Assembly: GCF_002149035.1 (NCBI RefSeq)
Contig: NZ_NGFP01000011.1
Span: forward strand, 1-43,076
Reading direction: 5' to 3'
Source of the DNA: Streptosporangium minutum
Lineage (GTDB): Bacteria; Actinomycetota; Actinomycetes; Streptosporangiales; Streptosporangiaceae
DNA length: 43,076 nucleotides
The first letter of the stretch is position 1. Each line of letters opens with the position of its first letter. Positions 1 through 43,076 of this stretch are shown one piece after another. The notes under the pieces were generated by a model. The model saw only the letters and a list, made by a program, of their open reading frames with translations, searched no databases and was not told the origin of the DNA. Made by a program: the position numbers and the translations under genes.

Positions 1-2
1 CC

Positions 3-128
3 CCTCCCCCGGGCTGCTCCTTCCACCCCCGCTGCGCCCTGGCCCGGGACGTCTGCCGGACCGAGGCCCCGCCGCTGGAGATCCACGGCCCCGGGGAGAG
101 GAAGGTGGCCTGCCACTTCCCCGGCTGA
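3..128 (+). CDS. Peptide ABC transporter ATP-binding protein, C-terminal fragment (5' end outside window)
   Basis: Only the last 41 codons are inside the window. They read as the cysteine-containing C-terminal extension of oligopeptide/dipeptide importer ATPases (DppD/DppF, OppD/OppF family): a GCSFHPRC motif, then ARDVC, and a final ACHFPG before TGA. That spacing of cysteines is the usual end of this family, where the extension follows the nucleotide-binding domain. The protein would energise peptide uptake at the cytoplasmic membrane. The next gene is a proline racemase/hydroxyproline epimerase, so import of proline- or hydroxyproline-containing peptides is a reasonable inference, not shown. 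The Walker motifs lie upstream of the window and cannot be checked. Confidence 0.75.
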   Translation, partial: PPPGCSFHPRCALARDVCRTEAPPLEIHGPGERKVACHFPG

Positions 129-313
129 CGGCCCTCTGCTCGCGGGCCCCTGCTCGCGGCGCCCCGACCGACGGCGTCACACCTTTGACCACGGTGCCAC
201 CGAACAGCACGCGGAAAGGGCGGGGCAGGCCGTCGATTCTTGACGTAAAGGCCAGCTGTTTCCCGCAAAAGTGCCACATATATCTGTGTTCAGACGATGA
301 AGACATTGGAGGG

Positions 314-1318
314 ATGATGCGCACCAAGCGGATCTTCCACGCGGTCGACTCCCACACCGAGGGCATGCCGACCCGCGTGATCACCGGTGGCGTCGGGGTC
401 ATCCCGGGGGCCACCATGGCCGAGCGCCGCGTGCATTTCCGGGAGCATCTCGACCACCTGCGCACCCTGCTGATGTACGAGCCGCGCGGGCACGCCTCGA
501 TGAGCGGTGCGATCCTGCAGCCGCCGACCCGCCCCGACGCGGACTGGGGGGTGCTGTTCATCGAGGTGTCCGGCTACCTGCCCATGTGCGGGCACGGCAC
601 GATCGGCGTCTCGACCGTGCTGGTGGAGACGGGGATGGTGCCGGTCTCCGAGCCCGTCACGACGGTGCGCCTGGACACCCCCGCCGGGCTGGTGGTCGTG
701 GACGTCGCGGTCGAGGACGGGGTGGCCAGAGGGGTGACCCTGCGCAACGTCCCGGCCTACAGCGACCGGCTCGACGCGGTGGCCGAGGTGCCGGGATTCG
801 GGAGCGTCCGCTACGACCTGGCCTACGGCGGCAACTTCTACGCCATCGTCGACCTCGACGACTACGGGCTGCCGTTCGACCGCAAGGCCAAGAACGAGAT
901 CGTGGCGGCCGGCCTGGCGACGATGGACGCGATCAACACCGCCGACGAGCCCGTACACCCCGAAGACCCCCGGATCCGCGGCGTCGGGCACGTCTACTTC
1001 ACCGCTCCGGGCTCGGACGCGCGGCATTCGCGGCACGCCATGGCGATCTACCCCGGCTGGTTCGACCGCTCCCCCTGCGGCACGGGGACCAGCGCCCGCA
1101 TGGCCCAGCTGCACGCGCGCGGCGAGCTGGAGATCGGCGCGGACTTCCTCAACGAGTCCTTCATCGGCTCGACCTTCACCGGGCGGCTGGTCGAGCCGGC
1201 GACGGTGGCCGGTCGGCCGGCGGTCGTCCCGACGGTCACCGGACGGGCCTGGATCACCGGCACGGCCCAGTACTTCCTGTCGCCCGACGACCCCTTCCCC
1301 GCCGGATTCACGCTGTAG
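314..1318 (+). CDS. Proline racemase / 4-hydroxyproline 2-epimerase family protein
   Basis: This PLP-independent racemase/epimerase family inverts the alpha carbon of proline or hydroxyproline using two cysteines as acid and base. Both are visible: the N-domain motif MCGHGTIG and the C-domain motif DRSPCGTGTSA. The trans-3-hydroxyproline dehydratase branch usually replaces one of these cysteines, so a Cys/Cys pair favours racemase or epimerase. The length of about 334 residues is normal. The reading frame is open back to 185, but the protein similarity starts at the tandem ATG codons at 314/317, preceded by GGAGGG. The gene follows a peptide ABC transporter, which fits catabolism of imported hydroxyproline. 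The substrate cannot be fixed from sequence alone. Confidence 0.88.
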   Translation: MMRTKRIFHAVDSHTEGMPTRVITGGVGVIPGATMAERRVHFREHLDHLRTLLMYEPRGHASMSGAILQPPTRPDADWGVLFIEVSGYLPMCGHGTIGVSTVLVETGMVPVSEPVTTVRLDTPAGLVVVDVAVEDGVARGVTLRNVPAYSDRLDAVAEVPGFGSVRYDLAYGGNFYAIVDLDDYGLPFDRKAKNEIVAAGLATMDAINTADEPVHPEDPRIRGVGHVYFTAPGSDARHSRHAMAIYPGWFDRSPCGTGTSARMAQLHARGELEIGADFLNESFIGSTFTGRLVEPATVAGRPAVVPTVTGRAWITGTAQYFLSPDDPFPAGFTL

Positions 1319-1435
1319 CCGCACCACCGGGAATCCGCGTTCGTGAACCTGCGCGACCTCCCGCTGAACCCGAACGGCAAGACCGACAGGAAACGCCTGG
1401 CCGATCTTCTCTCCCGGCTGTCCGGCGTCCGGTGA
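1319..1435 (+). pseudogene. Remnant of the C-terminus of an NRPS adenylation domain (A10 motif)
   Basis: Immediately after the stop of the racemase gene, and in the same frame, 38 sense codons without a start run to a TGA. They encode AFVNLRDLPLNPNGKTDRKR followed by a short leucine-rich tail. NPNGKTDRK is the A10 core motif of adenylation domains, whose lysine is catalytic, and LPL just before it is also typical. Nothing else of an adenylation domain is present: the upstream DNA is the racemase gene. It therefore looks like a relic left by deletion or recombination at an NRPS locus. An MbtH gene and two siderophore tailoring genes lie 16-19 kb downstream. Confidence 0.7.
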
Positions 1436-1538
1436 CGGTCACCTGCCGTCCGTGGCCGGGTGAGCGCGGGGGCGCGCGACCGTGACCGCGCGCAACCTCG
1501 GTCGCACGCCCCCGCTCATTCAGCCGTCCCGGTCCGGA

Positions 1539-2018
1539 TCAGTAGACGACCGGCACGTCGACGGAGACGGAGTTCGGGCCGGGCAGGGGCGTGCCGCCGC
1601 CGCCGGGGCCCGCGGGGCCGGGGGTGATCACTACTTTGGCGCGGACCGTGGTCCCGGAGGCCACGGTCGTGGTGACGCCCTCGACGGTGAAGGAGTTGTT
1701 CCAGATGCTCAGTGCCCGGCTCCCCGAGCCGAGCAGGGCGCCGCCGACGATCGTGCCGGAGACCTCCGCGCCGACGTTGCGGGGGTTGACCGGGGGCTCG
1801 GAGATGCCGAGGGCGCCGACGATCCCGTAGACCCGCACCTCGCTGCCGGTGACGTCCACACACGCCTTGACGTTCAGACCCTGGATCGGGCCGCCGGTGC
1901 TGCAGGTGGTCGTCGTCGTGAGAGTCGCGGCCGAGGCGGGAGCGCTCATGGCGAGCCCGCCCGCGATGGCGGCCCCGGCCATCAGGAGCGCGAGACCACG
2001 GTTGACGATCTGGTTCAT
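1539..2018 (-). CDS. Small secreted protein of unknown function
   Basis: Encodes 159 residues. The start was chosen at the ATG preceded by GGAGGA at good spacing; a longer frame upstream lacks a signal-peptide start. The N-terminus MNQIVNRGLALLMAGAAIAG followed by APASA is a classic Sec signal peptide with an AxA cleavage site near residue 30. The mature part is rich in Thr, Val and Gly with two cysteines (TTCSTGG and VKACVDV), suggesting a beta-rich extracellular domain. Near the C-terminus is a Pro/Gly linker (GPAGPGGGGTPLPGP). I do not recognise the family. It sits downstream of the subtilase gene on the same strand but about 370 bp away, so it is probably transcribed separately. Confidence 0.75.
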   Translation of the reverse strand: MNQIVNRGLALLMAGAAIAGGLAMSAPASAATLTTTTTCSTGGPIQGLNVKACVDVTGSEVRVYGIVGALGISEPPVNPRNVGAEVSGTIVGGALLGSGSRALSIWNNSFTVEGVTTTVASGTTVRAKVVITPGPAGPGGGGTPLPGPNSVSVDVPVVY

Positions 2019-2386
2019 CGAGTTCCTCCGTTGGGATCGGGTGCCCGGCCCCATTGCCGGGCGCCCGTGATTTATAAGATTTCACATGTCACATTGCACT
2101 CCAACGATCTCTGGGTGAATTGCAGGGAAATTGCTCAGACTGCCGTGGAACGCTGCAATCCTGCGGCGCCGTGCAATGAAACGCCGGGCGGGAGCGGTGT
2201 TTCCGCGCCCGCCCGGCCGCCGGCGCGCCACGGCGGGCCGGATCACGCCACCCGCGCCGGCGGCCCGCCCCCGAAAAGCGCCGGCCCGCCACGCCACGGA
2301 GGCGGGACGGGCCGGCGGTGGTCCGGACCGCTCCGGAGCGCTACGGAGCGGCGCTTTGGAGCGCTACGGAGCGGCGGTTCGGGCCG
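2019..2386. other. Intergenic region between two minus-strand secreted-protein genes
   Basis: The 368 bp hold the upstream region of the small secreted protein (AT-richer, about 2070-2160) and, next to the subtilase stop, a short tandem repeat annotated separately. Between them is GC-rich DNA with no recognisable gene. Open frames there have no ribosome binding site and no protein-like composition. Confidence 0.5.
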
Positions 2387-2403
2387 CTACGGAGTGGCCT
2401 TGT
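2335..2403. repeat. Three tandem 23-bp repeats spanning the subtilase stop codon
   Basis: Three units begin at 2335, 2358 and 2381, exactly 23 bp apart. Each contains GCTACGGAG (on the minus strand CTCCGTAGC). Units 1 and 2 agree over their first 19 bp; unit 3 is diverged. The TAG stop of the subtilase (2387-2389) is part of unit 3, so the gene's end appears to have been duplicated downstream. The units contain palindromic pieces such as CGCTCCGGAGCG and may fold in RNA. Confidence 0.75.
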
Positions 2404-5400
2404 CGGGACGCTCGGAGATGCGGATGGCGTTGACCATGGGATTGCCGACCCGCTCGGCGAAGCGCACGTTGAGCTGGCCGTCGGTGACCTTCACCGTGTA
2501 CTGCCGGTTGACGGCGGTGTAGGTGCCGGTCTCCAGAGCCAGGTCCAGCGCGGGGATCGCGAGCTGGCCCTCGACGAGGACGTCGAAGACGCGCTTGCCC
2601 GCACGTGTGTCCCGGGTGTCGGCGAAGCCCAGCTCGACGGTGTAGGTGCCGTTGGGCACCTGGTCGAACCGGTACTCCAGCATCGACTCCCGAGCACTCC
2701 TGAACAGCGCCTGCTCGGTGGTGCCCTTGATCGTCTTGCTGGTCGTGCTCGTCTTGTTGCTGCCCACGTAGCCGTGGCCGCCCGCGCTGTACTTGCGGTC
2801 GGCGGTCCAGCGGTCGCCGACGGCGTCGACGACGTCCTTGGTGCCGCCCGCGTCGACGGCGACCTGGTGCCTGGGCACCACGACCGTCACGGTGATCTCG
2901 ATCTGCGGGTTGCGGCCGCTCGCCGAGCGCACCAGCAGCTTGCCGGTGCGGACGGCGCCCGGCTGGACGCCCGCGCTGGAGGCGGTGACCTTCAACGTCA
3001 CCGACTTGCCCGAGCCGAGCTCGCCCGCGGCGGGCGTCACGCTCAGCCAGCCCTGGGCGGGATCGGTCACGACGGTGTAGGTCGTGGCGCCTCCCAGGTT
3101 GGCCAGATCGACGGTGCCGGTCCTGGTGGACTCGGCCGGCATCACCAGGGTCAGCTCACCGGCCGAGGCCGTCACCCGGCCGGTGGCCAGAGCGGTGTCG
3201 ACCCGGGTCAGGGTCCCGGCGGTGACGGTGACCTCCTGGGTGAAGGTCCCGTAGTTGTCCTTGGAGACCTCGACCTGGTAGTCGCCCACCAGAACCTGCC
3301 CGAGGAACGTGCCGCTCTCCCCGGTGGTGAAGGTCGCCACGTCACCCACCTTGACCGTCGCGCCCGCCAGCGGCTTGCCGTCGTTGGCGTCGGTGACGGT
3401 GCCGGTCAGCAGCCCGTGCCGGCTCGCGGCGAAGGTCAGGCTCTGGCCGTCGGCGAGCGCGGCGCTGTTGTGGGAGTACTGCAGCGCGTCTGTGCCGCCC
3501 GGGCTCTCGACGCCCACCGTGGCGCTGGTCCCGGAGGCGCGTTCGCTGGTGATGCCGCGGTAGCGGAATCCGATCGAACCGTCCTCGCCGAGCAGCGTCG
3601 AGAAGGAGATTCGCGGGGCGGCGTCGGAGTAGAACCGGGCGTTGCGCCATTCGATGACGAAGGTGCGCTTGGGCGCGGTTCCGATGGTGGCGGTGTAGAC
3701 CCCTGACTGGTCGTCCAGCACCAGGTCGTCCCAGTAGGGATAGATCGCCGCGTTGGGCGCGGCGGCGGAGGGCAGGGCGCTGTTGCCGGCCGTGGTGCTG
3801 CTGGCGGCGAAGTTCAGGAAGCCGTTGCTGCTGATCCAGCCGCTGGTGTAGCCGCTCCCGTAGAACGGGAAGGTGAACGGCAGCGTGACCGGCTGGGCCG
3901 CGTCGTCGCCGGTGAGCGAGTGCTTGTCGGTGCCCGCGACGTACGCCTCGGCGGCGGCGGCGCAGGTGTAGCCGAAGGAGTCGGCCCGGCGCGGCAGGTC
4001 GACGTCCTTGGTCAGGTCGCCGTTCACCGTGATCGGCACGGTGAGAGCGCCCGCGCACCGGGAGACCGGGGTGATCCTCAGCTCGTGGCCGCCGTTCGGC
4101 AGCGTGAGCCGGTACCGTCCGGCGGCGTCGGTGACCGCGCTGACCGGCGTGCCCACCGCGGCCACCGTGGCGCCCGCCTCGGGCGCGCCCGCGGCGGTGA
4201 CCGTCCCCGACACCGTGCCCGCGGGCCGCTGCGTCAGCGGCACGTCCTTGGTGACGCTCTGGTCGGCCACGACGGTGACGGTCGCCGTCGCGTCCTCGTA
4301 GCCGAACTTCTTGACGGTGATCTGGTAGTCGCCCGCCAGCAGGCGCGGCAGCGCGTACGTCCCGTCCTGCCCGGTGGTGACCGTACGGCTCAGCGGACCG
4401 GTGACGGTGAGGGTCGCCGCGGCCACCGGCGTGCCGCCGGAGGTGACGGTGCCCTGCAGCGCGCCGAGCGCCCCGACCGGGGCGGCCTGGACCGCGGCGA
4501 ACGTGTCGAGCTTGCCTTCGCCCCAGACGTTGTTGTCGGCGGCGGTGCCGCCGCAGCGGGTGTCGTCGACGTCGACCGCGGTCCGATCGAGCAGCTCCCG
4601 CGTGGCGGCGATGTCGCCCTGCAGGGCCGGCGAGGCGGACCACATGAGCGCCACGGTGGCCGCCACGTGCGGGCTGGCCATCGACGTGCCGGAGAAGGAG
4701 TCGTAACCGCCGGGCACCGACGAGCGCACGTTGACGCCGGGCGCCGCGAGGTTGGGCTTGATCTCGCCGTTCTCACCGGAACCGCGGGTGGAGAAGCTCG
4801 CGATGGCGTTGTTGACGTCGAAGGCGCCGGCGCTGTAGCTGGAGCCGTACTGGCCGGGCGAGCCGCTGGAGTTGCAGCCCGCGCCGGTGACGTTGCCGTT
4901 GGAGAAGGCCGGGAAGATGCCCGCCGCCACCCACGCCTCGACGATCTCCTTGTACCAGGCGTCGAAGCCGGCGCCGCCCCAGGAGTTGTTGACGATGTCC
5001 GGCGCCAGGTCGGGGCGCGGGTTGTCGCCGTTCAGGTCGGTGGGCGCGAGCACCCACTGCCCGGCGGCGAGCAGCGAGGCGTCGGAGCAGCTGTTGGTCT
5101 CGCAGCCCTTCGCCGCGATCCACTTGGCGCCGGGGGCGACGCCGATGGTGTTGGCGCCCTCGCCACCCACCATGGTGCCCATCGTATGGGTGCCGTGGTC
5201 GTTGTTGTCGCACGGCGCGGCGCTCGGGCACACACCCGCCGGGTCGAACCAGTTGTAGTCGTGCTCGACGCTGCCGTCGGCCTTCTTGCCGCGATACTGC
5301 GCGGCCAGCGCCGGGTGGTCGAACTGGACGCCGGAGTCGATGTTGGCCACGACGACGCCCTCACCGCGGGTGCCGAGCTCGCTCCAGACCCTCGGGGCGT

Positions 5401-5896
5401 TGACGCGGTCGATGTTCCACTCGACCGCGTCGACCTTCGCCGTCTCCTTGCCCGGCAGCGGCTCGGGCAGCTTGGTGACGCGGCCGGGCTCGATCCGCTC
5501 CACCTCCGGCAGCTTCGCGATCTCCTCGGCCAGCTTGGCGTCGCCGGTCACCTGGACGGCGTTGGCGATCCAGAACGGCGTGAAGTCGGCGTGCTCGGCG
5601 GTGAGGAGTTTGCGCAGGCCCGCCTGCGATGACGTGGCGACCTCGGTCTTGGCCCGGAAGACCTGCCTGGCCTTCTCGGTCTTGGTCTTCGCGCTGCGGG
5701 CCGCGCTGAGGTCGGCGTCGCTCTTCAGGCGCACCCAGAAGGTGGCCTTGTCGTCCGCGGCCAGCTCCGCCTGGACAGTCTTGTGGATCTTCTCGGGGTC
5801 GGGCGCGGCCTGGGCCACGCTCTGGGGGAGCATGAGCGCGAGGGCGGCGACGGACCCGATCAGGACCGCTCGCCAGTGCCGGGGGGTATGGGACAC
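2387..5896 (-). CDS. Secreted multidomain S8 family serine peptidase (subtilase)
   Basis: Encodes 1,169 residues from a GTG preceded by AAGGAG, with a signal peptide (to about residue 31, SVAQAAP) and an inhibitor_I9-like propeptide to about residue 140. The subtilisin catalytic domain shows Asp187 in ANIDSGVQFDHP, His234 in NNDHGTHTMG, oxyanion Asn304 in NNSWGG and Ser405 in GTSMASPH. Downstream are three carboxypeptidase-regulatory-like beta sandwiches (pattern GxVT...AxxxV...T...GxY), a domain with FTFPFYGSGYTSGWISSNGF typical of extracellular actinobacterial peptidases, and a C-terminal malectin-like carbohydrate-binding domain starting near VAVDAGG. It is a complete enzyme, secreted via Sec, probably for degrading extracellular protein. 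A start at the upstream ATG (5956) would put 20 charged residues before the signal peptide and is less likely. Confidence 0.93.
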   Translation of the reverse strand: MSHTPRHWRAVLIGSVAALALMLPQSVAQAAPDPEKIHKTVQAELAADDKATFWVRLKSDADLSAARSAKTKTEKARQVFRAKTEVATSSQAGLRKLLTAEHADFTPFWIANAVQVTGDAKLAEEIAKLPEVERIEPGRVTKLPEPLPGKETAKVDAVEWNIDRVNAPRVWSELGTRGEGVVVANIDSGVQFDHPALAAQYRGKKADGSVEHDYNWFDPAGVCPSAAPCDNNDHGTHTMGTMVGGEGANTIGVAPGAKWIAAKGCETNSCSDASLLAAGQWVLAPTDLNGDNPRPDLAPDIVNNSWGGAGFDAWYKEIVEAWVAAGIFPAFSNGNVTGAGCNSSGSPGQYGSSYSAGAFDVNNAIASFSTRGSGENGEIKPNLAAPGVNVRSSVPGGYDSFSGTSMASPHVAATVALMWSASPALQGDIAATRELLDRTAVDVDDTRCGGTAADNNVWGEGKLDTFAAVQAAPVGALGALQGTVTSGGTPVAAATLTVTGPLSRTVTTGQDGTYALPRLLAGDYQITVKKFGYEDATATVTVVADQSVTKDVPLTQRPAGTVSGTVTAAGAPEAGATVAAVGTPVSAVTDAAGRYRLTLPNGGHELRITPVSRCAGALTVPITVNGDLTKDVDLPRRADSFGYTCAAAAEAYVAGTDKHSLTGDDAAQPVTLPFTFPFYGSGYTSGWISSNGFLNFAASSTTAGNSALPSAAAPNAAIYPYWDDLVLDDQSGVYTATIGTAPKRTFVIEWRNARFYSDAAPRISFSTLLGEDGSIGFRYRGITSERASGTSATVGVESPGGTDALQYSHNSAALADGQSLTFAASRHGLLTGTVTDANDGKPLAGATVKVGDVATFTTGESGTFLGQVLVGDYQVEVSKDNYGTFTQEVTVTAGTLTRVDTALATGRVTASAGELTLVMPAESTRTGTVDLANLGGATTYTVVTDPAQGWLSVTPAAGELGSGKSVTLKVTASSAGVQPGAVRTGKLLVRSASGRNPQIEITVTVVVPRHQVAVDAGGTKDVVDAVGDRWTADRKYSAGGHGYVGSNKTSTTSKTIKGTTEQALFRSARESMLEYRFDQVPNGTYTVELGFADTRDTRAGKRVFDVLVEGQLAIPALDLALETGTYTAVNRQYTVKVTDGQLNVRFAERVGNPMVNAIRISERPDKATP

Positions 5897-6435
5897 ACGA
5901 TCTCCTTCACGCCGGGCGGGAGTGTCCCGCCGGGGAAAGCGACGTGGGATGCACATGATCTTTACATCCCACGTGGAGAATCGTGAATCGATCTTGTCGA
6001 TTTTTCAAGCTTTTGGATGGTTAAAATACGATGTACCCGAGATCACCGGCGGAGGCCGCAGCCCGGCCGGGTGCTCGATCAGCCATGACGGCGCCTCGGA
6101 CCAGGGAAAACCGCCCGGTCGACGATGTGCGCCGTACGCTCACACGCGTGTTCCGCGCCCCACGAGCTCCCGCGATCGTCACGCGAACGCCCCGAATTTC
6201 CACAGTTTTTCGCAATTGTCACACTGACGTCGTGAAAGTCCAGAGATTCCCATAAACGTTACGCGGACGCCCCGAATGTCGGGAGTTTCACTCAATCGTC
6301 GCGCGGACGCCCCAGGTGTCTGGAGAGCGGCCTCGATCGACCGGACGCTCTGCGGCACACGCCGGGCGCGCTGACCGCGGACACCGGTGCCGACGGTCAG
6401 GGCGCCTGGGCCGCGCCCGGACGGGAGCGGGGCGA
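5897..6435. other. 539-bp intergenic region with 40-bp periodic repeats
   Basis: No convincing gene is present. The part nearest the subtilase (5930-6040) is AT-rich and must hold its promoter. From about 6181 to 6340 the DNA is made of diverged 40-bp units, described separately. Confidence 0.6.
6181..6340. repeat. Four diverged direct repeats with exact 40-bp period
   Basis: Units start at 6181, 6221, 6261 and 6301. The best-kept core is ACGCGGACGCCCCGAATGTC (6261-6280), with ACGCGAACGCCCCGAATTTC at 6181 and GCGCGGACGCCCC at 6301. The unit at 6221 is more diverged: I count about 26 of 40 positions equal to the 6261 unit. The 40 bp before 6181 ends in the same CGATCGTC and may be a fifth decayed copy. 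The 40-bp phase is nearly four helical turns. No protein is encoded across it. Confidence 0.65.
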
Positions 6436-7590
6436 TCAGCTTTTGACGGCCCGCAGGATGACGAACTTCGGGTCGCTCGTGACGACCTCGCAGTTACCGA
6501 AGATCCGGCGCAGCTTCACGTGGTAGCCGAGGTGCCGGTTGCCGATCACCCACAGTTCGCCGCCACGGCGCAGCGCGGCGCGCGCCCCGGTGAACATGCG
6601 CCAGGCCGTCGCGTCGGTCGTCGCCTGGTGGGTGTGGAACGGCGGGTTGTTCAGCACCAGGTCCACCGTCCCGGCCGGCACACCCGACAGGCCGTCACCC
6701 ACCACGAACCGCGCCCTGGTGTCCGCGCCGATGTTCGCCCGGAACGTGGCCTCCGCCGAGGCCACCGCCTGGTAGGACTCGTCGATGAACATCACCTCGG
6801 CTCCGGGGTTGGCCAGCGCCGCGGCCACTCCGACCACCCCGTTGCCGCAGCCCAGGTCCACGACGCGCTCGGGGCCCCGGCGGCTGGGGAGGTTCCGCAG
6901 GAGGAAGCGGGTGCCGATGTCGAGGCGTTCGGCGCAGAAGATGCCCGCGTGGTTGGTGACGGTCAGGCCCGAGGCCGCTCCGATGCCGGTGGGCAGTGCG
7001 TAGCTCCGCGGCCACGGGCCGGCGTCCCGGACGGCCTGAGGGGCCGGTGAGCAGAAGATGAGCCGCGCCTTCCTGGCCGCCAGCGACGTCCGGGTCGGCC
7101 CGAGGATCCGCTCGAACAGCTTCAGGGTCGAGGTGTGGATCTCGGTGACCATCCCCGTGCCGACGACGACGGTGCCCGCGTGGACGTGGGGCGCGAGCCG
7201 GTGCAGCTGATCCTCCAGGAGCGCGAGGCTCTTGGGCACCCGGATCAACAGCACGTCGATCCGGTCCGGTGGCGTGTCCCTGGTCGACAGCAGTCGCACC
7301 ATGTCCGCGTCGACCCCGTTGCGCTTCAGGTTGCCCCGGGTCGCCTCCTGGGTGAGGAAGGAGTCGGTGATCTGCGTGGGGCGGTGACCGGCCAGCGCGG
7401 TGACCAGGGCACCCCACCGGTCGCCCACCACGACCACGGTGCCCGACAGGTCCGTCGGCTCATCGTCGATTCCGTCCAGGTGCCGCAGCAGGTATTCGTC
7501 GGAGGCGTCCCAGGCGCGGAGCATGTCACGGGGATCATCGGGGAAGCGGGTGAGGTCGAACTCACCCCTTGACGTCGTCAAACGGTTCAT
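6436..7590 (-). CDS. rlmG: Ribosomal RNA large subunit methyltransferase G (23S rRNA guanine-N2 methyltransferase)
   Basis: The 384-residue protein follows the E. coli RlmG layout along its whole length: FDLTRFP and DEYLLRHLD at the N-terminus, IHTSTLKLFERILGPT before the catalytic domain, the SAM-binding loop VVDLGCGNGVVG, acidic IDES, and the catalytic NPPFH motif (LVLNNPPFHTHQATTD). The end, RIFGNCEVVTSDPKFVILRA, also matches the family. RlmG methylates N2 of G1835 (E. coli numbering) in 23S rRNA; RsmC is its closest paralogue. The degenerate N-terminal methyltransferase-like half is also family-typical. The gene stands alone; its neighbour upstream is divergent with a short gap. Confidence 0.92.
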   Translation of the reverse strand: MNRLTTSRGEFDLTRFPDDPRDMLRAWDASDEYLLRHLDGIDDEPTDLSGTVVVVGDRWGALVTALAGHRPTQITDSFLTQEATRGNLKRNGVDADMVRLLSTRDTPPDRIDVLLIRVPKSLALLEDQLHRLAPHVHAGTVVVGTGMVTEIHTSTLKLFERILGPTRTSLAARKARLIFCSPAPQAVRDAGPWPRSYALPTGIGAASGLTVTNHAGIFCAERLDIGTRFLLRNLPSRRGPERVVDLGCGNGVVGVAAALANPGAEVMFIDESYQAVASAEATFRANIGADTRARFVVGDGLSGVPAGTVDLVLNNPPFHTHQATTDATAWRMFTGARAALRRGGELWVIGNRHLGYHVKLRRIFGNCEVVTSDPKFVILRAVKS

Positions 7591-7666
7591 CGTGCCCTCA
7601 GGCTAGCCGAATCCCCCGTCACCACGGAGAACGCCGTGATGCCGCCGTCCGCGATACGGTTCCCTC

Positions 7667-8323
7667 GTGCCCCGATCGACCGAAGCCGGACCGTCCGCCT
7701 CCCCCGTGACCGCCGACGACCTCGACCGGGCCGTCCGGCTCGCCGTCGGCATCCTCCGGGAGGCGCCCCCGGAGGCCTGGGACGAAAAGGCCGGCTCGCT
7801 GGAGTGGGGCTGCTGGGAGACCGTCGAGCACCTCAGCGACGACCTCTTCGCGTATGCCGCCCAGCTGGGCCTCAGGACACCGCCCCTGGACCGCGAGGTG
7901 CCCTTCGTGTGGGAGAGCCGGAGGCCCGGAGGCCCCCGGAACGCCGTCCACGCGGACCGCGCGGCGGGGCCGGCCGGGCTGTTGCAGGTGCTGGAGGCGA
8001 GCGGCGCGCTGCTGGTGGCCATGGTGCGCACGACGCCGTCGCGGGTCCGCGCTCACCATGTCTTCGGGGCGTCGGACCCGGAGGGCTTCGCCGCGATGGG
8101 GGTGGTCGAGACCCTGGTGCACACCCACGATCTGGCCGGAGGGCTCGGGCTCGACTGGGCCCCGCCCGCCGATCTGTGCTCGCGGGTGCTCACCCGGCTG
8201 TTCCCGGACGCCCCGACGACCACCGACCCCTGGACCACCCTGTTGTGGGCCACCGGACGCGCCGAGCTCGCCGGGCACCCGCGTCTCACCACATGGCGCT
8301 GGTACGGCGCGCCCCGGTCGTAG
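7667..8323 (+). CDS. DinB-fold / mycothiol-dependent maleylpyruvate isomerase-like protein
   Basis: Encodes 218 residues with the four-helix DinB/MDMPI_N look: an acidic N-terminal helix (ADDLDRAVRLAVGIL), WGCWETVEHLSDDL containing the first metal-ligand histidine, and a later ETLVHTHDLAGGL segment with the usual H-x-x-D pattern. Relatives bind a metal and often use mycothiol, the actinobacterial thiol. The real substrate is unknown. The GTG start has no ribosome binding site; a TACGGT -10 box (7655-7660) lies six bases upstream, so the mRNA is probably leaderless. It is transcribed divergently from rlmG. Confidence 0.75.
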   Translation: MPRSTEAGPSASPVTADDLDRAVRLAVGILREAPPEAWDEKAGSLEWGCWETVEHLSDDLFAYAAQLGLRTPPLDREVPFVWESRRPGGPRNAVHADRAAGPAGLLQVLEASGALLVAMVRTTPSRVRAHHVFGASDPEGFAAMGVVETLVHTHDLAGGLGLDWAPPADLCSRVLTRLFPDAPTTTDPWTTLLWATGRAELAGHPRLTTWRWYGAPRS

Positions 8324-8324
8324 A

Positions 8325-8348
8325 TCTCCCGGCGCCGCGGCCGGGAGA
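8325..8348. terminator. Bidirectional terminator hairpin
   Basis: A perfect 9-bp stem (TCTCCCGGC / GCCGGGAGA) with a 6-nt loop begins 1 bp after the stop of the DinB-like gene. It lies between that gene and the convergent aminotransferase gene. There is no long T tract, as usual in high-GC actinomycetes. Confidence 0.6.
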
Positions 8349-8395
8349 CCCCGCCGGTTCCGTGGTCAGGCCGCGCCGGACGGGACCCCGCGGCG

Positions 8396-9664
8396 CTACC
8401 CCGTGCGCGCCGCACGGCTCCGTTCCACGATGAACGGGACGCCCCGCTCGACGAAGTCCTCGAAGTCCTCCGCCGTGTTGTACACATGCGTGGAGAGCCG
8501 CAGGAACCCGTGGCCTCTCCACGAGGTGATGGCGGTCTCGATGCCGAGCCGCACGGCGATGTCGTGCCGCAGTCCGTGGGCGGCCTCCTGATCCGCCGCC
8601 ACGCCGCGCGGCAGGCGGACGAGCCGCAGGCCGCCGACGGGCGCGCCGACCGGCGCCGACGCGTCCGTTCCGGTCAGCTCGGACAGCGCCTCGGTGACGA
8701 TGGCCTGCGCGTAGTCCCCGAGCTCTGCGATGTAGCGCCGTGCCGCGTCCCAGCCGTAGTGCTCCTCGACGGTGGCGAACGCGACCGGCGCGGCCAGATA
8801 CGGGGTCACGTCGATGGTCCCCTGCTGGTCGAAGCGCGCGGGGAACGGTTCCGGAGCGGCCCATGAGTCGACGAGCGGGTGCAGGGACTGCGCATGCGGC
8901 CCCGAGGCGACGAGGGCCGCCGTCCCACGCGGCGCGCACGCGAACTTGTGCAGGTTGCCGACCCAGAAATCGGCGTCGATGCCGGCCAGCGGGTTCACGA
9001 CGAGACCGGGCGCGTGCGCGGCGTCGACGAGCACGGGGATGCCGAGACGGCGGCCGTGGGCGGCGACGCGTCCGGCCGGCAACCGGCGGGCGGTCGCGGA
9101 TGTGACGTCGTCGATGACGACGAGGGCGACGTCGTCCGTCATCTCGGCGGCGACCGCCGCGAACGCCTCGTCGTCGGTGGCGTCGAGGGGGATGTGCACG
9201 GTGGTCACGGAGCCGTCCCACCGGCGAGCAAGCCGTCCGGCCCCCATCAGGACCGCGCCATAGCCGTGGTCGGTCGTCACGATCCGCATCCCCCGCCACG
9301 CCGGCACGCTGTCGTACACCACGCTCACACCGCCGCTGGCGTTGGGGACGAGGGCCGTCGCGTCGGGGCTCGCGCCGAGGTAGGCGGCGATCTCCGCGCG
9401 CGCGGCGCCGACGCGGCCCACCAGGTCCGTGAACCATGCGCAGGGGTTCGCGTCCATGATCGTCTGGTACTCGCGTTGCGCGCGCTGAGCGGCGAGCGGG
9501 ACGGCCCCGAACGATCCGTGATTGAGGTGCCGGACCGCCGGGTCGAGCGACCAGTCGGAGAGTGCGGGCTCGCCGGACGGCGTGAGCAGCGGGTCCGGAC
9601 GGGGGATGCCGCCGGAACGCGCCGGACCGTCCGGTTCCGCGAGGGGCGACGCCGGCGACTTCAT
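8396..9664 (-). CDS. PLP-dependent class V aminotransferase (isopenicillin N epimerase-like)
   Basis: The 422-residue protein shows the class V aminotransferase pattern: HLNHGSFGAVPLAA near the N-terminus, the NASGGVSVV phosphate-binding loop, VVIDDVTSAT and VLVDAAHAPG (pyridine-nitrogen Asp), then FWVGNLHKFACAPRG with the Schiff-base lysine. The N-terminal HLNHGSFG and the HKF(x)xAPRG lysine site are typical of the isopenicillin-N-epimerase/CefD-like branch found widely in actinomycetes without beta-lactam genes. The true reaction may be a cysteine desulfurase-like, aminotransferase or epimerase activity. The start is uncertain: ATG 9664 has a CATGAT -10-like box seven bases upstream (leaderless), and ATG 9676 is an alternative. 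The open frame extends further upstream but with low-complexity, non-protein-like sequence. Confidence 0.85.
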   Translation of the reverse strand: MKSPASPLAEPDGPARSGGIPRPDPLLTPSGEPALSDWSLDPAVRHLNHGSFGAVPLAAQRAQREYQTIMDANPCAWFTDLVGRVGAARAEIAAYLGASPDATALVPNASGGVSVVYDSVPAWRGMRIVTTDHGYGAVLMGAGRLARRWDGSVTTVHIPLDATDDEAFAAVAAEMTDDVALVVIDDVTSATARRLPAGRVAAHGRRLGIPVLVDAAHAPGLVVNPLAGIDADFWVGNLHKFACAPRGTAALVASGPHAQSLHPLVDSWAAPEPFPARFDQQGTIDVTPYLAAPVAFATVEEHYGWDAARRYIAELGDYAQAIVTEALSELTGTDASAPVGAPVGGLRLVRLPRGVAADQEAAHGLRHDIAVRLGIETAITSWRGHGFLRLSTHVYNTAEDFEDFVERGVPFIVERSRAARTG

Positions 9665-9800
9665 GCCGTCGATCATGCCAGTTCCCGCAGGAGCGAGCGC
9701 ACCCACGGTGGACGGCCGCCTTGTCCGCCAGGGCCGGCGTGCCCGCCTCCGCCGGGCCGGCGGAGGCCCGGCCACCGGTGCCGCGACGCCCTCCGCGCCC

Positions 9801-10640
9801 TCACGGCTGGCACGCCTCCCGAGCCCATGCCAGATAGGCGGACGTCTCATTCGTGATGACGCGGTCCACCCCGTAGCCGGCCAAGCGCCGCCACGCGCTC
9901 TCGTCGTCGGGCGTCCAGGCGTAGACGGCCATGCCGTGGTCACGGTATTCGCGGGTCAGCGCCCCGCTCAGGTTGTCGTACCTGACGCCGACGAAGGAGA
10001 ACTTCCCGGCGAGCGAGAGCGGCGGTGCGGTCGTGGACAGCAGGCCCTTGCGGGCGGGGATGGACCTGACCGCCTCCAGGGCCGAGGGGGAGAACGACAT
10101 CAGGCTCGCCCACCGGTGGGCGCCGGACCGGTCGTAGTCGTCCTCCAGGGAGCGCAGGTCCTCGGCGTCCGGGACCTCCTTGAGCTCGACCAGCACCTCC
10201 TCCGCCCCGCCCCGGAGGAGCTCCAGGACTTCGGCCAGAGTCGGCGGGCGCTGGCCGTCCGCGGTGCGCAGCTCGCGGAACCGCGCCAGCGTCATGCCGG
10301 AGACCCGGCCCGTGCCCGAAGTGGTCCGGTCGACCGTGGCGTCGTGCATCAGCACCGGCTGGTGATCTTCGGTGAAACGCACGTCGAGCTCGACCCGCCC
10401 GGAGCCCGCCGCGAGCGCCTGCTCGAACGCCCGGGCGGTGTTCTCCGTGCCCCCGGCCCAGTAGCCCCGATGGGACACCACACCGGGTGTCCAGCATGTC
10501 GGCGGAGCCGTCCGGGCGAGACCGGGGGCCTGCCCGACCCCGCTCACGACCAGGGCCGACAGCAGCGAGACCCGCGCCGTTCCCCGCCCGATCCGCGCCC
10601 ATCGGGACAGCTCTCCCCCGGCCCTTCCGGACCGGCGCAC
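9801..10640 (-). CDS. Glycerophosphodiester phosphodiesterase, exported
   Basis: GDPD-family enzymes hydrolyse glycerophosphodiesters to glycerol-3-phosphate and an alcohol. The family signature is clear: VSHRGYWAGGTENTARAF (HRG and EN), VELDVRFTEDHQPVLMHD (ExD and HD) and later VLVELKE. The TIM-barrel end VYAWTPDDESAW...GVDRVITN is also typical. The N-terminus, with several arginines then VSLLSALVVSGVGQAPGLA, looks like a signal peptide. The start is placed at GTG 10640, giving 279 residues; the frame stays open far upstream, but there it overlaps a small ORF and a terminator hairpin. The exact start is the main uncertainty. Confidence 0.85.
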   Translation of the reverse strand: MRRSGRAGGELSRWARIGRGTARVSLLSALVVSGVGQAPGLARTAPPTCWTPGVVSHRGYWAGGTENTARAFEQALAAGSGRVELDVRFTEDHQPVLMHDATVDRTTSGTGRVSGMTLARFRELRTADGQRPPTLAEVLELLRGGAEEVLVELKEVPDAEDLRSLEDDYDRSGAHRWASLMSFSPSALEAVRSIPARKGLLSTTAPPLSLAGKFSFVGVRYDNLSGALTREYRDHGMAVYAWTPDDESAWRRLAGYGVDRVITNETSAYLAWAREACQP

Positions 10641-10696
10641 CGGTGCCCGGCCGGGACGGCCGGGCACCGGACTCCGCGCGCCGCCTCCCCGGGGTT

Positions 10697-10740
10697 GCCC
10701 GCCCCCGGCCGGCGGAATCGGCCCGGGGCCGGGGGCGGGC
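10697..10740 (-). terminator. Strong hairpin between a 49-aa ORF and the GDPD gene
   Basis: A perfect 14-bp GC-only stem (10697-10710 with 10727-10740) encloses a 16-nt loop, just downstream of the stop of the 49-aa minus-strand ORF and upstream of the phosphodiesterase start. It suggests the small ORF is its own transcription unit. Confidence 0.6.
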
Positions 10741-10750
10741 CGCCTCACGG

Positions 10751-10900
10751 CTACTTCCCGGCCGCTTCCCGCGAGCACGTGACGGAGGCCCTGCCGGGTC
10801 CGCCACGGAAGCAGGTGACCGCCAGCCGGCCTCTGGTGGACCGGCACGCCCCGGCGGGACGCCCGCCGATCAGCGGGACCGCGATTCGCTTCCGGATCAT
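10751..10900 (-). CDS. Small ORF, 49 residues, unknown function
   Basis: The ATG is preceded by GGGGAGAGATC, a good ribosome binding site, and the stop is followed 10 bp later by a strong hairpin. The product starts MIRKRIAVPLIGGRP and is very basic, with three cysteines (ACR, TCF, TCS) and no obvious membrane segment. I do not recognise a family. The support is the signal pair (binding site plus terminator), not homology. The region also lies inside the possible upstream extension of the GDPD frame, so one of the two readings is wrong. Confidence 0.45.
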   Translation of the reverse strand: MIRKRIAVPLIGGRPAGACRSTRGRLAVTCFRGGPGRASVTCSREAAGK

Positions 10901-11340
10901 GATCTCTCCCCACGGTCCGCACCCTGTCGGCCGGGCCTGAGGCCGCCGGACGGTCAAGTCCCGGCACCCGGCCCGCAATGCATACGCAGAGTAGATAACC
11001 GATTACTCCACGTGCAAACACCTGAATGACTGTTCAGGCGTTCGGCGCCGCGGCGTCCGGAGCGGGCCGTACGCCGGCTCGGCGTCCCCGGACCGGCGTC
11101 GTCGCGCGGCGACCATCGCACCAACCCCCTTCTTTCACAAGAAAGGCGACAGAATATCCAGGGGATGATTTCAGCGTTCATGGCCAACAAAAGCAAGGAA
11201 TATCCACTTGGAGCAAACGGGACAGAATGCCATCACCACGGATCAAGCGTTATATGAAATCCCCACAGAACAGAGCCGTAAGGGAATTCTTCTGTAGCGG
11301 GATATGGCAATGGGTAATCGCACTCTCTACGCTCCGTCAT
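10901..11340. other. AT-richer intergenic region upstream of the ArsR regulator
   Basis: The 440 bp have no convincing gene. From about 11120 to 11330 base composition is clearly less GC-rich than the neighbours. It contains a small hairpin (CTTTC-ACAA-GAAAG near 11135-11148) and a nine-base direct repeat GAATATCCA near 11152 and 11199. The regulator's promoter is at its right end. The composition suggests either a long regulatory region or foreign DNA. Confidence 0.5.
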
Positions 11341-11351
11341 ATGAGCAGAGC
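11328..11351 (+). promoter_or_regulatory. Leaderless promoter and candidate ArsR/SmtB operator
   Basis: A TACGCT -10 box (11328-11333) ends seven bases before the ATG at 11341. An imperfect inverted repeat, GCTC-CG-TCATATGA-GCA-GAGC, with the 8-bp palindrome TCATATGA at 11337-11344, overlaps the start codon. This is where an autoregulating ArsR repressor would bind. The assignment is inference from position and symmetry. Confidence 0.45.
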
Positions 11352-11751
11352 TTCATACGTTGTCGCCGATCCCGAGGCCTGCGCGGTGCGCATGGTGGAT
11401 CCCGACCGGGTCATCGCGGTGGCCGGGACCATGCCGAAGACCGAGGTGATCGAAGAGCTGGCCCGGGTGTTCGGCCTGCTGTCCGACCCGGGGCGCCTGC
11501 GCGTGATCATCGCGCTGCTGGAAGGCGGTGAGATGTGCGTGTGCGACATCGCCGCGGCGTGCGGGCACAGCGAGTCGGCCGTCTCGCACGCGCTGCGCCT
11601 GCTCCGCGCCCACCATGTCGTACGGGTGCGCAGGTCCGGGCGGATGGCCTACCACCGGCTGGACGACTCCCACATCCGGATGCTGCTGGACCTCGGCCTG
11701 TCCCACGTCCACCACGTCCCGGCCGCGGGCTCCGCCGGTGAGACCCGCTGA
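11341..11751 (+). CDS. ArsR/SmtB family metal-sensing repressor
   Basis: A 136-residue winged-helix repressor. The recognition region is MCVCDIAAACGHSESAVSHALRLLRAHHVVRVRRSG. Two metal-site signatures are visible: the CVC pair of the alpha-3 site (as in CadC/CmtR-type sensors) and, in the last helix, D-S-H followed ten residues later by H-V-H-H, the D-x-H-x10-H-x2-H alpha-5 zinc site of SmtB/CzrA. The gene overlaps the CDF exporter gene, so it most likely represses its own operon until zinc (or cadmium/cobalt) binds. The start is the ATG after a -10 box, without a ribosome binding site; the frame is open upstream but non-protein-like. Confidence 0.9.
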   Translation: MSRASYVVADPEACAVRMVDPDRVIAVAGTMPKTEVIEELARVFGLLSDPGRLRVIIALLEGGEMCVCDIAAACGHSESAVSHALRLLRAHHVVRVRRSGRMAYHRLDDSHIRMLLDLGLSHVHHVPAAGSAGETR

Positions 11752-11774
11752 TGCCGGCCGCCGGAGGAGGTTCC

Positions 11775-12836
11775 ATGGTCCTACCGCATCCCGGAGACGA
11801 CCGGCACGACCACCATGACGGGCACGGAGACGTGCCCACCCCCGCGGAGGCGCAGCACCAGGCACCCGCACCGCGTCACGGGCACGGGCACGGGCATGGG
11901 CACGCCGTCGCGGCCGACGCGGACCGCCGGTATCTGACCGCCGCCCTCGTCCTGCTGGTCGTCTTCATGGCGGGCGAGGTCGTCGTCGGGTTCCTCGCGC
12001 GGTCCCTGGCGCTGATCTCCGACGCCGGGCACATGCTCACCGACTCCGCTTCGATCGTGTTCGCCCTGGTGGCGATGCGGCTGGCGACCCGCCCGCCACG
12101 CGGCGGCTTCACCTACGGGCTCAAGCGCGCCGAGATCCTGTCGGCGCAGCTCAACGGCGCGACTCTCCTGCTGCTCGCCGGGTTCTTCCTCTACGAGGCG
12201 ATCCGGCGCCTCATCGCGCCGCCCGAGGTCGAGGGCGGTCTGGTGCTGGCCACCGCGCTGGCCGGCATCGCCGTCAACCTCGCGGCGACCTGGCTGCTCA
12301 GCAGGGCCGACAGGTCAAGCCTCAATGTCGAAGGCGCCTTCCAGCACATCGTCAACGACCTCTACGCCTTCATCGCCACCGCCCTGTCCGGGCTGGTGGT
12401 GCTGCTGACCGGCTTCGCCCGGGCGGACGCCATCGCCACGCTCATCGTGGCGGCGCTCATGCTCAAGGCGGGGTACGGCCTCATCCGCGACACCGGGCGG
12501 ATATTCCTCCAGGCCGCGCCGTCCGGCCTGATCCCGGCGGAGATCGGCGCACGGCTCGCCGGCCAGCCCGACGTCGCCGAGGTCCACGACCTGCACATCT
12601 GGGAGCTCACCTCCGGCTACTCCTCACTGTCGGCACACGTGTTCGTCCGCCCCGAGGGCGACTGCGCCGCCGTACGGCGCCGCCTTCAGAGCCTGCTCGC
12701 CCGCTCCTACGAGATCACGCACACCACCCTCCAGGTCGATCCCGCCCCGGACGGCGGAGCCGGCGAGGGCGGGTGCGTCGACGCCGGCCACTGCGCCGAT
12801 CCGCACGGCCCGCATTACCGGTCGCCGCGCGGCTGA
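11775..12836 (+). CDS. czcD: Cation diffusion facilitator (CzcD/ZitB-type zinc exporter)
   Basis: A 353-residue, six-helix CDF transporter that exchanges cytoplasmic Zn2+ for protons. The H-x3-D metal ligands are present in TM2 (SDAGHMLTD) and TM5 (FQHIVNDLYAF), the HD-HD arrangement of zinc transporters. The N-terminus is histidine-rich (HDHHDGHGD and HGHGHGHGH) and the C-terminal cytoplasmic domain (VHDLHIWELTSGYSSLSAHV) is typical. The start was moved to the ATG at 11775 because GGAGGAGG lies just upstream; an ATG at 11751 that overlaps the regulator's stop is the alternative. It is co-transcribed with the ArsR gene. Confidence 0.93.
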   Translation: MVLPHPGDDRHDHHDGHGDVPTPAEAQHQAPAPRHGHGHGHGHAVAADADRRYLTAALVLLVVFMAGEVVVGFLARSLALISDAGHMLTDSASIVFALVAMRLATRPPRGGFTYGLKRAEILSAQLNGATLLLLAGFFLYEAIRRLIAPPEVEGGLVLATALAGIAVNLAATWLLSRADRSSLNVEGAFQHIVNDLYAFIATALSGLVVLLTGFARADAIATLIVAALMLKAGYGLIRDTGRIFLQAAPSGLIPAEIGARLAGQPDVAEVHDLHIWELTSGYSSLSAHVFVRPEGDCAAVRRRLQSLLARSYEITHTTLQVDPAPDGGAGEGGCVDAGHCADPHGPHYRSPRG

Positions 12837-12901
12837 GCCACCCGCCCCCTCAGCAGTCCGATCCGAACACGCTCACCCGCCGAGGAGAACACCGGAGAAC
12901 G

Positions 12902-13024
12902 ATGACCACCGAGAGAAGTCATTCGATGACAGAACGCGAGAGAGACGGCATCGCGGCGCACGGAGTGCCGCCCCCGCACCCCGGAGGTCGTGTCCCGGCG
13001 GCCGTGGAGGTCACCGCACGATGA
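12902..13024 (+). CDS. Small ORF, 40 residues, translationally coupled to the ABC binding protein
   Basis: ATG preceded by GGAGA; the stop overlaps the ATG of the next gene as ATGA (13021-13024). The product begins MTTERSHSMTERERDGIAAH and contains a PPPHPGGR stretch; there is no known family. Tight coupling and a good ribosome binding site suggest it is translated, perhaps as a leader that sets translation of the binding protein. A second small ORF of the same length stands in the same relation to the DivIVA-like gene. Confidence 0.5.
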   Translation: MTTERSHSMTERERDGIAAHGVPPPHPGGRVPAAVEVTAR

Positions 13025-13863
13025 CCGGGGGCATCCTCCGCCGGCCGGTCGCCGGCGTCCTCACCTCAGTGGTCCTGGCGTGCCTGACGTCCACCGCGTG
13101 TTCCGGCGCGCGGAGCGAGGACACGCTGGAGCGGGTGCGCGCCGCGGGATCCCTGCGGGTGGCTCTCACCCAGGCCAACCCGCCGTGGAACTTCCTCGAC
13201 AGCGGCAACCGCCCGATGGGCTACGACGTGGACATCGCCCGTGAGGTGGCCAGGCGGACGGACATCGGCCGGGTGGAGTTCATCGGGTCCGACTTCGCGA
13301 GCTTCGTCGGAGGCATCCGGGCCGACCGGTTCGACATCGTCATCTCCGGCCAGACGGTCACGGCGGCGCGCAGCGAGCAGGTCGACTTCTCCCGGCCCTA
13401 CGGCGTCAACCCCGTCGCCGTCTTCGTCCGTACCGGCGAGACCGCCATCGGCGGCCTCGCCGACCTGGCCGGCAAGAGGATCGCAGTGTCCGAGGGCACC
13501 GTGCAGGCCGACTTCGCGCGCACCCGGATCCCGGGCGCGGACGTCAGGACCTACCGGAACGCCACCCTCGGCCTGACGGACCTGTCGCGCGGACGTGCCG
13601 ACGCCGCGCTGGTCTCCCGGTTCCAGGGGGTCTACCTGGCCGCCAGGAACGGCCTCACCGTCACGCCCGTGGGCCCGGTCCTGCGGCGCTACGTCCTCGC
13701 CATGTCCTTCCGCAAAGGATCGCCCGCCTTCAAACGGGCCGTCGACGGCGCCGTCGGCGACATGATCGGCGACGGCACGCTGTCGGCCATCTCCCGCCGA
13801 TGGCTCGGCGGCGTCGACATGGCGGCCGAGCTGCGCGGACTGCCGGCGGACCAGGCCGGCTGA
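13021..13863 (+). CDS. ABC transporter substrate-binding lipoprotein, polar amino acid type
   Basis: A 280-residue SBP_bac_3 (family 3) binding protein. A lipoprotein signal with lipobox LTSTAC is followed by SLRVALTQANPPWNF, PMGYDVDIAREVARR, and FDIVISGQTVTAARSEQVDFSRPY, the standard ligand-pocket segments of glutamine/histidine/arginine-binding proteins. It would be anchored outside the membrane and deliver its ligand to the permease encoded next. The ligand is unknown; the position between a zinc exporter and a ZIP-like gene leaves open a metal-chelating amino acid or metallophore. Its ATG overlaps the stop of the upstream 40-aa ORF. Confidence 0.9.
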   Translation: MTGGILRRPVAGVLTSVVLACLTSTACSGARSEDTLERVRAAGSLRVALTQANPPWNFLDSGNRPMGYDVDIAREVARRTDIGRVEFIGSDFASFVGGIRADRFDIVISGQTVTAARSEQVDFSRPYGVNPVAVFVRTGETAIGGLADLAGKRIAVSEGTVQADFARTRIPGADVRTYRNATLGLTDLSRGRADAALVSRFQGVYLAARNGLTVTPVGPVLRRYVLAMSFRKGSPAFKRAVDGAVGDMIGDGTLSAISRRWLGGVDMAAELRGLPADQAG

Positions 13864-13894
13864 GACCCCGAACGATCGGAAGGGAGTGCGATTG

Positions 13895-14542
13895 ATGGAC
13901 CTGCTCACCCTGTCGTTGCCCAGCCTGCTCGGAGGCCTGGCCGTCACGGTCCTGCTCGGAGTGGTGTCGTTCGCGCTCGGCTCCGTGCTGGGCGGCCTCG
14001 TCACCCTGGCCAGGATCTCCCGGCATCGCGCGCTCAGAGTGGCCGCGGCCGCCTACGTCTCGGTGTTCCGCGGCACCCCTCTCCTCATCCAGATCATGCT
14101 CGTGTACTTCGGGCTCCCCCAGCTCGGAATCCAGCTCCCGCCCATCCCGTCGGCCATCCTCACTCTCACCCTCTACGCCGGCGCCTACCTCAGCGAGAAC
14201 CTCCGCGGCGGCATCCTCTCCGTCGACAGGGGCCAGTGGGAGGCCGCCGGTTCGATGGGCATGACATACGGCCGGGCGCTGCGCCGGGTCGTCCTCCCCC
14301 AGGCCGTCCGGGTCGCCACCCCGGCCATCGGCGGCCGCTTCGTCTCCCTGATGAAGGACACCTCCCTCGCCTCGGTGATCACGGTCGTGGAACTGACCCG
14401 GGTGGCCGAGAGCGCCGGCAGTTCCTCCTTCCGATACGTCGAGGCCTTCGTGATGGCGGGCATCGTCTACTGGTTGGTCAACACCACCCTGTCCGTCGGG
14501 CAGGAAGTGCTGGAACGGCGGATGGGGAGGGCGTACACATGA
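13895..14542 (+). CDS. Polar amino acid ABC transporter permease
   Basis: A 215-residue permease of the HisM/HisQ type. It has several hydrophobic helices and the EAA loop (AAGSMGMTYGRALRRVVLPQAVRVATP), the contact site for the ATPase. The motif FRGTPLLIQIMLVYFGLP is highly typical of this family. ATG 13895 is eight bases downstream of AAGGGAG; a GTG at 13886 overlaps that site and is less likely. The stop overlaps the ATPase start (ATGA). One permease gene only, so it probably acts as a homodimer. Confidence 0.92.
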   Translation: MDLLTLSLPSLLGGLAVTVLLGVVSFALGSVLGGLVTLARISRHRALRVAAAAYVSVFRGTPLLIQIMLVYFGLPQLGIQLPPIPSAILTLTLYAGAYLSENLRGGILSVDRGQWEAAGSMGMTYGRALRRVVLPQAVRVATPAIGGRFVSLMKDTSLASVITVVELTRVAESAGSSSFRYVEAFVMAGIVYWLVNTTLSVGQEVLERRMGRAYT

Positions 14543-15339
14543 CCAGGACCGTCGCCATCGACGCGCGGGGCCTGCACAAGCGCTTCGGTGAGCTGGAAGT
14601 GCTCAGAAGCGTGGACCTGACCGTGCACAGCGGCGAGGTCGTAGTGATCATGGGCCCGTCCGGCTCCGGCAAGACCACCCTCCTGCGCTGCCTGAACCTC
14701 CTGGAGGAACCCGACGCCGGCAGCGTCACCGTCCACGGCCGGACCGTGGACTGCTCCTCCGCGCGCCACGGTCGCGCCCGCAACCGGTTGATCCGTGACA
14801 TCCGCACCCGCACGGCGATGGTGTTCCAGCATCTCAACCTGTTCCCGCACATGACCGCCCTGGAGAACGTCATCGAGGGGCCGATCTCCGTCCGGCGCCT
14901 GCCACGCTCCTACGCGGTCGAAGCGGGCGAGCGCCTGCTGGCCCACGTCGGCCTGGCCGACAAGCGCGACGAGTATCCCGCCCGGCTGTCCGGCGGCCAG
15001 AAGCAGCGGGTCGCCATCGCCCGGGCACTCGCCATGGAACCGGAGGTGATCCTCTTCGACGAACCGACCTCGGCGCTCGACCCCGAACTGGGCGCGGAGG
15101 TGCTCCAGACCATGAAGGACCTGGCCGCCTACGGCATGACCATGGTGATCATCACCCACGAGATCGCCTTCGCCCGGGAGGTCGCCGACCGGGTGGCGTT
15201 CATGGACGCCGGCTACATCCTCGAAGAACAGCGACCGAACGTCTTCTTCAACAATCCGGCCACCCCTCGCGCCAGAGCGTTCCTCCGCCTCATGGCCGAC
15301 ACGGACGGCCCCCCACCGGGACTGGAGAAGACGGGCTGA
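14539..15339 (+). CDS. Polar amino acid ABC transporter ATP-binding protein (GlnQ-like)
   Basis: A 266-residue ATPase with Walker [10 protein letters not shown]-loop [17 protein letters not shown], signature [15 protein letters not shown], Walker [15 protein letters not shown] and switch histidine ITHE. It closes the three-gene import operon (binding protein, permease, ATPase). Translation is coupled to the permease by a four-base overlap. The C-terminus after [13 protein letters not shown] is ordinary for the family. Confidence 0.94.
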
Positions 15340-15556
15340 CCGGCCGGAAGGCCCGGAAGGCCGCCCCTCCGGAACCGCCGGCGCCGTACCGCGTTCAGCC
15401 GATCGCGACTGTCCCGCCGGAACCACCCGGAACGACCAGGCGGACGCGTCCCCGTCCCGCGGCGCGTTTCAGGCGGCAACGCGTTTCCACAAACCTTCCA
15501 GAAGATGTGAAAGTGCAGATTTTCCCGGTCTTCGGAGAAGAAATCGGAGGTCTCCC
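15340..15556. other. Intergenic region before the DivIVA-like gene
   Basis: About 217 bp without a gene. The stretch 15475-15550 is relatively AT-rich and probably contains the promoter for the small ORF/DivIVA/ZIP unit. No strong hairpin follows the ATPase gene, so read-through is possible. Confidence 0.4.
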
Positions 15557-15679
15557 GTGGAGCAGTTCCCCGACGCCATTTCCCTCTCCCCCATTCTCAT
15601 TCGGGCCGCGCCGGCATTTCCCCTACCGCCCGTCCGCCATACCCGTTCACCCCTGAAGGCATCTCGAAAGGTCCGGTGA
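15557..15679 (+). CDS. Small ORF, 40 residues, overlapping the DivIVA-like gene
   Basis: GTG start preceded by GGAGG at six bases. The product starts MEQFPDAISLSPILIRAAPA and ends basic (KASRKVR). The TGA overlaps the GTG of the DivIVA-like gene as GTGA. There is no known family. The binding site and overlap argue for translation and coupling; the peptide itself may be unimportant. Confidence 0.45.
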   Translation: MEQFPDAISLSPILIRAAPAFPLPPVRHTRSPLKASRKVR

Positions 15680-16296
15680 GGCAATTCATGAGCGAAGGAT
15701 GCAGGGGATCCGGAGAACACGGGCACGCTCTCGTGCCCACGGCCGAGGGCGTGCCCGTGATGCGTCTCGGCTCCGCCGGCGGCGGGGACAGGCTGCTGAC
15801 CCCGCACGACGTGCGCAACAAGGTGTTCCCCACCGTCCGCCTCCGCGAGGGCTACGACCTCGCCGAGGTGGACACCTTCCTCGGCGAGGTCGAATCCACT
15901 TTGATCAGGGTCCTGTGGGAGAACGAGCGGCTGAACGCCCAGCTGAACGCCGGCCGTGCTCCTCTGCAGATCCCGCCGTCGGCGGGTGACAGCGCGGCGC
16001 GGATCGTCACGCGCGCCCAGCGGTCCGCCGACGAGGCGATCAGCCGGGCCGAGCAGGAGGCCGGGGTGATCGTGACGGAGGCCCGCGCCCTCGCGGAGAC
16101 CATCGAGCGCGAAGCTCTCGACAGGGCCGCGGCTCTGGAGCACGACGCGCGGGAGAAGCACCGCCAGGCCACGGAGGCCCTCGACAGCGCCTACGCGGCG
16201 CAGCAGCGCATGATCGACGACCTGCAGGACCTGCTCCACCATCACGGCGGCCGGGTGAAGGAGACCCCGGACGGCCCTCTGGCCGACGACCGCTGA
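15676..16296 (+). CDS. DivIVA/Wag31-like coiled-coil protein
   Basis: A 206-residue protein with a DivIVA N-terminal domain: LTPHDVRNKVFPTVRLREGYDLAEVDTFLGEVE, including the membrane-binding FPTVRLREGYD segment, then a long alanine/glutamate-rich coiled coil (residues about 100-190, SADEAISRAEQEAGVIVTEA). Wag31/DivIVA marks curved membrane and recruits polar growth machinery in actinomycetes. This one is shorter and sits away from the cell-division cluster, so it is likely an accessory paralogue. GTG 15676 has AAAGG upstream; ATG 15688 is an alternative start. Confidence 0.85.
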   Translation: MRQFMSEGCRGSGEHGHALVPTAEGVPVMRLGSAGGGDRLLTPHDVRNKVFPTVRLREGYDLAEVDTFLGEVESTLIRVLWENERLNAQLNAGRAPLQIPPSAGDSAARIVTRAQRSADEAISRAEQEAGVIVTEARALAETIEREALDRAAALEHDAREKHRQATEALDSAYAAQQRMIDDLQDLLHHHGGRVKETPDGPLADDR

Positions 16297-16304
16297 CCCT
16301 GTCA

Positions 16305-16328
16305 GGAGGGCGTCCCCGGGCGCCCTCC
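16305..16328 (+). terminator. Hairpin after the DivIVA-like gene
   Basis: 8-bp stem GGAGGGCG / CGCCCTCC with an 8-nt loop, nine bases after the stop; probable transcription terminator or attenuator before the ZIP-like gene. Confidence 0.55.
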
Positions 16329-16366
16329 CCCATCCTTCCGCTGCCAGCTTGCCAAGGGGTGTTGAA

Positions 16367-17185
16367 ATGCTGCCGACATGTTGGACACAGGCCGTCGGAC
16401 CGGTGCTGGAGAGGGGAGAGCCTCCCGGCGGCGGAGCGTGGATCGCGGTGATACTGGTCTCGGCGTCGACCCTCGCGGGCGCGTGGCTCGCCCGGCGCGA
16501 ATCCAAGCGCCTGGCCGTCTGGCTGGCGGTCGCGTCCGCGGTGATGATGATCATCGCCCTTACCGACATGCTCCCCGACGCGTGGCAGGACGCGGTCGAG
16601 ACCGGGGTCCCGCTGTGGGTGATCGGGATGGCGGCGGCGTTCGGCTTCCTGGTCATCACCTACTTCACCCGCAAAGGGTGCGCGTGCCCGTCGGACTCCG
16701 GCGGGCGGCCCGCCGGGCTGCACGCTCCCGGCCGCCACCGCCGGCTGAAGGAGGCGGTCAGCGCGGCGCTGTTCGGCGGGATGGGGACCGCCGCCGCGCT
16801 GACCACTCATCGGGCCATCGAGGGGGCGACCCTGGCGCTTACCGCTTCCGCCGTCGTCATCGTCGCTCTGATGGTGCACTCCGCCAGCGAGGGGCTGGCG
16901 CTCGCCGCGCTGCTGGACATGGCCGGCCAGCGCCTGGCTCCGTGGCTGGTCGTCGCGTGCGTGAGCCCGGCGGCCGGCGTCCTCGTCGCCACCGTCAGCC
17001 CCCTGCCGGGCCAGGTGGTCCCCGTGCTGCTGGGGATGGTGACCGGCGTGCTGCTGCGCACCGCGATAGTCGGGCTGAAACTCGCCGCGGGCAGACAGGA
17101 GAACGGCCGGCTGACGAGGGGGCAACTGGCGGTCGCCGCCACCGTCGCGATCGCGGTGGGGGTGCTCCTCGCGATGGCCCACTGA
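16367..17185 (+). CDS. ZIP-family-like metal transporter
   Basis: A 272-residue membrane protein with about eight hydrophobic segments. Two helices carry the paired ZIP metal-site motifs in the form H-x3-E-G: HRAIEGATLAL (TM4) and HSASEGLALAAL (TM5). ZIP proteins move zinc or other divalent cations into the cytoplasm. A cysteine pair (KGCACPSD) lies in the cytoplasmic loop before TM4. ATG 16367 is seven bases after AAGGGG; a TTG at 16349 is possible. Together with the ArsR/CDF pair 4 kb upstream it suggests a metal-handling block. Transport direction is inferred from the family. Confidence 0.75.
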   Translation: MLPTCWTQAVGPVLERGEPPGGGAWIAVILVSASTLAGAWLARRESKRLAVWLAVASAVMMIIALTDMLPDAWQDAVETGVPLWVIGMAAAFGFLVITYFTRKGCACPSDSGGRPAGLHAPGRHRRLKEAVSAALFGGMGTAAALTTHRAIEGATLALTASAVVIVALMVHSASEGLALAALLDMAGQRLAPWLVVACVSPAAGVLVATVSPLPGQVVPVLLGMVTGVLLRTAIVGLKLAAGRQENGRLTRGQLAVAATVAIAVGVLLAMAH

Positions 17186-17256
17186 TGCCGTGCGCCTGGA
17201 ATTCACCGGCGACGCCGCCGCGGAGACGGGGCAGCCGGAGCCCTGACCGGGCACAC

Positions 17257-17304
17257 CGCGCGAAGGGACCGGGCCACGGAGTGCCGGCCCGGCCCCTTCG
17301 CACG
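17257..17304. terminator. Bidirectional terminator between ZIP-like and MbtH genes
   Basis: A long stem, CCGGGCC with GGCCCGG, extended by GCGAAGGG / CCCTTCGC across one mismatch, with a 10-nt loop. It lies between two convergent genes. Confidence 0.65.
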
Positions 17305-17307
17305 CGG

Positions 17308-17508
17308 CTACGGCTCGATGAGGCTCTTCGGGCGCATGTCGGTCCAGTTGGCCTCGATGTGCTCCAGGCACTCCTGGCGGGTGCCCGGGCCGTGGGCGAC
17401 GGTCCAGCCCCCCGGGACCTCGGCGAAGTCGGGCCACAGACTGTGCTGTCCCTCATCGTTGACCAGGACGGTGTAGACGCCCTCGGGGTCGTCGAACGGG
17501 TTGCTCAT
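17308..17508 (-). CDS. MbtH family protein
   Basis: A 66-residue protein with the full MbtH signature: [33 protein letters not shown], and the closing [17 protein letters not shown]. MbtH proteins bind NRPS adenylation domains and are needed for their folding or activity. The ATG follows GGAGAA. It lies 3' of the formyltransferase gene on the same strand, in a siderophore context, but no NRPS gene is in the window; its partner enzyme must be elsewhere. Confidence 0.95.
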
Positions 17509-17703
17509 GCCGGATTCTCCTCTGCTGTGCGTAGGGGGTGGCGGCCGTCGCCCGGACGCGGACCACCAGGGCTTCCACCACCCGGAACCGGGTCTCGCCG
17601 AGGTCCCGGACCGCTTTCTCGGTCAGCGGCCCGGGGCGAAGGACCGGGAGGCGACGGGTTCAGGCCCGGCGGCGGGCGCTCTCCGGCGGGCTGAGCGCCG
17701 CGT
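17509..17703. other. 195-bp spacer between siderophore genes
   Basis: GC-rich and open in several frames, with protein-like composition on the minus strand (a stretch reading [20 protein letters not shown]), but without a start codon plus binding site. It may be a remnant of a deleted gene. No family could be recognised. Confidence 0.35.
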
Positions 17704-18651
17704 TCACGGCTGCGAGGTGAGATAGCCGCCCATGGTCCGGAAGTAGTCGGCGGCCGCGTGCTCCGTGCCGTCCTCGGTGCGCAGCCGCCTGAGGACCAGT
17801 CCGGGCCGCTGCCCGCTCCGCGCGTCCGCGCCGGCGACGATGACCACCCCGTCCCCCTCGCGGATGAAGATGCGCCCGGGGGTGCCTCCGTAGCGGGCCT
17901 GCGACACCGCCGCCGACACGATGCGGATCCGCTCCCCGCGGTGGTAGGTGAACGCGCTGGGATACGGGTCCGACTGGGCGCGCACCAGCCGTTCCAGATC
18001 CTCCGCCGGCCAGTTCCAGTCGATCCGGCCGTCCTCGACGGACCGCTTGTGGAAGAAGCTGGCCTTGCTGCGGTCCTGCGCGATCCACCGCGCCCTGCCC
18101 GACGCGATGAGGTCGAGCGCCTCGCGCACGATCGGCTCGATCAGGTCGACCGTCCGGTGGAACAGGTCGGTCGCGGTGTCGCCCGGCCCCACCGGCACGG
18201 CCCGCTGCAGCACGATGTCGCCCGCGTCCAGCTCGGCGTTCATGCGGTGCGCGGTGACGCCGACCTCCTTCTCCCCGTTGATCAGGGCCCAGATCAGCGG
18301 GGAGAAGCCCGCGTAGGCGGGGAGCAGCGAGTCGTGGACGTTGAGTGTTCCGTGCGGCGGCAGGTCGAAGATCTCCGACGGCAGCCAGGTCCGCCAGTTG
18401 TTGGCGACGATGATGTCCGGCGCCGCGTCGCGGAGGGCGGCGAGCAGCTCCTCGTCGTCGGGACGGTGGCGCAGCAGCACCGGGACGCCGTTCTTCTCGG
18501 CGAGTTCGGCGACCGAGTCGTCCCAGATCTTCTCGTAGGCGTGGTCGCTCCTGGGATGGGTAACGACGAGGACCACCTCGTGGTCGGAGTCCAGCAGAGC
18601 CCGCAGCGTGCGGTGGCCCCACGTCTGGTAGCCGAACATGACGACCCGCAT
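17704..18651 (-). CDS. Methionyl-tRNA formyltransferase-like hydroxyornithine formyltransferase (CchA type)
   Basis: A 315-residue enzyme of the formyltransferase fold with the N10-formyl-THF site (LNVHDSLLPAYAGFSPL; Asn, His, Asp catalytic set as in N-H-SLLP) and the Fmt-like C-terminal domain (VRAQSDPYPSAFTYHRGERI). Genomic context separates it from the housekeeping Fmt: it is divergent from an ornithine N5-monooxygenase and upstream of MbtH. In coelichelin-type pathways such an enzyme formylates N5-hydroxyornithine to make a hydroxamate ligand for ferric iron. The ATG is preceded by GGAGAGG. An iron box lies just upstream. Confidence 0.88.
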   Translation of the reverse strand: MRVVMFGYQTWGHRTLRALLDSDHEVVLVVTHPRSDHAYEKIWDDSVAELAEKNGVPVLLRHRPDDEELLAALRDAAPDIIVANNWRTWLPSEIFDLPPHGTLNVHDSLLPAYAGFSPLIWALINGEKEVGVTAHRMNAELDAGDIVLQRAVPVGPGDTATDLFHRTVDLIEPIVREALDLIASGRARWIAQDRSKASFFHKRSVEDGRIDWNWPAEDLERLVRAQSDPYPSAFTYHRGERIRIVSAAVSQARYGGTPGRIFIREGDGVVIVAGADARSGQRPGLVLRRLRTEDGTEHAAADYFRTMGGYLTSQP

Positions 18652-18681
18652 GGTGGATCCTCTCCTCGAAACACATCATTG

Positions 18682-18700
18682 CAAGGCAAGGCTAACCTTA
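18682..18700. promoter_or_regulatory. IdeR/DmdR iron box in a divergent siderophore promoter
   Basis: The 19 bp CAAGGCAAGGCTAACCTTA match the actinobacterial iron-box consensus TTAGGTTAGGCTAACCTAA at 14 positions by my count, with the central AGGCTAACCT perfect. It lies between the divergent formyltransferase and monooxygenase genes, so iron-loaded IdeR/DmdR1 should repress both. The flanking TTTAAAATAT probably includes the rightward -10 region. Confidence 0.85.
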
Positions 18701-18736
18701 TTTAAAATATGACGCGCAGAGGGAGGCGATGCCGCG

Positions 18737-20071
18737 GTGAACACACTGCGTAGTGGGCCGGACAGCATCTACGACATCCTGGGGGTCGGTTTCGGACCGT
18801 CGAATCTGGCGCTGGCCATAGCCGTTGAGGAACACAATGCGACGGTTCCCGCCGGAGAGCGGTTACACGCCGGGTTCCTGGAGAGACAGCCGCACTTCGG
18901 CTGGCATCGGGGGATGCTCATCGACGACGCGACGATGCAGGTCTCCTTTCTGAAGGACCTCGTCACAATGCGTAATCCAACAAGTGAGTTCAGTTTCCTG
19001 TGCTACCTGAAAGAGCGGGGCAGGCTGGCGGACTTCCTCAACCAGAAAACCCTGTTTCCGCTGCGTATCGAGTTCCACGACTATTTCGAGTGGGCCGCCG
19101 CCCGGGTGAACCACCTGGTCGACTATTCCGCCGAGGTCCTGGCCGTCGAACCGGTGGTGACGGAGGACGGGGAGATCCGCTGGCTCGACGTGATCAGCCG
19201 TCACCCCGACGATCCGGGCCGCACCGTGGTGCGCCGGGCCCGCAACGTCTGCGTGGCCACCGGCCTGGAACCCCACCTGCCGCCGGACACCGTCCTCTCC
19301 GACCGGATCTGGCACAACAGCGAGCTGATCCCGCGCGTCGCCGAGCTGGCCGGCACCGGCGCCCCGGTCCGGCGCGCCCTGGTGCTCGGCGCCGGGCAGA
19401 GCGCCGCCGAGGCCGTCGACTACCTGCACCGCTCCTTCACCGGGGCGGAGGTCTACGCGGTCTTCGCCAAATACGGCTACACCCCGGCCGACGACAGCCC
19501 CTTCGCCAACCGGATCTTCGATCCCGAAGCGGTCGACGTCTACTTCAACGCCCCGCCCGGGGTGAAGCAGTCGCTCTTCGACTACCACCGCAGCACCAAC
19601 TACTCGGTGGTCGACACGGATCTCATCCAGTCCCTCTACGCGACCGCCTACCGCGAGAAGGTCCAGGACCGGGAGCGCCTGCACATCCTCAACGTCTCCC
19701 GCATCCGGGAAGTACGCGCCCTGGACGACCGCCTGGACGTCACCGTGGAGTTCCTGCCCACCGGCGAGCGGACGGTCCTCACCGCCGACGTCCTCGTTCA
19801 CGCCACCGGCTACCGCTCCCAGGACATCGGCGCCCTTCTGGGCGAGACGGCCAAGCTCTGCCTGCGTGACGACGAGGACGCCGTCCGCGTCGGCCGCGAC
19901 CACCGCGTCGAGACCGCCCCTCAGGTCACCGCCGGCATCTACCTCCAGGGCGGCACCGAACACACCCACGGCATCTCCTCCACCCTGCTGTCCACCACCG
20001 CGGTCCGTGCCGGCGAGATCCGCGACTCCCTCCTCTCCCACCGCGCGCCCGCCGCGACCGCCCTCGCCTGA
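18737..20071 (+). CDS. L-ornithine N5-monooxygenase (CchB/PvdA type)
   Basis: A 444-residue flavin-dependent N-hydroxylase. FAD motif GVGFGPSNLALA, substrate and flavin segment MQVSFLKDLVTMRNPTSEFS, NADPH-binding VLGAGQSAAEAVDYL, and the C-terminal VHATGYRS are all present and in order. It converts ornithine to N5-hydroxyornithine, the first step of hydroxamate siderophores. GTG 18737 lies about ten bases after GGGAGG. Leucine 43 is a TTA codon (18863-18865), rare in such DNA, so translation may depend on the bldA tRNA and thus on development. A strong terminator follows. Confidence 0.95.
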   Translation: MNTLRSGPDSIYDILGVGFGPSNLALAIAVEEHNATVPAGERLHAGFLERQPHFGWHRGMLIDDATMQVSFLKDLVTMRNPTSEFSFLCYLKERGRLADFLNQKTLFPLRIEFHDYFEWAAARVNHLVDYSAEVLAVEPVVTEDGEIRWLDVISRHPDDPGRTVVRRARNVCVATGLEPHLPPDTVLSDRIWHNSELIPRVAELAGTGAPVRRALVLGAGQSAAEAVDYLHRSFTGAEVYAVFAKYGYTPADDSPFANRIFDPEAVDVYFNAPPGVKQSLFDYHRSTNYSVVDTDLIQSLYATAYREKVQDRERLHILNVSRIREVRALDDRLDVTVEFLPTGERTVLTADVLVHATGYRSQDIGALLGETAKLCLRDDEDAVRVGRDHRVETAPQVTAGIYLQGGTEHTHGISSTLLSTTAVRAGEIRDSLLSHRAPAATALA

Positions 20072-20074
20072 ACG

Positions 20075-20117
20075 GCTCCGCGGGCCGGGACGGCGTCACC
20101 GTCCCGGCCCGCGGAGC
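20075..20117 (+). terminator. Terminator of the ornithine monooxygenase gene
   Basis: A perfect 19-bp GC-rich stem (20075-20093 with 20099-20117) and a 5-nt loop starting three bases after the stop codon; the strongest hairpin in the window. Confidence 0.85.
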
Positions 20118-20196
20118 AGGGCGGCTCGGGGCGGCGCCCGCGGTGAGTCCGGGACGAGGCCCCGGCCCCTCCGGTGATCTCCTAGCATGGTCGCTC

Positions 20197-20847
20197 ATGA
20201 CCGAGCCGGACTTCCTCACCGCCACCCGCGCCGCCTACGACACCTCCGCCGCCCTCTACGCCGAGACCATCCCCGAGCGTTTCCACGCCGACCCGCTCAA
20301 CCAGGCGATGATCTCCGTCTTCGCCGAGCTGGTCCGGGCCGCCGGTGACGGCCCGGTGGCGGACGTGGGGTGCGGCCCCGGCCACGTCACCGCGCATCTG
20401 CGCTCCCTCGGAGTGACCGCCTTCGGCGTCGACCTGTCGCCGGAGATGGTCGCGCTCGCCCGCGGCGCCCATCCGGGGCTCCGCTTCGAGGTGGGGCTGA
20501 TGGACGCACTCGAGGTGGAGGACGCCTCCCTGGCCGGGGTCCTCGCCAACTACTCGATCATCCACACCCCGCCCGAGCGGCTGCCCGGAATGCTCGCCGA
20601 GTTCCACCGCGTGCTCGTGCCCGGCGGCCACCTGCTCCTCGCCTTCCAGGGATACGACGACCCCACCGAGCTGGCGGAGGCGTTCGACCACAAGGTGTCC
20701 CTCGCCTACCGGTACTCTCCCGGCCGCGTGGCCGAACTGCTGCTCGCAGCCGGGCTCGCCGAGGTGGCCCGGCTGGTCATCGCTCCGGACGAGGACCCCC
20801 AGCGGGGCTTCCCGCAGGCCCACCTCCTCGCCCGCCGTACGGCCTGA
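20197..20847 (+). CDS. Class I SAM-dependent methyltransferase
   Basis: A 216-residue Methyltransf_11/25-type enzyme. Motif I VADVGCGPGHVTAHL, acidic motif II VDLSPEMVALAR, and motif post-I GVLANYSIIHTPPERLPGML are clear, followed by VPGGHLLLAFQGYD. The target is not predictable. ATG 20197 has no ribosome binding site; TAGCAT (20183-20188) is placed as the -10 box eight bases upstream, so the transcript is likely leaderless. It is flanked by the siderophore terminator and a secreted-protein gene and appears monocistronic. Confidence 0.85.
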   Translation: MTEPDFLTATRAAYDTSAALYAETIPERFHADPLNQAMISVFAELVRAAGDGPVADVGCGPGHVTAHLRSLGVTAFGVDLSPEMVALARGAHPGLRFEVGLMDALEVEDASLAGVLANYSIIHTPPERLPGMLAEFHRVLVPGGHLLLAFQGYDDPTELAEAFDHKVSLAYRYSPGRVAELLLAAGLAEVARLVIAPDEDPQRGFPQAHLLARRTA

Positions 20848-20954
20848 CCGGCCCGGACGCGCCGGCGTGGCGGGCCGTCTCTCGCGGCATGGGCGGTGGG
20901 GCGTCACAACTGCGATCCAATCGGTTTCCAAGCGGACCAGATCAGGCTGAGGGC

Positions 20955-21464
20955 ATGACAAACTCATGGCGCCGAACCGCCGCCGTCACAGGACTCCTTC
21001 TGGTGCTGCCGCTGACGCAGGCGGCACCCGCCGACGCCCACCGCGGCTCCGGCGAACTGATCGTCCGCCTCGCCAGCCTGTATGCCGCCGACATCTCCGA
21101 GTCCGGCCACGACGAGCTCTACATGCTCCGCAGCGGCAACGGCCTGGTCTGGCCCAGCCAGTATCCGGGGATCAGCGTCGCGCAGAACGACTGCATCGTC
21201 TTCGACTCCACCAGGGCCGCCTGCCCGCCCGGCAGCAACGAGCGGCTGGCGGGAGACCACAACATCAACTGGGCCACCCTCACGGCCGCCCCGAACGAGC
21301 AGCTCACCCTGGAGCTGAAGGAGGAGGACCTGATCGGCGACGACAAGCTGGGCTCGGTCCGCATCACCGCCGTCGCGGGCAGGAGCTGGGAGGCGACCTG
21401 GGCCAAGTCCGGCGACTTCGAGTACCGCTTCGCCTACGGCGTCGGCACGAACCCCTGGCCGTGA
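20955..21464 (+). CDS. Secreted hypothetical protein
   Basis: A 169-residue product with a Sec signal peptide (MTNSWRRTAAVTGLLLVLPL, cleavage near ADAHRG). The mature part includes two cysteines about 11 residues apart (QNDCIVFDS and RAACPPGS), consistent with a disulfide, and acidic stretches (LKEEDLIGDDKLGSVRI) reminiscent of Ca-binding or beta-sandwich proteins. It ends GTNPWP. No family recognised. The ATG at 20955 is the first that gives a signal peptide; the ribosome binding site (GAGGG) is close. Confidence 0.7.
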   Translation: MTNSWRRTAAVTGLLLVLPLTQAAPADAHRGSGELIVRLASLYAADISESGHDELYMLRSGNGLVWPSQYPGISVAQNDCIVFDSTRAACPPGSNERLAGDHNINWATLTAAPNEQLTLELKEEDLIGDDKLGSVRITAVAGRSWEATWAKSGDFEYRFAYGVGTNPWP

Positions 21465-21550
21465 CCGTCCGCCGACCACTTCTCGGGGGCGGGCGGGACA
21501 GGCGTCAAGGAGCACTGCGCGGACCGGACGCCGCCGGCGGCCGACGTCGC

Positions 21551-21577
21551 GCGGGCGAGGGCGCCGCCCTCGCCCGC
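21551..21577. terminator. Bidirectional terminator hairpin
   Basis: 12-bp perfect stem GCGGGCGAGGGC / GCCCTCGCCCGC with a 3-nt loop between convergent genes. Confidence 0.7.
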
Positions 21578-21591
21578 CTCATCTCCACCCC

Positions 21592-22500
21592 TCACCCGCG
21601 CGGGCCCCGCCCGGTGTGCGCGCCGATCGCGGGGATGACGGTGTCCCAGACCTCGTACGGCGGCATCTGGTGGCCCATCCCGGGCAACGGGATCAGCGTG
21701 GCGCCGGGGATCTCGCGGGCCAGTGCCTCGGCATGGCCGTACGGGAAGAGCGGGTCGGCCGTGCCGTGCAGCACCAGGGTCGGCGCGGTGATCTCGCCGA
21801 GACGGGGCCGGACCGGCTCGCCCCCCTCGATCATCCAGTGGTTGGACGCGGCGGCCGGGACCGGACTGCGGTCGAAGGCGCGGCCCGCGGTGCGGCGGAC
21901 CCGCTCCTCGTCGACGGGGATCGTGCCGGCGAAGACGCGTTCGGCGGCGAGGAAGTAGCCGATCACCGCGTCGCGGTCCGCCCAGTCCGGGCCGGGCGCG
22001 GGCTCGGCGAACGTCTTCGCCAACTCCTCGCTCATCGGGGGAAGATCGGGGTTCTCCGGGCCGCCGGGGCCACCGGGGCTGGTGGAGATCAGGGTCAGCG
22101 TCAGCACCCGCCCGGGATGCCGTACGGCGAGGCGCTGCGCGAGCCCGCCGCCCATGGAGACGCCGACGATGTGTGCCGAGGCGAGGCCGTACCCGTCGAG
22201 CACGCCGAGCGCGTCGGCGAGCAGGTCGTCCTGCGTATACGTGGGTGCGCCGACCGGGAACGTGGTGGAGCGGCCGGTGTCGCGGGTGTCGTAACGGATG
22301 ACGTGCCGGCCGGCTGCGGCCAGCCGGGCGGCGAAGTCGTCGTCCCACCAGTCCATGGAGGCTTCCGCCCCGGATACGAGCAGGATCGGGGGTGCGGCCG
22401 GGTCGCCGAAGGCCTGTGTGGCCAGGTCGACGCCGTTGGCGCGGACGATCTTCTCGGGGACGGCCCGGAACGGGCTCGACGCCGGCGGGACGGTGCTCAC
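21592..22500 (-). CDS. Alpha/beta hydrolase
   Basis: A 302-residue alpha/beta-hydrolase fold enzyme. The nucleophile elbow is GVSMGGGLAQ (Ser), the oxyanion region ILLVSGAEASMDWWD, the acid LVLHGTADPLFPYGHA, and the final histidine in PGMGHQMP. This sequence style, with RYDTRDTGRST after the oxyanion loop, resembles aclacinomycin methylesterase-like and TAP-like hydrolases. The GTG start is seven bases after AGGAGG. It is divergent from an HxlR regulator, which likely controls it. Substrate unknown. Confidence 0.88.
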   Translation of the reverse strand: MSTVPPASSPFRAVPEKIVRANGVDLATQAFGDPAAPPILLVSGAEASMDWWDDDFAARLAAAGRHVIRYDTRDTGRSTTFPVGAPTYTQDDLLADALGVLDGYGLASAHIVGVSMGGGLAQRLAVRHPGRVLTLTLISTSPGGPGGPENPDLPPMSEELAKTFAEPAPGPDWADRDAVIGYFLAAERVFAGTIPVDEERVRRTAGRAFDRSPVPAAASNHWMIEGGEPVRPRLGEITAPTLVLHGTADPLFPYGHAEALAREIPGATLIPLPGMGHQMPPYEVWDTVIPAIGAHTGRGPRG

Positions 22501-22542
22501 GAGATGCCTCCTGGCTGAGGTGACTTGGCCCGCGCCGACTAT

Positions 22543-22582
22543 ACTTCGAAATTCGAAGTTCTTGCTACGATTTTCGAAGTAG
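22543..22582. promoter_or_regulatory. Operators between hydrolase and HxlR regulator
   Basis: A perfect 17-bp inverted repeat ACTTCGAA-A-TTCGAAGT (22543-22559) and, six bases on, a second imperfect one CTACGATTTTCGAAGTAG (22565-22582) sharing the TTCGAAGTA half-site. A TATACT hexamer overlaps the first. The position between divergent genes suggests binding by the HxlR protein and shared control. Confidence 0.65.
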
Positions 22583-22607
22583 CGGTACGACGGCAAGCGA
22601 GGTGGCG

Positions 22608-23285
22608 ATGGGATCCGAGAAGAACTCCCCCGGCAGGGCCGGGAGGCGGACGTACGGCCAGGCGTGCCCCATCGCCCATGCCCTCGACATGATCGGCGAG
22701 CGCTGGGCGCTGCTGGTCGTACGCGAACTGCGCCTCGGCCCGCGCCGCTACGCCGATCTGCAGGCCGCCCTGCCCAGCCTCGGCCCCAGCGTGCTCGCGC
22801 AGCGGCTGCGCGACCTGGAGGCGGTCGGCGTGCTGCGCCGCCGCGCGCAGCCGCCCGCGGCCACCAGGCTGTACGAACTGACCGAGTGGGGCACCGAGCT
22901 GGAGCCGGTCTTCGCGGCACTGCGGACGTGGGGCATGCGCTCACCCGTCGTGCCGCTGGAGGGCGACATCAGCGCCGACACCGTGTTCCTGGGGCTGCGG
23001 GCGTTCTTCGTCCCGCGGCCGGACGATCCGTGGTCGGCGACCTACCTGATCCGACTGGAGCGGGACGTCTACCGGGTCGAGGTCGCCGAGGGCGAACTGA
23101 CGGCGGTCGCACGCGGCGAGACCCCGGACCCCGCGGACGTGCACGTCGCGAGCGACTACCGCACGCTCCAGTCCGTCCTGAGCCACGAACGCCCGCTGGA
23201 GTCGGCGATCGAGGACGGCACGCTCACCGTGACCGGGGACGTGGACGCGGTCCGGCGGCTGGTCGGCGCGGTGCCGCCCCGCTGA
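22608..23285 (+). CDS. HxlR family transcriptional regulator
   Basis: A 225-residue protein. The N-terminal winged helix has the HxlR hallmark CPIAHALDMIGERWALLVVRELRLGPRRYADLQ, with the single cysteine that can be redox-sensing. After residue ~110 comes an extra domain (RLERDVYRVEVAEGELTAVARG...RTLQSVLSHERPLESAIEDG) resembling SCP2 sterol-carrier-like domains found in longer HxlR members. ATG 22608 follows GCGAGG; GTG 22602 is an alternative. It is divergent from the hydrolase, with paired palindromes between them. Confidence 0.88.
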   Translation: MGSEKNSPGRAGRRTYGQACPIAHALDMIGERWALLVVRELRLGPRRYADLQAALPSLGPSVLAQRLRDLEAVGVLRRRAQPPAATRLYELTEWGTELEPVFAALRTWGMRSPVVPLEGDISADTVFLGLRAFFVPRPDDPWSATYLIRLERDVYRVEVAEGELTAVARGETPDPADVHVASDYRTLQSVLSHERPLESAIEDGTLTVTGDVDAVRRLVGAVPPR

Positions 23286-23392
23286 TCCGGCGGCCGACGA
23301 CGAGGGCTACGGGAAAGACCTCCGGTGGCGTCGCCCGCTGCCACGTCATGCGGACCGCGTGGCCTCTACGCGGGAGAAGACGCCGCCCACGT

Positions 23393-23869
23393 TCAGCTCA
23401 GTGCACCATCCCAGTAATCCTTGAGCATCTCGCCCGGCCAACTGGGCTCATACACTTCACCGCGCGGCCCCATCTCCTTGAAGTACGGCGCCAGGTCGAA
23501 GACGGGGCTGCCGTCGATCGCGTCTAGGTCGGTCACATGAATATCCAGACCATCAACCTTCAAAAGCCTCGGGAAGGACTGTGCGAGCTGATTCGGTCGG
23601 CGGTGGTTGCGGTGGACAAATGTTCCTGTAGCTGGCCATTTAGGGTCATTTCGCGGGCTCCGAGCGTGCAGAGCGACATCATCAGGCGAAGCCTGGTGGA
23701 AGTGCCAGACGACCAGCAGGTGGGAAAACTCCTCAAGTCCCTGGACAACCTCGACGGGGAAGTCAGGGTTCAGACGGATAATCGCCGTTTCACCCCAGCG
23801 ATCGTCGGTCGGCTCAGTGCGTCCGCCGACAACGATGCCGATGGGCTTGATCTCCAGCGACTGTGCCAT
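23393..23869 (-). CDS. trmO: TrmO-like tRNA (N6-threonylcarbamoyladenosine37-N6)-methyltransferase
   Basis: A 158-residue member of the TsaA/UPF0066/TrmO family: IKPIGIVVGGRTEPTDDRWG, IIRLNPDFPVEVVQGLEEFSHLLVVWHFHQ, RNDPKWPATGTFVHRNHRRPN, and LDAIDGSPVFDLAPYFKEMGP all match the family's blocks (beta-barrel SAM-binding fold). TrmO methylates t6A37 in tRNA-Thr in E. coli. Here the RP motif is RRPN, not the common SRPN, and the protein lacks the longer C-terminal domain of E. coli TrmO, so the exact target may differ. GAGGG lies eight bases before the ATG. Confidence 0.8.
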   Translation of the reverse strand: MAQSLEIKPIGIVVGGRTEPTDDRWGETAIIRLNPDFPVEVVQGLEEFSHLLVVWHFHQASPDDVALHARSPRNDPKWPATGTFVHRNHRRPNQLAQSFPRLLKVDGLDIHVTDLDAIDGSPVFDLAPYFKEMGPRGEVYEPSWPGEMLKDYWDGALS

Positions 23870-23908
23870 GCGCGCGCCCTCATTCCTTCGCCGTGACTCG
23901 TGACGGGA

Positions 23909-25291
23909 TCAATCTACGTGGGTCAGATACGCGGCGGCTCGCGCGTCCAGCTCAGCGACCGCCGATATCCCGCGGCGCCGGTATGGGGAGAGAAGGTTGC
24001 GCATGTCAACGACCGCTTGCCGTGCCCGCCCTGAGTAGATGCCCTCCTCCATTGCGTCCAGAGCGGTGCTCCAAGTGGCACACGCCTCTTCCACGCCACC
24101 GGTGGCGACCTGCGTCGCTCCCAGGTATCCGAGCGTCACTACGTGCGTGCGGCGGAAGGCGTCCCCTCGGGTCCGGACACTGCGTCGAAACTGGCGGATA
24201 GCGCCCTGGCGGTCACCGCAGTCCCGCAAGGTACATGCGGTCTCGTGCGCCAGCGATGCTTCCCCGAAGAAGAACGTGCGCTGCGGTTCTTCGATGTCCA
24301 CGCCGGCTGAGGCGAGATCGTCCTCAGCCCTCAGCAGGGCCTTGGCCGCTGCCTGTTTGCTGCCGCTCGCGGCCAGAGCGCGGGCGTGAACGACGCTGAG
24401 CAGCGCCCGCTCTCGGGGCGTGGCCATGGCATAGCGCCGGCCCTGCACGGAGGCCGTTGACAGATCGAGGCCCTGCGCGAAGAACCCGAGGTCGATGGCT
24501 TGATGCGCCATGGCGCGCAGGATGTGACCAGTCAACGGCGCATTGTCAGCACGAGCGGCCAGCTTCACGCCCAAGATGAAGTATCGCTGTGCCAGAGCGT
24601 GTTCGCCGTTGTCAAACCCCATCCAACCTGAAAGGTAGGCCAGCTCCGCGGCGGCGGAGAACATGTCACGCCGTACCTGTTCATCGGGAAACGTCCCGTG
24701 CAGGAAAGCAGCGACGTCCGACTGTAGGTACTGCACCAGGGCCTTCCTGCCGTGACCGCCGCCGCGTCGCTGATCGATCCGGGAGAAGGCCGCGGTGAGC
24801 TCCTGAACGGTCGCCACATCACCGCACCCGACACGCTGGCGTTTCGTCGGCGCGGGCGGCTGCCCCGCCATCTTCTCCCACCACCCCTGGCCTGGCAGGG
24901 CGAGGGCGGCCACGGAGTACACCGCACCGCTCAGAAGGCTTCTGCGGTCTGAGTCCACGTCCGTTCTCCCCAGGTCGGTCAGCGCGATCAACGGATCGAC
25001 GCGCCACTCCAGCGCTTCCTGCACCGGCGCATTGGGAACTGCGAACCCGAGCTCATCTGGTGTGACGACACGCTTCAGACGACGGGACAGCGCCTGACAC
25101 AAGATTATGGGTGCCGCGCCTGACGCCTTTGTCCCTGCGACCCACATGCTGATGTGGGAACGGCCGATGCACGCGTAATCGAGCAGGTTGCTCTCCTGGG
25201 CGACACGGTTGAACGCGCTCGCTGCTTGGGCCCGTGACCAGCCCGCCTCCTGGATAAGGATGGCAAGTCGCTCATTTCGTTCGCGCGCCAT
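23909..25291 (-). CDS. XRE-type HTH regulator with TPR-like C-terminal region
   Basis: A 460-residue protein with an N-terminal HTH (ERLAILIQEAGWSRAQAASAFNRVAQE...YACIGRSHISMWVAGTK) followed by a linker and a helical region rich in A/L repeats (about residues 170-440) typical of TPR-containing actinomycete regulators. Many such proteins sense small peptides or act in development; nothing here shows which. ATG 25291 is chosen because GGAGG sits six bases upstream; starts at 25306 and 25327 lack one. It is divergent from a small gene, and a repeated element lies between them. It may control the RiPP genes 2 kb away, by proximity only. Confidence 0.8.
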   Translation of the reverse strand: MARERNERLAILIQEAGWSRAQAASAFNRVAQESNLLDYACIGRSHISMWVAGTKASGAAPIILCQALSRRLKRVVTPDELGFAVPNAPVQEALEWRVDPLIALTDLGRTDVDSDRRSLLSGAVYSVAALALPGQGWWEKMAGQPPAPTKRQRVGCGDVATVQELTAAFSRIDQRRGGGHGRKALVQYLQSDVAAFLHGTFPDEQVRRDMFSAAAELAYLSGWMGFDNGEHALAQRYFILGVKLAARADNAPLTGHILRAMAHQAIDLGFFAQGLDLSTASVQGRRYAMATPRERALLSVVHARALAASGSKQAAAKALLRAEDDLASAGVDIEEPQRTFFFGEASLAHETACTLRDCGDRQGAIRQFRRSVRTRGDAFRRTHVVTLGYLGATQVATGGVEEACATWSTALDAMEEGIYSGRARQAVVDMRNLLSPYRRRGISAVAELDARAAAYLTHVD

Positions 25292-25315
25292 AATGCGCCT
25301 CCGCATGTCAAACGG

Positions 25316-25474
25316 ATCTTTGACCACTTTGATCGACCTGCGTCTGCGGTAAATCCAGCTCCCGCGTTGTGCTGATCACCATAGTCGCCGGCATCGGCGC
25401 TCTTAAGACGAATGACCAGAAGTCCCTTAGCCCGAACTCAACAAACAATCTTTGACCACTTTGACCACCCTGCG
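25316..25474. promoter_or_regulatory. Pair of 27-bp direct repeats built on TTTGACCAC
   Basis: ATCTTTGACCACTTTGA followed by a variable tetranucleotide and CCTGCG occurs at 25316-25342 and 25448-25474 (24 of 27 equal, 132 bp apart). The right copy contains TTTGACCAC twice in tandem. Both lie between the XRE-TPR gene and the divergent small gene, so they look like operators. TTGACC could also serve as -35 elements. Confidence 0.5.
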
Positions 25475-25523
25475 GCCCTTGACCCCATCCTTAACCTGCC
25501 CTGGTCTCCGTAATTTGAGCAGC

Positions 25524-25916
25524 GTGGATGACGAGCGCGCCGCCCTCGAGCGGCCACAGACACCGGCCGAGATGCGGCCACCCACCGTATGTCGTGCCGA
25601 GGAAATGGCACTCGTACTCGCACGCCAACACGACATCGTCGCTGACGTTCACCAGCTCACCTCTGGCCGTGCGCTGGTGTCGGTGCGCCGCGGGCTACTC
25701 GTCTACGTAGACGACGAGAACTACAGATGGACCAGCCCGGACAGCAGCCAGCGCGGCGGACCGCTACTCACCTACGCATCGCAGCCGACCAGCGCCGCCG
25801 GGCGGGTCGCTCAGCACTACGCGATGCTGCGTGACTTCCCTGCTGATGAGCTGCTGGGCAGCCGTCTGCCGCTGCTCGCTGATGTGCTCCTGGCTCATCA
25901 TGTCTGCCCCATCTGA
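25524..25916 (+). CDS. Hypothetical protein, divergent from the XRE-TPR regulator
   Basis: A 130-residue protein without a recognised family. The GTG start is directly preceded by TAATTT (25511-25516) at seven bases, a leaderless promoter; a longer frame begins at TTG 25452. The product is mixed alpha/beta: AEEMALVLARQHDIVADVHQ, then RALVSVRRGLLVYVDDENYRW, and ends LADVLLAHHVCPI. Similar small proteins often accompany XRE-TPR regulators in actinomycetes; that is a general impression, not a match. Confidence 0.6.
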   Translation: MDDERAALERPQTPAEMRPPTVCRAEEMALVLARQHDIVADVHQLTSGRALVSVRRGLLVYVDDENYRWTSPDSSQRGGPLLTYASQPTSAAGRVAQHYAMLRDFPADELLGSRLPLLADVLLAHHVCPI

Positions 25917-26079
25917 ACTGCGGAGCTGTAGGCCGATGAGACGCCGTACGGATGCCTTGCAACGCGCAGTCGGGGCCGTTTCACACAGCACGCTCGGAAC
26001 ACTTTTCCCGCCAAACAGGTGGACCCGCCTGGCGCTTGCCACGTCCGGACGGGCCCTTGGTCGGATGGAGGTCCGATCC

Positions 26080-26304
26080 ATGGAAGATGGTAGATCCACG
26101 CCGCCCGAGTCCGCGAGCCCCATGATTCCAGGCTGGCGACTGATCCTCAGCGACATGGGACGCCTCTGGGCCGTCCGCGAAAAGGCGTTCCCCTCAGGCG
26201 CGTTGCGTGCCGGAGCGGAACCCACCGTGGACGCCGACACGGCCGGCGAGCTGGAGGCCGAGGTCGAACGGCAGGAGAAAATCGCCAGGCAGGTGGTCTC
26301 GTGA
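26080..26304 (+). CDS. Small hypothetical protein
   Basis: 74 residues from an ATG eight bases after GGAGG. It contains GWRLILSDMGRLWAVREKAF and TVDADTAGELEAEVERQE, a pattern I associate with small actinomycete proteins found next to XRE regulators (a tryptophan-rich strand then VDAD and an acidic helix). Function unknown. Its stop overlaps the GTG of the next gene (GTGA), so the two are probably co-translated. A longer frame reaching back to 25936 is possible. Confidence 0.6.
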   Translation: MEDGRSTPPESASPMIPGWRLILSDMGRLWAVREKAFPSGALRAGAEPTVDADTAGELEAEVERQEKIARQVVS

Positions 26305-26633
26305 CCGAGCAGCCCCGCACACCCGGACGACACCGCGCCGGCCTGTCGTCCGCCACCGTATATCGCCGCCTGTGGGACGGCCCGTCCCGCGCCGCCGCGC
26401 CGTCCCATCCTCGGGCGGCCCGAGGTAGACAACCTGTTCACACATCGGAGAGATCGTTGAACTTCAGATGCATCGGGAACATCGCCTTCATCATCGGCAC
26501 CCTGGCGTTCGCCGCATGGGTCGTAAGCTCACCAGCCTCAATACCGACGCCCGCCCTCGCGGGGATGATTGTGCTGTGCGCGGTGGGCTTGATCGCGACG
26601 TTTCTCCCCCTCATTCATAGGCGATCCCGGTAA
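26301..26633 (+). CDS. Small putative membrane protein
   Basis: 110 residues starting at a GTG that overlaps the previous stop. The first 55 residues are polar and Arg/Pro-rich; the last part has two membrane segments (IGNIAFIIGTLAFAAWVV and LAGMIVLCAVGLIATFLPLI). Alternatively translation begins at TTG 26457, which has GGAGAG four bases upstream, giving only the two-helix part. No family recognised. Confidence 0.5.
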   Translation: MTEQPRTPGRHRAGLSSATVYRRLWDGPSRAAAPSHPRAARGRQPVHTSERSLNFRCIGNIAFIIGTLAFAAWVVSSPASIPTPALAGMIVLCAVGLIATFLPLIHRRSR

Positions 26634-26909
26634 CAGAGCGCTTCGCCGATCCCCGACTGTGCCACTGCATCAGGGCCCGCAGACCTCGACGAGCTGCGCG
26701 CGCTGATGGCCGCCGCTGAACCCTGGCGGGCCTCGTCTTCCCTCACCGGCTGGCCCACTTCCCACCCCCGCCGGCGAGGCCCGCCAGGCACAACCCCGTG
26801 GCCACGAGTCGAACCGTCCTTCATCCCCGCGGGGTGCGCGGAGGGCGACGACCCTCTCGTGGCCACGGGCACCACGACCCCTTCCCCCTTCATGAAAGGA
26901 ACGCACGAG
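26634..26909 (+). promoter_or_regulatory. Leader region of the RiPP cluster with two long stem-loops
   Basis: Two perfect 14-bp inverted repeats stand one after the other: 26722-26735 with 26775-26788 (arm CCTGGCGGGCCTCG), and 26795-26808 with 26856-26869 (arm CCCGTGGCCACGAG). Loops are 39 and 47 nt. The second ends about 40 bp before the radical SAM start. No gene is convincing here, although one frame is open and continuous with the radical SAM start. The structures could attenuate or stabilise the operon's mRNA. Confidence 0.55.
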
Positions 26910-28047
26910 ATGGAAGGACGATTAGAGTTCGATCGGTGGTTCGGCCGACCGGGGAACACTGGTCTTACAGCCGACCACGCTATGCAACCTCGATTGTGTG
27001 TACTGCTATCTGCCGTTCCGGCGCCTCCGTCGTGAGATGTCCCCCGAGGTCGCCCATGCTGTTGCCGCCTCGGCTGCGGCCCTGACCGACTCCAGCAGCC
27101 AACTGGACATCGTGTGGCACGGCGGAGAGCCCTTCACCCTGGGCCGGCGCAAGTTCGAGGAACTGCTCGCGCCGTTCGAGAAGCTGCGTCACGCGGGCCG
27201 GATCCAACACAGCGTGCAGACCAACGCCACCCTCATCGACAACGAGTGGTGCGACCTGCTCTCCCGGTACCAGATCCGCGTCGGCGTCAGTATCGACGGC
27301 CCGACGGCCCTGAACGCCCGGCGGGTGGATCTACGCGGCAGGCCTGCCGTCGACCGGGTCGTGCGCGGCATCGGCCGCCTGCGTGACCACGGCATCCGCT
27401 TCTCCCTGATCGCCGTCGTGGGGGCCGAAGGCATCGGGCAGCCCGAGTCGCTCCTGGACTTCCTCGCGAGCCTGGGGCCGCACACCATCGGCCTGAACGT
27501 GGAGGAGATGGAGGGCGTCAACAACCAGCGATGCGGGATCACCCGGGACCAGGCCGAGCGGTTCTGGAAGCGCGTCATGGACTGGCGCAGGACCCACAGT
27601 GAAGGGCCCGCGCTGCGGGAGCTCGAACGGCTCACCGATTACCTGCACCTTTCCCGCAGCGGGCAGAGCGACCAGTGGTGCAGATACGGCCTCGATCCGA
27701 TTCCGACAGTGTCGGTGGACGGAGACGTGGTGCTGGCATCGCCCGAGCTGGCCGGCATCAGCGACGACGCCTACGGCGACTTCGTTGCCGGGAACGTCCG
27801 CTCTCAGAGCATCGTCAGCATGTTGGACCAGGCGCACCGGCTGCGCTACGTCGCCGAGTTTATGACCGGCCTGTCCCGGTGTCAGGCGGAATGCGAGTTC
27901 TTCGACTTCTGCCGCGGCGCGCAGGCATGCAACCGCTACTTCGAGAACGGCAGCTTCGCCACCACGGAGACCGACTACTGCCGACTCACCCGTCAAGCCC
28001 TCATCACCGCTCTGTACACCTCAACCAAAAAGGAGATCGCGGCATGA
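26910..28047 (+). CDS. Radical SAM/SPASM peptide maturase (cyclophane-forming type), with a +1 frame discontinuity
   Basis: Translation should begin at ATG 26910 (AAAGGAA eight bases upstream), giving MEGRLEFDRWFGRP. The radical SAM part, GTLVLQPTTLCNLDCVYCYL, is one frame ahead: that frame has a stop at 26923-26925 and no ATG, GTG or TTG before the CxxxCxxC motif. Removing one G from the GGGG run at 26951-26954 joins both into a 378-residue protein with Cys25/Cys29/Cys32 for the [4Fe-4S] cluster, GGEP near residue 72, and SPASM cysteines at about 257, 324, 328, 334, 340 and 357. Such enzymes form carbon-carbon crosslinks in RiPP precursors. The style resembles AmcB-like cyclophane maturases (from memory, unverified). 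Two TTA codons (26922, 26965) flank the shift. The stop overlaps the precursor start. Confidence 0.8.
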
Positions 28048-28229
28048 CCATGCTGGAGTGCCTGACCACCACGGATGCGAAGGTGGTCGGCGACCTGATC
28101 GGCACCAGCACCCTCGAGAACCCCGACCCGACGCAGGCCGCCAAGTTCGACAACAAGCCGAGCTGGGACAACGGCAAGGGCGGATTCAACAACAAGCCGA
28201 GCTGGGACAACTGGAGCAAGAAAAAGTAG
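28044..28229 (+). CDS. RiPP precursor peptide with four aromatic-X-Asn motifs
   Basis: 61 residues; the ATG overlaps the maturase stop (ATGA). The leader (about residues 1-33, MTMLECLTTTDAKVVGDLIG then ENPDPTQAA) precedes a core with FDN, WDN, FNN and WDN, arranged as two repeats F(D/N)NKPSWDN separated by GKGG and ending WSKKK. Aromatic-X-Asn tripeptides are the preferred sites of three-residue cyclophane-forming radical SAM enzymes, which link the aromatic ring to the beta carbon of the third residue. Up to four rings are predicted. The repeats are near-identical in DNA too (26 of 27 bases, period 39 bp), so the core was duplicated recently. No protease or exporter gene is adjacent. Confidence 0.85.
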   Translation: MTMLECLTTTDAKVVGDLIGTSTLENPDPTQAAKFDNKPSWDNGKGGFNNKPSWDNWSKKK

Positions 28230-28236
28230 CAGACGA

Positions 28237-28270
28237 CCGTCGTGGGCGCGGCGCCCCGCGCCCACGACGG
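28237..28270 (+). terminator. Hairpin between precursor and pentapeptide-repeat gene
   Basis: A perfect 15-bp stem (28237-28251 with 28256-28270) and 4-nt loop, seven bases after the precursor stop and 21 bp before the next ATG. Probably a partial terminator or mRNA-stabilising end that raises precursor over downstream gene expression. Confidence 0.75.
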
Positions 28271-28291
28271 GACCATACGGAAGGCACGACA

Positions 28292-28954
28292 ATGGACACA
28301 CGCACCGTACGCCGGACGAGCGTTACGCTGCCCGACCTGTATGACACCGACCTGGACGAGGTCGATTCACTCGAAGGCGAGCACGGCAAGCTGCGCGACT
28401 TCCGATACGCCGACGCCCGTCTACGCGAGCTGCCCCTGTCGGGAACCCAGCTCATGGACGGACGCGTCACCGGCCTCACCACCCAGCGGGCCCGCCTGGA
28501 AGAGCTGCGTCTGCACTCGGTCGAGTTCTCCGGCTGCGACCTGTCCGGCCTCCGCTGGGAGGACAGCAAACTCTCCCGCGTCACGTTCACCGACTGCAAG
28601 ATGCTCGGCGCCATGTGGGCGAACGTCACGCTCGACGACGTGGTCTTCGAGCGGTGCAAGCTCGACCTCGCCGCCTTCACTCGCGTACGCGCCATCGGGG
28701 CAGTCATCTTCTCGTCCTGCTCCCTGCGTGAGGCGAGGTTCTCCGCACCCGACCTGAGTGACGTGGCGTTCGACGGGTGCGACCTGCACCTGACGGAGTT
28801 CGACGGCGGCACCTACCGTGACTGCGATCTGCGCGGCAACGACCTGTCCAGCCTTCGCGGCGTGAGCGCACTCAAGAAGATCATCATCGATCGGCCGCAG
28901 CTCCAGGGCCTCGCCCAGGCGTTCGCAGCCGAGCAGGAGATCACCTTCGATTAG
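28292..28954 (+). CDS. Pentapeptide-repeat protein
   Basis: A 220-residue protein made largely of pentapeptide repeats of the form A(D/N/C)LXX or similar with F/L at the centre: FRYADARLRELPLSGTQL, VEFSGCDLSGLRWEDSKLSR, VTFTDCKMLGAMWANVTLDD, VVFERCKLDLAAFTRV, ARFSAPDLSDVAFDGCDLHL, and TYRDCDLRGNDLSSL. These fold into right-handed quadrilateral helices. Some members (MfpA, Qnr, McbG, AlbG) protect DNA gyrase, and McbG and AlbG are immunity proteins of gyrase inhibitors. In this cluster it may be self-immunity, or a scaffold; that is inference. ATG 28292 has GGAAGG at seven bases. It follows the precursor behind a hairpin. Confidence 0.85.
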   Translation: MDTRTVRRTSVTLPDLYDTDLDEVDSLEGEHGKLRDFRYADARLRELPLSGTQLMDGRVTGLTTQRARLEELRLHSVEFSGCDLSGLRWEDSKLSRVTFTDCKMLGAMWANVTLDDVVFERCKLDLAAFTRVRAIGAVIFSSCSLREARFSAPDLSDVAFDGCDLHLTEFDGGTYRDCDLRGNDLSSLRGVSALKKIIIDRPQLQGLAQAFAAEQEITFD

Positions 28955-28981
28955 GACCTCGGCAATCAAGGAGGCGGAGAC

Positions 28982-29692
28982 ATGGGCGTACGGCTGCGGT
29001 TCGACCAGTTCAGCGACATCCATGGACGCATCGAGATCGGGCACGTCAGGCAGGCGGGCGACGCGCCGGGCTATGACGACGGCGTGGCCGTCGTCCCCCA
29101 GGGAGACTGGATACCCCTCAGCAGCGCGGAAGCCGACCGTCTCCGGCCCGACGCCGCCGCCCCACCCAACATGATGATCGAACTAGTTAGCCAGGATTTG
29201 CCGGTCTTCACCTCCGACGATCTCCAAGCCCGTGTGGACGCCGCGGCCACTCTCGACCCGCTGGGTGGCCGCTGGCCACGCAGGCGGCACGTCTCCACGC
29301 GCAGCCCGGCCGGGCTGCTCACCTCCACCGAGGACACGACGATCAGCCGCAGGATCGGACTGCACGTGGACAACTGGGATCGGCTGCCATACCCGGTCCG
29401 GCAAGACAGCCGCCGCCGGCTGTGCATCAACTTCGGGCCGGGAACCCGCTACCTCCTGGTCGGCGACCGGGACATCCTGGAGATCTGCAGGGCGCTCGGC
29501 CGTGACCAGGAGCAGCACTACCCGCACACCGACGACGTGCGTCAATACGTCGCCGACGGGCACCCCCTGCGATGCCTGCGCATCCACCTGGAGCCCGGCC
29601 AGGGATATATCGCACCCACCGAGCTCGCGCCGCACGACGGCTCCACAAGCGATATCCAGGCGTGGTCACTGGCGGCCTTCTGGCTGGGTTGA
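28982..29692 (+). CDS. Putative Fe(II)/2-oxoglutarate-type (double-stranded beta-helix) protein in the RiPP cluster
   Basis: 236 residues; GGAGG lies seven bases before the ATG. The central part reads RIGLHVDNWDRLP then RRRLCINFGPGTRYLLV, and the end LRIHLEPGQGYIAPTELAPHDGSTSDIQAWSLAAFWLG. HVD followed much later by PHDGST has the spacing and surroundings of the H-x-D...H iron triad of phytanoyl-CoA-type or cupin dioxygenases. The cofactor-binding arginine cannot be pinned down. It could hydroxylate the peptide after cyclisation. An alternative is a structural beta-helix without catalysis. It is the last gene of the cluster. Confidence 0.55.
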   Translation: MGVRLRFDQFSDIHGRIEIGHVRQAGDAPGYDDGVAVVPQGDWIPLSSAEADRLRPDAAAPPNMMIELVSQDLPVFTSDDLQARVDAAATLDPLGGRWPRRRHVSTRSPAGLLTSTEDTTISRRIGLHVDNWDRLPYPVRQDSRRRLCINFGPGTRYLLVGDRDILEICRALGRDQEQHYPHTDDVRQYVADGHPLRCLRIHLEPGQGYIAPTELAPHDGSTSDIQAWSLAAFWLG

Positions 29693-29796
29693 GAACGCAA
29701 AAGAGCGCCCCGCCCCTCCCTTGATGGGAGACACCGTTGGCGAATTGATCACTTTGGCGCAGCACACCAGGCCGAGGGCCGCGAAGTGCGAGGTTC

Positions 29797-31011
29797 TCAC
29801 CGCACCGGCAGGCCGGTGACCGCGCGGCCGATGATCAACCGCTGGATCTCCGACGTCCCCTCGAAGATGGTGAAGATCTTGGCGTCCCGGTGGAAGCGTT
29901 CGACCGGGTGGTCGCGGGTGTAGCCGGCTCCGCCGAGGATCTGGATGGCCTGTTCGGTGACCCAGACCGCCGCCTCGCCCGCCACCAGTTTGCACATCGA
30001 GCCCTCGGCCTGGCCGAAGGCGCGGTTGTTGCGGGCCATCCAGGCCGCGCGCCAGGTCATCAGGCGGGCGATGTCGACGCGGGTGGCCATGTCGGCCAGC
30101 AGGAAGGCGATCGCCTGGTTCTCGCCGATCCTGCGGCCGAACTGCTCGCGCTCCCGGGCGTAGTCACGGGCGTACTCGTATCCCGCGCGGGCGATGCCCA
30201 CCGCCATCGCCGCCACCGACGGGCGGGTGGTCTCGAAGGTCCGCATCGCGGCCTGCTCGCCGGCGCGCTCGCCGGAGCGGACGCGTGCCAGCCTGGCGTC
30301 GAGCTTCTCCCTGCCGCCGAGCAGGCACGAGCCGGGCACGCGCACGTTGTCGAGGATCACCTCGGCGGTGTGGGAGGCGCGGATGCCGTGCTTGCTGAAC
30401 TTGCGCCCCATCGCGAGCCCGGGCGTGCCGGGAGGGATGACGAAGGAGGCCTGGCCCCGGGTGCCCAGCGAGGGGTCCACCGAGGCGACGACGACGTGGA
30501 CGTCGGCGATGCCGCCGTTGGTGGCCCAGGTCTTCACGCCGTTGATGATCCAGTCGTCGCCGGAGGGGACGGCGCGGGTGCGGATGGCCCCCACGTCGGA
30601 GCCGGCGTCGGGTTCGGAGGCGCAGAACGCGCCGAGCCTGACGTCGTCGGGGGTGCCGAACATCTGCGGCAGCCACTCCCCCATCTGCTCGGGGGTACCG
30701 CCCGCGGACAGGGCCGCGGCGGCGAGACCGGTGCCGACGATGGACAGGCCGATCCCCGCGTCTCCCCAGAAGAGCTCCTCGAAGGCCACCGTCAGGCCGA
30801 GGCCGCTCGGTTCGAACCACTGCTGGGCGAAGAAGTCGAGCGAGTAGAGCCCGATCTTGGCGGCCTCCTGGATGACCGGCCAGGGCGTCTCCTCGCGCTC
30901 GTCCCATTCGGCGCCGGCCGGGCGGACGACGGAGCGGGCGAAGTCGTGCACCCAGTCGCGCACCTCTCGCACGTCGTCGCTCAACTCCGGGCAGAAGCCG
31001 GTCTCGCTCAT
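29797..31011 (-). CDS. Acyl-CoA dehydrogenase
   Basis: A 404-residue FAD enzyme of the medium/short-chain family. The three domains are present: an N-terminal helical bundle, the beta domain with FCASEPDAGSDVGAIRTRAV and IINGVKTWATNGG, and the C-terminal bundle with REREQFGRRIGENQAI and ILGGAGYTRDHPVERFHRDAKIFTIFEGTSEIQRLII. The catalytic Glu is in FEGTSEIQ. It removes two hydrogens from an acyl-CoA in beta-oxidation or branched-chain catabolism. GGAGGAG precedes the ATG and a palindrome that looks like a repressor site lies 20 bp upstream. Confidence 0.93.
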   Translation of the reverse strand: MSETGFCPELSDDVREVRDWVHDFARSVVRPAGAEWDEREETPWPVIQEAAKIGLYSLDFFAQQWFEPSGLGLTVAFEELFWGDAGIGLSIVGTGLAAAALSAGGTPEQMGEWLPQMFGTPDDVRLGAFCASEPDAGSDVGAIRTRAVPSGDDWIINGVKTWATNGGIADVHVVVASVDPSLGTRGQASFVIPPGTPGLAMGRKFSKHGIRASHTAEVILDNVRVPGSCLLGGREKLDARLARVRSGERAGEQAAMRTFETTRPSVAAMAVGIARAGYEYARDYAREREQFGRRIGENQAIAFLLADMATRVDIARLMTWRAAWMARNNRAFGQAEGSMCKLVAGEAAVWVTEQAIQILGGAGYTRDHPVERFHRDAKIFTIFEGTSEIQRLIIGRAVTGLPVR

Positions 31012-31031
31012 CGTGCACTCCTCCCAGAAAG

Positions 31032-31046
31032 CGTTACCACCGGTAA
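31032..31046. promoter_or_regulatory. Palindromic operator GTTACC-ACC-GGTAAC
   Basis: A perfect inverted repeat with a 3-bp centre located 21 bp before the acyl-CoA dehydrogenase start. GGTAAC/GTTACC arms are common for TetR-type repressors of fatty acid and acyl-CoA catabolism in actinomycetes. The regulator is not in this window. Confidence 0.6.
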
Positions 31047-31308
31047 CACCCCCTACTTTACCGACGGGCGGCCCCCTCCGCGCAACCCGTGACGGACGCG
31101 CGCCTACGGGGTACGGCCGGCACCGGCGAGGAGAAGCTGTCCGGTCGCGTCATGGACGCCGTGCTGAACGAGACGGCCGGGGTCATGGCGGGGCCCGGCG
31201 GCGGCCCCGTGGGCTACGTAGGCACCGCCGGCCGTACGGCGCGGCTGCCCCCGCACACCGCCGGCCTCTCGCGGTACGGTGAGGCCGGGCCGCGCGCCGT
31301 ACCCGCGA

Positions 31309-32265
31309 TCATCGTTCCGGCGCGGCGGAGTATCCGGGGATGGTGATCATCGGGGGACGTTCGGCCACGGCCACGTCGCGGACGGTCGCGTGATGGCCGG
31401 TCGTGCCCCGGCGGAACTGGGCCAGCCGGAGCGACGGCGTGTGCAGCGAGACCATCATGTTCTGGCGTTCGAGACGGGACCAGGAGGTCTGCAGGATCTG
31501 GGAGGCCATGCCGCCCAGCGCCTCGGTCGACTGGTGGGAGTGGACGCGGCGGCCCAGGTCGACCTGGGCGAGGGCGTCGAGGCCGGCCAGGTCGAGCAGA
31601 TCGATCAGCAGGCCCAGCTCCACGCCGTAACCGGTGACGAACGGGACCCGCTCCAGCACGGACCGGCGTCCGGCGTACTCCCCCGCGAGGGGTTGCACGA
31701 ACCCGGCCAGCAGCGGCCAGTGCAGGTTGAGCAGGGGCCGTGCGACGAGCTCGGTGACCCGGCCGCCACCGCTCTGCACATTCTGCAGCGGCCGGTCGTA
31801 GCAGCCCTTGACGTAGGCCACGCCCGGGTCGGCGAACAGCGGGCCGAGCAGCCCGGTCACGAACGACGTGCGGAACTCGCGCAGGTCGGCGTCGATGAAG
31901 ACCAGCAGGTCACCGGAGGTCGCGGCGAGGGACTTCCACAACGCCTCCCCCTTGCCGTCCATCGGCTTCAGGTCGGGCAGGATGTCGTCCTGCGCGATCA
32001 CCCTGGCCCCCGCCCGCGCGGCGCGCACGGCGGTGTCGTCGACGGACCGGGAGTCGATGACCACCAGCTCGTCGACGAGGGGCACTGTCTCCATCAGGTC
32101 ACGCCGGATCGCGGCGACGATCTCCCCCACCGTCTCCGCCTCGTCGCGGGCGGGCAGCACGACGCTGACCGTCGTGTCGCCCTTGGCCTCCAGCAGCCAT
32201 GGCATCGACCAGTCGTCCGATGATGAAGTGTGCCCACGCAGCCATGCCTCCACCTCAGGCAGCAC
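31309..32265 (-). CDS. gpgS: Glucosyl-3-phosphoglycerate synthase
   Basis: A 318-residue GT81 glycosyltransferase. SVVLPARDEAETVGEIV starts the GT-A fold, DLLVFIDADL holds the metal-binding D-x-D, and YVKGCYDRPL plus FVTGYGVELGLLIDLLDLAGLDALAQVDLG are GpgS signatures. It transfers glucose from NDP-glucose to 3-phosphoglycerate, the first step of glucosylglycerate and methylglucose lipopolysaccharide synthesis. The GTG start has AAAGGG six bases upstream. The 297 bp between it and the acyl-CoA dehydrogenase gene hold no clear gene; an 85-codon plus-strand frame from 31089 overlaps the gene's end and is not supported. Confidence 0.93.
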   Translation of the reverse strand: MLPEVEAWLRGHTSSSDDWSMPWLLEAKGDTTVSVVLPARDEAETVGEIVAAIRRDLMETVPLVDELVVIDSRSVDDTAVRAARAGARVIAQDDILPDLKPMDGKGEALWKSLAATSGDLLVFIDADLREFRTSFVTGLLGPLFADPGVAYVKGCYDRPLQNVQSGGGRVTELVARPLLNLHWPLLAGFVQPLAGEYAGRRSVLERVPFVTGYGVELGLLIDLLDLAGLDALAQVDLGRRVHSHQSTEALGGMASQILQTSWSRLERQNMMVSLHTPSLRLAQFRRGTTGHHATVRDVAVAERPPMITIPGYSAAPER

Positions 32266-32395
32266 AGCCCACCCTTTCCATCACCTCGGAACTCACGGCT
32301 ATCACCCTATGCGGCGCCGATTGTCACCGGGTACCCGATCCCGGCCTGTCCCCACAGATGGGAAGATCGGTGCAGGGCGACGCGAGGGGGGCGGC

Positions 32396-34492
32396 ATGGA
32401 ACCGGTGGCGGTGATGAGGGCGGCCCGTACCGTCCGCGACGAGCTTGACGATTTGCTGGGCGCGGCCTCCGTCGAGCTGCGGGAGCGGCTCGATCCGCTG
32501 CTGGCCGAGGAGGGCAGGCAGGATCCGGGGCCGCTGGCCGACGTCATCGTGATGCTCCTCGCCCAGTACGGCCCCGCCTGGGAGCGGTTCGCCCTGCTGC
32601 GCCGCCTGAACGAGCAGGCCCTGACCGAGATGCCGGACCTGTCGTCACCGGGCCTCACCGGCCCTGCCCTGCCGACCGGCCTCACCGGCCCGCCCCCGGA
32701 ACCCGGTCCTACCGGCCCTGCCCTGCCGACCGGCCTCACCGGCCCGGCCCTGCCGCCGGGTCCCCCTGACCCGGATGGCCCGGATGGCCCGGACACGCAG
32801 CCAGGTTCCGCGCTCCCGGACCCGCTGCCGCCGGGGCACACGAGTCCGGCTCCGCCTCCCGGTCACAGTCATACGGACCCGGCTCCGCCGCCCGGCCCCG
32901 CCGGTCCGGGGCACCCGCCGTACGGACCCGCGAGTCCGGGACACCCGCCGCACGGTCAGGACGGGCCGGGGGCCGGTCAGGCGCCGGCCGGCGCGGCCCC
33001 CGGCCACGGACCCCAGCCCCCGCGGGGAGCGTCCCTCGCGCCCGACCGTGGCCACTCCGTGCTCGGCCGGCTGACCGGGGCGTTCCGCAGGCGGCGCAGG
33101 CAACCGGCTCCCACCGGGCCGGAGTGGGAGGCGTTCCCGCTGATCGAGGCGCCCGGCGAGGTGGTGGCGGGCTGGGGGATCGAGATCGAGGTCGGCCTCT
33201 CCCCCGGAGGCGACTCATCCGGGACCGGCCGGTTCCCCGACGCCGGGGCCCCTGCCGGAGCCGACGCCCCGGCCGGAGCCTCTGCCGCCTCCGGAGCGGT
33301 GCCCGGCGGCCAGGAGGCGCCTTTCACCCACGAGCCGGCCGACCTGGACATCCAGGTCATCGCCGAGGGGTTCGAGGCGCCGGGCGGGTGGCGGGTGCGG
33401 CTCCGCGTCGACGGGGCCTCGCCGTACCCGAGGGCGACGGTCCGCCTGGTCGCCCTCCCGCAGGACCAGCCGGCGGTCGCCCGGCAGATCCAGGTGGTCC
33501 ACTCGGCCGGCGGTCAGGTGACCGGGTTCGGCGTGCGCGCGCTCGCGGTCCTCGACTCCCCCGGTCAGCTCGGCCGGGAGAGCGTCCCGCAGCCGGTCGC
33601 GGGCACCCGGGTGCGGGTGGCCGGCAGCGGGGAGCCCGCGGACGTCACGGCGGTCATCGTCCACGGCGACCGGCCGGGGCTGCTGTGGTGGACCTACCAG
33701 TCCCCGCACTTCACCACCCCCGACCAGGCGGAGCCGTGCGACCTGGGGATGCGGACCTCCGAGTTCGGGCGGCATGTGGCGGAGCGGGCGCGGACCGTCG
33801 AGGACATGGGCCGGCAGGTCGCCTCGGAGATCCCGCGAGGATTCTGGGAGCTGCTGAACGCGGTGGCCGGGCGCGTGGCTCCGCGCCGCCCGAGCGTGCT
33901 GATCCTCTCCCAGGAGCCGCACATCCCCTGGGAGCTGGCCACGCTGGAGCATCCGTTCGACCGTTCCGTCCCCGCCTTCCTGAACTGCCAGACGGTGACC
34001 GGCCGCTGGCCCCTCGGCGGGCGGCGTCCCGAGCTGCCTCCGCCGGTGCGCGCACGAGGCGACAGCATGGCGGTCGTGTACGGCGGGGCGGAGGTCCATC
34101 CGCTGGTCACCGCCTACGGCGCCGCCCGGGTCACCCCGGTGCTCGGCGACGTGCTGGCGATGCTGGGCGACCCACCGGACATGATCCACTTCACATCCGG
34201 CGGCTCGGCGTTCGACGCCCTGAGCCGAGGCATGGGCGAGGGCCCGTTCGTCTTCCTCGAGGAGCCCGGAGACTGCCAGGCGTTCCTGCTCGCGGGCGCG
34301 AGCGGGGTCGTCGCCCCCCTCTGGCCCGTCGGCGACGGCCTGGCGCCGGAGTTCTACCGCCGCTGCCTCGGCGGCGAGCCGCCGGCCGAGGTGCTGCGCT
34401 CCCTGCGCTGCCAGGTCCCCGCCACGGGGCCCGCCTACCAGTTCTTCGGCCACCCGTCGCTCGTCCTGTCGCGGGGTCACTCGAGCGCGTGA
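32396..34492 (+). CDS. CHAT-fold protein with degenerate catalytic site and proline-rich linker
   Basis: 698 residues. The N-terminal 80 residues form a helical domain (VRDELDDLLGAASVELRERL) that may be an adaptor. A proline/glycine-rich linker follows (about residues 82-230). From about residue 470 the CHAT (caspase-like) fold is recognisable: VLILSQEPHIPWELATLEHP, the strand MIHFTSGGSAF, and the closing FLLAGASGVVAPLWPVGDGLAPEFYRRCLGG. In active CHAT proteases those strands read H-F-x-x-H-G and V-F-L-N-A-C. Here the His position is Gly602 (TSGG) and the Cys segment is FLEEPGDC. It is probably a pseudoprotease, perhaps a scaffold or a regulated decoy. ATG 32396 follows GAGGGGGGC. Its 3' end overlaps the convergent ramB gene by 16 bp. 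Confidence 0.75.
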   Translation: MEPVAVMRAARTVRDELDDLLGAASVELRERLDPLLAEEGRQDPGPLADVIVMLLAQYGPAWERFALLRRLNEQALTEMPDLSSPGLTGPALPTGLTGPPPEPGPTGPALPTGLTGPALPPGPPDPDGPDGPDTQPGSALPDPLPPGHTSPAPPPGHSHTDPAPPPGPAGPGHPPYGPASPGHPPHGQDGPGAGQAPAGAAPGHGPQPPRGASLAPDRGHSVLGRLTGAFRRRRRQPAPTGPEWEAFPLIEAPGEVVAGWGIEIEVGLSPGGDSSGTGRFPDAGAPAGADAPAGASAASGAVPGGQEAPFTHEPADLDIQVIAEGFEAPGGWRVRLRVDGASPYPRATVRLVALPQDQPAVARQIQVVHSAGGQVTGFGVRALAVLDSPGQLGRESVPQPVAGTRVRVAGSGEPADVTAVIVHGDRPGLLWWTYQSPHFTTPDQAEPCDLGMRTSEFGRHVAERARTVEDMGRQVASEIPRGFWELLNAVAGRVAPRRPSVLILSQEPHIPWELATLEHPFDRSVPAFLNCQTVTGRWPLGGRRPELPPPVRARGDSMAVVYGGAEVHPLVTAYGAARVTPVLGDVLAMLGDPPDMIHFTSGGSAFDALSRGMGEGPFVFLEEPGDCQAFLLAGASGVVAPLWPVGDGLAPEFYRRCLGGEPPAEVLRSLRCQVPATGPAYQFFGHPSLVLSRGHSSA

Positions 34493-35946
34493 CGCTCCAG
34501 GAAGGTGTAGACGTCGGCCTCGTCCACGCCGGGGAAGGACCCGGGCGGCAGGGCTGCCAGGACGTGGGAGTTGCCGCGGGCCGAGGGCCAGGCGTAGCCC
34601 TCCCAGCGCTGGGTGAGCTCGGCGGGCGGACGGCGGCAGCAGTCGCCGGTGGGGCAGCCGGACTTGGTGCGGTGGGTGGTCTCCCTGCCGCGGAACCAGC
34701 GTGATTCGCGGTACGGCACGCCGAGGGTGATGGCGAAGTCCCGCTCCCGGGAGGGATCGACGTGGGCGACGCAGAAGTAGGTGCCGGTGGGCGAGTCGGA
34801 GTACTGGTAGAAGACGGAGAACCTGTCCGGGGAGCGGAAGACCTGCCGGCCCGACCACTGCAGGCACATCCGCTGGCCCTCGATCGCGCCCTGCTCGTCG
34901 GCGGGGAAGACGATGCCGTCGTTCTCGTAGGCCTTGTAGATGATCCCGCCGGCGTCGTTGCGGACGAAGTGGCAGACCAGGTCCAGGAAGTGGGTGGCCA
35001 GGTTGGTGAAGCGGTGCGCGGCCATCTCGTAGGAGACGGCGAAGACGTCACGCAGGTCCTCCACGCTCAGCGCGCGGTCCTGTTTGGCCTCCCTCAGGTA
35101 CGGCACGGCGGTGGCCTCGGGCACCAGCACGGCGGCGGCGAAGTAGTTGGCCTCGGTCCGCTGGCGGAGGAAGTCGGCGAAGTCGCGGGGCTTGTGGTGG
35201 CCGAGGGCGAGGTGTCCGAGGGTCTGCAGCAGGATCGTGCGCGGGGTGTGCATGCCGAGCTGCTCGTGCTTGACGTAGATGCGCCGGTTGCGCAGGTCGG
35301 TGATGGAGCGGACCGTGCGCGGCAGGTCCTGGACGGTCCGCACGGTGTAGCCGAAGTGGGTGACCAGGGCCTGGACGGTGCTCTGCGACAGCGCGCCGGT
35401 GCGGTAGCCGACCGCGGAGAGCGCCTCGGCCGCGGCCTTCTCGATCTCCTCGAAGTAGTTGCCCCGCTCGCGCTGCATCCGGCGGAGCTCGGCGTTGGCC
35501 ACCCGCGCCTCCTCCGGGGTGGCGGTGCCCTTGGCCTGGCGTGAACGCAGCTCGCCGTACAGGCCGAGGATGTGTTCGAGCACGTCGTTGGGGACGCGCG
35601 CGGAGACCTTCAGCCTGGCCAGGCCGAGTCCGGCGTACAGCGGGTCGCGCTGCGCCTCCTCCAGGGCCATCTCCAGTTGTGCCCGCCTGCTGGGCGCCTG
35701 GCGGCGGAGCAGCTCCTCGACCGGCACGTTGAGCGCGGTGGCGAGGGACTTCAGCAGGGACAGCTTCGGCTCGCGCTTGCCGTTCTCCAGCAGGGAGAGC
35801 TGGCTCGGCGCGCGGCTGACGCGTTCGCCCAGGTCGGAGAGGGTGAGACCGCGCTGTTTGCGCAGGTGTCTCAGGCGCTGGCCGAACGCGATGAGATCGA
35901 GCTCCTGCGTCAAGGACAGCGGTTCTTCACCGACCAACGATGCCAT
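34477..35946 (-). CDS. ramB: RamB/ScfR-type regulator of acetate and glyoxylate metabolism
   Basis: 489 residues. The N-terminal XRE HTH (FGQRLRHLRKQRGLTLSDLGERVSRAPSQLSLLENGKREP) is followed by a linker helix, an ImmA/IrrE-like central domain with TLGHLALGHH, and a C-terminal region with five cysteines (GCPTGDCCRRPP among them) typical of short-chain fatty acyl-CoA regulators (ScfR). RamB represses aceA/aceB and acetate genes in Corynebacterium and mycobacteria. It is divergent from aceA, which supports the name. The ATG is six bases after TAACAT, so the transcript is probably leaderless. Confidence 0.9.
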   Translation of the reverse strand: MASLVGEEPLSLTQELDLIAFGQRLRHLRKQRGLTLSDLGERVSRAPSQLSLLENGKREPKLSLLKSLATALNVPVEELLRRQAPSRRAQLEMALEEAQRDPLYAGLGLARLKVSARVPNDVLEHILGLYGELRSRQAKGTATPEEARVANAELRRMQRERGNYFEEIEKAAAEALSAVGYRTGALSQSTVQALVTHFGYTVRTVQDLPRTVRSITDLRNRRIYVKHEQLGMHTPRTILLQTLGHLALGHHKPRDFADFLRQRTEANYFAAAVLVPEATAVPYLREAKQDRALSVEDLRDVFAVSYEMAAHRFTNLATHFLDLVCHFVRNDAGGIIYKAYENDGIVFPADEQGAIEGQRMCLQWSGRQVFRSPDRFSVFYQYSDSPTGTYFCVAHVDPSRERDFAITLGVPYRESRWFRGRETTHRTKSGCPTGDCCRRPPAELTQRWEGYAWPSARGNSHVLAALPPGSFPGVDEADVYTFLERHALE

Positions 35947-36186
35947 AGCACGATGTTAAACGAAATTTCCGTAGTTATTTCAACGCTCCCCCGGACCTGG
36001 TGATCCACATCGCGGGATTGGTCTAGTCCATAGCGCAAACTCTTAAATTCTTCTCTGCTGAATACCGATAATTCTTCGCTTTACGAGAAAAACAGAAGTT
36101 TTTTCACCAAGATCGGCCTTGTTTGCCCGTTTCGCCCGAGCACACACTCAGAGCAAGGCACCCAGGGGACGACAAGGAGTGAAAAA
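35947..36186. promoter_or_regulatory. Divergent ramB-aceA promoter region
   Basis: 240 bp, with an AT-rich core (about 36010-36115) that stands out in this GC-rich window. A GCGCAAAC element near 36033-36040 resembles the TTTGC-type RamB target. AAGGAG precedes aceA by seven bases. The RamB assignment is inference. Confidence 0.5.
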
Positions 36187-37479
<1,293 letters not shown>

Positions 37480-37491
37480 CCCTCCGGACCC

Positions 37492-37543
37492 CGAGCCCGC
37501 CCGGACGTTTCCAGGGCATGGGACTCCTTCCCGGGCGAGCTCG
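37492..37543 (+). terminator. First hairpin after aceA
   Basis: 12 of 13 bp pair between 37492-37504 and 37531-37543, loop of 26 nt. Probable terminator. Confidence 0.5.
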
Positions 37544-37561
37544 GTGACCAGGTCGTAGAAC

Positions 37562-37608
37562 GAGGCCCCGCCGTACGGATATCCCCCGAGTCCGTCCGGC
37601 GGGGCCTC
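37562..37608. terminator. Second, stronger hairpin after aceA
   Basis: Perfect 12-bp stem GAGGCCCCGCCG / CGGCGGGGCCTC, continued inside by ACGGA / TCCGT. It lies between convergent aceA and the IHF gene and may end both transcripts. Confidence 0.65.
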
Positions 37609-37723
37609 TCACTGCCGGGCGCCCGGCCCTGAAGCCGCCGCCCGCTCCCGGACGGTCACCCGACCCCGGAGCGGTTCAAGCGGTACGGCCCGCTGCGTGG
37701 CCGGGCCCCGCCGTACCGGCGGA

Positions 37724-38032
37724 TCAGCCGGCGACGGCCTCGATCAGCTTGCGGCGCTGCTGGGCGCCGAGCCCACCGAGACGACGGGCCTCGTCCACGT
37801 CGGCCTCCGCCATGAGCTGGGCGGCCTTCACATTGCCGATGCCGGGCAGCGCGCGCAGCGCCTGCGACACCTTGATGCGCTTGGCGATGTCGTCGTCGCG
37901 GCCCAGCAGCTGCTCAAGGCTCACAGAACCGGCTTTGACCTCGGCCAGAAGCTTGGCACGGGCCGTGCGGGTCTCAGCGGCCTTGGCAAGGGCGGCCTGA
38001 CGCTGTTCGGGGGTTAGCTTAGGCAGAGCCAT
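37724..38032 (-). CDS. mihF: Actinobacterial integration host factor
   Basis: 102 residues: MALPKLTPEQRQAALAKAAE then the helix-two-turn-helix region with LPGIGNVKAAQLM and a basic end (RRLGGLGAQQRRKLIEAV). This is the mIHF/sIHF family, a nucleoid protein essential in mycobacteria and influencing topology, recombination and antibiotic production in Streptomyces. The ATG 38032 is preceded by GAGGAG; the family's conserved N-terminus begins exactly there. It is short compared with the open frame, which extends 17 codons upstream. Confidence 0.95.
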   Translation of the reverse strand: MALPKLTPEQRQAALAKAAETRTARAKLLAEVKAGSVSLEQLLGRDDDIAKRIKVSQALRALPGIGNVKAAQLMAEADVDEARRLGGLGAQQRRKLIEAVAG

Positions 38033-38194
38033 GTTGACTTCTCCTCGATTACTCGGATTATGACGTTCTGTTACCCACAGCAACTCGGCTAATCATCGCC
38101 TAACTGTGGGAAAAGTAGCGCGTCCGGTACAGACCATCACGATATGCCCAGACGGTTACCCCGGCCTTACCTGACTCTTCGTAGCCTCGTCCTC

Positions 38195-38368
38195 ATGGGT
38201 ATCTGGCGAGGACCGGACGGCATCGAAGTCGAGGCGATCATGCTCAACGATCTCCCATGCCTGCGTGTGACCCAGCGGATCGGTGGACAGCGGATGGTGC
38301 TCGCCTACTGCATGGACGTGCGGGAGGTCGGCCGGCTCGTGAACCTGGCCGAGCTCGTCGAGACCTAG
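38195..38368 (+). CDS. Small conserved-looking hypothetical protein
   Basis: 57 residues from an ATG seven bases after TAGCCT (38182-38187), a leaderless promoter pattern. The product MGIWRGPDGIEVEAIMLNDL continues with LRVTQRIGGQRMVLAYC and ends VGRLVNLAELVET. The pattern (a small beta meander and a final helix with VDLAEL-like end) recurs in small actinomycete proteins. Function unknown. A longer frame from 38144 lacks the promoter fit. Confidence 0.6.
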   Translation: MGIWRGPDGIEVEAIMLNDLPCLRVTQRIGGQRMVLAYCMDVREVGRLVNLAELVET

Positions 38369-38473
38369 GGTCCGTCCTCCGGACGATCAAGTATCGATCA
38401 CAACCGAGTCCGATTCGGTATCGGCGTGAACTTCTGGGACTCCTGAGACGTCGGTCTAGACAGGGAGGCCCGT

Positions 38474-38581
38474 ATGGGAGTTCTGGACGGCCTCGTTGAC
38501 GAAGACCTCCGACTGGAGTTCCTCCTCGTTGAGGCCCTGTACGAGGAGGCGGAACGGCTGGCCGCCCAGTCCGACCGCTGA
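38474..38581 (+). CDS. Small ORF, 35 residues
   Basis: ATG five bases after GGGAGG, product MGVLDGLVDEDLRLEFLLVE followed by ALYEEAERLAAQSDR; an acidic amphipathic helix. A perfect hairpin follows 10 bp after the stop. Binding site, protein-like composition and terminator together argue it is real. No known function. Confidence 0.55.
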   Translation: MGVLDGLVDEDLRLEFLLVEALYEEAERLAAQSDR

Positions 38582-38590
38582 ACTGCGAAA

Positions 38591-38619
38591 TGCCCGCCGC
38601 CTCGCCGGGGCGGCGGGCA
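38591..38619 (+). terminator. Hairpin after the 35-aa ORF
   Basis: 11-bp perfect stem TGCCCGCCGCC / GGCGGCGGGCA with a 7-nt loop. Confidence 0.7.
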
Positions 38620-38761
38620 CTCCTCACCGCCGGACCGCCGCAGGCCGCAGGGCCCTCTCGGGGCGCGATCACCCCCAGATCCCGGCCGCCCTCCGGTGCG
38701 GAGGACCGCGGGAGGAGGACGGGGCTCGATGGATCCGGCCCCGATGGCGTTAACTATGGCC

Positions 38762-39049
38762 ATGAACAAGCGCGAGCTGATCGAGAAGGCCGCGGCTGAG
38801 GCGGGGCTCAGCCGGCGGCAGACCGCCGCCGCCCTGGAGGCGATCCTGGGGACCATCCAGACGGCCGTGGCGGCCGAGGACAAGGTCGCGATCCCCGGCT
38901 TCGGGTCCTTCGAGATCGTGCACAAGCCGGCGCGGACCGGACGCAATCCGCAGACCGGCGATCCCCTGGAGATCGCCGAGACCTGGACGGCCAAGTTCAA
39001 GCCGAGCCCGGGGTTCCTGGGCCTCATCCGGCAGCGCAAGAAGGACTGA
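38762..39049 (+). CDS. hup: HU family DNA-binding protein
   Basis: 95 residues: MNKRELIEKAAAEAGLSRRQ, DKVAIPGFGSFEIVHKPARTGRNPQTGDPLEI and the basic end RQRKKD. The beta-arm signature GFGSFEIxxxxARxGRNPxTG is complete. This is the short, ordinary HU, without the lysine-rich tail of HupB/HupS. It binds and bends DNA. ATG 38762 lies about six bases after TTAACT, so it may be leaderless; ATG 38756 is an alternative. Together with mIHF 0.7 kb away, two nucleoid proteins are encoded close together. Confidence 0.95.
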   Translation: MNKRELIEKAAAEAGLSRRQTAAALEAILGTIQTAVAAEDKVAIPGFGSFEIVHKPARTGRNPQTGDPLEIAETWTAKFKPSPGFLGLIRQRKKD

Positions 39050-39150
39050 CCGCTCCTCCTCCCCCGAGCGTCGACGCCGCGCGCCGCCGTACGGAAGCAG
39101 GACGCCGCACCGGAACCGGAGCGGGGCGGAGGCGGGCCGGGACAGGCGAC

Positions 39151-39184
39151 GGCCCCCGGGGAGGTTGTCCATTCCCCGGGGGCC
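39151..39184 (+). terminator. Terminator after the HU gene
   Basis: 12-bp perfect stem GGCCCCCGGGGA / TCCCCGGGGGCC with a 10-nt loop, followed by TTGGGT. It separates the HU gene from the tRNA-like region. Confidence 0.75.
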
Positions 39185-39242
39185 TTGGGTGCCGCCATGT
39201 CGCGGCGTCAGCGCGTTTAAGAGGGCCGGTCATCTCTGACGA

Positions 39243-39316
39243 TGTCGTGCTCTGCCATTAAGCTACGAACGCATGTGGAGCGCCCAGCGGGACTCGAACC
39301 CGCACCCGACGATCAC
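39243..39316 (-). tRNA. tRNA-like unit B with permuted halves (3' half precedes 5' half)
   Basis: On the minus strand the 3' half comes first: GTGAT then CGTCG (39311-39307), a T arm GCGGG-TTCGAGT-CCCGC (39303-39287), acceptor strand TGGGCGC (39286-39280), T, and CCA (39278-39276). After CAT comes a 5' half: acceptor GCGTTCG (39272-39266), TA, D arm GCTTAATGGCAGAGC, A, and anticodon-stem strand CGACA (39247-39243). The acceptor strands pair over seven positions (three wobbles) and the anticodon stem over four of five. GTGAT equals the end of a tRNA-His (GTG) loop. U33 is not evident. Leader and trailer pair as described in the findings. A functional tRNA would need rearranging or splicing. 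Confidence 0.45.
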
Positions 39317-39383
39317 TGCCCGCCCTCGGTCGATCTGACGCTCGGCGGCGAATGCTGAACCTGGAGCGAGAGTCTGAGCTTGA

Positions 39384-39466
39384 GCGGCTGCCTCTGCCAG
39401 TTGGGCTATCCCGGCGCGGAGAGTGCCGGGAGAGGGAATCGAACCCTCACTTGGACCGCGTGTCAG
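39384..39466 (-). tRNA. tRNA-like unit A with permuted halves, tRNA-Val(GAC)-type loop
   Basis: On the minus strand the 3' half reads: loop CTGACAC (39466-39460), anticodon-stem strand GCGGT, variable CCAAGT, T arm GAGGG-TTCGATT-CCCTC (39448-39432), acceptor TCCCGGC (39431-39425) and A. Eight bases later the 5' half reads: acceptor GCCGGGA (39415-39409), TA, D arm GCCCAACTGGCAGAGGC, A, and stem GCCGC (39388-39384). The acceptor pairs perfectly over seven bp and the anticodon stem over five (one wobble). CTGACAC is exactly the usual tRNA-Val(GAC) anticodon loop. Each canonical element is present, only in permuted order. There is no encoded CCA. Confidence 0.55.
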
Positions 39467-39534
39467 GCTGACATTTCAGTTTCAGCTTCCGCGCTTTCGC
39501 GCGTCCCCGCGCTCCCACGGGGAGTCTTGAGAGG

Positions 39535-40269
39535 CTACCCCAGGAGGTAGCCGAATATCCTGTCACCGATGCGCCGGTCGGCGACCTCGGTGCCGTTGGC
39601 CTCCTCGCGGGCGAACTTCACGGCGTCCTGCAGCTTGGTGACCCGCTCCAGGAGCTCGTTGATCCGCTTGCGCGGGACGGCGCCGGAGAAGGCGACCTTG
39701 GTCCAGAAGCCGACCACGATGTCCTCGTGGTAGACCTCGACCTGGGCCGGGTGCTTGTCGGTCGCCTCGGCCTTGACGTGGTTGCGGGGCACCTTCTTGG
39801 TCCGGGTCGTCTTGACCGGCTCGGTCCGCCAGCAGTCGGTCGACTGGTCCAGCGTCCACGTCTCCGCCGCGTCGAGCACGGGCAGCTTGGAGACGAAGGT
39901 GTGCAGATCGACGAGCTGCTTCTCCAGGAAGAGCAGGTAGGTGACCGGCACGTTCTCCAGCAAGGTGGTGCCGTCCACCATGACGTCGGCCCGCGCGACG
40001 CAGTTCGCCCAGTCCTTGGTGGCGGTCACGTCGAACAGCCTGGTGAGCGCGGTGCCGAGCTGCTTGAGCAGATCCTCCGCCTGGACCTGCACGCGCGTCG
40101 ACTCGGCCGGCAGGTGCTCGCCCTCGTCGTCGACCGGCTGATAGGTCCGGGAGATGCCCGACAGCAGAGCGTTCTTCTGGATCGTGTGATACGCGTCGGT
40201 CACCTTGCGCTGGGTGTCGGACTTGACGCCCTTCTCCACGGCGAGGATCTGGTTCAACTTGGTCGCCAT
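39535..40269 (-). CDS. Conserved hypothetical protein (DUF-type, 244 residues)
   Basis: The product starts MATKLNQILAVEKGVKSDTQ and continues with YHTIQKNALLSGISRTYQP, then VMVDGTTLLENVPVTYLLFLEKQL, and a C-terminal helical stretch. I recall it as a widespread actinomycete protein of unknown function. No signal peptide, membrane segment or catalytic motif is visible. TATCGT lies seven bases before ATG 40269, so it is probably leaderless; a GTG at 40278 is possible. It lies upstream, on the same strand, of the tRNA-like region and ends one base before it. Confidence 0.75.
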   Translation of the reverse strand: MATKLNQILAVEKGVKSDTQRKVTDAYHTIQKNALLSGISRTYQPVDDEGEHLPAESTRVQVQAEDLLKQLGTALTRLFDVTATKDWANCVARADVMVDGTTLLENVPVTYLLFLEKQLVDLHTFVSKLPVLDAAETWTLDQSTDCWRTEPVKTTRTKKVPRNHVKAEATDKHPAQVEVYHEDIVVGFWTKVAFSGAVPRKRINELLERVTKLQDAVKFAREEANGTEVADRRIGDRIFGYLLG

Positions 40270-40317
40270 GGAGGTCACGATATCGGGAAGATCACCCCGT
40301 ACTCACCTGCTTTTAAC

Positions 40318-40347
40318 GGCGTACGGCTTCCGCTGACGCCGTACGGC
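40318..40347 (-). terminator. Hairpin directly after the ABC ATPase stop
   Basis: 9 of 10 bp pair between 40318-40327 and 40338-40347 with a 10-nt loop. It begins at the base after the stop codon of the ATPase gene. Confidence 0.55.
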
Positions 40348-41163
40348 TCAGCGGCGTACGGCGCGGGCGTACCAGCGCCCGTCGAGGTTGTCGATCCGCA
40401 GCGGACGGCCGAAGCACTCCGACAGGTTCTCGCCGGTCAGGATCTCCGCCACCGGACCGGCCGCGTGGATGCGGGTGTCACGCATCAGCAGGGCGTGGGT
40501 CGTGGTGGCCGGGACCTCCTCCAGGTGATGGGTGACGGTGACCGTGGTCAGCGCCGGGCGGGTCGCGGCGAGGTCCTCCACGGCGGTGATCAGATCCTCG
40601 CGGGCGGGCAGGTCGAGACCGGCGAACGGCTCGTCCAGCAGCAGCACCACCGGGTCGGCCATCAGCGCCCTGGCCACCCGGACCCGGGCCCGCTCGCCCT
40701 GCGAGCAGACGCGGAAGAGCCGGTCGGCGAGGTCCTTGCAGCCCATGTCCGACAGCAGGCTGTGAGCCCGCTCGTGCTGGGCGGGGCCGTACCGGTCCCA
40801 CAGGGGGGCGCTGGTCCCGGTGTGACCGGTCAGCACGACGGTGTGCGCGGTGGCGCCCTCCTCCTCCAGCAGGTCCTCGTCGACGAGCCGCTGACTGGCC
40901 GCCACCAGGCCGATGTGACGGCGGAGCTCCCTCAGGTCGACCCGGCCCAGCCGCTGGCCGAGCACCGTGGCGGTGCCCTCGGTGGGATGCCGCACGGCGG
41001 CGGCCAGCGACAGCAGCGTGGTCTTACCCGCCCCGTTGGGCCCGAGCACCACCCAGTGCTGGCCGTACTCCACCCGCCAGTCGATGCCGGCCAGCAGGGT
41101 CCGGCCGACCGCCCGCACGCCGACACCGCTCAGCTCGACCACACCGGGCACGGACTGGTCCAC
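40348..41163 (-). CDS. ABC transporter ATP-binding protein, stand-alone
   Basis: 271 residues with Walker A LGPNGAGKTTLL, a Q-loop region QRLVDEDLLEEEGATAHTVVLTGH, signature CSQGERARVRVARAL (variant of LSGGQ), Walker B VVLLLDEPFAGLD and switch region VTHHLEEVPATTTHALLM. The variant signature SQGER and the VTHHxEE segment resemble ModF-like or FetA-like ATPases of unknown substrate. No permease is adjacent. The GTG start is four bases after GGGGGAG. It probably acts as a lone ATPase or pairs with a distant permease. Confidence 0.9.
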   Translation of the reverse strand: MDQSVPGVVELSGVGVRAVGRTLLAGIDWRVEYGQHWVVLGPNGAGKTTLLSLAAAVRHPTEGTATVLGQRLGRVDLRELRRHIGLVAASQRLVDEDLLEEEGATAHTVVLTGHTGTSAPLWDRYGPAQHERAHSLLSDMGCKDLADRLFRVCSQGERARVRVARALMADPVVLLLDEPFAGLDLPAREDLITAVEDLAATRPALTTVTVTHHLEEVPATTTHALLMRDTRIHAAGPVAEILTGENLSECFGRPLRIDNLDGRWYARAVRR

Positions 41164-41269
41164 TGGTCTCCCCCTATGACTCGATACGCGCCGATTACCT
41201 TAACCGATGCGCCGCTGCCCCCCTGGCCCGTCCGGGCGACGGCCGCCCTCGGCGGGATCGGGGGCCGTC

Positions 41270-42862
41270 TCAGCCGCCGATCTGGACCGAGGGGCTCATG
41301 CTGGGCGGCGGCGAGGGCACCGTCACCGTGACGGACGGGGTCGGCGAGGGCCCCGGGCTCTCCCCGTCACCGGTCTGCGGGATCTGGGTGAAGGAGGGCT
41401 TGGGGCTGACGCCCGGCGTCGCCGGACAGTCCCGATCCTTGTTGCCCTGGCCCTGGCCCCTGCCCCTGGCCTTGGCCGTCACGTCCGCGCAGGTCTGCGA
41501 CCCGCCCCCGCCGGAGGGGCCGCCGTCATCCTGTGACCGGCCGGGCCGGGGCTCCTCGCGGCCGTCGCTCACGGGAGGCGCCGAGACGGTGTGGGTCGTG
41601 GTGACCAGGACCGTGGAGGGCGTCGTCACCCGCGCGGGCTGCCGCCTGCCGCCGGGCGGCCGGGTGCCCCGGGAGATGGAGCCCATGGTGCTCTCCTGAA
41701 CGGGGATCACCATCGGCGCCAGGTCGGGGACGCCCGCGCCGTCGCCGGCTCCGGCTCCGCCGCTCCCGGCGGCGACCACCGTGACGGCCGCCATGGAGAG
41801 CGTGGCCAGCGCCGCGAAACTCGCCTGCGACAGGTGCGCGGCCCTGCGCGGCGCCGCCCTGCGGGAGGTCCTGGCCGGGACCTCGGACCCCTCCCACGGC
41901 CGCGCGGAGGCGGGCCGTACGGGGCCGGTCTCGGACGGGTGGGGCACCGGCGTCCAGATCTCCGCCAGCACCTCGGCGACCGCCACGCGAAGGTCCCCCG
42001 GGGCTCCGACGCCACCCGCCGCGAGCAGCGCGCCGAGCAGGTCGGCGGCCCGGGGCCGGCGGGCGGGCTCCTTGGCCAGACAGGCCTCGACGGCCGGGCG
42101 GAGCAGCGCGGGCACCGAGGCGACGCGCGGCTGCTCGACCATGATGCGCCGGGCCAGCGCGTCGGGCTCGCCGGCCCCGAAGGGGTGGTGGCCGGTGGCC
42201 GCATAGGCGATCAGGCAGCCCCAGGCGAAGACGTCCGAGGCCGGCAGCGCCGGGCCGCCGGTGAGGCGCTCGGGGGCGACCCAGCCGGGGCTGCCCATGA
42301 CCTGCCCGGCCTGCGTGTGCGCGGCCAGGGCGTCGACGTCCCTGGCGATGCCGAAGTCGATCACCCGGGGACCGGTGCGCGACAGCAGCACGTTGCCGGG
42401 CTTGAGATCGCGGTGGACCAGCCCCACCTCGTGCACCGCCACCAGCGCGGCGGCCACCCCGAGGGCGACACCGTAGGCGAGGTCCGGGGTGAGCGGGCCG
42501 TGTTCGGACACCACCTGGGACAGCGCCGGCCCGGGGATGTATTCGGAGACCAGGTAGGGCCGGTCCCGGTCGGTGCCGTCCTCGACCACGGCGGCGGTGC
42601 AGAAAGGCACCACCCGCCGGGAGAATTCCACTTCCTCCGCGAAACGGGCGCGGAGCGTGGGATCGTTGAGATGCACCGGATGTGGCGTCTTGAGCGCCAC
42701 CACCCCGCCCTGCGGATGCTCGGCCAGGTAGACCACGCCCATGCCGCCGACGCCGAGACGGCCGAGCAGGAGATACCGGCCGATGATGACCGGGTCCCCG
42801 ACCGTCAGCGGCCGCACCCCGGGCGGCATGCCGTTCAAGGAGCCAGTTCCGCCACGCGCCAT
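41270..42862 (-). CDS. Serine/threonine protein kinase with one membrane segment
   Basis: 530 residues. The N-terminal kinase domain has the glycine loop GRLGVGGMGVVYLAEH, lysine VALK, catalytic HRDLKPGNVL, DFGIAR, and the substrate-segment VAPERL, with WGCLIAYAATG after it. A membrane helix (ASFAALATLSMAAVTVVAAG, about residues 350-370) follows a basic juxtamembrane stretch. The extracellular part is Pro/Ser/Thr-rich without a PASTA repeat, and has two cysteines (TCAD and DCPA). This is a PknB-like receptor topology with an unusual, low-complexity sensor part. ATG 42862 is chosen (GAGAGG about ten bases upstream); an open frame extends 42 codons further. Confidence 0.92.
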   Translation of the reverse strand: MARGGTGSLNGMPPGVRPLTVGDPVIIGRYLLLGRLGVGGMGVVYLAEHPQGGVVALKTPHPVHLNDPTLRARFAEEVEFSRRVVPFCTAAVVEDGTDRDRPYLVSEYIPGPALSQVVSEHGPLTPDLAYGVALGVAAALVAVHEVGLVHRDLKPGNVLLSRTGPRVIDFGIARDVDALAAHTQAGQVMGSPGWVAPERLTGGPALPASDVFAWGCLIAYAATGHHPFGAGEPDALARRIMVEQPRVASVPALLRPAVEACLAKEPARRPRAADLLGALLAAGGVGAPGDLRVAVAEVLAEIWTPVPHPSETGPVRPASARPWEGSEVPARTSRRAAPRRAAHLSQASFAALATLSMAAVTVVAAGSGGAGAGDGAGVPDLAPMVIPVQESTMGSISRGTRPPGGRRQPARVTTPSTVLVTTTHTVSAPPVSDGREEPRPGRSQDDGGPSGGGGSQTCADVTAKARGRGQGQGNKDRDCPATPGVSPKPSFTQIPQTGDGESPGPSPTPSVTVTVPSPPPSMSPSVQIGG

Positions 42863-42934
42863 CCTGGTTGAGCCTCTCGTGTACGCACTCCGGCAAGCAC
42901 ACTGTGGCGGGATGAGGGAGGCCTTCGCCGCCGA

Positions 42935-42958
42935 CCTGTCATAAGGGATATGAACAGG
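42935..42958. promoter_or_regulatory. Imperfect palindrome upstream of the kinase gene
   Basis: CCTGTCATA...TATGAACAGG: arms CCTGTCATA and TATGAACAGG pair with one extra base, centre AGGGA. It lies 73 bp before the kinase ATG and could be an operator or contain the kinase promoter. Confidence 0.4.
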
Positions 42959-43029
42959 TAAGGCGAATGATCCCTCGGGGTAAGTCACCGGTGATGTCCG
43001 GGATGCCTGCCGGTACCGGATGTGACGGC

Positions 43030-43076
43030 GTGACCGGGGAGCAGATCGCCCCTCAGGCCGCGGCGGAGCCGGGGAG
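43030..43076 (+). CDS. Possible start of a rightward gene (partial)
   Basis: GTG at 43030 opens a frame reading MTGEQIAPQAAAEP to the window's end. A GGATGT hexamer six bases upstream could be a leaderless -10. Support is weak; only 15 codons are visible. Confidence 0.3.
   Translation, partial: MTGEQIAPQAAAEPG

What the first reader, a model, noticed from the sequence alone, without database searches (positions are those of the whole stretch)
39205..39486. Two tandem tRNA-like units with circularly permuted halves and complementary leader/trailer arms
Seen directly: on the minus strand the order is 3' half A, 5' half A, 3' half B, 5' half B. No D-arm half lies before the first, and no T-arm half lies after the last. 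Acceptor strands match within each unit as GCCGGGA/TCCCGGC (7/7) and GCGTTCG/TGGGCGC (7/7 with wobbles). Anticodon stems also match (GCCGC/GCGGT; CGACA/CGTCG 4/5). A's leader (39486-39477) pairs with A's trailer (39363-39354) at 9/10 positions. B's leader pairs with B's trailer in two blocks: 39341-39335 with 39211-39205 (7 bp) and 39327-39322 with 39226-39221 (6 bp). Closer to A's junction, AGC/GCT and GTC/GAC are separated by a bulge, resembling a relaxed bulge-helix-bulge. Established knowledge: such permuted tRNA genes are known in algae and archaea, and permuted two-piece tmRNA in some bacteria. I know of none for tRNA in bacteria.
Basis: partly seen in the sequence, partly recalled or inferred. 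Interest (0 to 1): 0.93.

Follow-up and report, generated by a model that had tools for sequence, protein, structure and literature searches.

The report
Paired tRNA-mimic RNAs beside DUF7873
Beside the gene of an uncharacterised protein (DUF7873) this soil bacterium encodes two small RNAs in which the parts of a tRNA are joined in swapped order; the same protein-plus-RNA block recurs in many actinobacteria and phages, and it likely makes tRNA look-alikes that would work together with that protein rather than tRNAs that read codons.

Summary
On the minus strand, 39201-39496, lie two tandem RNAs, each with T-arm, acceptor stem and D-arm of a tRNA in circularly permuted order, on a long leader/trailer stem. 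This is the architecture of bacterial Y RNAs (Rfam YrlA matches both units weakly), which normally partner Ro60. Here the neighbour is DUF7873, and no Ro60/TROVE gene was found in this genome. The pairing is not local: in 172 fetched DUF7873 loci a permuted unit lies just downstream on the same strand in 80 of 80 bacterial genomes, 69 of 79 viral contigs and 13 of 13 phages (one doubtful), against 4 of 516 shuffles. Unit B covaries at 30 of 31 base pairs across 71 selected sequences, every leader/trailer pair included. Putative anticodon loops are not conserved, and ordinary tRNA-Val(GAC) and tRNA-His exist elsewhere. Best reading: a Ro60-independent, Y-RNA-like ribonucleoprotein of DUF7873 plus two tRNA mimics with different basal motifs. 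Protein binding, processing and function are untested. The paper library holds no paper naming DUF7873.

The parts
39535..40278 (-). DUF7873 gene (Pfam PF25283), predicted protein partner of the RNAs
   Evidence: hmmscan E 1.3e-118; adjacent and co-directional with permuted units in homologous loci
39347..39496 (-). RNA A: permuted tRNA-like RNA with leader and trailer (approximate ends)
   Evidence: YrlA match 39367-39470, 21.9 bits, E 0.026; homologues aligned and folded; RNAfold rod with tRNA-like head
39477..39486 (-). RNA A leader arm, pairs with 39354-39363 (9 of 10)
   Evidence: sequence; 5 pairs of this stem kept in 17 of 17 aligned sequences, nearly invariant
39432..39448 (-). RNA A T-arm
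39425..39431 (-). RNA A acceptor 3' strand
39416..39424 (-). RNA A linker between the acceptor strands (first base = discriminator position)
39409..39415 (-). RNA A acceptor 5' strand
   Evidence: 7/7 pairs
39390..39406 (-). RNA A D-arm
39364..39377 (-). RNA A conserved trailer motif (YGCTC core), putative protein site
   Evidence: YGCTC in 75 of 88 distinct first units (55 of 55 genomic, 20 of 33 viral), 4 of 85 second units
39354..39363 (-). RNA A trailer arm
39201..39350 (-). RNA B: permuted tRNA-like RNA (approximate ends)
   Evidence: YrlA match 39217-39328, 29.5 bits, E 1.6e-4; model R2 141.8 bits, though the window is one of R2's 22 training rows
39335..39341 (-). RNA B outer stem 5' arm, pairs with 39205-39211
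   Evidence: 6 of 6 modelled pairs show double changes in 71 sequences
39328..39334 (-). RNA B internal-loop motif, 5' side
   Evidence: TC[GA]A in 54 of 71
39319..39327 (-). RNA B inner stem 5' arm, pairs with 39221-39229
   Evidence: 9 of 9 modelled pairs show double changes in 71 sequences
39287..39303 (-). RNA B T-arm
39280..39286 (-). RNA B acceptor 3' strand
39273..39279 (-). RNA B linker, begins NCCA
39266..39272 (-). RNA B acceptor 5' strand
   Evidence: 7 of 7 pairs with wobbles
39249..39263 (-). RNA B D-arm
39221..39229 (-). RNA B inner stem 3' arm
39212..39220 (-). RNA B internal-loop motif, 3' side (TYAARMG)
   Evidence: 68 of 85 distinct second units, 2 of 88 first units
39205..39211 (-). 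RNA B outer stem 3' arm
39150..39186 (-). GC-rich hairpin after RNA B, possibly the 3' end of the transcript (no T run; the terminator scan reports none)
   Evidence: sequence and similar hairpins seen by eye in some homologues; scan negative

Best explanation
The locus encodes two tandem structured RNAs, each carrying T-arm, acceptor stem and D-arm of a tRNA in circularly permuted order on top of a long basal stem, and together with the neighbouring DUF7873 protein they likely form a Y-RNA-type ribonucleoprotein of tRNA mimics rather than decoding tRNAs. Shown here: the conserved RNA structures (covariation for unit B) and their recurrent place behind DUF7873. Inferred: (1) DUF7873 binds the basal stems, at the RNA-A motif (YGCTC) and the RNA-B internal loop (TCRA / TYAARMG); (2) tRNA 5'- and 3'-end enzymes such as RNase P cut out the short linker, leaving a nicked two-piece mimic with a free 3' end; (3) the tRNA-like head docks or baits an enzyme that handles tRNA, as the Y RNA head docks PNPase in the Ro60 complex; in phages this would serve the upkeep or protection of the phage tRNA pool.
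For: Both units match Rfam YrlA (E 1.6e-4 and 0.026). Ro60-linked RNAs of related bacteria score only 30-47 bits with that model where they match, DUF7873-linked ones 22-37; a model built from unit B alone finds Ro60-linked RNAs full length, e.g. L059 at E 1.7e-6, and full-length B in 38 of 50 viral and phage loci given. Unit downstream of DUF7873 on the same strand: 80 of 80 genomes, 69 of 79 viral contigs, 13 of 13 phages; shuffled 4 of 516; opposite strand 6 of 172. Test in 148 genomes not chosen by the locus: 12 of 12 DUF7873 genes have a core-model hit within about 350 nt downstream. Covariation: 22 B units 97.6% paired, slid versions 40-46%; 71 selected units 97.2%, 30 of 31 pairs with double changes, score 0.842 vs 0.230 shuffled. 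C56 and A21 (numbering recalled), which the scan did not demand, are invariant in 69 aligned cores. Independent of Ro60: TROVE not found in 10 of 23 DUF7873 genomes and 36 of 43 viral records, many of them fragments. Processing: C at position 74 in 78 of 88 and 82 of 85 distinct units; one viral unit A (L197) carries a whole tRNA-Thr inside its linker. Phage context: 36 of 43 DUF7873 viral records have two or more tRNA matches.
Against: No expression, binding or processing data. DUF7873 has no significant fold match, so RNA binding is only inferred. Full CCA in the linker in only 28 of 88 and 23 of 85 units. Ro60 is present elsewhere in 13 of 23 DUF7873 genomes, so it could act in trans there. 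10 of 79 viral contigs gave no unit to the script (two of these, L176 and L214, end at the contig edge; L164, L179/L180 and L215 show one by eye; L152 shows none). YGCTC is missing from 13 of 33 viral first units. For unit A the covariation method gives 9 of 24 pairs with double changes, a nearly invariant basal stem, and an invariant 4-pair helix from the D-arm to the trailer instead of the anticodon-like stem. The minimum-energy fold of B (-61.0) does not contain the tRNA-like head; with the head enforced it is -60.0. Most tRNA-like residues were demanded by my scan, so their constancy is partly by design. The tRNA richness of DUF7873 phages has no matched control.
Confidence: 0.62

Rival explanations
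1. Genuine permuted tRNA genes: the precursor is cut at the leader/trailer junction and joined there, and gives tRNA-Val and tRNA-His.
For: Permuted order, paired arms next to the junction, NCCA in B; anticodon-like stem of 5 of 5 pairs in 61 of 93 and 57 of 87 homologous units.
Against: Residue 33 and the 'anticodon' are not conserved; ordinary tRNA-Val(GAC) and tRNA-His present; conservation lies in the basal stem beyond the junction.
Confidence: 0.03
2. Ordinary Ro60 Y RNAs working with a Ro60 encoded elsewhere; DUF7873 is an accessory or an unrelated neighbour.
For: Same architecture; in 5 of 7 viral records with both genes DUF7873 and TROVE lie within 7.5 kb (cut-off chosen after seeing the gaps); L030 and L174 hold both modules side by side.
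Against: No TROVE found in this genome, in 10 of 23 DUF7873 genomes or in 36 of 43 viral records; different basal motifs; RNA found beside DUF7873 in 162 of 172 loci.
Confidence: 0.13
3. The RNAs are cut into two-piece tRNAs that are charged and used by EF-Tu, the ribosome or an aminoacyl-tRNA-dependent enzyme, like two-piece tmRNA.
For: C74 nearly always, CCA in 51 of 173 distinct units, tRNA nested in one linker.
Against: No constant acceptor identity element: 46 and 56 different acceptor stems in 100 two-unit loci, position 3:70 varies; no conserved anticodon; no tmRNA match at E up to 10. A tag frame was not sought.
Confidence: 0.12
4. A 3' untranslated element of the DUF7873 mRNA, bound by the protein to control its own gene.
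For: Directly downstream of DUF7873, same strand.
Against: Two separate RNAs with distinct motifs, a linker that can hold a tRNA gene; in some loci a few hundred bases separate gene and RNA.
Confidence: 0.08
5. Rearranged tRNA relics under free drift.
For: Looks like halves of tandem tRNA genes.
Against: Permuted units in 162 of 172 loci and 30 of 31 pairs of unit B covarying.
Confidence: 0.01

Closest known systems
Bacterial Y RNA, YrlA (Rfam RF02553), with Ro60/Rsr (TROVE)
   Same: Basal stem from paired 5' and 3' ends, then T-arm, acceptor stem and D-arm in permuted order (PMC8394870 and PMC11472068, passages); several copies beside the protein gene in some relatives; also reported in phages (PMC7765460, passage).
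   Different: Partner gene is DUF7873, not Ro60; where both units are found, A and B carry two different basal motifs; scores below the Rfam cut-off; occurs in genomes and phage records in which no Ro60 was found.
Circularly permuted tRNA genes of algae and archaea (PMC3978253, passages on bacteria only)
   Same: 3' half before 5' half; leader pairs with trailer (the latter feature recalled).
   Different: No conserved anticodon loop or U33; linked protein gene; the leader/trailer stem is the conserved part.
Two-piece (permuted) tmRNA of some bacteria (named in PMC3978253; details recalled)
   Same: Permuted order; linker between acceptor strands probably removed.
   Different: No tmRNA match; D-arm and T-arm both full tRNA-like.

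Membership tests
Bacterial Y RNA (YrlA) | permuted tRNA-like head: T-arm, acceptor stem, D-arm in this order | tested here: met
Bacterial Y RNA (YrlA) | 5' and 3' ends pair into a long basal stem | tested here: met
   covariation of both stem segments in unit B; for unit A paired but nearly invariant
Bacterial Y RNA (YrlA) | encoded beside a Ro60 (TROVE) gene | tested here: not met
   neighbour is DUF7873; no TROVE match in this genome (548 contigs, 99.98% complete)
Bacterial Y RNA (YrlA) | reaches the Rfam gathering score (69 bits) | tested here: not met
   29.5 and 21.9 bits; Ro60-linked RNAs of relatives also fail it with 30-47 bits, so the test separates poorly
Bacterial Y RNA (YrlA) | binds Ro60 and PNPase; carries tRNA modifications | not testable with these tools
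   needs biochemistry
Permuted tRNA gene (algae, archaea) | halves in swapped order | tested here: met
Permuted tRNA gene (algae, archaea) | joined halves give a 7-base anticodon loop with U33 and one anticodon per orthologous gene | tested here: not met
   U33 in 2 of 50 and 13 of 51 units; 20 and 26 different triplets
Permuted tRNA gene (algae, archaea) | bulge-helix-bulge splice site and splicing endonuclease | not tested
   no endonuclease search and no motif search was run
tmRNA | match to the tmRNA family | tested here: not met
   ARAGORN none; no RF00023 row at E up to 10
tandem ordinary tRNA genes or relics | complete tRNAs around the junctions, or drift | tested here: not met
   ARAGORN finds none here, while 12 of 14 fetched core-model hits away from DUF7873 and TROVE are tandem tRNAs; covariation

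The most novel reading that the evidence does not exclude
DUF7873 is a second, Ro60-unrelated protein partner of permuted tRNA-mimic RNAs: a two-component ribonucleoprotein with a dedicated RNA pair, spread through actinobacteria and through phages of actinobacteria, proteobacteria and cyanobacteria, that matures by tRNA end-processing into a nicked two-piece tRNA mimic and, in phages, guards the phage tRNA array against tRNA-cutting host defences.
Probability: 0.35. Interest if true: 0.9.

Novelty: new variant of a known kind. Interest (0 to 1): 0.8.

Why it matters
A protein family with thousands of relatives (7639 of 7999 scored candidates passed) and no assigned function gains a testable partner: two RNAs that ARAGORN and Rfam's cut-offs do not report. 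It would show that the Y-RNA design, a permuted tRNA head on a protein-binding stem, is not tied to Ro60, and gives an independent system in which to learn what such tRNA mimics do. The phage setting makes a role in the contest over tRNA directly testable by gene removal.

Full report
What is there. The minus strand of 39201-39496 holds two tandem units in which the 3' half of a tRNA precedes the 5' half. Each has a T-arm with a standard loop, a 7-bp acceptor stem split by a linker of 9 (A) or 7 (B) bases, the two bases that follow the acceptor in tRNA, and a D-arm. ARAGORN and Rfam at its cut-offs are silent. With relaxed scoring the best Rfam family for both is YrlA, the bacterial Y RNA: 29.5 bits (E 1.6e-4) for B and 21.9 bits (E 0.026) for A. 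Upstream, on the same strand, lies a DUF7873 gene; its closest listed relative, 93% identical, is from Streptosporangium.

Conservation. A DNA search found matches in 18 of 60 relatives, own genome included (E 1e-3 or better). The 12 of 60 genomes with DUF7873 are exactly the 12 whose DNA match is 140 bases or longer. The only four plasmid-collection records that match the RNA are the only four that match the protein. Behind DUF7873, within 900 nt and on the same strand, a permuted unit is found in 80 of 80, 69 of 79 and 13 of 13 of these 172 loci (L225 among the 13 is doubtful by eye). Controls: shuffled 4 of 516, opposite strand 6 of 172. In an earlier count with linkers up to 70 bases and at least 500 nt downstream, 79 of 79 genome loci, 64 of 77 viral loci and 13 of 13 phages had a unit, and 61, 38 and 5 had two or more; controls there: upstream same strand 2 of 79, 11 of 77 and 2 of 13; downstream opposite strand 3 of 79, 3 of 77, 0 of 13; shuffled 7 of 790, 1 of 770, 0 of 130. 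Of the ten negative viral loci, L164, L179/L180 (unit B) and L215 show units by eye, L176 and L214 end at the contig edge (L177, with the same start as L176, has two), L152 shows none, and L153, L167 and L216 are not explained (one search did not print L153).

RNA structure. In 22 actinobacterial B units, 31 predicted pairs hold in 97.6% of cells (77.9% when partners are shuffled, 40-46% when slid), with double changes at 23. Extended to 71 B units, 30 of 31 pairs have double changes, all 6 of the outer and all 9 of the inner leader/trailer helix included; covariation 0.842 against 0.230 shuffled, none of 500 shuffles as high. For that call I gave 71 sources picked from what I had (window, 4 plasmid records, 34 of 80 genome loci, 29 viral and 3 phage loci, the viral and phage ones because they had matched full length), and the alignment is fitted to the model; RNAalifold on the same alignment returns the same 31 pairs. 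One search was not fitted to a model, though its structure came from the same alignment. Unit A is more conserved in sequence: 9 of 24 pairs with double changes, basal stem nearly invariant, and RNAalifold puts an invariant 4-pair helix between D-arm and trailer where I expect the anticodon-like stem. The two units are distinct: YGCTC in the trailer of 75 of 88 distinct first units (55 of 55 genomic, 20 of 33 viral) and 4 of 85 second units; TYAARMG in 2 of 88 and 68 of 85. An anticodon-like stem of 5 of 5 pairs occurs in 61 of 93 and 57 of 87 units, against 30% and 26% with partners exchanged between loci.

Not a decoding tRNA. In units with that perfect stem at position 27, residue 33 is U in 2 of 50 and 13 of 51, and the would-be anticodons take 20 and 26 forms. 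The genome has 61 tRNA matches, among them tRNA-Val(GAC) in three clusters and one tRNA-His(GTG).

Specificity and kinship to Y RNA. A 58-position model of the permuted core was run over 148 Actinomycetes genomes, DUF7873 and TROVE over the same set. All 12 DUF7873 genes have a hit within about 350 nt downstream on their strand. By my count of the printed rows, 65 hits exceed 38 bits: 21 beside DUF7873, 21 within about 3 kb of TROVE, 23 beside neither. Of 14 of these 23 that I had as loci, 12 are tandem ordinary tRNAs (a false match by design), one overlaps a single tRNA (L251), one is an orphan unit (L249); nine were not examined. Weaker hits occur in every one of the 148 genomes and were not sorted. 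Ro60-linked RNAs score 30-47 bits with YrlA where they match, DUF7873-linked ones 22-37, several A units not at all, and the full-length B model also finds Ro60-linked RNAs (L059, L052, L060, L061, L250; E about 1e-6 to 1e-5). So the two groups share a design while their basal motifs and protein partners differ. TROVE was not found in 10 of the 23 distinct DUF7873 genomes, this one included, nor in 36 of 43 DUF7873 viral records (many are fragments). Where both occur in a virus they are close: 5 of 7 within 7.5 kb, chance 2e-4 under random placement, with the cut-off chosen after seeing the gaps. In Nonomuraea gerenzanensis (L030) and one viral contig (L174) a Ro60 gene with its own Y-RNA-like hits and the DUF7873 module stand within a few kb.

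How it likely works. Shown: structure, conservation, linkage. Inferred: DUF7873 binds the basal stems at the two motifs; tRNA end-processing removes the linker. For the latter, C at position 74 is kept in 78 of 88 and 82 of 85 distinct units and full CCA in 28 and 23, and in L197 a complete tRNA-Thr gene sits between the two acceptor strands of unit A, which should not mature without cuts on both sides. C56 and A21, which my scan did not demand, are invariant in 69 cores (the other T-loop, D-loop and position-8 residues were demanded), so the head should be seen by tRNA enzymes, as YrlA is by modification enzymes and PNPase (PMC8394870, passages). In phages, DUF7873 often sits in or next to tRNA gene arrays (9 of the 13 annotated stretches by my reading), 36 of 43 viral records have two or more tRNA matches (40 of 43 at least one over the cut-off), and ARAGORN finds 5.8-7.3 tRNAs per 10 kb around viral copies against 0.31 around bacterial ones (no matched phage control). 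This suggests service to the phage tRNA pool, for example as bait for tRNA-cutting nucleases; this last step is a guess.

Verdict. A real, strongly conserved pairing of a protein family with two tRNA-mimic RNAs, undescribed as far as the held library shows; a new variant of the Y RNA kind, not a member of that family as defined by Ro60 linkage, and not a permuted tRNA gene.

Noticed in passing
L197 3832-3964: A complete tRNA-Thr(TGT) gene (3862-3934) is nested in the linker of a permuted unit A in a viral contig.
   Followed up: yes
L174 2995-6734; L030 645-6294: DUF7873 module and a Ro60 gene with Y-RNA-like hits of its own lie within a few kb of each other.
   Followed up: partly
L222 1069-1597 (Gordonia phage Phendrix): tmRNA match of 89 bits inside the phage tRNA array; no such feature in the record's annotation of that stretch.
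   Followed up: no
L249 about 1500-1557, minus strand: Orphan permuted unit with no ordinary tRNA in the fetched stretch and no DUF7873 or TROVE match in its genome (G108); three neighbouring ORFs have no Pfam match.
   Followed up: partly
L066 3776 and 3924: Two extra permuted-unit hits further downstream in Spongiactinospora, with no unit B hit at the usual distance; not examined.
   Followed up: no
L179 and L180, about 50-390 nt after DUF7873: An HNH-endonuclease-like reading frame, by eye, seems to lie between DUF7873 and the RNAs.
   Followed up: no
window 38696-39049: HU-like DNA-binding protein gene runs convergently towards the RNAs; it is absent from the annotated Streptomyces flavofungini locus.
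   Followed up: no
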